A stretch of 40,826 nt of DNA from Planctomycetota bacterium (GTDB taxonomy: Bacteria > Planctomycetota > Planctomycetia > Planctomycetales > Planctomycetaceae), in contig JAFEBR010000295.1 in NCBI GenBank assembly GCA_018242565.1, positions 1 through 40,826 on the forward strand. The letters are read 5' to 3'. Positions 1 to 40,826 of the stretch are shown here, in pieces (the first letter of the stretch is position 1; the number at the start of each line of letters is the position of its first letter). The position numbers were made by a program, and so were the translations under genes. The notes under the pieces were generated by a model, which did no database searches, was not told the DNA's origin, and was given only the letters and a program-made list of their open reading frames with translations.

Positions 1-45
1 CACGATCACCTGATTCGTTGCTCTGGCCCCGAAATGGGCGGGTAA
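1..45 (+). CDS. Possible 3' end of an upstream gene (14 residues)
   Basis: The first reading frame is open from the window edge to a TAA at 43-45 and would give a C-terminus ending in PEMGG. A strong hairpin starts 38 bases after this stop, which is what one expects downstream of a plus-strand gene. Fourteen residues are too few to recognise a family. Another frame is open across the same bases, so this is only a suggestion. Confidence 0.3.
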   Translation, partial: HDHLIRCSGPEMGG

Positions 46-82
46 CCCTGGTCCGTGCACTCCGGCTGACGATCGAACCCAG

Positions 83-116
83 AACAGCCCGGCTGCCTCG
101 CTGCAGCCGGGCTGTT
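83..116. terminator. Strong hairpin, likely terminator of the upstream gene
   Basis: Bases 83-96 and 103-116 are perfect 14-base inverted repeats around a six-base loop. Only a short T tract follows, so it may work as a bidirectional terminator or as a 3'-end stabilising stem. It separates whatever lies upstream from the TPR cluster that begins at 315. Confidence 0.65.
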
Positions 117-235
117 TGCATTGATCCCGACAACCGTTGTCACCTCGTGGCGACGCAGCAGATCCGCCGGCCAGGCCGCGAAGAATCGGCGGCGTTCCCG
201 CTTCAGCCTCATAACCGCGACCTGAAATTCAGAGC

Positions 236-265
236 TTGCCCTGTTGAATAAGACCGGGATAAAAT
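236..265 (+). promoter_or_regulatory. Candidate sigma-70-type promoter of the TPR/ExbBD cluster
   Basis: TTGCCC at 236-241 and TAAAAT at 260-265 are separated by 18 bases and match the bacterial -35 and -10 consensus at 4/6 and 5/6 positions. Initiation a few bases later would leave a leader of roughly 40 bases before the ATG at 315, which has a strong GAGGGAGG ribosome site at about 301-308. No start site is proven. Confidence 0.42.
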
Positions 266-314
266 CCCCCCGAGTACTCGTCATCCCCAATTCTCAGTTC
301 GAGGGAGGCAGACC

Positions 315-3300
315 ATGGAGTCGACCGGAAAGCCTGCAGGCGACATCGCCCTGCGCGTGTCGACTCACCAATGGTGGCGGGCCGTCTATTTTTTTTGTGT
401 CGGGCTGTTATTCCAGTCGGCACAGTTCCACGTTTGTGCTGACGAAGGCCTCGACGCCTACCGGCTGGCGGTCGGTTTCTACAACAAAGACGAATGGAAA
501 CTGGCGGCCGACAACTTTCAGGCCTTTCTGAAAAATCACAGTCAGCACAAAAAGGCAGAAAACGCCCGGTTCTATTACGGTCTCACGCTGGTCAAGCTGG
601 ATGACTTCAAGACCGCCCGCACCGTGTTGCGCAATTTCATGCGCGATTACCCCAAGAGCAACGACATCACTGCGGCGCTGTATTGGGCTGGGCACTGCAG
701 CTACTTTCTCGACGACTACCCGGATGCGGAAAAAGAACTGACCCGATTCGTCGCGGCCGCTCCCGAAGACCCTCTGTGCGAATGGGCGCTCCCCTACCTG
801 GCGGATGCCGAGTTGCGATTGAAGAAACCCGAAGTGGCCGCGCGCCATTTTCGGCAGGCGCTCGATGCCTATCCCAAAGGAGAAATGACCGACGACGCGA
901 AGTTTGGTCTGGCACGCTGCTATGAACAATTACAGAAAACTCCCGAAGCCCTGCAGGCTTATCGCGAGTTGGCCGCGAATACCGCCAGCCCACGCGCCCC
1001 CGAGGCATTGCTGAGCCTGGGAGACCTTTACTTCGACACGCAAGACTACGCCGCTGCCGCGACAGCGTTTGCCGAGTTCGAAACGAAATTCTCAACCAGC
1101 CCGCAGATGCCTCAGGCACAGTTCAACCATGGATCAGCCCTGTTTCAGTTGAAGGATTATGCCCAGGCCGTCGTCGCATTTGACAAAGCGGCCCGTGCCG
1201 AAAAACTCGCCGCCGAGGCTCTGTTCTGGAAAGGACTGGCACAAAAGTCGTTGCCCGATCTCGATCAGGCGGTCTCCACGCTACAAGCCGCTTACGAACA
1301 GCATCGCGAGCATCCATTCGCTGAGAAGCTGCTGTTTCAATGGGCCCAGTGCGAAGATCGCCGGGGCCAGCGCGACCACGCCCGCGAACTCTATGTGTCG
1401 CTGGTGAATCGCTGGCCCAAAGGCGCCCTGGCGCAAGAGAGCCTGCACGCGGCCACCGTCGCGGCGGTCGATCTCGGCAAGATTTCAGAGGCTGATGCCC
1501 TCCTCGCGAAATTCGATAAAGACTATGCCAGCAGTCCATTGCGACTGCGGCACGACATTCTGCGGGCCCGCCTGCAGATGGCGCGCACTCCTAAGGACTA
1601 CGCTGGTGCCGTCAAGATCCTGCAGGGAGTGATCGCTGCCACAGAAAAAGAGGGGACCCGGCAACAGGCCCGTTATTACCTGTCCGTCGCCCTGCAGAAT
1701 CTCGGGCAGCATTCGCAAGTCCTCGAAGTCAGCGAACCTTTGTCACGGCAAGTCGCCAGCGACCACGCTATGGCTGACTATGCCGGTGTATTCGTGATCC
1801 GGGCCGAATCTCAACGCGCCCTGGCCCGGACCGCCGCCGCGACAGCCAAGCCCGCCGAGTCACCTCCAGCTGAAGTCATGTATCTGGCGGCCGAAGCGGT
1901 CGCCTCGGTAAAGAAATACCTGGAACTGGCACCACAAGGTGCGCTCGTCGCACAGGCCTTGGCCGTTGGTTCGATGACCGAAGGTCTGGCCGCCCGGAAG
2001 GAACCGGCGCTGCAGTTCCTCGATGCGCTGCAGAAAACATCTCCGGAGTCCCCAGAACTGGAACGGACGTTACTCGAACTGGGACGTCTCGCGTATGCCC
2101 GGGAAGATTATGAACTGGCTGAAAAGCTTTACGGCGATCTGGCCAGTCGGCCCAAATCATCGCTGCACGCGGAAGCGCTGGCGGATCTGGGCTGGTCCTT
2201 GCATCGCCAGCGCAAGTTCATCGAGGCTGCCTTTGCCTTCGGACGTCTGCTCAAAGAACATCCCGACGACAAATTGGTTCCGGAGGCAGCGTTCCAGCGT
2301 GGCATTTCATTGCATGACGCCGGCCAGATCGAACAGGCGCAGACTGCGTTCGCCGAGGCGGCTCAACTGACGGGCGACTCGAAAGAGATCTTTCTGGCAG
2401 GCTGGCAGTCGGCCCGCCTGCTGGGACGTCTGAAAAAGACCACCGAAGCCGATACGGCCTTCGCCAATTTGCGAAAACGATTCCCGAAAGCCCCCGATGG
2501 CGACAAGATTCTCAACGAATGGGCGACTCTCCATTATGATGTCGAGAATTACACACGCGGCGATGATATTTTGCGTCGCCTGATCGTCGAGTATCCGAAC
2601 AGCCCACTCGCAGGCCATGCCCGCTTGAGTCTTGCCGAAAGTGACCTCATCGCCGGCAAGATCGACCAGGCGCGCACGCAGTTTCTGGCAATCGCCTCGG
2701 CCAATGCTCCAGCCGGTACGGCCGGCGCCACCCTGCCCGACGCCAAACAGGTCGAACAGGCTCGAATTCTCCAGCAACGCGCGCTGCATCAACTGGTGCA
2801 GATCGAACTCAGTGCCCACCGCTGGAACGAAGTTCGCAAATACGCGGCAGAGTCGGCCCAGCGTTTCCCGGATGGCAATTTTCGCCTGGAAAACCAACTG
2901 GCGCTGGCTGAGGCCGATTTTCAATCGGGCGACCTGAAAGCCGCTTCCGAACGACTGCAACAACTCAAATCCGAAAAAGAGAGTCCCGAGGCCCGACAAG
3001 CGAAAGCCTTTCCCCAAATCTGGGTGCTGCAGGCCGAAATCGCCTGGCGGCAGAAAGACTACGACGCCGTGACGGCCACGGTTACAGAATTTCGCGAATG
3101 GGATCCGAAGTCTCCCCTCTTGTATCAGGCACAGGAAGTTCTGGGGCGGTCCCTCAAATCGCAGGCGAAGTTCCCCGAAGCACGGGCCGAACTGCAACGG
3201 GTGCTGGACGATCCCTTCGCCAAAGACACCGAAACCGCCGCCAAGAGCCTGTTCCTGATCGCCGACACGTATCGACTCGAGATGAACTACAAGGCCGCGT

Positions 3301-3515
3301 ACGAGAACTTCCTGAAGGTGGATGTCCTCTACAAGTTTCCTGACCTGCAGGCACCTGCTTTGTACCAGGCGGGTGTCTGCCAGGAAGAACTCCAGGATTG
3401 GAAAAAAGCCGCGCGCTCGTATGACGACATGCTGCAGAGATTCCCCAACAGCGAGCACGCACCCAAGGCTCGCGAACGACTCGCCATCGTGCGCAAACGG
3501 ATTGCCACGGGATGA
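315..3515 (+). CDS. Large secreted tetratricopeptide-repeat protein
   Basis: This 1066-residue protein consists almost entirely of TPR-like helical pairs, with many units of the type AxxxFxxxLxxxPxxxxAxxALYxxG. Such arrays are protein-protein scaffolds; the spacing recalls the BamD/YfiO and CpoB/YbgF type, which act in the periplasm on outer-membrane assembly or the Tol system. Residues 21-40 form a hydrophobic stretch after a basic/polar start and end near CADE, so an exported protein is likely. The ATG at 315 is supported by a GAGGGAGG site with good spacing. It is followed after 58 bases by an ExbB-like gene, then an ExbD-like gene and a TonB/TolA-like membrane protein, so it probably works with that proton-driven complex in the envelope. 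That partnership is inferred from position. The repeat type is clear; the exact role is unknown. Confidence 0.88.
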   Translation: MESTGKPAGDIALRVSTHQWWRAVYFFCVGLLFQSAQFHVCADEGLDAYRLAVGFYNKDEWKLAADNFQAFLKNHSQHKKAENARFYYGLTLVKLDDFKTARTVLRNFMRDYPKSNDITAALYWAGHCSYFLDDYPDAEKELTRFVAAAPEDPLCEWALPYLADAELRLKKPEVAARHFRQALDAYPKGEMTDDAKFGLARCYEQLQKTPEALQAYRELAANTASPRAPEALLSLGDLYFDTQDYAAAATAFAEFETKFSTSPQMPQAQFNHGSALFQLKDYAQAVVAFDKAARAEKLAAEALFWKGLAQKSLPDLDQAVSTLQAAYEQHREHPFAEKLLFQWAQCEDRRGQRDHARELYVSLVNRWPKGALAQESLHAATVAAVDLGKISEADALLAKFDKDYASSPLRLRHDILRARLQMARTPKDYAGAVKILQGVIAATEKEGTRQQARYYLSVALQNLGQHSQVLEVSEPLSRQVASDHAMADYAGVFVIRAESQRALARTAAATAKPAESPPAEVMYLAAEAVASVKKYLELAPQGALVAQALAVGSMTEGLAARKEPALQFLDALQKTSPESPELERTLLELGRLAYAREDYELAEKLYGDLASRPKSSLHAEALADLGWSLHRQRKFIEAAFAFGRLLKEHPDDKLVPEAAFQRGISLHDAGQIEQAQTAFAEAAQLTGDSKEIFLAGWQSARLLGRLKKTTEADTAFANLRKRFPKAPDGDKILNEWATLHYDVENYTRGDDILRRLIVEYPNSPLAGHARLSLAESDLIAGKIDQARTQFLAIASANAPAGTAGATLPDAKQVEQARILQQRALHQLVQIELSAHRWNEVRKYAAESAQRFPDGNFRLENQLALAEADFQSGDLKAASERLQQLKSEKESPEARQAKAFPQIWVLQAEIAWRQKDYDAVTATVTEFREWDPKSPLLYQAQEVLGRSLKSQAKFPEARAELQRVLDDPFAKDTETAAKSLFLIADTYRLEMNYKAAYENFLKVDVLYKFPDLQAPALYQAGVCQEELQDWKKAARSYDDMLQRFPNSEHAPKARERLAIVRKRIATG

Positions 3516-3573
3516 ATTCCTATCGGCCATCGAATGCTGGCCGCACGGTGACGGATAACCAGAAAGTCGGATT

Positions 3574-4497
3574 ATGAAAACCCGAACCTCTGCGCTCACC
3601 CAACTCGGGGGACGCGTGCTGCTGCTGGCGCTGGTCTTTGCGGGCTGGGCCCTGTTGCGTCCGGTGGCTGCCCAGGACGAGACGGGCAATGTGGACGCGA
3701 AATCTGTGCTCGATGACGGGCCCGATGAACCTGCTCGGGCCACCTCAGGCGAAGCTGCTGACAAACAACCGGGGAAAAAACGTCGCGGCATCCCCACGCG
3801 GTTGTCCGAGATCTTCATCGCGGGGGGACCGATGATGTGGCCCCTCGCGGCCTGCTCGGTCGTCGTGCTGATGTTCACCATTGAACGACTTGTCGTGCTG
3901 CGACGTCGCCGTGTGATTCCGCATGATTTTGTGACCCGCTTTCTAGAACACGTGCAGAGCGGCCAGATCGACCGCTCGGGCGCTCTGGCACTGTGCGAAC
4001 AGAATGCCAGTCCCATCGCAGAAGTGTTTGCCCACGGCGTCCGCAAATGGGGGAAACCCAGCGTCGAAGTCGAACAGGCCATCATTGACGGTGGCGAACG
4101 CCAGATCAGTATCCTGCGGCGCAACCTGCGTGCCCTCAATACCGTGGCCACCGTCGGCCCCCTGATGGGACTGCTCGGTACCGTCTACGGCATGATCAAA
4201 TGTTTTAATGAATTCACCCGCACCACCACCGCGGCCGACAAACTGGATAACCTGTCGATCGGCATCGGCGAAGCGCTCATTGCTACCGCCGGCGGACTGT
4301 GCGTCGCGATTCCGGCCCTGGTGCTTTACATGTATCTGGCCGGTCGAGTGGATGGCCTGGTCATCGAAATGGACGTACTCGCGCAGAAACTCGTCAACCT
4401 GATTTCTGCCGAAAACCTCTCACCTCCAACTGACGAATTACCCCGTATCTCCCAACGCCCCAAAACGCTGGGGACAGGCGCTTTGAAAAACTCCTGA
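3574..4497 (+). CDS. MotA/TolQ/ExbB-family proton channel protein
   Basis: The 307-residue product belongs to the family that forms the pentameric proton channel of ExbBD, TolQR and MotAB complexes. Membrane helices are visible at about 86-108, 187-210 and 231-256; the second carries the typical GPLMGLLGTVYGMI run and the third the GEALIATAGGLCVAIPAL run. The protein also has an N-terminal signal-like stretch (residues 12-33, ending AAQ) and an exposed linker to about residue 75, an extension absent from E. coli ExbB but seen in some other bacteria. The ExbD-like partner follows after 139 bases and a TonB/TolA-like gene after that. The large cytoplasmic loop (about 110-185) is of normal length. 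Assignment to the family is certain; whether it is nearer ExbB or TolQ cannot be told by eye. Confidence 0.93.
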   Translation: MKTRTSALTQLGGRVLLLALVFAGWALLRPVAAQDETGNVDAKSVLDDGPDEPARATSGEAADKQPGKKRRGIPTRLSEIFIAGGPMMWPLAACSVVVLMFTIERLVVLRRRRVIPHDFVTRFLEHVQSGQIDRSGALALCEQNASPIAEVFAHGVRKWGKPSVEVEQAIIDGGERQISILRRNLRALNTVATVGPLMGLLGTVYGMIKCFNEFTRTTTAADKLDNLSIGIGEALIATAGGLCVAIPALVLYMYLAGRVDGLVIEMDVLAQKLVNLISAENLSPPTDELPRISQRPKTLGTGALKNS

Positions 4498-4636
4498 CAG
4501 CCGGCCAGAGTACCGGCGACCGGCTCACACTCCGGAACGCGAACTCACACCACCCCGTTGAACCACCACGGGGGCCACCTGCCGCAAGTGGCAGTCGATC
4601 CGTTTGCCGCAGCACCACACAACCTGGTGAATTGAC

Positions 4637-5053
4637 ATGCCTCTCAAAGTCGAACCGCTCGAAGAGCCTTATCTCAACATGACGCCACTGGTCGACGTCA
4701 TTTTGAATCTGCTGATTTTCTTCATGCTGGGGACGAGCTTCGCCAAGGACGAACGTCAATTCGATGTCGAACTTCCATCAGTCAGCCACGCGGAACCATT
4801 AACCAATCCCCCCGATGAAATCGTGATCAACGTCTATGCTGACGGGCATGTGGTTGTGAACCAGAAAGCTCTGTCGGCCCCCGAACTCGAAGCGCTGCTG
4901 TCAGACGCCCGGCAGCGGTATGCCGAACAAGCGGTGCTCATCCGTGGCGACGGCAAAGGGAATTATCAGTCGATCATGGATGTGCTCTCGGTCTGCCAGC
5001 AGGCCGGGCTGCATAACTATTCACTCGCCACTCTGCAAAAGGCCGATCGTTAG
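4637..5053 (+). CDS. ExbD/TolR-family biopolymer transport protein
   Basis: The 138-residue protein has the standard ExbD/TolR layout: a short cytoplasmic N-terminus, one membrane helix (about 16-36) and a periplasmic domain of about 100 residues. The helix contains MTPLVDVILNLLIFFM, in which Asp20 matches the proton-carrying aspartate essential in ExbD and TolR. With the preceding ExbB-like protein it should form a proton-motive-force-driven motor in the inner membrane. The stop at 5051-5053 lies only four bases before the ATG of the next gene, so the two are almost certainly co-translated, making the following protein the natural candidate for the energised partner. Nothing essential appears to be missing. 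Confidence 0.94.
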   Translation: MPLKVEPLEEPYLNMTPLVDVILNLLIFFMLGTSFAKDERQFDVELPSVSHAEPLTNPPDEIVINVYADGHVVVNQKALSAPELEALLSDARQRYAEQAVLIRGDGKGNYQSIMDVLSVCQQAGLHNYSLATLQKADR

Positions 5054-5057
5054 TCTT

Positions 5058-7490
5058 ATGTTCCTGGCACAGGCCACAACCTGGATCGATTCCGTGGCCG
5101 CCGAATCTCGGCGGATCGCCGGGGAACTCTACGACTACGCACTGGCCGATCCGTGGGGCGCCGCGTATTGGAGCGTGGTCTGGGCCTGCACGTTCATTAC
5201 GACCTTCATTCTGGTGCGCATGCTGTTCACCCGCTGGGGGGACAAAAACATCACGCAGAAAACGCTGGGTGTGTCGCTGCTTATCCACGTTTTGCTGGGC
5301 ATGGTGTCGAATTCCGTGGTTTTTGAACCGGGAACTGGGTCCGACTCGTCGTCCACAGCGGGCAATCCGATCCGGCGGGTGTTCATCGAAGGGCCGCCCC
5401 TCAACGGAGACTCGGCCACCAGTGCGGGCCCCGGTGATGTCGAGCGACACCGCCTGCCAGGCAATTCACCCGCCTGGGAACGAAGTTCCCGCCCGGCCAC
5501 TCGACCACTGTCCCGGCAGCCTGCCCGAACCCCCGACACTAGCCTCGAAAGTCCTGCTCCGGATCGGCAACTGACGGAATCCAATTCACTCGCGATTTCG
5601 CCCCCGGATGTTTCTGAACAAGCCGCCGACGCATCTCCCGATCCCGAAACCCTGCGAGAACCGCAAAAACTCGTCGGGGCACCGGCCGCAGCGACACCCA
5701 AAATCGCCGAAGAAACGGCGCAGGCTCGTCCCGAATCGGGCAGCCGGACCGGCATGCGCACCGCACGTCCTGCCGCCCCGACCGAAACAGCCGACAGTAC
5801 AGCAACACCGCCCGGCCGCCTACCCGCGGCCGAGAGTCTACCTGCGTCTCCTACCGGAGTTCCGGTCGGCACTTCGCAGACCGCTGAAGCCGAGACCCCT
5901 CAACCGGCGCCGCAAAAGGGAAACCTCGCCGAGTCTCCGCGGATGAGCAATGCCACCCCGAAGTCGGCGACGATTCCCGACGATCGAGAAGCCACCACTC
6001 TGCCCGATGCTGGCCCTGCTTCAACCGGTCGTGGATTTACCCGGACCACTCGCCCGGGTCGCGACGCCGCGAACAAACCGTCTGCCGATTCACTTCCTTT
6101 CACCGATCTCGGGCCCCGCAACACTGATCCCTCGCAGGAACTGGGGCCCGGCGATCGGGGGAGCGCAGGACGCGACCTGCCGGCTCCCACGGAAGGCGAA
6201 GGCGGTCCGGGAACCGGCAACCCAGCCAGCGGGTCACGCATTTCAGCCGGAGAAGGCCAGGTGGGTCTGGCAACACCCGGCGTGATGCGATCCGAGGGAG
6301 GCGGCGCCATCGACAAGAATTCCAGCCGGGTCCCCGCGACCTATCGCCTGCGTACGTCGCCACGCCGCCTGAAAGAAGCTCAGATCCGCGGAGCCACCCA
6401 GGAGTCAGAAGACGCCGTCGAAGCCAGCCTGAAATGGCTGGCTGCCAACCAGCATCCCCAGGGATACTGGGAACCCATCGAAACGACCCTGGGCCGCGAA
6501 CCCGAGAAAATCAATTTCGGCGATTCCAACGGCAGTGCCCGTGAGCAGCAGGCCGAGCGAGAACGGTCTGGTTTTCAGGCGGAAACCGGACTGACCGCGC
6601 TTGCCATTCTGGCCTTTCTGGGCAAAGGCTACACCCATGAAGACAACCCGTTTGCAGAACATGTCGACCGCGGACTGCGGTGGCTGATCTCGCAGCAGAC
6701 GGCCCAGGGCTTCCTGGGGGGTAAAGCGAACCGCTATGCCCGCATGTACTGCCATGGCATGGCCACGATTGCCTTGGCCGAGGCGTACGCCATGACCAAG
6801 GCCCCCGAATTCCGGGAACCATTGAACCGGGCGGTAAAATACATCATTTCGGCTCAATATCCGGATGGGTCGTGGCGGTACAGCGATTGGCGGTCCCTGG
6901 AATCCAAATACCGCAAAGGGGACATGAGCATGTTCGGCTGGCAGTTGATGGCGCTGAAGAGCGCTAAGACCGCCGGCCTCGACGTGTCGACCGACGCCTT
7001 CGAAAAAGGGGTCGATTACCTGCTGGCCTGCGGGAACGACCTGAAATCACGCGGGCTCAGCCAATATGGCGGGCTGGCCGGCTACCGCGCCGGCGAAATG
7101 CCGAAACCCTCAATGACCGCCGAGGCTCTGTTCTGCAAACAGTTGCTCGGTATCCGCCGTGACAACCGGGCCGCGGTCGAAGCGGTCGAGTATCTGCTCC
7201 AGAATCTGCCCCGACGGACCAAACCGGATCTGTACTACTGGTATTATGGAACGCTGGCGATGAAACACCACGGCGGGCCTGCGTGGGAACGGTGGAACGC
7301 CGCCCTGCGCGACACGCTGGTCGCCGAGCAGCGCACGGAAGGTCCACTCGCCGGCAGTTGGGACCCGCGCTTTCCGTGGGGCGACTACGGTGGCCGGGTG
7401 TTTTCAACTGCCATTTCGACCCTGTGCCTGGAAGTCTATTACCGATACCAGGTCGAAGAGGGAACGCGACTCGAACCGTCCGAGCCATAA
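5058..7490 (+). CDS. TonB/TolA-like membrane protein with squalene-cyclase-like toroid domain
   Basis: The 810-residue protein starts at the ATG at 5058, four bases after exbD; the frame is open further upstream, but that part overlaps exbD. Two membrane helices lie at about 35-57 and 68-89. The second contains SLLIH (Ser73, His77), the same SxxxH spacing that TonB and TolA need in their single helix to couple to ExbBD or TolQR. Residues 90-445 are rich in Pro, Ala, Thr, Ser and Gly and look disordered, long enough to cross a periplasm. Residues 450-795 resemble the alpha/alpha toroid of prenyltransferase and squalene-oxidase repeats (AVEASLKWLAANQHPQGYW, then YPDGSW and similar units). The DxDD motif of true squalene-hopene cyclases is not evident, so I do not call it a cyclase. 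Position and layout suggest an energy transducer with a novel output domain; this is inference. Confidence 0.85.
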   Translation: MFLAQATTWIDSVAAESRRIAGELYDYALADPWGAAYWSVVWACTFITTFILVRMLFTRWGDKNITQKTLGVSLLIHVLLGMVSNSVVFEPGTGSDSSSTAGNPIRRVFIEGPPLNGDSATSAGPGDVERHRLPGNSPAWERSSRPATRPLSRQPARTPDTSLESPAPDRQLTESNSLAISPPDVSEQAADASPDPETLREPQKLVGAPAAATPKIAEETAQARPESGSRTGMRTARPAAPTETADSTATPPGRLPAAESLPASPTGVPVGTSQTAEAETPQPAPQKGNLAESPRMSNATPKSATIPDDREATTLPDAGPASTGRGFTRTTRPGRDAANKPSADSLPFTDLGPRNTDPSQELGPGDRGSAGRDLPAPTEGEGGPGTGNPASGSRISAGEGQVGLATPGVMRSEGGGAIDKNSSRVPATYRLRTSPRRLKEAQIRGATQESEDAVEASLKWLAANQHPQGYWEPIETTLGREPEKINFGDSNGSAREQQAERERSGFQAETGLTALAILAFLGKGYTHEDNPFAEHVDRGLRWLISQQTAQGFLGGKANRYARMYCHGMATIALAEAYAMTKAPEFREPLNRAVKYIISAQYPDGSWRYSDWRSLESKYRKGDMSMFGWQLMALKSAKTAGLDVSTDAFEKGVDYLLACGNDLKSRGLSQYGGLAGYRAGEMPKPSMTAEALFCKQLLGIRRDNRAAVEAVEYLLQNLPRRTKPDLYYWYYGTLAMKHHGGPAWERWNAALRDTLVAEQRTEGPLAGSWDPRFPWGDYGGRVFSTAISTLCLEVYYRYQVEEGTRLEPSEP

Positions 7491-7509
7491 CGGTGCCCAG
7501 GTCACAGGC

Positions 7510-8793
7510 CTAAAACGGCGGCTGACTCAAATGCACCGCCCCCTGCTGAGCCTGTGCATACAATTCCTGCCACGCCGAACTGCCGTCGTTGGCAATGTGT
7601 TCCAGGTACACCCCCCGCGGGAAGAAGGGCAGGCGTCCTCCCAGCCAATCGGCCCAATACTGCGCGGCGTGGTTATAGTAAGTCGTTGTGCCCGTGGGCC
7701 AACGAATGGCGATCAGCAATTCAGGGGCAGGATAAGGTTTGGCACGCGGTTCCACCCGAAACTGTTCAATGGCTTCCGGGTCGAGCGTGATTCCCAACCC
7801 CGGTCCGCTGGGCACCCGGGCCAATCCGTTCGAGACTTCCAGCGGAGTCTGGACGCAGTCGCGCTCGTACAGTTGATGGCAGTTCACGGCGGGCCAGCGT
7901 GCATGTTCCAGCACGGCTCCCAGGTGCAGCGCAAACGCTGTGGCGATTCGTGTCCCGACAATCTGCAGGAAAAACGATCGGTTGTGGACCTGACAGACGT
8001 GCGACTCGCGGAGGATGCGACTGACTCCGCCACACATCACGAACCCATCGACCATTTCTTCGCGAATGGCGGTCTCAATCGGCGTGTCACCAAAATGAGT
8101 GGCCGTATGCATCGAAATCGGCACGTGCGTGTGCTGCCGTAGAAACTTGTAGCCCGCCACATCGCTATGCGGAATCGGGCTTTCGAACATGACGACCTGC
8201 GGAAACTGTTCGAGTTCTTTGAGCAACCGTGTACAGTGCGCCGTATCGACCCCGAAACCATTAAAATCCATGTCGATTTCGAAATGCGCAGGAACCGCCT
8301 GGCACAACTTGCGAGTGTTCTCGACAACATCAAACCAGGGGCGTCCCTTGGTCTTGAAACTGTTGTAACCCTGGGAAATCGCCAACTGGCATTCGCTGAT
8401 CCAGTCCTGGGCGGGCATGTCGATATCCCACCACGAGATGTGGCAGCGGTCGCGATGCATTTTGCCGAGCAACTGGTGCAAGGGGGCATCGAGCACCTTG
8501 GCAGCCGCATCGAACAGCGCAATCTGCAGTCCGGACCCCAGTGAATCGTCCCACATCATCTCGGCCGGATGTTTGCCGATGACGGCGTTACGCGCCGCAT
8601 CCGACACCGTGCTCGGCCCCCAGGTGTAATACACCATGGTTTCACCGAAACCGACAACTCCCGATTCCAGCGTCACCTGACAGATTTCAAACAAGGTCCA
8701 GTGCGGAATCTCGCGCTGCATGTTCCGGGCGGGAATCGGACGCAACGGCAGTTCCACCCAGAATGTATCGATACGTTTGACGTTATGTGCCAT
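7510..8793 (-). CDS. Divergent enolase-superfamily (mandelate racemase/muconate lactonising-like) protein
   Basis: The 427-residue product has the two-domain layout of the mandelate racemase/MLE group: an N-terminal capping domain (about 1-110) and a barrel. A KxK catalytic-type motif is visible (Lys147, Lys149), as are two expected metal ligands, Asp176 in DFN and Glu204 in FESP. The third ligand, normally Glu in a PIxxGE strand end, appears to be Thr230 in PISMHT, so the active site is unusual. Members of this superfamily abstract a proton alpha to a carboxylate, often in sugar-acid breakdown; the substrate here is unknown. The ATG at 8793 has AGGA upstream and lies 11 bases inside the end of the preceding gene, so it is translationally coupled as the last gene of a three-gene operon. 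It converges on the toroid gene with only 19 bases between. Confidence 0.8.
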   Translation of the reverse strand: MAHNVKRIDTFWVELPLRPIPARNMQREIPHWTLFEICQVTLESGVVGFGETMVYYTWGPSTVSDAARNAVIGKHPAEMMWDDSLGSGLQIALFDAAAKVLDAPLHQLLGKMHRDRCHISWWDIDMPAQDWISECQLAISQGYNSFKTKGRPWFDVVENTRKLCQAVPAHFEIDMDFNGFGVDTAHCTRLLKELEQFPQVVMFESPIPHSDVAGYKFLRQHTHVPISMHTATHFGDTPIETAIREEMVDGFVMCGGVSRILRESHVCQVHNRSFFLQIVGTRIATAFALHLGAVLEHARWPAVNCHQLYERDCVQTPLEVSNGLARVPSGPGLGITLDPEAIEQFRVEPRAKPYPAPELLIAIRWPTGTTTYYNHAAQYWADWLGGRLPFFPRGVYLEHIANDGSSAWQELYAQAQQGAVHLSQPPF

Positions 8794-9244
8794 GGTGGTC
8801 CTGCGGCGAGGGGAGAGATTTGGCGGCAGCGGGGCGCTCTTCCGCTTCCGACGAGTCGGCGAATACAGAGGTCGAAATGACCCGTTCCGTCACCTGTGCC
8901 AGATACCGCAGCAACTCGCGGTTCAATTCCGTGAATTCGGGCCATAACACTTCATCCACGAAGCGACTGGGGACCCGCGCCATGACAGTCGTGCGACGCT
9001 GTCCGGAATAGCGATACGGCACCAGGCCATAACGCCGCAGCAACGCTACAAACAGACGCCGCGACCACTCATCGGTCATACTGAATTTGTACTCGACCGG
9101 CGGTTCGACGGCCTGGAAAGCTCGCAGGCGGTCGCGAATGCGGTCGATCGCATTGGCGGCGGCAGCCCGTTCACCATCGCTCGCGGCTCCGGCAAAAAGG
9201 GCTTCCAGTTTTCGCAGCTTTTCGACCAGCAATTCTTCATTCAC
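8783..9244 (-). CDS. Small DUF2786-like protein of unknown function
   Basis: The 153-residue soluble protein opens with EKLRKLEALFAGAASDGER and continues AAANAIDRIRDRL, a helical hairpin resembling the DUF2786 N-terminal region. A basic, aromatic middle part (about 60-110, YRYSGQRRTTVMARVP) and a variable acidic tail follow. No catalytic motif is evident. It lies between a ThDP enzyme (15 bases upstream) and an enolase-superfamily gene (11-base overlap downstream), so it is made from the same message. A possible GGGAG ribosome site lies about 12 bases before the ATG. The family label is by eye and moderate; the function is unknown. Confidence 0.68.
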   Translation of the reverse strand: MNEELLVEKLRKLEALFAGAASDGERAAAANAIDRIRDRLRAFQAVEPPVEYKFSMTDEWSRRLFVALLRRYGLVPYRYSGQRRTTVMARVPSRFVDEVLWPEFTELNRELLRYLAQVTERVISTSVFADSSEAEERPAAAKSLPSPQDHHGT

Positions 9245-9259
9245 AGGCAGATCGCTCCC

Positions 9260-10897
9260 TTATTCGCCGTGCAGCCACGGAATGCCGTCAATGAGTTGAT
9301 CGACTTTGTCATGCATCCGCACTTCGATAACGGTCGGGCCCGGACGGGTGAGTGCTTCCTGCACCAGACGGGGCACTGAGTTCACATCTCCCGTGCTGAT
9401 GCCGTGCGCACCAAAACTGTGGGCCAGCGTCACAAAGTCGGGCGACCGCATGTGCACATCCACATGTCGACCGTCAAACGCCTGCACCTGCGACCCCTTG
9501 ATCGCCGACAGGCAATTGTCTTTCACTACCACGGCAACCACGTTCAAACGATGTTCGACCGCGGTCCCAAGTTCAAAACACCCCATGACGAAACCGGCGT
9601 CGCCCGACAGGGACACGACGGGGCGATCCGGCGCAGCGATTTTGGCACCGATCGCCGCGGGAAATGCGAACCCCAGCGACACGCTGTGGCACGGATAAAT
9701 CAACGACCGCGGACCAGGAACCGGAAACCGATCGAAACAACTGTAGCCGGTCGAGGTGATGTCGACCGATACGATTCCGTTCTCTGGCAGGACCTGCCGA
9801 ATCTGACTTAATACCGGAACGGGGGGCGACGCACGCCACGTTTCGTGTTCTGCGCGGGCCTGTGCCACCCAGTGTGGGTCCACGTCCGCCGGTTTCTGCT
9901 CCAGATCTTCGTTTACGGCCTGCAGCAGCGGGGCCAAAGGTCCCGAGACACCGGCCGAAATCTCGTACTCTCGCCCCAGTTCTTCCGGATCGCGATCGAA
10001 TTGCACGAGATTGGCCGGCAATTGTGTCGTCCAGTTCAGCATGTCGATCTGCGTGAATCGCACGCCGATGGCGATCACCCCGTCAGCTTGTTCCAGCAGC
10101 GACAACGACCGGCGCGAACGGGTGAAACCCACCACGAGCGGATGGTCATCCGAAACCACTCCTTTACCGCGCCGCCCGTAGATAATCGGCGCCTGCAGAC
10201 GCTCGGCCAGCAATCGGACTTCGTCACGGGCCTGGGCGGCGACACAATCGACCCCCACCAGAATGACGGGACGCTTCATTTTCCGGATGCGATTGACGGC
10301 AGGAGTCAATTTCCGGCGCTGGACGGGATCATCGACGCCGCGGGCCACGGGTGCCGGGATCTCTAGTTTCTCGGTGATCGTTTCGGCCGCCAGATCCGGA
10401 GGAATTTCCAGCACGGCCGGCCCGGGTCGTCCCGAGTACATCGCTCGGAACGCCTCTTCAACCAGTTCGGGAATCTCGCCCACCGATTTCGGTCGTCCAA
10501 AAAAGCGCGAGATCGGTTTGAAGAACGCCTTTTGATCGAGACCATGAAACATCTTGGTGCGATCACGGCGGGCGAATTGTTTTTCGAATCCCCCCACGAG
10601 CAGCAGTACCGGCACGCAATCGGACTGCGCATCGAGCACCCCGGTCGCCGCATTCGCCGCCCCGGGACCGGGTACCGTGAGAGCCACACCCGCATCGCCG
10701 GTGATCCGGGCATACCCATTGGCCAGCATCGTCGCGCCCTGCTCGTGCCGGACGAGATAATGGGCGATTCCCTGCCCAGCGCGATGAAACGCATCATACA
10801 CGGCAATATTCTGCGTCCCGGGCATCCCGAAGACCGCGCGTACGCCTTGGGCTTTCAGGCAGGAGAAAAGAACATCTGCACCAGTCATCGACGTCAT
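9260..10897 (-). CDS. Thiamine-diphosphate-dependent enzyme, acetolactate synthase/2-oxoacid decarboxylase type
   Basis: The 545-residue protein shows the three domains of the pyruvate-oxidase-like ThDP family. The N-terminal pyrimidine-binding domain carries the catalytic Glu52 in VRHEQGA and a GPGAANAATG turn. The middle Rossmann-like domain spans about 190-330. The C-terminal diphosphate-binding domain has LSGDAGFVMG and, 26-30 residues later, KDNCLSAI, matching the GDG-to-N ThDP motif. Such enzymes cleave or join 2-oxoacids; candidates include acetolactate synthase, benzoylformate or oxalyl-CoA decarboxylase-like activities. No separate regulatory (IlvN-like) subunit is nearby, which argues against a biosynthetic acetolactate synthase. 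It is the first gene of an operon with a DUF2786-like and an enolase-superfamily protein, suggesting 2-oxoacid or sugar-acid metabolism. Two in-frame ATGs (10897 and 10888) are possible starts, neither with a strong ribosome site. Confidence 0.88.
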   Translation of the reverse strand: MTSMTGADVLFSCLKAQGVRAVFGMPGTQNIAVYDAFHRAGQGIAHYLVRHEQGATMLANGYARITGDAGVALTVPGPGAANAATGVLDAQSDCVPVLLLVGGFEKQFARRDRTKMFHGLDQKAFFKPISRFFGRPKSVGEIPELVEEAFRAMYSGRPGPAVLEIPPDLAAETITEKLEIPAPVARGVDDPVQRRKLTPAVNRIRKMKRPVILVGVDCVAAQARDEVRLLAERLQAPIIYGRRGKGVVSDDHPLVVGFTRSRRSLSLLEQADGVIAIGVRFTQIDMLNWTTQLPANLVQFDRDPEELGREYEISAGVSGPLAPLLQAVNEDLEQKPADVDPHWVAQARAEHETWRASPPVPVLSQIRQVLPENGIVSVDITSTGYSCFDRFPVPGPRSLIYPCHSVSLGFAFPAAIGAKIAAPDRPVVSLSGDAGFVMGCFELGTAVEHRLNVVAVVVKDNCLSAIKGSQVQAFDGRHVDVHMRSPDFVTLAHSFGAHGISTGDVNSVPRLVQEALTRPGPTVIEVRMHDKVDQLIDGIPWLHGE

Positions 10898-11153
10898 GTT
10901 ACGTAGGCGATCCCAAATTCAAGAGTCAATCATCGTGATCCGAGGCATCATCAGGGCCGATGTCAGTCGAGTGCGGACTGAGCCTCGCAAAGGAAACGCT
11001 GAGCGGGCGTTTCGATGTGCCAGTTCCTCGAGTCTCGGATTCGCAGCCAGAGTGGCGCGAGCTGTGGCACGACCAGCGTGTTGGCGTTAGGCTACAAGTG
11101 CAGCCGATTTGTTGCAAATGATCTGACACCGAATTCGCCCGTTTCCGAAATTT

Positions 11154-12599
11154 GTGATGATCACCGATTTCCGTAATCTGCGGGTCACCGTCATGGGACT
11201 GGGGAAATTCGGAGGCGGTATCGGAGCCGTGCGATTTCTGGCGCATCACGGGGCACGTGTCACCGTGACGGATACAAAGCCGGCTTCACTCCTGGCCGAA
11301 CCGATTACCCAGATTGCCGATTGCCCCCACGTCATTCACAAATTCGGTGGTCATCAGGACGTTGATTTCCGCGATACAGATCTCGTCGTTGCGAGTCCCG
11401 CGGTGGACCGCGCACACCCGTGCCTCGAAATCGCCCGCACCACAGGAATTCCCGTCACCAGCGAAATGAATCTGTTCTGGGAGCGCAACCGCGGCAAAAC
11501 GGTCTGCGTCACGGGCAGCAATGGCAAGTCGACCACCGTGGCTCTCATTCATGCCTTGCTTCAAGCAGGCTTACAGCGTTCGACCGACACAACGCTGGCC
11601 GGCACGCCCCCGCGAGCCGTCTGGCTCGGGGGCAACATTGGCCACAGCCTGCTGCCTGTTGTCGAACAGATTCAACCCGACGACTGGGTTGTCCTGGAAT
11701 TGAGCAGCTTTCAACTTGACGATCTGGCCGTATTGAAACCGAACCCGCACGTCGCCGTCGTCACGAATTTCACGCCCAATCATCTCGATCGCCACCACAC
11801 CGTTGACGCGTACCGTCAGGCCAAACAGAATCTGCTCCGCTGGCAGACGGCTGATCGGGTCGCCATCTTGAACCAGAATGATGCCGATGTGGCTCATTGG
11901 CCCACAGCGGCCCGCACGATCTGGTTCGGACGCGACGATGAAGGCCGCCAGGGCCTGTTTGCCATCGGCCTCGAAGGCTATAAGCGTCAAGCACTCTATC
12001 GCCACGGGTCCCGCGAGCAGGTTCTACCGCTGGGCCTGTGGTTCAACCTGCCCGGCATTCACAATTTCATGAACGCGCTGGCCGCCACCAGCACAGCCTT
12101 GATTCTGGGCAGTCAGGCCGCCAAAGTCGAAACCGGCCTGCGGACATTTCGGCCCCTGCCTCATCGCCTGCAACTGGTCGCGGAAACCGCCGGCCGACGA
12201 TTTTACAACGACTCAAAAGCCACGACGCCTGAAGCCACCATGCTGGCATTGCGTGCCTTCCGCGAACCAATTGTTCTACTCGCTGGCGGATCGAAAAAAG
12301 GGGTCGACCTGGCCCCCCTGGCTGCCGAGATTCTGGCACGTCACGTGAAAGCAGTGGCCTTGCTGGGCGAAACTGGCCCCGAGCTGGGCCACGCACTCCA
12401 CCAACTCGACACCCGGGACGCGGTTCGCACTCACCTGTGTACCAATCTGCAGGAGGCCTGGCATTTCGCTGTGGCGCAATCGCAGCCCGGCGACATCGTT
12501 TTGTTGTCACCGGGTTGTGCCAGCTACGACTGGTTTCCCAATTACGAAGTTCGTGGCGAGGAATTCACGAGACTGGCCCGAACCTGGGACGGACGTTAA
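11154..12599 (+). CDS. murD: UDP-N-acetylmuramoyl-L-alanine--D-glutamate ligase
   Basis: MurD adds D-glutamate to UDP-MurNAc-L-alanine using ATP in the cytoplasmic stage of peptidoglycan synthesis. The 481-residue product has the three Mur-ligase domains: a Rossmann-like N-terminal UDP-binding domain (VTVMGLGKFGGGIG, about 11-24), the central ATPase with GSNGKST at 121-127, and the C-terminal domain with the YNDSKATTPEA motif that is diagnostic for MurD. NFTPNHLDRH, another MurD signature, is present in the middle. Length is slightly above the usual 430-460. It stands alone here rather than in a division and cell-wall cluster. It is transcribed away from the ThDP operon across a 256-base gap in which I see no convincing promoter. 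The first ATG (11154) lacks a good ribosome site; the second, at 11157, is equally possible. Confidence 0.94.
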   Translation: MMITDFRNLRVTVMGLGKFGGGIGAVRFLAHHGARVTVTDTKPASLLAEPITQIADCPHVIHKFGGHQDVDFRDTDLVVASPAVDRAHPCLEIARTTGIPVTSEMNLFWERNRGKTVCVTGSNGKSTTVALIHALLQAGLQRSTDTTLAGTPPRAVWLGGNIGHSLLPVVEQIQPDDWVVLELSSFQLDDLAVLKPNPHVAVVTNFTPNHLDRHHTVDAYRQAKQNLLRWQTADRVAILNQNDADVAHWPTAARTIWFGRDDEGRQGLFAIGLEGYKRQALYRHGSREQVLPLGLWFNLPGIHNFMNALAATSTALILGSQAAKVETGLRTFRPLPHRLQLVAETAGRRFYNDSKATTPEATMLALRAFREPIVLLAGGSKKGVDLAPLAAEILARHVKAVALLGETGPELGHALHQLDTRDAVRTHLCTNLQEAWHFAVAQSQPGDIVLLSPGCASYDWFPNYEVRGEEFTRLARTWDGR

Positions 12600-12720
12600 A
12601 TACAAAGTCTGCCCAGCGGATGCTTGCGGCGGAAAGATAACAGTTTGGCAGACGCAACCGACCGAAACAGTGACCTGGCTTGGTGCGTTTTGGCAGATTC
12701 ATCGGCAGGGAAAGGGCAGC

Positions 12721-13773
12721 ATGGCAATCGGATTGGGCATTGTGGGCAGCGGCTACATGGGGACCACCTACAGCGAGACAATCTCGCGGTATGTCCGCGG
12801 CGCGCGACTGGTGGCCGTGACCGGAGGTCGCCGGTCGGCGGATCTGGGCCGAGACTTTTCTGTCGACACTGCATCCAGCCCCGAGGAACTGTTTGCCCGT
12901 GCTGACATCCAGGCTGTTATTCTGGCCACGCCCGATCACAGCCGGCGCGAGTTAACCATGGCCGCGGCTGCGGCGGGAAAACATGTTCTGGCGGAAAAGC
13001 CCATGGCACCCACGGTCGCCGACTGCGACGCGATGATTGCCGCCTGCCAGGCCGCCGGTGTGCACCTGGCGGTGGTCAAGACCGAACGTTATCGCAAACT
13101 GGCCCTGCGCACAAAAAAGCTGATCGATGACGGGGCCATCGGTCCCGTCCGGATGGTCCGTACGGTGTCGAGCCTGCCCATCACCGTGGCCCGCGAACTG
13201 CTGGAGTCCCGCCCCTGGATCAGCCACCCCACCGGTGGGGGACTGTTTCTGGGAATGGCCACCCACAATACCGATTTCCTGCGGTGGATCACGGGGGGCA
13301 ATGCCACCAAGGTTTTCGCCGAGGTCCACACCTATTGCGACCTGCCCATTCCCGCCATGAGCGTGATGGCGCAGATCGTGTTCGACAATGGGTCCATGGG
13401 GCAATTATGGGTGTCATCGGAACTGCCTTCTCCCGGCGTCCCTTCGAGTGAAGTCCGGTTTCAGATCGTGGGCCGTGACGGCACGCTCGACCTCGAAAAT
13501 TTCGAATTCCTGGACCAGGGCAAAGGCGAGCACTGGGAGCGCATCTCGACACCAGAGCAGTTAGACGACATTTCGGCCCACCGCTCCCCCATCCGCCTGT
13601 TTCCCCATGTCGGAGTCGTGCAGGATTTCGTCGACAGCATCCTCGAACAACGGCCGCCAGCCGTCACCGGCCTCGACGGCCGGGCCGCCGTAGAAATCTG
13701 CGAAGCCTGCCTGATTTCCGCCCGCACCGGCCAGGCCGTTGACTTGCCCCTGACGTCGCCCGTTATCGGTTGA
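12721..13773 (+). CDS. Gfo/Idh/MocA-family NAD(P)-dependent oxidoreductase
   Basis: The 350-residue protein has the N-terminal Rossmann fold with GSGYMG at 9-14 and the family's AEKP motif (Glu92-Lys93-Pro94), whose lysine is usually catalytic. The C-terminal alpha/beta domain includes GGGLFLGMATHNTD, matching the conserved His region of this family. Members oxidise or reduce sugars, inositols and their derivatives; planctomycetes carry many paralogues, so the substrate cannot be named. The frame is open further upstream, but the ATG at 12721 follows GGGAAAGGGCAGC and starts exactly where the family begins, so it is preferred. An SDR gene follows after 81 bases on the same strand, suggesting a two-step oxidation or epimerisation on one substrate (inference). 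Confidence 0.9.
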   Translation: MAIGLGIVGSGYMGTTYSETISRYVRGARLVAVTGGRRSADLGRDFSVDTASSPEELFARADIQAVILATPDHSRRELTMAAAAAGKHVLAEKPMAPTVADCDAMIAACQAAGVHLAVVKTERYRKLALRTKKLIDDGAIGPVRMVRTVSSLPITVARELLESRPWISHPTGGGLFLGMATHNTDFLRWITGGNATKVFAEVHTYCDLPIPAMSVMAQIVFDNGSMGQLWVSSELPSPGVPSSEVRFQIVGRDGTLDLENFEFLDQGKGEHWERISTPEQLDDISAHRSPIRLFPHVGVVQDFVDSILEQRPPAVTGLDGRAAVEICEACLISARTGQAVDLPLTSPVIG

Positions 13774-13854
13774 AAGCAATCCCTGCGGCCCGGTATGGCA
13801 TGGCGATCATGAGGCACACATCCGAAACTCTATGAATCAGAAAGCGCACAGATC

Positions 13855-14631
13855 ATGAAATGCAACCTGGAAGGGACCGTCAGCCTGGTCACCGGAGCCG
13901 CCCGTGGAATCGGCCAGCAGATCGCCAATCGATTCGCCGCCAATGGCTCGCGTGTCATTTTCACTGATGTCCTGCCGGAAGTTCACGAGTCCGCGAAGGC
14001 CGTCGGCCAGCGGGCCTTCGATATGGACGTCACCAATGAGACGCAGATTGCCGCCGTCGTGGCCGAGATCATCCGGGAATTCGGCCGAATCGACATCCTC
14101 GTGAACAACGCCGGCATCAACACGCTGGCGCATCGCGTCACGATCGACGAGTTTCCGAAGTCCGAATGGGACAAGATTCTCTCGGTCGATCTCGATGGCG
14201 TGTTTCAGGTCAGCCAGGCGGCGGCCCGCCTCATGCGTCAGCAGAAATCCGGGCGAATCATCAATATCGCCTCGATCGCGGGCCTGGTCCCCTTGCGGTT
14301 GCAATGTGCCTTCACCGCGGCCAAGGCCGGTGTCGTGAACCTCACGAAAGCGATGGCGATCGAACTGGGGCAATACGGCATTCTGGTGAATGGGATCGCC
14401 CCCGGCTCAACCCTGACCGAGGGGACCCGCCAGCTGTTTTATGGCGAGGGGGGCCGCTTTCACGAAAAGGTGCAGCGGTTGCTCGACCACGTGCCGTTGG
14501 CACGTCCCGGCACTGTCGATGAAATCGCCGTCGGCGCGTTGTTTCTGGCCGATCCCGAAAACAGCTACATGACCGGCCACATCCTGACGATCGATGGCGG
14601 TTGGACGGCCGGCTATTCGCGAGATTTTTAG
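13855..14631 (+). CDS. Short-chain dehydrogenase/reductase with Phe in place of the catalytic Tyr
   Basis: The 258-residue product is a classical SDR: TGAARGIG at 14-20 binds the nucleotide, NNAG lies at 84-87, and the C-terminal IDGGW matches the family end. Ser140 (in ASIAG) and Lys157 are in the expected catalytic positions, but the residue four before the lysine is Phe153 (codon TTC at 14311-14313) where YxxxK normally has Tyr. Ser140 to Phe153 has the normal 13-residue spacing, so the alignment is not in doubt. The proton-donating hydroxyl is therefore missing; the protein may be inactive, altered in mechanism, or a binding protein. An Asp37 or Asp39 region after strand 2 (TDVLPE) suggests NAD rather than NADP. 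It follows a Gfo/Idh/MocA gene on the same strand. Confidence 0.9.
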   Translation: MKCNLEGTVSLVTGAARGIGQQIANRFAANGSRVIFTDVLPEVHESAKAVGQRAFDMDVTNETQIAAVVAEIIREFGRIDILVNNAGINTLAHRVTIDEFPKSEWDKILSVDLDGVFQVSQAAARLMRQQKSGRIINIASIAGLVPLRLQCAFTAAKAGVVNLTKAMAIELGQYGILVNGIAPGSTLTEGTRQLFYGEGGRFHEKVQRLLDHVPLARPGTVDEIAVGALFLADPENSYMTGHILTIDGGWTAGYSRDF

Positions 14632-14853
14632 CACCGATAGAATCCCCCTGTGCGTGAAGCGAGTTCTTCCGAGCGCTGATCCACCGCGGTGAATCCCCCA
14701 GAGGCTCGGCACGCACCAACCTCTCACACGGCAGCGAATGTAAGCCTTCAGCCTGGCCCAAGCGGCGACGGGGCTCAGACTGGTCAGCACGACGCGAAGT
14801 CATCGCATTACTTCCGCAGCTGGCGGTCGCCGCATCTTATCAGGCTCGACCGT

Positions 14854-15765
14854 TCATAGCGGTTGGGTCGAAGGTTGTGTTTCCGGCAGGGAGACGGGTT
14901 GGGGTCGCGGTTCCAAATCATGCGGAGCTGGATTCAGGGAACAACTGCCCGGAGTCGGTATAAGTTTGTCGGCATCCGAATACATAGGCACGCCCTGCGA
15001 TCTCGGCGGCGCGTCATAGCCGGCCGGTTGAAGCGCACGGGAATTCGGAACTCCCTGAAATTCGGGCGGCGGGACACTGGGCAACACAAAAGAGTCGCCA
15101 TCTACGAATGCTCCTGTGTTGGAACAGTAGTGTGCGGCTCCCAATTGAATTCCCATGAGCACTACCGCGCCGATTCCCAACAGCGTCGGCAGTGATCCAG
15201 TACACAGACCGGAAATCGCCCAACCGTAGCCCGCCAGTTGCATTTTCTGACGCTTGAGCACAACCAGAGCTATGATCCCGATTGCAACGGCGGCAATGCC
15301 ACCCAAAGCCATCGCGGCTGCGTGCAGCCCGACGAGCGAGATCGATACCCCTTCACCCCAGTCGTTCGCTAAGAAGACCGCGGCAAAGTAGGTCACGGGC
15401 AGGCAAACCATCAAGATGCAAGCCACAATTCCCAACGCACCGGCCCACAAGGCCAGTTTCGATCGCTGTTTCGGGGGTGCCAGGTTCCAGCCCCCCGCAG
15501 CCGCTCCCAGGAAATGCAACGCGGGCAAGCTAACGTTTGCTTCCATGCCAACCTGCGCCAAAGTCGCCGAGGTCGCTGTCGATTGCTTATCAGCAACGGC
15601 CGACGTGCTGGCCACCAGTTCACGCGCACGCTGCTCGATCTGTGAAACCACCGCCAGGCGTTCTGGACGGGGGAGCAATCCCAGCAGGGCCTGGTCAACC
15701 GCATCCAACCGCTGTTGGATGGCGAGTGGCATCGCTGTGAGTGACGTGGTGTTCTCTGTCGACAT
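14854..15765 (-). CDS. Multi-helix membrane protein with proline-rich tail (DUF4190-like)
   Basis: This 303-residue protein has a helical, charged N-terminal part (about 1-75) beginning with a run predicted to be coiled. Three or four hydrophobic segments follow between about 100 and 215, with the GxxxG-rich, alanine-rich character of DUF4190-type small membrane proteins. The Pro/Ser-rich tail is about 80 residues long. The open frame extends 66 codons further upstream, but the ATG at 15765 has AAGGGAA 9 bases before it and begins a sensible protein, so it is chosen. It converges on the SDR gene. No function can be assigned; the family label is weak. Confidence 0.72.
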   Translation of the reverse strand: MSTENTTSLTAMPLAIQQRLDAVDQALLGLLPRPERLAVVSQIEQRARELVASTSAVADKQSTATSATLAQVGMEANVSLPALHFLGAAAGGWNLAPPKQRSKLALWAGALGIVACILMVCLPVTYFAAVFLANDWGEGVSISLVGLHAAAMALGGIAAVAIGIIALVVLKRQKMQLAGYGWAISGLCTGSLPTLLGIGAVVLMGIQLGAAHYCSNTGAFVDGDSFVLPSVPPPEFQGVPNSRALQPAGYDAPPRSQGVPMYSDADKLIPTPGSCSLNPAPHDLEPRPQPVSLPETQPSTQPL

Positions 15766-16130
15766 GGCCGATTCCCTTCGTTTTCTGTGGCGGAATGTCT
15801 CTTCGATCCGCACATCCGCGGCGGTTTTCCGAGACGGTCGCTGGTGACGGACCATTGACTCCAGATGTAACAAAGTTGGGAAAACAGACCTAGTCCGACT
15901 TTGGCCCGGCCAAAAACCACACAATTGCGCGGCAGTCATCTCGACCAGACGGCCGCGTTCCAATGCCCCGCGAAACCGCCTCGAATCGTCTGATTTCGAC
16001 GATTTTGAGCCCCCCTTTAATGGTACATCCCGCGTGAGCCGAGAGAATTCGGCCCACGCGGGATGCTGAAGACTGAGTCTACAGACCGCGGGAGGCGATC
16101 AACACCCAGCGATCCCCTCGGATCTGAGGA
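15766..16130. other. Intergenic gap with a hairpin
   Basis: The 365 bases between the DUF4190-like gene and the SHD1 gene contain a strong hairpin at 16026-16065 and no reading frame that looks like a gene. The half nearest 15766 should hold the promoter of the minus-strand membrane-protein gene, but I cannot pick a convincing one. Confidence 0.6.
16026..16065 (-). terminator. Hairpin downstream of the SHD1 gene
   Basis: Bases 16026-16036 pair with 16055-16065 (11 of 11), then after one A-C mismatch 16038-16042 pair with 16049-16053 around a six-base loop. It lies 66 bases after the minus-strand stop at 16131. No clear U tract follows on the minus strand, so it may protect the 3' end rather than act as a classical intrinsic terminator. 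Confidence 0.6.
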
Positions 16131-18326
16131 TTATTTGACGCCCTGCTGGGAAACCAGCGGCGCGCTTTCAATTCCCTGGGGGGTCAGATTGCTGGCACCA
16201 TAGGCTCCCCCCTCGGTTGGTCGGGCCAGATACTGCGGCAATTTGACGGACGAGAAGAATTGAATATTGGGCTTTTGATATGGTGCGAGCGCCTGTTGCA
16301 AAGATTCCCCGTCTTTCATTTGCAGAAAATGCGGCGCCCCGCTGGTTATCGAAGTCTCCCAGAGAACTTTACCATTTTCCACGATCTTCAGGCGACTGAT
16401 GTACTCCGTGACGTTTGCCTTTTCATTCCCCAGTCGGCCGAACGAACGATAAGAAATCTCCTGGGTTTTTCCCTGCTCCGTCGTCGCCTGCAGCGTCACC
16501 TGGGCCCCATTCCCCACATTGATTCCCAACGCCGTCAGCTGAGCCGTCAGAGCCTGGTAAGCTTTCTGAATCTCGTCTTGGGCTCCCTGGGCCTGCATAT
16601 TAATCGACACGGTCGTACCGGGCTTGAGCGCCAGCAACTGGTCGGCGTTCAGTCCTGCGGCCGCCTTCAGGGCCGCCTCGTGGGGCAACCGGGCCTGGAA
16701 CAAAGCCCGTTCTTTCCGATCGTTGCTCGTCAACGCGTAATAGAAGTTCCCGCCAAATTCTCCGTAGCCATGACTGAACCCATTTCCCGCCTGGTGCTGA
16801 TACCGCCAGAGGACGACACGCAGATCCAGGTCAATCAGATTCTGTCCCGACACCAGGAGGTAACCGTTGGCCATCCAGTCGATACCGTTCGCCGCCACGG
16901 CGGTTGGGAAATAGATATCGCGGTACATTTCCCCTTTCACGAGATCCCAGACAATCAAACGCTGCGGCGAGAGAGCGGCCAGTTGCGTGCCATCGGGGCG
17001 GAACGACAATGCCGAAACAATGCCGGGGTCGCCCGGCAGTTTTCCGAGCGTATCACCCGTGAGGGCATCGAAAATCACCATTTCGTTGTTCACGGGAGCA
17101 GCGAGGTACTTGCGATTCACACTCAACGCGGCCACGCCATTGTTGCTGAGATCCACTCGATAAATGGCCTTGGCTTTCGAAACCTGGAACATGGCCAGCT
17201 TGCTGGGGAATTGCAGCGTCAGCACGTGGTCCGCATCAATGAACTGAGCCATCGTCGGAGCCGTTTTGTGGATGTTACCCGGATCCTGTGGGCTGAATCG
17301 CTTGACCAGGGTGGGGCCCTTGCTCCCCATCTTCCAGACGCCAATACCACCGGTCGTATCGCCATGCGCGAAAATCTGGTCCGCGCGGGACAGAATGTGT
17401 TCGCCGTCTGAGTCAATATCCACCGGCTTCAGATTCGATTTATACGACACCGGATCCGACGCTTTGCCGGCGGCCAGATCGACCATCTGCAGCGAGACTT
17501 TGGCCGACTTACCCGGCGTGCCGTCCCGGACGACAACACAGGCTTTTGACTGCCCGCGAGAAATCAACAGGCCATCGACGGATTCAAAAAATCCCAGTTC
17601 GGTTTTCCCTTTGCTCTTGAGAGTCGATTCCAGCAGGATCGGCTTCTTGAACAGGTTGTCCGGATTCGCGATCGCATCGGGGGTCAATTTCCACGGCCCC
17701 GTCTGTCCTACACTCAGGGTTTCGACACTAGACCAGTCGGCTTCATTAGCCACGGGTTCCGTTTCGTTGTCGTCATCATCTCCGTCATCCGAGTCCGCCG
17801 ACTTGGCACCTTTTTCGAAGGGATTGTCGTCGTCGTCACCGGCTTCTTTGAACGGGTTGTCTTCGGCTTCCTTGGCGGCGGCTTTGGCGGCGTCCTGGTC
17901 CGCCTTGCTCAGCTTGTCGAGCGCCATCTTGACCTTTTTGCCGTTCTCCGTTTCAAGAGTGACTTCGCCATCACTCAACTCGACGAACTTCGCCTTGGTT
18001 TTGTACTTGCCCGTTTTGTCCGTCCAAGTCCGCATCTTGGCACCCGACGACCCTTTGCCCGCATCGGCCTTTTCGGTCGTCAGCGGCCGCACCTTATCGG
18101 GTGGCAAGGTGGGGGTCATCGTGACGCCGTTGGACTTGAATTTGACAGTGAGCCAGCCAGTCGGAAAATACTCCACGAACTCGGCCTTGATTTTTTTTCC
18201 GGCCCACTCAACTTCGACTTTGTCACCCGGAGAGAGCTTCTTTTTCTTGCCTGACGCCTTGTCGGCGGCGAAGACAGACACACTGAGCAAAGTCAACGAC
18301 AGGACGCAACTCAGGAAAACTCTCAT
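16131..18326 (-). CDS. Secreted SHD1-domain protein with NPF motifs and a beta-propeller-like region
   Basis: The 731-residue protein starts at the ATG at 18326, with GGGAG about eight bases upstream; a longer open frame exists but lacks a ribosome site. Residues 1-20 are a clear signal peptide. An SH3-like segment spans about 30-82. An SHD1 (Sla1 homology 1) domain follows at about 99-145 (RTWTDKTGKYKTKAKFVEL, ending KLSKADQ), then an acidic linker (150-195) containing two NPF tripeptides (157-159 and 168-170). Residues 195-550 have the strand pattern of a WD40-like propeller, and the last 180 residues are a further alpha/beta region. In yeast Sla1 the SHD1 domain binds NPFxD signals, so binding between copies of this protein, or to other NPF proteins, is conceivable. 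Such proteins are common in planctomycetes and their role is unknown. A candidate promoter lies at 18410-18439. Confidence 0.85.
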   Translation of the reverse strand: MRVFLSCVLSLTLLSVSVFAADKASGKKKKLSPGDKVEVEWAGKKIKAEFVEYFPTGWLTVKFKSNGVTMTPTLPPDKVRPLTTEKADAGKGSSGAKMRTWTDKTGKYKTKAKFVELSDGEVTLETENGKKVKMALDKLSKADQDAAKAAAKEAEDNPFKEAGDDDDNPFEKGAKSADSDDGDDDDNETEPVANEADWSSVETLSVGQTGPWKLTPDAIANPDNLFKKPILLESTLKSKGKTELGFFESVDGLLISRGQSKACVVVRDGTPGKSAKVSLQMVDLAAGKASDPVSYKSNLKPVDIDSDGEHILSRADQIFAHGDTTGGIGVWKMGSKGPTLVKRFSPQDPGNIHKTAPTMAQFIDADHVLTLQFPSKLAMFQVSKAKAIYRVDLSNNGVAALSVNRKYLAAPVNNEMVIFDALTGDTLGKLPGDPGIVSALSFRPDGTQLAALSPQRLIVWDLVKGEMYRDIYFPTAVAANGIDWMANGYLLVSGQNLIDLDLRVVLWRYQHQAGNGFSHGYGEFGGNFYYALTSNDRKERALFQARLPHEAALKAAAGLNADQLLALKPGTTVSINMQAQGAQDEIQKAYQALTAQLTALGINVGNGAQVTLQATTEQGKTQEISYRSFGRLGNEKANVTEYISRLKIVENGKVLWETSITSGAPHFLQMKDGESLQQALAPYQKPNIQFFSSVKLPQYLARPTEGGAYGASNLTPQGIESAPLVSQQGVK

Positions 18327-18409
18327 GCCAGTACTCCCGGAACAGTTCCCGTGACAAATGAAGGAATGGACTGCGAATGCAGACAAACAAGACGATCGAA
18401 AGAGCGTCC

Positions 18410-18439
18410 ATCTTAGCCACGCCGTTCGATAATTTTCAA
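18410..18439 (-). promoter_or_regulatory. Candidate promoter of the SHD1 gene
   Basis: On the minus strand TTGAAA (18439-18434) and TAAGAT (18415-18410) are separated by 18 bases and match the -35 and -10 consensus at 5/6 and 4/6. The leader to the ATG at 18326 would be about 75-80 bases. Confidence 0.38.
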
Positions 18440-18912
18440 CCAAAATGTCAGAGGCTGCCCGGGCCCGGATTCTCCTGCAGTTGACACACCCAGTCGCGGA
18501 AAGCTCACACAACCCAATCTCGTTGAATTGCACGATTTATTCCGAAGAAAACACACGAAATCGCGAGACTGCCCTCGGATCCATGTCCCCACAGTTTTGA
18601 GACACAGGTCAGAGGATCCACGGCACAGCCAGGAACGGCACAGACTCACCCGCGCAAACAATCAGTGCACATCCTGCCCGATCTCGTGCGGTGGCTGACA
18701 CGATTCCGTCTGTCGGGCACAGCAAGTTGTGTGGAGCGCCCCATGACAGTTCGTGCCACCCACAATCAAAACAGAGCTCCAGAGCCCCTCTCACCAGTGC
18801 AGGCTAAATTCGCCACAGAGATCCAGAATCACACCTGCGCACGCACACGAACACCGGGATTTCCCCGATTCTTTTTCGAGCGAGTCGTGCCAAAATGGCG
18901 ACGCAACGAATG

Positions 18913-19017
18913 GCCTGCGCCGATCTGCAACAATCGGTCGCAGGCTCTAAGGCAGCCCCTCATTCGACGTCGCAGGTCGGCCCACTTGTGATTCGCTTGA
19001 GGGGCTGCATCGTTTTT
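18913..19017 (+). other. Two tandem hairpins followed by a T run: candidate small RNA 3' end
   Basis: The first hairpin pairs 18914-18924 with 18933-18944 (11 pairs, one bulged T). The second pairs 18952-18962 with 18998-19008 (11 perfect pairs, 35-base loop) and is followed by TTTTT at 19013-19017. On the plus strand this has the form of an intrinsic terminator at the end of a structured RNA. No plus-strand protein gene precedes it, and I could not find a convincing promoter upstream. Confidence 0.4.
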
Positions 19018-19071
19018 ACCCCCCCCACCAGCACGGCGACAAGTATTTTGCCACACAGAAAAGATTCGGCT

Positions 19072-19116
19072 TTAACGACCGAATTTGAGGCCCCAACCGG
19101 TCCAAAGGGTCGTTAA
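19072..19116. repeat. Inverted repeat, nine-base arms
   Basis: TTAACGACC at 19072-19080 is repeated inverted at 19108-19116 with 27 bases between. It lies downstream of the minus-strand secreted-protein gene ending at 19272 and could be a 3' stem or an operator. Nothing more can be said. Confidence 0.4.
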
Positions 19117-19271
19117 CCCGAAGAGGCCACGCTGCGGCCATGCGATGCCGCCCGCTGACGCAATCCACCCAAAAGTCGCGAGCACACGTCGGCTGAGTCA
19201 CGATTCCCGTTCAGACCGAGCACACACACGTCACGACCAATTATAGACACACGCCCAGCGCGGCCGAATCG

Positions 19272-20117
19272 CTACTCTTCCGAATCGGGCGTTTTCAGGA
19301 ATTCGCTGAGTGAAAAAATTTCCAGTACGGGAAGTTCTGTGTCGCCCACGGTTTGCGAGCCGGTGACCCGCAAGGTCTCTTTCACGGGCACTTTGGCCCC
19401 TGCTTTCACTCCGGCCGTTTTGGCCAGCAGCACCGCCTGAACCCGCTTCAGTCGAATGGGCTCGATTGTCTTTCCGGAACTATTCACCCGCTTGGGCTCC
19501 TTGTGCTGCTCATCGACCAGAATAACCATCTGGTTCGCATCCACCACGCGAACCACCCTGATGGGATGGCCCAGCCGCAACACCAACCCCGGCTTGAGAA
19601 TTCGCTCTTCACCGGCGGGAGGCACCGCCTCAAACGGCACCACATAACCGACATCGTGCATTAACGACTTGATGGCCATCAACTGAGTGGCCGCTTCTCC
19701 CGCAGCGGTTTCAGCCGCCAGAGCCAATTCTTCCTGGAATCCCTCTTTCCCCGGCTGGTAGCCTCGCCGGGTTCCAGCTGCCTTACCCTTGGCTTTCAGT
19801 TTTTCAAATTGGGCCCAATGCGCCTTGATCGCCGCTAGCCGCACCTTATCGGAAGTCGCAAAGAACTCCTTGATGTCTTCGGGCGCGGTGTCTTTCACCT
19901 GGGCGGGAACAAATCCCTCCGGTAAACCCGTTTCCACATCGCCTGCCGCCGGGTGGGCCGGTTCTTCGGCTTGCGGCCCTGCTGCCGGTTTGTCGTCCGC
20001 GGCCTTGGCTTCCACCTTCTCAGATTGCGGCCCCTGCGCCCAGACCGCTGGCGATCGGCTGCCCCCCAGCACCAGACAACAGACGCACAGCGTTCGGAAA
20101 ATCCCAGACGTCGACAT
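19272..20117 (-). CDS. Secreted protein of unknown function
   Basis: The 281-residue product begins with a signal peptide (about 1-27, ending AVWAQ) and continues with an Ala/Pro/Glu-rich linker to about residue 65. A helical middle section with many Lys and Ala (about 70-145) follows. The C-terminal half is rich in beta strands (LRLGHPIRVVRVVDANQMVILVD). The ATG at 20117 is chosen because AAGGTG lies six bases upstream; an in-frame GTG three codons earlier overlaps that ribosome site. I do not recognise a family. The strand-rich end and export suggest an envelope protein. Its neighbours are a TPR protein upstream and the hairpin-bearing gap downstream. Confidence 0.75.
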   Translation of the reverse strand: MSTSGIFRTLCVCCLVLGGSRSPAVWAQGPQSEKVEAKAADDKPAAGPQAEEPAHPAAGDVETGLPEGFVPAQVKDTAPEDIKEFFATSDKVRLAAIKAHWAQFEKLKAKGKAAGTRRGYQPGKEGFQEELALAAETAAGEAATQLMAIKSLMHDVGYVVPFEAVPPAGEERILKPGLVLRLGHPIRVVRVVDANQMVILVDEQHKEPKRVNSSGKTIEPIRLKRVQAVLLAKTAGVKAGAKVPVKETLRVTGSQTVGDTELPVLEIFSLSEFLKTPDSEE

Positions 20118-20331
20118 AAGAATCACCTTTGCAGGCTCAAGTTCGCCGAGTGAAGCTCGATTGAGACTCTTCCCGGATCATACCACAATTCGCAGGGCTG
20201 AACTGCCGAAATTGCCGTGATGACAAATTCCAGACGGCCCCCAGACCAGTGCCCCGTCGGCAAGGGCGGACTTGTTTCCTCGCGCGCGAGATGGACAACC
20301 GTGTGCTGGCCTGGAGCCACGGTCGCACCCT

Positions 20332-21189
20332 TCAACCACCGGCCTGTTCAATGACCGCATCCCGGAATGGTTGGTGCTGTTCATACTGTGCCAGACGCTC
20401 CCGAGCGGCGGCGATGCGGTCGGGGTCATTCTGGATCAACTGCAGTGCCTGCTGCTGTCGGTCGACGGCGGTCTCGTAGTCCTGACATTCCGCACAGGCC
20501 GCCGCCAGTGTTTCCAACGCGATGCGATCCTTCCAATTCGTGAGTTCACAAGCACGTGTTGCCAGTTCCACGGCCCGGGGCCCATCACGCAGGCTCTCTT
20601 CCGGACAAGTCGCCAGCACCCATGCCAGCCCTCCCAGCGGAGCATCATGATCGGGCAGCAACTTCATCGCCGCCTCATAATCTGCCACAGCCAGTTCGTA
20701 GTCATGAAGTTGTCGATACACGAACGCCCGATTATTGAGGAAGAATGCGTTTTCGGGTTGCAGGCGCAGGGCCTCCGCCAAGTCGGCCAGAGCCCAATCA
20801 TAATTCTGACGCCGAGAATGAATCGTGGCCCGCGCAAACAAGGCCCGCGAATGTTCGGGATCAAGGCGAATGGCGTCTGAAAAATCATCGAACGCCTTTT
20901 TCCATTCTGAGCGCGAGAAAAAGATCCCGCCTCGATAGTAATAACCGTCCGCCTGCTCGGGATTCAGCCGAATCGCCGCCGAAAACCGGGCAAACGCCTC
21001 GTCAAAATCATCCTCAGCCAAAGCCTCCAGTCCCCGGGCAAATTCCGTGTCGGCCGGACTCACGAGCGGGCCCGGTTGTATTGGGCCGATCGGCGTCGGC
21101 GGTCGGCTCGTTTGCCAGACGAACATCAACACCCCGCCCACAACCAGCAGCACGATTGCAACCGGCACGTTGCGCTTCAGACCAATCAT
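20332..21189 (-). CDS. Membrane-anchored TPR protein
   Basis: The 285-residue protein has one N-terminal membrane helix (about 8-25) and a short Pro-rich spacer. Four to five TPR units follow between about 50 and 270; several are textbook repeats, such as the one with DGYYYRGGIFFSR. With an uncleaved anchor the TPR part would face the periplasm. A GGGGGC stretch just before the ATG at 21189 acts as ribosome site. TPR units bind other proteins, but no partner is suggested by the neighbours. It is read away from the receiver-domain gene across a 270-base gap. Confidence 0.85.
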   Translation of the reverse strand: MIGLKRNVPVAIVLLVVGGVLMFVWQTSRPPTPIGPIQPGPLVSPADTEFARGLEALAEDDFDEAFARFSAAIRLNPEQADGYYYRGGIFFSRSEWKKAFDDFSDAIRLDPEHSRALFARATIHSRRQNYDWALADLAEALRLQPENAFFLNNRAFVYRQLHDYELAVADYEAAMKLLPDHDAPLGGLAWVLATCPEESLRDGPRAVELATRACELTNWKDRIALETLAAACAECQDYETAVDRQQQALQLIQNDPDRIAAARERLAQYEQHQPFRDAVIEQAGG

Positions 21190-21382
21190 GAACTGCCCCC
21201 GCTTCTGTGAGCCACCTGGAACGCCAGGCCCCGCTGACGCAGACTAAAAACAACGCTGTACCACCGCTCGACTTTCTGCGTGGATTATCGTGCTTTCCCG
21301 AAATTGTGTCGATGCCGGTTTCCTTTTGACCACGTGGCAGAAGATGGGGTTTTGAGCCGATTATTTACGCCACGGATTCCTT

Positions 21383-21411
21383 TTGACACATTCTTGCCAA
21401 ACCGTTATTCT
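21383..21411 (+). promoter_or_regulatory. Promoter of the receiver-domain and dehydrogenase genes
   Basis: TTGACA (21383-21388, perfect -35) and TATTCT (21406-21411, 4/6 match to -10) are separated by exactly 17 bases. An initiation point near 21418 leaves a leader of about 40 bases to the GTG at 21460. The 11-mer TTCCTTTTGAC occurs at 21320-21330 and again at 21377-21387, overlapping the -35, so a direct-repeat binding site is possible. Confidence 0.6.
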
Positions 21412-21459
21412 TCGCCGCCCAATGGGGGGCAGGAGTGCCAGACAGGGAAGGATGGCAGC

Positions 21460-21816
21460 GTGTCAAAACAAGAGTTCGTGCTCGTCGTTGACGAGATTTC
21501 TGATACGGCAGATGTATTGCAGGCGGTCCTCGAACCTCGCGGGGTCGCCGTCAATCGGGTTCGACAACTCGACGCGAAATCCGCGGCGAACACCGCTGCC
21601 CAGCCGCGCGTGATGGTGGTGGATGCCGACAACCTGCGCGGAGCAGAGTCTGCGTCCAGTCCGGCCTGGCACAATGTCCCGCAGATCATCATTGGCAAGA
21701 TTCAGTTTGCCCCGTCGGCTGCCGACGACGAGCAGCAGGCGACTCCGCCGCGGCGCTTTCTGCAGAAGCCTTTTCAATTCGCGGAACTGATGCAGGTGAT
21801 CGAATCGCTAATCTGA
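21460..21816 (+). CDS. Stand-alone degenerate response-regulator receiver protein
   Basis: The 118-residue product resembles a receiver domain without an output domain. The first strand ends in VVDE (Asp11-Glu12, the acidic pair), the third in VMVVDADN (Asp55 at the phospho-acceptor position), and QKPF (Lys103-Pro104) matches the conserved lysine. The Thr/Ser expected after the fourth strand is not evident (IIIGKIQF), so signalling may be altered. The frame is open back to 21280, but a good promoter lies inside that region and GGGAAGGA stands eight bases before the GTG at 21460, so GTG is chosen. Its stop overlaps the start of the dehydrogenase gene, implying co-translation. No histidine kinase is nearby. 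Confidence 0.75.
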   Translation: MSKQEFVLVVDEISDTADVLQAVLEPRGVAVNRVRQLDAKSAANTAAQPRVMVVDADNLRGAESASSPAWHNVPQIIIGKIQFAPSAADDEQQATPPRRFLQKPFQFAELMQVIESLI

Positions 21817-22880
21817 ATGTCTCGATCGCGGCTCTCCGGCAATTCGCCGTCGAGGCCCTGTGTGCCGTCCGACTGCCTCGCGCTCAGGCACTCATCACCG
21901 CGGAAGCACTGACCACGGCGGATGCCATGGGGGTCTTCACCCACGGCACGAAATTGCTGATTGGCTACCTGAAAAAGCTGCAGGGGGGAGGCTATCGTGC
22001 CGCGGCCCTGCCGGTGATTGAACGCGAGGGCCCGGGCTGGGCCGTTGTGGATGGACAATCGGCACTCGGCCAGGTGGGCTGTGAATTCTCAATGCGGCTG
22101 GCGATCCAGAAAGCACAGCAGGTGGGCATGGCGTATGTCGGCCTGCGCAACACCGGACACATCGGTGCCGCCGGCTACTATGCCGTGCTGGCCGCCCGGG
22201 CCGGTTTGATTGGAATCGTCGCCGGCAACGACAAGCCCAGCGTCGCAGCGCCCGGATCACGCGGCCCCGTCCTGGGGAGTAATCCACTGGCTTACGGCAT
22301 TCCGGTCGGCGATGGCGATCCCATTCTCCTCGATATTGCCACCGCCGCCGTCGCAGGAGGCAAGGTCTATGCCGCACATCAGCGCGGGGAACCGATTCCC
22401 CCGACCTGGCTGATCGATCTGACCGGCCAGCCCACAACCGACGGCTCGCTCTATCCCGACCACGCTTCGCTGGCCCCCATGGCCGGCCACAAAGGCTATG
22501 GGTTCGGACTGCTCTGCGAGATTCTTTCCGGCGTGCTGCCGGGGGGCAAGTTGACCTGGGAGGTCGGCAGCTGGATGTTCGATCCTCCGTCGGCCCCTTC
22601 ATTGCACAACGCCGCGTTTGTGGCGCTCGACGTGGGCCTTGTGGCACCGCGTACCGAGTACAACCAGAGAATCCGCAAACTGATCGATGAGATTCATGCG
22701 GCACCGACGGCCGACGGAATTGACCGCGTGCTGGTTCCCGGTGAACGCGAATGGAATCAATTCCATCGCGCTCAGAATTCAGGCATCGACCTGCCCGCCG
22801 ACGTCGTCGAAAAACTGAAACTGTGCTCGGCGCTGAGCGGGGTCGTTCCCACCTGGCTGCCCGCCGAGACTGCCGGTTAA
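21813..22880 (+). CDS. Malate/L-lactate dehydrogenase-family (Ldh2/YlbC-type) oxidoreductase, likely CTG start
   Basis: The 355-residue product belongs to the NAD(P)-dependent Ldh2/MdhB group, which reduces 2-oxoacids such as pyruvate, oxaloacetate or ureidoglycolate-type substrates. Signatures include FTHG near residue 43 (usually DSHG), NTGHIGAAGYY (usually SNHFG-like), a GSNPLAYGIP segment and MAGHKGYGFGLLCEIL. The first in-frame ATG (21927) would remove about 38 conserved residues; translation from CTG at 21813 gives NVSIAALRQFAVEAL, which fits the family N-terminus. The CTG overlaps the TGA of the preceding gene as CTGA, and AGGTGA lies about 14 bases upstream. The ATG at 21817 is in a different frame that stops early. 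So the start is probably a rare CTG by coupling; a sequencing error is the alternative. Confidence 0.83.
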   Translation: MNVSIAALRQFAVEALCAVRLPRAQALITAEALTTADAMGVFTHGTKLLIGYLKKLQGGGYRAAALPVIEREGPGWAVVDGQSALGQVGCEFSMRLAIQKAQQVGMAYVGLRNTGHIGAAGYYAVLAARAGLIGIVAGNDKPSVAAPGSRGPVLGSNPLAYGIPVGDGDPILLDIATAAVAGGKVYAAHQRGEPIPPTWLIDLTGQPTTDGSLYPDHASLAPMAGHKGYGFGLLCEILSGVLPGGKLTWEVGSWMFDPPSAPSLHNAAFVALDVGLVAPRTEYNQRIRKLIDEIHAAPTADGIDRVLVPGEREWNQFHRAQNSGIDLPADVVEKLKLCSALSGVVPTWLPAETAG

Positions 22881-22902
22881 GCCGCCCGCTCGAACCCAGC
22901 CC

Positions 22903-25515
<2,613 letters not shown>

Positions 25516-25719
25516 GGAGGGCCTGAGACAGAGAGAGACTCGATGAATAAGAGTACACGTAAATTACTCATTCTCGTGCCGAACACAAGCGACGGCCCCG
25601 GCTACTTCCCACGCGCGCCCCGCCAAATTCACGCGGTGGAAGCGGACCTGGCACGAAATCACCGCTCACGACTGACCGTCCAACCGGACGAACCAAATCA
25701 GGCCAGGCCGACGCTGCGT

Positions 25720-25765
25720 AAAAAACGACACACCCGCTGTGTCGCAGCAGGCGACTCAGCGGGTG
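25720..25765 (-). terminator. Intrinsic terminator of the ALDH/ligase operon
   Basis: On the minus strand, 36 bases after the stop at 25802, CAGCGGGTG-type arms (25731-25739 with 25757-25765) and inner arms (25741-25745 with 25751-25755) form a near-perfect stem with one T-T mismatch and a five-base loop. Six Us follow (A run at 25720-25725 on the plus strand). This is a classical intrinsic terminator. Confidence 0.85.
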
Positions 25766-25801
25766 CGGCCAGGATCGTCACGACGTTCAACCGACGCCAG
25801 A

Positions 25802-27238
25802 TCAGTGCGCCGGCGGGGGGCTGGTTTGGAACGACCGATTGCGGAACAGAAAGTCGATAATGTTCCCTTCGTGCGGTTGCAGCCAGTTGAGAGCCAGCGT
25901 TTTTACAGGGCCAATGTTCAACCGATCGATGTGCGTGGCGTCCAACAGTTGCTGCGAAAACTTCGGATTGTTGGTAATCGCCGTGCACACCAGCGTCTGC
26001 CCGATCGAGCTGAGCATCTTCTCCTGCGGGCAATCGACGACCGCCGTAAACGGGAACATGTATTCCGAGTTGGCCAGAGTTGGCTCGGGACTCGTGCAAT
26101 GCACAATCGTGGGGCGCAGGTAATCGCAGCGTTCTCGTTTCTCGAGACGCGGTCCATTGCGATACTTCGCCGTGACTTCGGTGACACCTTCCTGCTGGCA
26201 ACCTTCGTCGATTTGCGCCGACACGGCGTCGGCTTGTCCAGGGACGGTGAACGGGGCCAGTGCCGCCTTGGGATCAGTGCTGGGCAGTGGACCGATCGGC
26301 CCGAGGCGCTGGGCCAATGCATCGGCAATCTCGGCTCCATGTCGCGAGACCCAGATGCCCGAACAGTTAATACATCCGCGACCACTGTTGAGCACGATGC
26401 TGTCGGCCATCAGGTCGAGATAATCTCGCCAGTTGTCGACCACATCGTCGCCCAGCAGAATCTTGCTGAAGCCGGGGCCATGCACCTGGACCTTGGGATT
26501 TCCCTGGTACTTCTCAATGGTTTGCAGGCCGCCGAAAATCATGGTGCGGTCACACGTTTCCATAACCGCGGCCCCGACGTCGTGTCCACCCGGATAGATG
26601 GCAATGGCTTCACGCGGCACACCGGCCTGGCAGAAAGCCTCGGCCATGCGGAAGGGTGTCCAGATTTCCTGCGAGCCGGGCTTGATCACCAGCCCGATCT
26701 GTAACGGAATGACCGGCATCCACAGCGTGTGCACGCCTGGTGAGTTCGAAGGCAAAACCATCCCCAGGACGGGGCTGTTCGCCTGGTAACTCAGCATGAC
26801 ACCGCGGTCTTCAGTCCCATAGCCGCGAGTGAAGATGTCGAGCGGCAGGCCGCGTGTCAGCGCGTCGAGAATCTCTCGCATGTGCGTAAGCACGAAGTAG
26901 TTCTTCTTCATGTTCGCCGCACACATGTGTTCCGGCAAACCGGTGGTCGCCGACTGCATCTTGCAGAATTCTGCCGGACTCTGCGTTCCGGTCCCCAGCG
27001 GCAGCGTGGCGTTCAGGTAGAGATCGCCCGCCTTGGCCGCCATCCCGATCAGTTGATCGATCGGAATCTGTCGCAGGGCATCACGAGCCCGTGCCGCGTG
27101 CCGCCGGTCCATTTTCAACATGCCGCCGTTGGCCTGATGAACCTTGGCGAGCACTTCACCCGTTTCGAAATGGACGACCTCAGTCTTTTCGAGGCTTTCG
27201 TAGGGTTTGCCCCAACGGATGACAGGGATCTCTAACAC
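25802..27238 (-). CDS. Aldehyde-dehydrogenase-superfamily protein, possible acyl reductase
   Basis: The 478-residue protein has the ALDH fold: a nucleotide-binding part with NSPVLGMVLPSNSPGVHT and VIKPGSQE (about 155-190), and the catalytic loop NSGRGCINCSG with Cys289 as the likely thiol nucleophile and Cys292 close by. It differs enough from ordinary aldehyde dehydrogenases that a LuxC-like or CoA-acylating role is possible. The frame is open 51 codons further upstream, but GTG at 27238 has GGAG six bases before it and starts a protein of normal length, so it is chosen. The gene directly upstream encodes a LuxE/phenylacetate-CoA-ligase-like adenylating protein (83-base gap), and a strong terminator follows. 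The pair suggests conversion of a carboxylic acid to an aldehyde; that is inference. Confidence 0.82.
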   Translation of the reverse strand: MLEIPVIRWGKPYESLEKTEVVHFETGEVLAKVHQANGGMLKMDRRHAARARDALRQIPIDQLIGMAAKAGDLYLNATLPLGTGTQSPAEFCKMQSATTGLPEHMCAANMKKNYFVLTHMREILDALTRGLPLDIFTRGYGTEDRGVMLSYQANSPVLGMVLPSNSPGVHTLWMPVIPLQIGLVIKPGSQEIWTPFRMAEAFCQAGVPREAIAIYPGGHDVGAAVMETCDRTMIFGGLQTIEKYQGNPKVQVHGPGFSKILLGDDVVDNWRDYLDLMADSIVLNSGRGCINCSGIWVSRHGAEIADALAQRLGPIGPLPSTDPKAALAPFTVPGQADAVSAQIDEGCQQEGVTEVTAKYRNGPRLEKRERCDYLRPTIVHCTSPEPTLANSEYMFPFTAVVDCPQEKMLSSIGQTLVCTAITNNPKFSQQLLDATHIDRLNIGPVKTLALNWLQPHEGNIIDFLFRNRSFQTSPPPAH

Positions 27239-27321
27239 GGCAGACTCCAATCCAGAGCTGGCGCAGCCAGCTTTCAGAAAAGCATCGCCGAGATATTCCG
27301 GCGACGAACCGACAACACGGA

Positions 27322-28425
27322 CTAGTACACACCCACCGTCGTCGTCTTGGCGAACTCGTGGAAGGGACGCGTACCGCTGATTCCATCCCACGGATATTTG
27401 TCGAAGGGGAGTTCACGCTCGCCTTCATCGCGCTCCATGAATCCCGGAATGAACGTTTCCTTGGTGAGGGTGGTCAACTTGACGCGCCCCGTCTGGCCGT
27501 AGCCCACCAACTGGTTGTAATCCTTGAACTCGACCACTTCGATCACCGCTCGCGGTTGGGGAGCGAAATAGGTGATCTTGTAGTTGTCGGCCGGATCAAA
27601 CGGTTTACCACAGGCCAACCCCATCAGCGTGTTGCCGTAGGTGGGAGTCATAAATACCCCATCCAGCAGTTCATCCATCGCGAAGCGATACCATTGTGGA
27701 GTGAATTCTGTCCCCCCCGAGAAGATCCCGGTGATCCCGGTTTCCCGAATGCTCGACCCCTGATCCATGAGCTTCATGGCCAGCGCTTCCAGCAGTTTAG
27801 GAGTGGTGAACATGCACTTGATGTCGTGACCGGCCGACAGAATGGTAATCGCCTGGTCGATCACGTGATCGCGGTAAGCTTCCATTTCCTTCATGTTGCC
27901 GCGCTTGATTAACTTGACCACCCACCGCGGATCCAGATCGACGCAGAAGGAAATCCCGCCGCGGAACTGGGCCAGGTGTTCGACGGCCAGACGCAACCGG
28001 CGAGGGCCGCTGGGGCCCAGCATCAGCCAGTTACTGCCTTTGGGGAACTTGTCGTCCGGCAGGGTCTCGCTGAACATTTCGTAGTCAGTCTTCCAGTCGT
28101 CGATCTGCATGCGGCTTTTCGGAATGCCGGTTGTGCCCCCGGTTTCGAACACGTAAACCGGCTTGCCTTTCAGCCCCTGCGGAATCCAGCGCTGGATCGG
28201 ACCACCCCGCAGCCATTCATCTTCGAAAGATGGGAATTTCTTCAAATCATCGTAATTCTGAACCGCTTTCCGGGGGTCAAACCCCAGCGTTTTGGCTTTC
28301 TCCAGCCAGAATGGGCAACCGGTCGCCGGATTGAAATGCCATTCGATGATGTCACGAACGTGGGCGTCGAGACGTTCTCGAGCGGCACTGACTTTGGCCG
28401 CCAACTCGGGAGAAATAGCAGTCAC
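27322..28425 (-). CDS. LuxE/phenylacetate-CoA ligase-like adenylate-forming protein
   Basis: The 367-residue product belongs to the ANL adenylating enzymes but is short, like LuxE acyl-protein synthetase. Motifs: ETGGTTGIPKSR (the AMP-binding P-loop, about residues 93-104), TYGNT (A5-type), GQTGRVKLTTLTKE and ERDEGE (A7-type). Such proteins activate a carboxylic acid as acyl-AMP and pass it to a thiol. The frame is open from a TTG at 28440, but GTG at 28425 has GGAG nine bases upstream and is preferred; the next gene uses the same GGAG-GTG arrangement. It is followed by an ALDH-fold gene that could reduce the activated acid. Substrate unknown. Its usual C-terminal lid domain seems reduced or absent. 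Confidence 0.8.
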   Translation of the reverse strand: MTAISPELAAKVSAARERLDAHVRDIIEWHFNPATGCPFWLEKAKTLGFDPRKAVQNYDDLKKFPSFEDEWLRGGPIQRWIPQGLKGKPVYVFETGGTTGIPKSRMQIDDWKTDYEMFSETLPDDKFPKGSNWLMLGPSGPRRLRLAVEHLAQFRGGISFCVDLDPRWVVKLIKRGNMKEMEAYRDHVIDQAITILSAGHDIKCMFTTPKLLEALAMKLMDQGSSIRETGITGIFSGGTEFTPQWYRFAMDELLDGVFMTPTYGNTLMGLACGKPFDPADNYKITYFAPQPRAVIEVVEFKDYNQLVGYGQTGRVKLTTLTKETFIPGFMERDEGERELPFDKYPWDGISGTRPFHEFAKTTTVGVY

Positions 28426-28552
28426 GATAGGGAACTCCAACGGGGCAGGTCGATCAGAGAAGGATGCTGAGGCAGGCGGCGCGAACCAACTCGGCCGGGG
28501 ACATTACATATTAGGCGATCGGGCCAGCTTTTCAACGCAGGCACACGACTTC

Positions 28553-28599
28553 AAACGAAACGCCTCGGGATGCGTGCAGGGCACACATCCCGAGGCGTT
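28553..28599 (-). terminator. Intrinsic terminator of the Gly/Pro-rich gene
   Basis: Bases 28559-28572 and 28586-28599 are perfect 14-base inverted repeats, with an extra four-pair stem inside the loop. On the minus strand the stem is followed by TTTCGTTTG. It lies 36 bases after the stop at 28635, a distance like that of the terminator at 25720-25765. Confidence 0.82.
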
Positions 28600-28634
28600 C
28601 AAATCCGCTTTTCAAGTTCACGTCGAAGTCGCGA

Positions 28635-29600
28635 TCAACCTCCGTTGGGGCCACCTTCAGGGGGGCCCGGAGGGGGACCTGTCGGAGGACCACCGGTTCC
28701 ACCTGTCCCACCACTGGGCGGGCCACCTTGAGGCGGTCCGCTGGGCGGTCCACCTGTGCTGCCCGTGCCACCTGTTCCGCCACTCGGAGGACCACCACCG
28801 GTCGGACCACCTTCCGGGGGACCTGAGGGAGGACCGCCCGAGCTGCCGGTGCCACCGTTCGGAGGACCACCTGGCGGCGGACCACCCGTCGGACTGACAT
28901 TGGGCCCCGGAGGCGTGATCGTGAATCCACCGCTCGTGTACGACGAAGATGTCGAACTGGGAGGACTGAATTTCGAAAAGCCTCCCAGCATCCCGCTCAG
29001 CGAACTGCCCGCTCCGGAACTCATGCCCGACATCAGGCCACTCAGCCCCGACATCGAACCGGTCATACCCGAGAGGCCACTGGGCATCCCGCCACCGGCC
29101 ATTTTGCCCATGGCCCCCATGCCGGCCAAGCCCGACATTCCCGAGCCTGTGCCTCCCATCAGGCCGCCGAGTCCCGAGCCACCGCTGCGGCCCATGCCGC
29201 CAGCGCCTGCTCCGCCGATCCCACCACCGACGCCTCCAGTACCACCACCGACGCCGCCACTACCGCCGATACCGCCGCCGAATCCACCGCCGCCGCTGCC
29301 GAAACCGCCAGTCCCTGTCCCAAAGCCGGCATTGGGGTCACCCGTCGTTCCGCCATTATTGGAGTTGGTGTTCGTATCCTTTTTCTTTTTCTTCTTAGAC
29401 TTCGAGCCCTTCTCGTCTTTGTCTTTGTCAGACTGGCCGTTGGTTGTGAAACCACCACTCCCCAGATTCCGGACATCGTTGCTGGGGGGAATGGGGGAAC
29501 CACCAGGAGGCTGGGCCACCCCGCTGCTCGGGAGTGCCAAGCTGACAGCGAGCCCGGTCACCGCCCCCAGACCCCAGAGACGCACTCTTGCTGCGATCAT
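28635..29600 (-). CDS. Secreted low-complexity Gly/Pro-rich protein
   Basis: The 321-residue protein has a signal peptide (about 1-30, ending SSGVAQ) and a short polar segment with a lysine-rich patch (SKSKKKKKKDT, about 66-76). A Gly-rich stretch of GGxGG and GGM units runs from about 90 to 200. After a short Ser/Thr-rich part it ends in about 70 residues of tandem PPxGPPxGGP units. The ATG at 29600 has GGAGAG six bases upstream. Composition suggests a flexible surface, matrix or scaffold protein; no enzyme domain is visible. A proline-rich open frame on the opposite strand is only the mirror of the Gly-rich codons. A good terminator follows, and a candidate promoter lies at 29693-29721. Confidence 0.78.
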   Translation of the reverse strand: MIAARVRLWGLGAVTGLAVSLALPSSGVAQPPGGSPIPPSNDVRNLGSGGFTTNGQSDKDKDEKGSKSKKKKKKDTNTNSNNGGTTGDPNAGFGTGTGGFGSGGGGFGGGIGGSGGVGGGTGGVGGGIGGAGAGGMGRSGGSGLGGLMGGTGSGMSGLAGMGAMGKMAGGGMPSGLSGMTGSMSGLSGLMSGMSSGAGSSLSGMLGGFSKFSPPSSTSSSYTSGGFTITPPGPNVSPTGGPPPGGPPNGGTGSSGGPPSGPPEGGPTGGGPPSGGTGGTGSTGGPPSGPPQGGPPSGGTGGTGGPPTGPPPGPPEGGPNGG

Positions 29601-29692
29601 ATCGTTCTCTCCAAACCTGATGAGGTTGCAGAACTGCCCGGAAACTCCACGCGATGTGTACGCGCACGACTCCCTTGATCTTATTATCGAGA

Positions 29693-29721
29693 ATCCTATC
29701 CCTGTGGTTGTGAAATTGCAA
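29693..29721 (-). promoter_or_regulatory. Candidate promoter of the Gly/Pro-rich gene
   Basis: On the minus strand TTGCAA (29721-29716) and TAGGAT (29698-29693) are separated by 17 bases, each matching 4/6 of the consensus. The leader to the ATG at 29600 would be about 85 bases. The divergent kdsB promoter must lie in the same 220-base gap, but I could not place it. Confidence 0.3.
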
Positions 29722-29820
29722 CATTATTATCCATTTTGGCCCTCATTCCTTGCAGCGCCGGCCCGGCAAAACTAAAACTGCGACCGGTTGGAGAGTGCTC
29801 TCGGCAGGAAGGACACGGGA

Positions 29821-32270
<2,450 letters not shown>

Positions 32271-32301
32271 TCGTCACACGACTCGGTCATTTCGCAGGTG
32301 C

Positions 32302-32739
32302 TCACTCGCCGCGCGATCCACCCGACATGGATCGCGAATTGAGTCCACACGTTTCTGCGGTGCAGCGGCCCGTCAGCGCCAGTCGCTTGCGGGCAAACCA
32401 GGTATAGCCCCAGTCGCACAGTCGCGAAATGACCGGCCAGCGCGTGACGGCCACCAGCGGCCCCCAGCCCACAGCGGTGTACAGTCGACGGAAGACCTCG
32501 ACCCCTTCGATCCACGTTCCATCCGGAAGCCGTCCGTGGATGCGGGCCATCAACTCTTCGAAGGATTTTCCCTCGCGAACCGGATCAAACTCGGGATCGC
32601 TGATGTCAGTGGCGCGAATCCGCTGCCGACGATCCCAGCGCCGCAGCAGCGAGATCTCCCGGCGACACAGCGGACAATCGCCGTCGAAAAACACTTCGAT
32701 GTCGAATTCTTCTGTCTGCTGCAGGGCCGGCTGATTCAT
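32302..32739 (-). CDS. DCC-family (DUF393) thiol-disulfide oxidoreductase-like protein
   Basis: The 145-residue protein has the family signature DGDCPLC (Cys22 and Cys25 in a CxxC arrangement) near the N-terminus, followed by [15 protein letters not shown] and a downstream helical part with [10 protein letters not shown], as in other DUF393 proteins. The family is thought to be thioredoxin-like and redox active, but substrates are generally unknown. There is no signal peptide, so it should act in the cytoplasm. GAGGTAG lies just before the ATG at 32739. It stands alone between pyrG and a long divergent gap. Confidence 0.88.
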
Positions 32740-33075
32740 GTTCTACCTCGCTTATAAATCGGCGTCGCGGATTTCATCCGACACCCGCTCCACTTGGTAA
32801 ACCGCCACGGCCGGCCAGAATTAACCGTTCGGTTCCACACGGCCGGTCAGGAGGGCCTCACATTCGCAAACAGGGACCTGAAGATCCAGAAACTGTCGCC
32901 TGAATTTCCGCCAAAACCTACAAAATTGTAATTCTGGCCACTTGAGGATTCGCGCACGATCACGTTTCTGAGGAGTGGGTCATTTCACGCTTCCGGCGAC
33001 CTGGTGCTGTGTCCACGGTTTCCGGGGTCGTCTGGCGCACGTTTCGGATTCACACACTCTAACCGGAGCACGCTG
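32740..33075. other. Divergent intergenic gap with a spaced direct repeat
   Basis: These 336 bases separate the minus-strand DCC gene from the plus-strand secreted protein and should hold both promoters. Two near-identical 14-mers beginning ACGGCCGG occur at 32807-32820 and 32839-32852 (two mismatches), 32 bases apart, with a small AACCG-TT-CGGTT hairpin between them. No open frame here looks like a gene, and no promoter is clear enough to name. Confidence 0.45.
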
Positions 33076-33930
33076 ATGAAAGTGATATGTCAATTTGTTG
33101 TCGCCCTCATCCTGGGAACGATGTTGGGCACCGCGCTCGAGGCAGGCTCGAAAACAACGGCGCGCGCCGCCAGGGCCGATGGTCCGTCGACGCCCCCCGT
33201 GGAATTGTTCGAAGCGCTCGAACGCGGACTGATCGAAACGAACGTCATCGCCCGAAACGCCCATGCCGCCAATGTTTTTGTCACGAACAAAACCAAACAG
33301 GGAATCGCCGTGCAGTTCCCCGTCGCGGTTGTGGCTGTGCCCGTGCTCAAACAACGCTTCGGACAGACCGGCGCCAATGGCGGGTTGATGAATCCCGGTG
33401 GCAACGCAGGGGGTAATGGCGGCGGCATGTCGCAGTCCATTGGCGGCGGCATGCAACTGGGTGGCGGTGGTGGCGCCGGAAACGCCCCCGGAGGCGGGTT
33501 CAACAATGGTTTCAACGGGATGAACAACAACGGTCAGGGCATCTTCTCCATTCCCTCTGAGGGGTCGGTCAAGATCCCGCTCGCGACCGTCTGTCTGTCT
33601 CATGGCAAACCTGACCCGCGGGCCCGCATCAAGTACCAACTCGTCAAACTCGAGGACTATTCCGACGACCCGGTGCTCCACGAAACGCTGAAGTTGTTTG
33701 CGGCAGGCGTCGTGGACACCGAGACCGCCCAGGCAGCGGCCTGGCACTTGACAGACCACCTCTCGTGGGAAGAATTGCGAATGAAGCAAATCGAACCTTT
33801 CAGCTTCGAACCCGTGTACTATTTCTCCGAGGGGAAAGTGGATGCGGCCCTGCAACTGGTCCGGCAGGCCCAAGCGAATGCCCGGCCGTCGCGACGTGCG
33901 GCCGAGACCGCGAGCCTGCGGCGAGAGTAA
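33076..33930 (+). CDS. Secreted protein with Gly/Asn-rich middle, unknown function
   Basis: The 284-residue product has a signal peptide (about 1-22), an alpha/beta segment (about 38-95, with VELFEALERGLIE and FPVAVVAVPVL), and a low-complexity stretch of Gly, Asn and Met (about 98-155). A second folded part (about 160-260) follows with VCLSHGKPDPRARIKYQL and a helical TAQAAAWHLTDHLSWEEL segment. The ATG at 33076 has CGGAG seven bases upstream; a longer open frame lacks support. Similar two-part secreted proteins occur in planctomycetes as far as I recall, without known function. A strong hairpin follows the stop. Confidence 0.78.
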   Translation: MKVICQFVVALILGTMLGTALEAGSKTTARAARADGPSTPPVELFEALERGLIETNVIARNAHAANVFVTNKTKQGIAVQFPVAVVAVPVLKQRFGQTGANGGLMNPGGNAGGNGGGMSQSIGGGMQLGGGGGAGNAPGGGFNNGFNGMNNNGQGIFSIPSEGSVKIPLATVCLSHGKPDPRARIKYQLVKLEDYSDDPVLHETLKLFAAGVVDTETAQAAAWHLTDHLSWEELRMKQIEPFSFEPVYYFSEGKVDAALQLVRQAQANARPSRRAAETASLRRE

Positions 33931-34414
33931 CGACGCCACTCGCGGCTTGTCCTGAGCGGACTCCGCAGAGCCACTCCGACAGTGACAGACATCCTGGTTC
34001 ACTGACCAGGTGTCTGCCACTGTCTCCATTTTGATGTTGCGGCCCTGCGTTTTCTTGGGCCACCGTACTGAAATGCAGCAGTCGGCAAGGCGAAATCCTA
34101 CACCGCCGTCGTCAGCGTGCGGCGAGTGATTTCTTACAATTTCGCGGGCCGTTCGCAGCAGCATTCACTCCCCAGTTGATTGGCTCGCTTCGACTTGCAG
34201 CGACAGGGTGGGGTTTGCTAATCTCCTCGACCCGCCAGACGGCACACCGTTTGCGTTTAAGCGCCCCAGCAGCGTGTGTCGCTGACAAATTGAGAATCTG
34301 CGGGATTTACCCGCCGACCAAGAGTTTGAAAACCGGCGTGAGTCTGCGCCCACCGGGTGTCGGCTCACGCCACTTGCGTTTTTTGTTCAGGAAGCTCTGG
34401 AGTTTGTGTCGCCC
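33931..34414. other. Intergenic gap between two plus-strand genes
   Basis: This gap of about 480 bases begins with a strong terminator hairpin (33978-34024). The rest presumably holds the promoter of the small membrane-protein gene. Short open frames occur but have no ribosome site or recognisable composition. No tRNA-like fold was found. Confidence 0.5.
33978..34031 (+). terminator. Terminator of the secreted Gly/Asn-rich protein gene
   Basis: A long stem pairs 33978-33984 with 34018-34024, 33986-33991 with 34011-34016 and 33993-33998 with 34005-34010, interrupted by one mismatch and one bulge, and a T-rich CCATTTTG follows. It starts 48 bases after the stop at 33930. The arms carry ACAGTG and CACTGT words, so the element could belong to a repeat family elsewhere in the genome. 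Confidence 0.75.
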
Positions 34415-34888
34415 ATGTTGCGTCAATGGTCAAAGTGCGCCTGCACGCTGGTGCAGCGCGTCTGGTTTCCGGTTTTGTGGTCGTTTATCGCCGCAGTTTC
34501 TGCGTTCGACACGTTTCTGACAATCCGCTTCGAAGACCTGATGTCGGTCGTCGAGCGGAACGCTGTGGGACGCTTCCTTATCGATCTCGACAACGGCGGC
34601 ATCGGACTGTTCGTGCGCACGAAAATCGCTGGCACCGTCATCGTGCTGATCGCACTGGTGGCGCTGCACCTGTATCAGCGCCGTTGGGCCCGACCTGTGA
34701 CGATTGCTCTGGCCGCATTTCAATTCGGCCTGTTGTCGTACCTCGCCTTGAGCGAACCGGCCCTGCAAAAGCCTGCGACCGAAGTCTCTGCCGAACTGGC
34801 AGCCAGCCTGCCCGCTCCGCGCACCGTCTGGGACGACATCGCCTGGTTCCTGCCGCACGAAGAACCCCACCACAGCCACACCCGGTAA
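34415..34888 (+). CDS. Small membrane protein of unknown function
   Basis: The 157-residue protein has hydrophobic segments at about 15-35, 68-90 and 96-112. Between the first two is an FDTFLTIRFEDLMSVVERNAVGRFLI region, and the tail is His- and Pro-rich. The acidic D and E residues next to the first helix recall DUF5658-type small membrane proteins, but this is weak. The ATG at 34415 is 12 bases from a TGGAG site; an in-frame GTG at 34406 is only three bases from it and is less likely. Two other frames are open across the region, but this one has the membrane-protein composition. The gene converges on the PIN-TRAM gene. Confidence 0.68.
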   Translation: MLRQWSKCACTLVQRVWFPVLWSFIAAVSAFDTFLTIRFEDLMSVVERNAVGRFLIDLDNGGIGLFVRTKIAGTVIVLIALVALHLYQRRWARPVTIALAAFQFGLLSYLALSEPALQKPATEVSAELAASLPAPRTVWDDIAWFLPHEEPHHSHTR

Positions 34889-35015
34889 ACGAGATTCCCC
34901 ACGCAGGTGGCTTCAATAAGCTGACCAGAACGTGCACCGTTTCGCGCTGGCTGGTGAGCTCGGTTCAGTTGGCGCGCCCCATGCAGACAATGGCGACTCA
35001 GTGTTTGAGTCGGTC

Positions 35016-36035
35016 TTAACGGTCGGCGGCAGTGGGCAAACGGCCGAAGATCATCCGGCCAGCGCTCGACTGCAACACGCTCTTCACCACGACGTCTGAC
35101 TCTTTGCCGATCATTGAAGCTCCGTCTTCACAGACGAGCATCGTGCCGTCATCGAGATAGCCCACGCCCTGCCCCGGCGCTTCACCGGCCTTGATGATCT
35201 TGATCGTCAGCCGTTCGCCTGGCAGGTACCGGGGTTTCAGCGAATTGGCCAGATCGTTCAGGTTTATGACGTCGACACCCTGCACACTGGCCACTTTGTT
35301 CAGGTTGAAGTCATTGGTGACGACGCAACCGCCGAGCTTTTTCGCCAGTTCGACCAACCGCTGATCGACCGACATCCCCTTGCCGTCTTCCTGCCGCACG
35401 TCGTGCAGTTTCACATCGCTCCGCGGATTCGACTGCAGCCGACTCAACACATCCAGGCCTCGGCGACCGCGATTACGCCGCAATTTGTCGTTGCTGTCGG
35501 CGATGTCCTGCAGTTCCTGCAGTACGAACGACGGCACAATCAACGGCGAGTCGATGATCTTGGTTTCGATCACATCGGCAATCCGCCCATCAATGATCGA
35601 GCTGGTATCGAGCACGTACGGACGTCCCCCGCGGACTTCTTTTGCGAATTCAATGTAGGGGATGATGAACCGGAATTTATCTTTCGTCTGGAGCAACATT
35701 GTTACACACAGATACGGAAAGATCAGGTTCATCAGCATGAGCGAGACCCCCTTGTATTCTGCAAAAATCACAGGTTGCAGAGCCGTGTAGGTCAGATAGC
35801 TCAACAGAAATCCGATCAGCAGCCCGAAGTACACGGCCGAAATGACATCAATCCGTTTTTTCGGAATGATGATGTCAATGAAAATCACCGACGACGAAAT
35901 GAACAGCAGAACGAAGAACGCCAGTAAGGGGCGTGCCCCCAGCGCGGCGGGAGCCACGGAATCGGTGCTGACGTAGGCGGCAATCGCCCCTGCGCAGACC
36001 ACCATATAAATTGCTCGAATAATATTCAGCAGCAT
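35016..36035 (-). CDS. Membrane-anchored PIN-TRAM domain protein (YacL-like)
   Basis: The 339-residue product has four membrane helices in the first 120 residues (about 5-22, 37-57, 63-85, 95-116). A PIN nuclease-type domain follows (about 138-262) with the acidic residues Asp143 in VLDTSSIIDGR, Glu174, Asp224 and Asp242 in VTNDFNLNK, then a TRAM domain (about 272-330, GERLTIKIIKAGEAPGQGVGYLDDGTMLV). This is the YacL layout found in Firmicutes and many other bacteria; PIN domains often cut RNA and TRAM domains bind RNA, so an RNA role at the membrane is likely but unproven. The frame is open 33 codons further upstream, but the ATG at 36035 begins immediately before the first helix and is chosen. 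It follows a HIT gene. Confidence 0.9.
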   Translation of the reverse strand: MLLNIIRAIYMVVCAGAIAAYVSTDSVAPAALGARPLLAFFVLLFISSSVIFIDIIIPKKRIDVISAVYFGLLIGFLLSYLTYTALQPVIFAEYKGVSLMLMNLIFPYLCVTMLLQTKDKFRFIIPYIEFAKEVRGGRPYVLDTSSIIDGRIADVIETKIIDSPLIVPSFVLQELQDIADSNDKLRRNRGRRGLDVLSRLQSNPRSDVKLHDVRQEDGKGMSVDQRLVELAKKLGGCVVTNDFNLNKVASVQGVDVINLNDLANSLKPRYLPGERLTIKIIKAGEAPGQGVGYLDDGTMLVCEDGASMIGKESDVVVKSVLQSSAGRMIFGRLPTAADR

Positions 36036-36201
36036 ACTCGGCCTGATTCGCAATAACGAAACGGAACCGCTGGCTCGGGCTCCGGTACGTAAGAACCGCA
36101 GTCGAGGAGCGCCTTCGACCAGCACCCTCGACACCAGAAGCCCAGGGACTCCGCAACGAACACCGGTCGGCGGTCTATTCTTCTGTGTTTACAGGGAGGA
36201 A

Positions 36202-36696
36202 TCAAGTCTGTGGACCGATCAACACCTGCCGCAAGGCTTCCAACGACTGTGGAATCACATCCACCCCCGCCAGAACCGGCATGAAATTGGTATCTCCTGT
36301 CCACCGGGGAACCAGATGCCAGTGTAGATGGCCGGGCACCCCCGCGCCCGCAATGCGGCCCAGATTGACCCCCACATTAAAACCCTCGGCTGACATCCGC
36401 TCCCGAATCTTCTGAATCAATTCCTGCAGCGAATGCATGCATTCCAGCAGTTCTTCGTCGTCGAGATCTTCCAGATGCGCCTTGTGCTCCAAGGGCGAAA
36501 CCAGCAGATGCCCATTGTTGTAAGGGAACCGATTCAGCACGGTGAATGTCCGCTTGCCCCGCGAAATCACCAGGTTCTCGGCATCATGCGCCGGGTCTGC
36601 CGCGTATCGGCACAAAAAGCACCCAGCCGGAGGCTGTTCCTTGCTCGTGGTAATATATGACAGACGCCAGGGCGCCCAGATTGTATCGTGCAGCAC
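36202..36696 (-). CDS. HIT-family nucleotide hydrolase/phosphorylase-like protein
   Basis: The 164-residue protein has the histidine-triad motif GHLHWHLVPRW (His123, His125, His127), in which the middle-to-last histidine forms the nucleotidyl intermediate. Other family signs are Cys26-x-x-Cys29 with later histidines as a probable zinc site, and YNNGHLLVSP. Relatives split Ap4A-type dinucleotides or act as nucleotidyl hydrolases, probably scavenging signalling or by-product nucleotides. The start is a GTG at 36696 with GAGAG six bases upstream. The gene follows the Cys-cluster gene after 25 bases and is probably co-transcribed with it. Confidence 0.91.
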   Translation of the reverse strand: MLHDTIWAPWRLSYITTSKEQPPAGCFLCRYAADPAHDAENLVISRGKRTFTVLNRFPYNNGHLLVSPLEHKAHLEDLDDEELLECMHSLQELIQKIRERMSAEGFNVGVNLGRIAGAGVPGHLHWHLVPRWTGDTNFMPVLAGVDVIPQSLEALRQVLIGPQT

Positions 36697-36721
36697 AATG
36701 ATCTCTCGGTATCTCGGGAAA

Positions 36722-37987
36722 TTAACGGCCGTACCAGGCCGTCAGTCGACTGATGTCCTGGGTTTGTGCCAGCATGCGGACTCGCGCTCGAAAGTTCAAT
36801 TGTCCGAACGCCGGGGAATAGCCGTGATGGTGGTCGGCGATATTCAGCGCCCGCGTCACGTCATCAAGCGTCAACTGCCGGCGTCCGGCGCCGACGGCCA
36901 GCCAGCGGGCCAGAAACAACACCACCGGAATGACCAGCGCCAGACTCTGAAAACCTTCCACAACCGGCACATCATAGTAGGCGCGCCCGCAGAAATGCAG
37001 CGACTGGATTTTCACGCGGAGGTAACGGATCAGGAGTTCGTCAACTGCGGCAGGCAGAGGTCCGAAGGCCGGCTCCAACTCAGTAAACGGCACAGGAACA
37101 AACGCCGGCTGCAAAGGGGGTGCCAGACCCATTCCGCGGGTGAATCGCACTGCCGCTCGAAATAGTCGCCAGCGATTGGCCCAGCCCAGCTCACAATCAG
37201 CCAGCGTGTCACGCCGAGCGTACTGTGCACATTGCAGTCGAAACTGCATCCGGCCCACGGCACTGGGTTCCGGCTGCTCAGGCAGTGCCGCAGCTTCACT
37301 CGCTGCTGCCCCCGCCACAATCTCCAGAAACTCCCGTAACCGGGGCCCGCGGATTTTGTCGAACCGCGCCTGCCCGAGCAGTTCCACAAACGCCAGAGCC
37401 TGGATCACCCGCGGTACGATGCCCCCAGTCCCCTCGGCGATCTGCCGTTCGAGGGACGCCACGATCTGCAGAGTTTCCGACCAATCGAGCGATTGCCCCG
37501 GAGTAACAGGCGGAGGCACCATCTCCGCGGCACTCTCGGGCACGACCAGACGCTCCAGAACCTTGAGTTCGTGGCGCTGCTCCGAAACAGGACGGCCCCG
37601 ATTCCCGGCCACCGACGGACAACTGAATCGCAACCCGACCGTAATTTTCTTGCCGGCGGGGTGAAAGGCGTACGGATAAATCCGGCACGCCAGCGGTTTG
37701 GCCTCTTCACCGAATTTAGCATGGATCCGGCAGTAGCCTTGTTCATCCAGAAACACACAGGCGCCGTTCGGCTGGTGCCCTAAACGGTAACGCCGCGACC
37801 ACGGCCACCAGCCCAGACGCACCAACCACGGTCGGCCGCGGGACACTTCAGCATCCGTCTCCCAATGCTGCTCGACAATCCGCTGACGCTCGGCCTCGGT
37901 GATCTCAATGAGATGCTGCTGGCAACAGCCACCACAGTTGTGGCAACTCCAGTTTTGAATCGTCGGCAATTCCAGGGGAGGAGGCAT
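36722..37987 (-). CDS. Cys-cluster protein of the YkgJ/FliB type
   Basis: The 421-residue product opens with NWSCHNCGGCC (Cys15, 18, 21, 22), then carries NGACVFLDEQGYCRIHAKFG and PLACRIYPYAF, the set of cysteines seen in the YkgJ family and in flagellin lysine N-methylase (FliB). These are thought to bind an iron-sulfur cluster or zinc. The rest (about 150-421) is a helical domain without motifs I recognise, and near the end lie hydrophobic stretches. No flagellar gene is nearby, so methylation of flagellin cannot be inferred. Two in-frame ATGs (37996 and 37987) are possible starts; the second has GGAA nine bases upstream. The open frame extends to 38035 without support. Confidence 0.75.
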   Translation of the reverse strand: MPPPLELPTIQNWSCHNCGGCCQQHLIEITEAERQRIVEQHWETDAEVSRGRPWLVRLGWWPWSRRYRLGHQPNGACVFLDEQGYCRIHAKFGEEAKPLACRIYPYAFHPAGKKITVGLRFSCPSVAGNRGRPVSEQRHELKVLERLVVPESAAEMVPPPVTPGQSLDWSETLQIVASLERQIAEGTGGIVPRVIQALAFVELLGQARFDKIRGPRLREFLEIVAGAAASEAAALPEQPEPSAVGRMQFRLQCAQYARRDTLADCELGWANRWRLFRAAVRFTRGMGLAPPLQPAFVPVPFTELEPAFGPLPAAVDELLIRYLRVKIQSLHFCGRAYYDVPVVEGFQSLALVIPVVLFLARWLAVGAGRRQLTLDDVTRALNIADHHHGYSPAFGQLNFRARVRMLAQTQDISRLTAWYGR

Positions 37988-38114
37988 CGCACGCATTTCC
38001 GCATTAGGACCGCACGGGAATCGCCGGGGTCGCACCAGCCAACCGCTGCGACCTCATTCCCTGCAGCCGATGTTTATGTCAGCACGTCAGGCATCTGCGT
38101 GCTGGCCGCCGCGT

Positions 38115-40541
38115 TTAACGACATCCCACAGACACCCGCTCCAGATACTGATCGACAAGGTCGGCACCTGCAATGATCTGCGTCCCGATTTCAATCGCCC
38201 ACAGCGGCCGGTTGCCGATCGTGGACCGCGGTATTTTCACCAGATCTTTCTGCGTGCAGAGCACAATCTCACCCGCCGAGCGACCGGCCCAGTGATCGAG
38301 AGCCTCCAGGTCGGCAGCCGAATACCGATGATGATCGGGATACTCGCGCATATCCGGAATCTCAAATCCCAACCCAGCCAGCGTCTGACGGAAAGCCTGC
38401 GGATTGCCGATTCCACAGAATGCCGTCACGGCACGCCTGCGGCACTCGTCCAGAGCACACGTGCCCCCTGCGGAATTCACCAGGCGCGTCACGGGAAACT
38501 GCACCTCGGCGACTGCGCACCCCGGGTGTATCTCGGCGATCGTTTGCCGGATTCTTTCGACTTCACCGCGGGGCACCAGATCGACCCGCGTGATCAGCAC
38601 GAGTCCTGCTCGACGCAGCGACACGACGGGTTCGCGCAACAGTCCCCGAGGCAGCAACTGCCCGAAACCCCACGGATTCGTCGCATCGACCAAAACCACG
38701 TCGAGGTCTCGCGCGAGTCGTCGGTGCTGAAAACCGTCATCGAGAATCACAAGTTGTGCCCCGTTTGACTCCGCGGCCTGACGTGCTGCCGCCACCCGGT
38801 CCGGGTTTTGCAAATGAGGCACCTCTGGGCATTGCGCCTGCAGAACCAGCGCCTCGTCATTGACGGTATCGGCGGACGCACCATATCCCCGACTGACAAA
38901 AGCCACTGCGATCTGTCGTTGACGGAACCAGCGCCCTAGCCAGGCTGTCACCGGAGTCTTCCCCGTGCCTCCGGCCGTGAGATTCCCGACACTGACCACC
39001 GGCACCGGACTCCGCAGAATCGTCGCTCGCCCCGCGTCGTACTTCCGGTTCCGGGTATTCACGACCAGTCCATACGGATACGACAGACACCGTAACAGCC
39101 CGCGCGGGATCGCCGTCACCCACCCCGGCCACCGCGACGCAGGCGAAATGATCTGCCAGTACCAACGACCAGCGGCGGCTTTGGAATTCCACACGGCAAA
39201 TGCGACACAACCACTGAGCAAGACCCCGCCAGCAATCATTAACACGTCGGCCTTCGCCGTGGCCAGCAGAAAGATCCAGCCGATTAAGGCCAACAGACTG
39301 GGCAGCGGATACAGCCACATCCGAAACGGCAGGGGAATGTCGGGGCGAGTTTTGCGCAACAGGTGCAGCGCCACAATCTGGCCGATGAACTGCACGAGAA
39401 TTCTCACGATCACCGCTGCGTCGATGACTTCCTGCAGCGGCAGGTAACAAAACAGTGCCGTCAATAACCCCAACCAGACCAGCGAGGCGATCGGAAACCG
39501 CCGCACCGGGTGGACAATCGCAAACAGCCCGAAGAAATTTCCGTTGCGGGCGGCCGCATACGGAATGCGTGAATACCCCAGCGTCATCGAGAACACACAG
39601 GCGATGACCGTCCAGAGAATGAGCACCGTGAACACCTCGGCCACGCCCCGACCGAACAGAATCTCCATGAACTCCGAGGCCACGAACTTCGATTCCATGG
39701 CCCGCTGCCAGGGAACGACGCCGATGATCGCCAGGTTCATGGTCAGATAGATCCCGGCCACGACGACAACCGAAATCATCACGGCTCGCGGAATCGTCTT
39801 GCCCGGGTTCACGACTTCGTCACCCAGGTGACAGATGTTGTAATACCCGAGGTAATCGTAGATGGCGATTGTCATGGCGCCACCCAGCCCCCCCCAAAAG
39901 GCCTGGTTCCCCTGCATTCGGAAGGCATCCGCCGGAAACTGCACCAGATCGACCTGGAAGTTCGCATAGCCCGCCACGATCACCGTCAAGACCGTCACCA
40001 GGGTCCCCGTACACAGCACAAGTCCCAGCCAGCCCAGGGCTCGAATGTGCAGACACAACGAGAGCGCCACCAGAATTGCCGCGGCCGCGGCCAGCGATCG
40101 ATGGCCTCCGGGAATGCCCCACTCCGACAGGGCCGCGTCGAGATGGGGAAACGGATACGCCAGGTATTCGATCCCCCCGATGTAGCCCGACGCCAGTTCC
40201 AACGTTCCGCTCACCAGGAATTGCCAGATGAACAGAAAGGGCACAATCCGCCCGAAGCGCATTCGTCCGAAGATCTCAGACAGAAAATGATACGACCCGC
40301 CGCTGCCCGGCAAGGCGGCCCCCAGTTCGCTCCAGACAAGCCCGTCGCAGAGCACCAGTCCGGCGGCGATCACCCACGCCACCAGCGCCTGCGGACCATG
40401 CATCGCCGCGAGAAACCCCGGAATCGTAATGAACGGGCCGATCCCGACCATGTTCGTAACATTGAGAGCGGTGGCCTGCCAGACTCCCAGGCCCCGATGC
40501 AGTGTCTGGGCCTGAGACGCAGAGGTGGGGTCGGACGACAT
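38115..40541 (-). CDS. APC-type permease fused to tetraacyldisaccharide 4'-kinase (LpxK)
   Basis: One 808-residue open frame holds two proteins. Residues 1-455 are an amino acid-polyamine-organocation-type permease: GLGVWQATALNVTNMVGIGPF opens helix 1, about 12 hydrophobic segments follow, and NPGKTIPRAV marks the loop after helix 6. Residues about 465-808 are LpxK, which adds the 4' phosphate to the lipid A precursor: an amphipathic N-terminal part with LSYPYGLVVNTRNRKYDAG, VGNLTAGGTGKTP (P-loop, 519-530) and DDGFQHRRL (601-609). Length and motifs show a complete LpxK. No stop lies between them; the junction is near 39120-39165. An internal GTG at 39119 could give separate LpxK. No ribosome site is seen before 40541. 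The DinB-like gene upstream ends with its own terminator, so this is likely the first gene of its operon. Confidence 0.88.
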   Translation of the reverse strand: MSSDPTSASQAQTLHRGLGVWQATALNVTNMVGIGPFITIPGFLAAMHGPQALVAWVIAAGLVLCDGLVWSELGAALPGSGGSYHFLSEIFGRMRFGRIVPFLFIWQFLVSGTLELASGYIGGIEYLAYPFPHLDAALSEWGIPGGHRSLAAAAAILVALSLCLHIRALGWLGLVLCTGTLVTVLTVIVAGYANFQVDLVQFPADAFRMQGNQAFWGGLGGAMTIAIYDYLGYYNICHLGDEVVNPGKTIPRAVMISVVVVAGIYLTMNLAIIGVVPWQRAMESKFVASEFMEILFGRGVAEVFTVLILWTVIACVFSMTLGYSRIPYAAARNGNFFGLFAIVHPVRRFPIASLVWLGLLTALFCYLPLQEVIDAAVIVRILVQFIGQIVALHLLRKTRPDIPLPFRMWLYPLPSLLALIGWIFLLATAKADVLMIAGGVLLSGCVAFAVWNSKAAAGRWYWQIISPASRWPGWVTAIPRGLLRCLSYPYGLVVNTRNRKYDAGRATILRSPVPVVSVGNLTAGGTGKTPVTAWLGRWFRQRQIAVAFVSRGYGASADTVNDEALVLQAQCPEVPHLQNPDRVAAARQAAESNGAQLVILDDGFQHRRLARDLDVVLVDATNPWGFGQLLPRGLLREPVVSLRRAGLVLITRVDLVPRGEVERIRQTIAEIHPGCAVAEVQFPVTRLVNSAGGTCALDECRRRAVTAFCGIGNPQAFRQTLAGLGFEIPDMREYPDHHRYSAADLEALDHWAGRSAGEIVLCTQKDLVKIPRSTIGNRPLWAIEIGTQIIAGADLVDQYLERVSVGCR

Positions 40542-40566
40542 GTCGGGCTGGCGAAATTTCGAAATG

Positions 40567-40591
40567 GGGCGGCGGAAGCACTCCGCCGCCC
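40567..40591 (-). terminator. Intrinsic terminator of the DinB-like gene
   Basis: Bases 40567-40576 and 40582-40591 are perfect 10-base GC-rich inverted repeats around a five-base loop. On the minus strand they are followed by ATTTCGAAATTTC. The hairpin lies 49 bases after the stop at 40640 and just before the ATG at 40541, so the permease-LpxK gene needs its own promoter or readthrough. Confidence 0.78.
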
Positions 40592-40639
40592 GGTGTGGGG
40601 GTGTGCCCGGACAGATTCCGCGGCACCCGGGTCTTCAGA

Positions 40640-40826
40640 TTAGAACAGAGGCGGCTTACCCAGCTTGCGGCGAACGACGGCCCATTGCCCCGCATGCATC
40701 ATCCAGTGCGAACCCTGCATGCTGATCAGTTCCCCCACCGATTTCAACCAGGAACTGAATTTTTCGGGTGGCGCCTTATCCAGATCGGCCGCGCTCAGGC
40801 TCGACCGCTTCTTCAGCGCCCGCTCC
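40640..40826 (-). CDS. DinB-like superfamily protein, 3' end only
   Basis: An open frame enters from the right edge on the minus strand and runs 61 codons to the TAA at 40642-40640. The end of the protein has SMQGSHWMMHAGQWAVVRRKL followed by KPPLF. This matches the last helix of DinB-type four-helix bundles, where a histidine of an HxxxHxGQ-like motif contributes to a metal site. DinB-like proteins include thiol-dependent transferases and many of unknown function. Start and most of the domain lie outside the window. A strong terminator follows. Confidence 0.7.
   Translation of the reverse strand, partial: ERALKKRSSLSAADLDKAPPEKFSSWLKSVGELISMQGSHWMMHAGQWAVVRRKLGKPPLF

Follow-up and report, generated by a model that had tools for sequence, protein, structure and literature searches.

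A natural fusion of an APC-type permease and the lipid A kinase LpxK in a small clade of planctomycetes

LpxK is a kinase that adds a phosphate to lipid A, by which lipopolysaccharide is anchored in the outer membrane. In the window analysed here (the whole stretch of 40,826 nucleotides, taken from the 9.3 Mb draft genome G000 of an uncultured Planctomycetota bacterium; 1252 contigs, 97% complete), this kinase and an APC-type permease are encoded in a single frame that opens with ATG and contains no internal stop. The features of the locus, all located on the minus strand, are listed below from the whole gene to its parts.

38115..40541, minus strand: whole fused gene, APC permease and LpxK (808 codons; same architecture in loci L002, L031, and L032)
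39189..40541, minus strand: permease part, LAT/APC type, 12 transmembrane (TM) helices (residues 1-451; Pfam AA_permease_2; Foldseek BasC/LAT/ApcT)
40419-40445, minus strand: TM1 motif GIGPFITIP, inside the permease part
39123..39188, minus strand: junction (residues 452-473; end of the TM12 helix, linker 459-471, and LpxK start remnant)
39144-39164, minus strand: LpxK start remnant WYWQIIS (aligned with the standalone LpxK N-terminus FLDLISG)
38118..39164, minus strand: LpxK part including its N-terminal segment (residues 460-808; Pfam LpxK, TIGR00682; Foldseek 4ehy, E 3.8e-19)
39036..39122, minus strand: predicted LpxK N-terminal amphipathic helix (residues 474-502; AF2 helix; hydrophobic moment 0.69)
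38952..38972, minus strand: P-loop GGTGKTP, in which K528/T529 correspond to A. aeolicus K51/T52 (alignment with 4EHX)
38841..38861, minus strand: NDEALVL, in which D-E correspond to A. aeolicus D99/E100 (alignment with 4EHX)
38721..38741, minus strand: Walker B and lipid-site motif DDGFQHR (D138, D139, H143; alignment with 4EHX)
38322..38342, minus strand: YPDHHRY, whose PDHH has its first His at the position of A. aeolicus H261 (alignment with 4EHX)

Profile searches recognised both parts of the frame. Residues 18-427 matched AA_permease_2 (PF13520) in Pfam with an E-value of 3.1e-38 and 132.3 bits against a cut-off of 27, and residues 482-795 matched LpxK (PF02606) with an E-value of 2e-77 and 260.9 bits against a cut-off of 27, covering model positions 4-319 of 328. 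The LpxK part also scored 185.5 bits with the NCBIfam model TIGR00682 (lpxK), whose curated cut-off is 91.95, and every NCBIfam permease model scored under its cut-off with the permease part. A PDB sequence search aligned the first ~460 residues with LAT/CAT-type permeases and residues 482-770 with A. aeolicus LpxK. Pfam and the motifs, and NCBIfam for the LpxK part, agree with a preliminary description of this DNA, which had read the frame as a 12-helix permease joined to a full LpxK with its P-loop and DDGFQHRRL motif in frame. The match is the sole LpxK match in the window genome, which also contains one LpxC and one LpxB.

The residues known to be catalytic in LpxK (K51, T52, D99, E100, D138, D139, and H261 in A. 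aeolicus numbering; PMC6286764) are all identical in the alignment with 4EHX. Of the lipid-binding residues, R72, R119, and H143 are conserved; opposite E117 stands a Pro, and planctomycete LpxKs show no invariant residue in that segment (consensus xxDR). With the A. aeolicus enzyme (4EHX/4ITL/4LKV), the fused LpxK has in common the full fold, the P-loop, Walker B, the D99/E100 and H261 equivalents, the R72/R119/H143 lipid-site residues, and the N-terminal amphipathic segment. LpxK works on the cytoplasmic side of the inner membrane, has its lipid site on the same face, and binds the membrane by an amphipathic helix that the A. aeolicus enzyme needs for activity (PMC6286764). The LpxKs known so far are separate proteins bound peripherally to the membrane, whereas the fused LpxK lacks its own start and is attached to a 12-TM permease. 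From its sequence, we infer that the fused protein has LpxK activity.

An AlphaFold (AF2) model built from a 24-row alignment predicts both folds, with a mean pLDDT of 86.5, a pTM of 0.63, and pLDDT values under 50 only at the N-terminus and in the linker 459-471. TM12 is predicted as helix 431-465 and is followed by the low-confidence linker, helix 474-502, and the LpxK fold; at a pTM of 0.63, the mutual placement of the two domains is not fixed by the model. In Foldseek searches with this model, A. aeolicus LpxK (4ehy) and the permeases BasC, LAT, and ApcT were retrieved, BasC with a TM-score of 0.86 by target length. The junction, earlier placed around 39120-39180, was found at 39123-39188. 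Standalone permease orthologues elsewhere are ~440-490 codons long and end 10-30 residues after TM12, whereas the fused permease continues into LpxK. The typical start of a standalone planctomycete LpxK lies ~61 residues ahead of GNLT, in a segment resembling M..xxFLDLISGRRRG, and the fused proteins retain this segment from about its fifth residue, right after the permease tail (WYWQIISP, RFDEIASG, EWYREIISG, and AAFDGLVSG in the four proteins described below). The fused LpxK has thus lost hardly anything beyond its start.

We searched 170 genomes of the same family for LpxK, which is present in 161 of them. Permease and LpxK share one frame in four genomes from two genera: the window genome, its congener G001 (L002, 824 aa if counted from the earliest possible start), and two members of another genus, g71, namely G129 (L031, 819 aa) and G130 (L032, 797 aa, cut by the contig end). 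Each has a single LpxK match. Compared with the window, the permease parts of G001, G129, and G130 are 82, 70, and 66% identical and the LpxK parts 59, 50, and 56% identical, respectively. The records of these three genomes (JACQFH01, from groundwater; SIAF01, from Lake Baikal; and JAGVKR01) are independent assemblies, and the junction is present in each of them. The preliminary description had allowed that a stop codon might be missing in the window genome only; it is missing in two genera, and the genes are separate elsewhere. The permease-LpxK fusion is thus a real and conserved architecture. Downstream of the fused gene, a CxxCxxCC-domain gene is found in the window genome and G001 and a TatD-like gene in G129; because the neighbourhood differs between the genus of the window (g1) and g71, the surroundings have changed while the fusion was kept.

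The CxxCxxCC-domain (PF03692) gene encodes ~435 aa, lies at window positions 36722-38035 (minus strand) and at 2535-3833 (plus strand) of L002, and is absent in G129. Further downstream in the window, genes at 35016-36134 and 36202-36696 (both minus strand) encode a PIN-domain protein with a hydrophobic N-terminal part and a HIT-family protein, both ordinary. LpxK frames of 524-618 codons were also encountered in G008, G047, G119, and G145, but no permease was seen upstream on reading; these frames and one in G002 are chance open frames, in which ordinary LpxK N-termini follow filler-like sequence. A long open frame by itself is weak evidence of fusion in such genomes. Two separate LpxK profile matches each were observed in several genomes of genus g34, including G168, G170, and G172. 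At G034:C58:75867-76970, both matches (profile positions 4-81 and 93-325) lie in one 396-codon frame, as would be expected if this lineage had acquired an insertion near profile position 85. In G151, a second LpxK (C930:10427-11377) scores 337 bits, far above any other in the family, while the normal LpxK lies on another contig; the second may be either an acquired copy or contamination.

Rough dN/dS estimates, with dS near saturation, are ~0.1-0.24 for the permease and ~0.15-0.28 for LpxK, indicating that both domains are constrained and that the permease is still under purifying selection. For the linker and the LpxK N-terminal segment, the equally rough values, again with dS near saturation, are ~0.4-0.8. 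All six pairs of fused proteins, which are not independent of one another, diverge above the unfused trend in the LpxK N-terminal segment (z 1.0-3.0), and some standalone LpxK N-terminal segments are equally far from their consensus. These values are only suggestive of relaxed constraint on an amphipathic anchor that may matter less once the enzyme is tethered. The fast evolution of this region is also consistent with cleavage there or with a tether that is dispensable.

A likely origin of the fusion can be read from a related genus, g75. In its four genomes, lpxK is immediately preceded by the orthologous permease gene, which is in a different frame, and the permease stop and lpxK start codons overlap as ATGA (G186 and G187) or ATGCTGA (G185 and G188). 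The overlaps are located at L071 2165, L073 7592, L074 5903, and on the reverse strand of L033. Among 110 permease loci examined, lpxK lies downstream of the permease only in g1, g71, and g75, and in the outgroup genomes G103 and G032 the two genes are unlinked. In an RpoB tree, the four fused genomes form one clade (SH-aLRT 99) that is sister to g75 (98 for the whole clade), with G103 and G032 placed just outside. The simplest history is therefore one in which unlinked genes became an overlapping pair and then, once, a fusion, and we regard this history as likely and well supported. The gene trees are weaker and compatible with the RpoB history: in the permease tree, the fused and three tandem members group together (89/93) while the partial permease of G187 is placed elsewhere, and in the LpxK-only tree no single fused clade is resolved and none is rejected (p-AU 0.113 for one clade). 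The g75 pair can serve as a natural model of how translation may be coupled before two genes fuse. The partial G187 permease (L033 2705-3676) groups with the permease of another family (86/93) and not with its own genus, perhaps because of gene replacement or a short-sequence effect.

The preliminary description knew of no such protein, and we likewise found none described in the literature searched, in which coverage of subscription journals was thin. The architecture is apparently undescribed while being built from known families. LAT/APC permeases such as BasC (6F2G) and GkApcT (5OQT; PF13520) share with the fused permease the 12-TM APC (LeuT-like) fold over its whole length, and standalone orthologues belonging to the same family, class, and phylum exist. 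The nearest precedent found is LplT-Aas, a lysophospholipid flippase and an acyltransferase that are bicistronic in many bacteria and form one open reading frame in some (PMC11416262); it also pairs a transporter with a membrane lipid enzyme and follows the same operon-to-fusion path. However, LplT transports the lipid substrate of Aas, whereas the amino-acid-type permease described here has no evident link to lipid A. Within the lipid A pathway, a waaA-lpxK gene cluster and an lpxC/fabZ fusion are known (PMC3087551), in which lpx-pathway genes are clustered or fused as in permease-LpxK, but there the partners are enzymes that act in lipid A or fatty-acid metabolism and not a permease.

We consider it probable that the locus is a composite gene for one bifunctional inner-membrane protein, which arose via an overlapping gene pair and in which LpxK is permanently tethered. 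In an ancestor within this Planctomycetaceae-like family, a LAT/APC-type permease gene would have been placed directly upstream of lpxK, giving an overlapping and probably translationally coupled cistron pair of the kind still present in g75. In the common ancestor of two sister genera, the permease would then have lost its stop and lpxK its start, and the two frames would have become one. The resulting single polypeptide would insert its permease with the C-terminus in the cytoplasm, and TM12 would lead through a short flexible linker to a complete LpxK whose amphipathic helix rests on the membrane. The C-terminus of APC permeases is cytoplasmic; since LpxK acts at the cytoplasmic face, the fusion would place it where it is normally active. 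There, on the inner leaflet, the tethered enzyme would add a phosphate to the lipid A disaccharide at its 4'-position. The main effect is probably obligatory 1:1 production and co-localisation of the sole LpxK with the permease, together with permanent tethering of LpxK to the inner membrane. The earlier proposal that fusion anchors LpxK is sound in this sense, but LpxK is already membrane-bound by its amphipathic helix, which is retained here.

It is possible, although we hold it only tentatively, that the fusion is nearly neutral, a frame-joining mutation having been tolerated because both activities face the same side of the membrane, with one polypeptide formed at no gain. One small indel could suffice to fuse an overlapping pair such as the existing intermediate, the fusion occurs in a single small clade only, and the linker region evolves fast. 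However, no stop has interrupted the frame in any of the four genomes, although their LpxKs are 50-60% identical and the neighbourhood has changed, and although a stop and a start could easily re-form. Near-neutrality is compatible with all data and differs from the composite, tethered protein proposed above only in whether tethering helps the cell.

That two proteins are still made, with LpxK translated from a start inside the frame or released by proteolytic cleavage of the linker, seems unlikely. Each gene individually has possible start codons near the junction, and the linker is predicted to be flexible. However, a codon-by-codon comparison found no ATG, GTG, or TTG position common to all four fused genes within residues 425-512. 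The internal start suspected earlier at 39119 did not hold up either, as this GTG is private to the window genome (ACC, ATC, and GGA in the other three) and starting there would cut into the LpxK N-terminus. In the lack of a common internal start codon, one polypeptide is the best reading of the fused gene.

Functional coupling, which the preliminary description had raised as a possibility, appears improbable. Either the occupancy or transport state of the permease could alter LpxK activity, or the transported solute or proton flux could feed or sense lipid A synthesis; in both cases, phosphorylation of lipid A would follow nutrient state. The support for such coupling is circumstantial: the permease is physically joined to the sole LpxK, this link persists in two genera, and in LplT-Aas, which some bacteria encode as a fusion, transporter and lipid enzyme are functionally coupled (PMC11416262). 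Conversely, the low-confidence linker, variable in length and sequence among the fused proteins, argues against a rigid allosteric connection, and standalone permease orthologues lack a nearby lpxK outside g75. Their neighbours (cytochrome b, serpin, DUF1501, ABC-2 permease, and glutathionylspermidine synthase) form no pattern that hints at a substrate. Moreover, LAT/APC permeases carry amino acids and have no known role in lipid A. It is quite doubtful that the permease acts as a sensor or gate whose transport state controls the sole LpxK, such that amino-acid supply sets lipid A phosphorylation and, through it, outer-membrane growth; if true, this gating would give the Raetz pathway a new point of control. 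Finally, an assembly or sequencing artefact, or a stop missing in the window genome only, might be suspected in so fragmented a draft but is ruled out by the same junction in three independent assemblies.

That a sole LpxK occurs naturally fused to a permease suggests that permanent attachment to an integral membrane protein does not keep the enzyme from working. For structural studies of LpxK at the membrane, the fused protein is a single-chain construct that nature has already made. The passage from unlinked through overlapping to fused genes within one family documents the formation of a gene fusion with unusual completeness.
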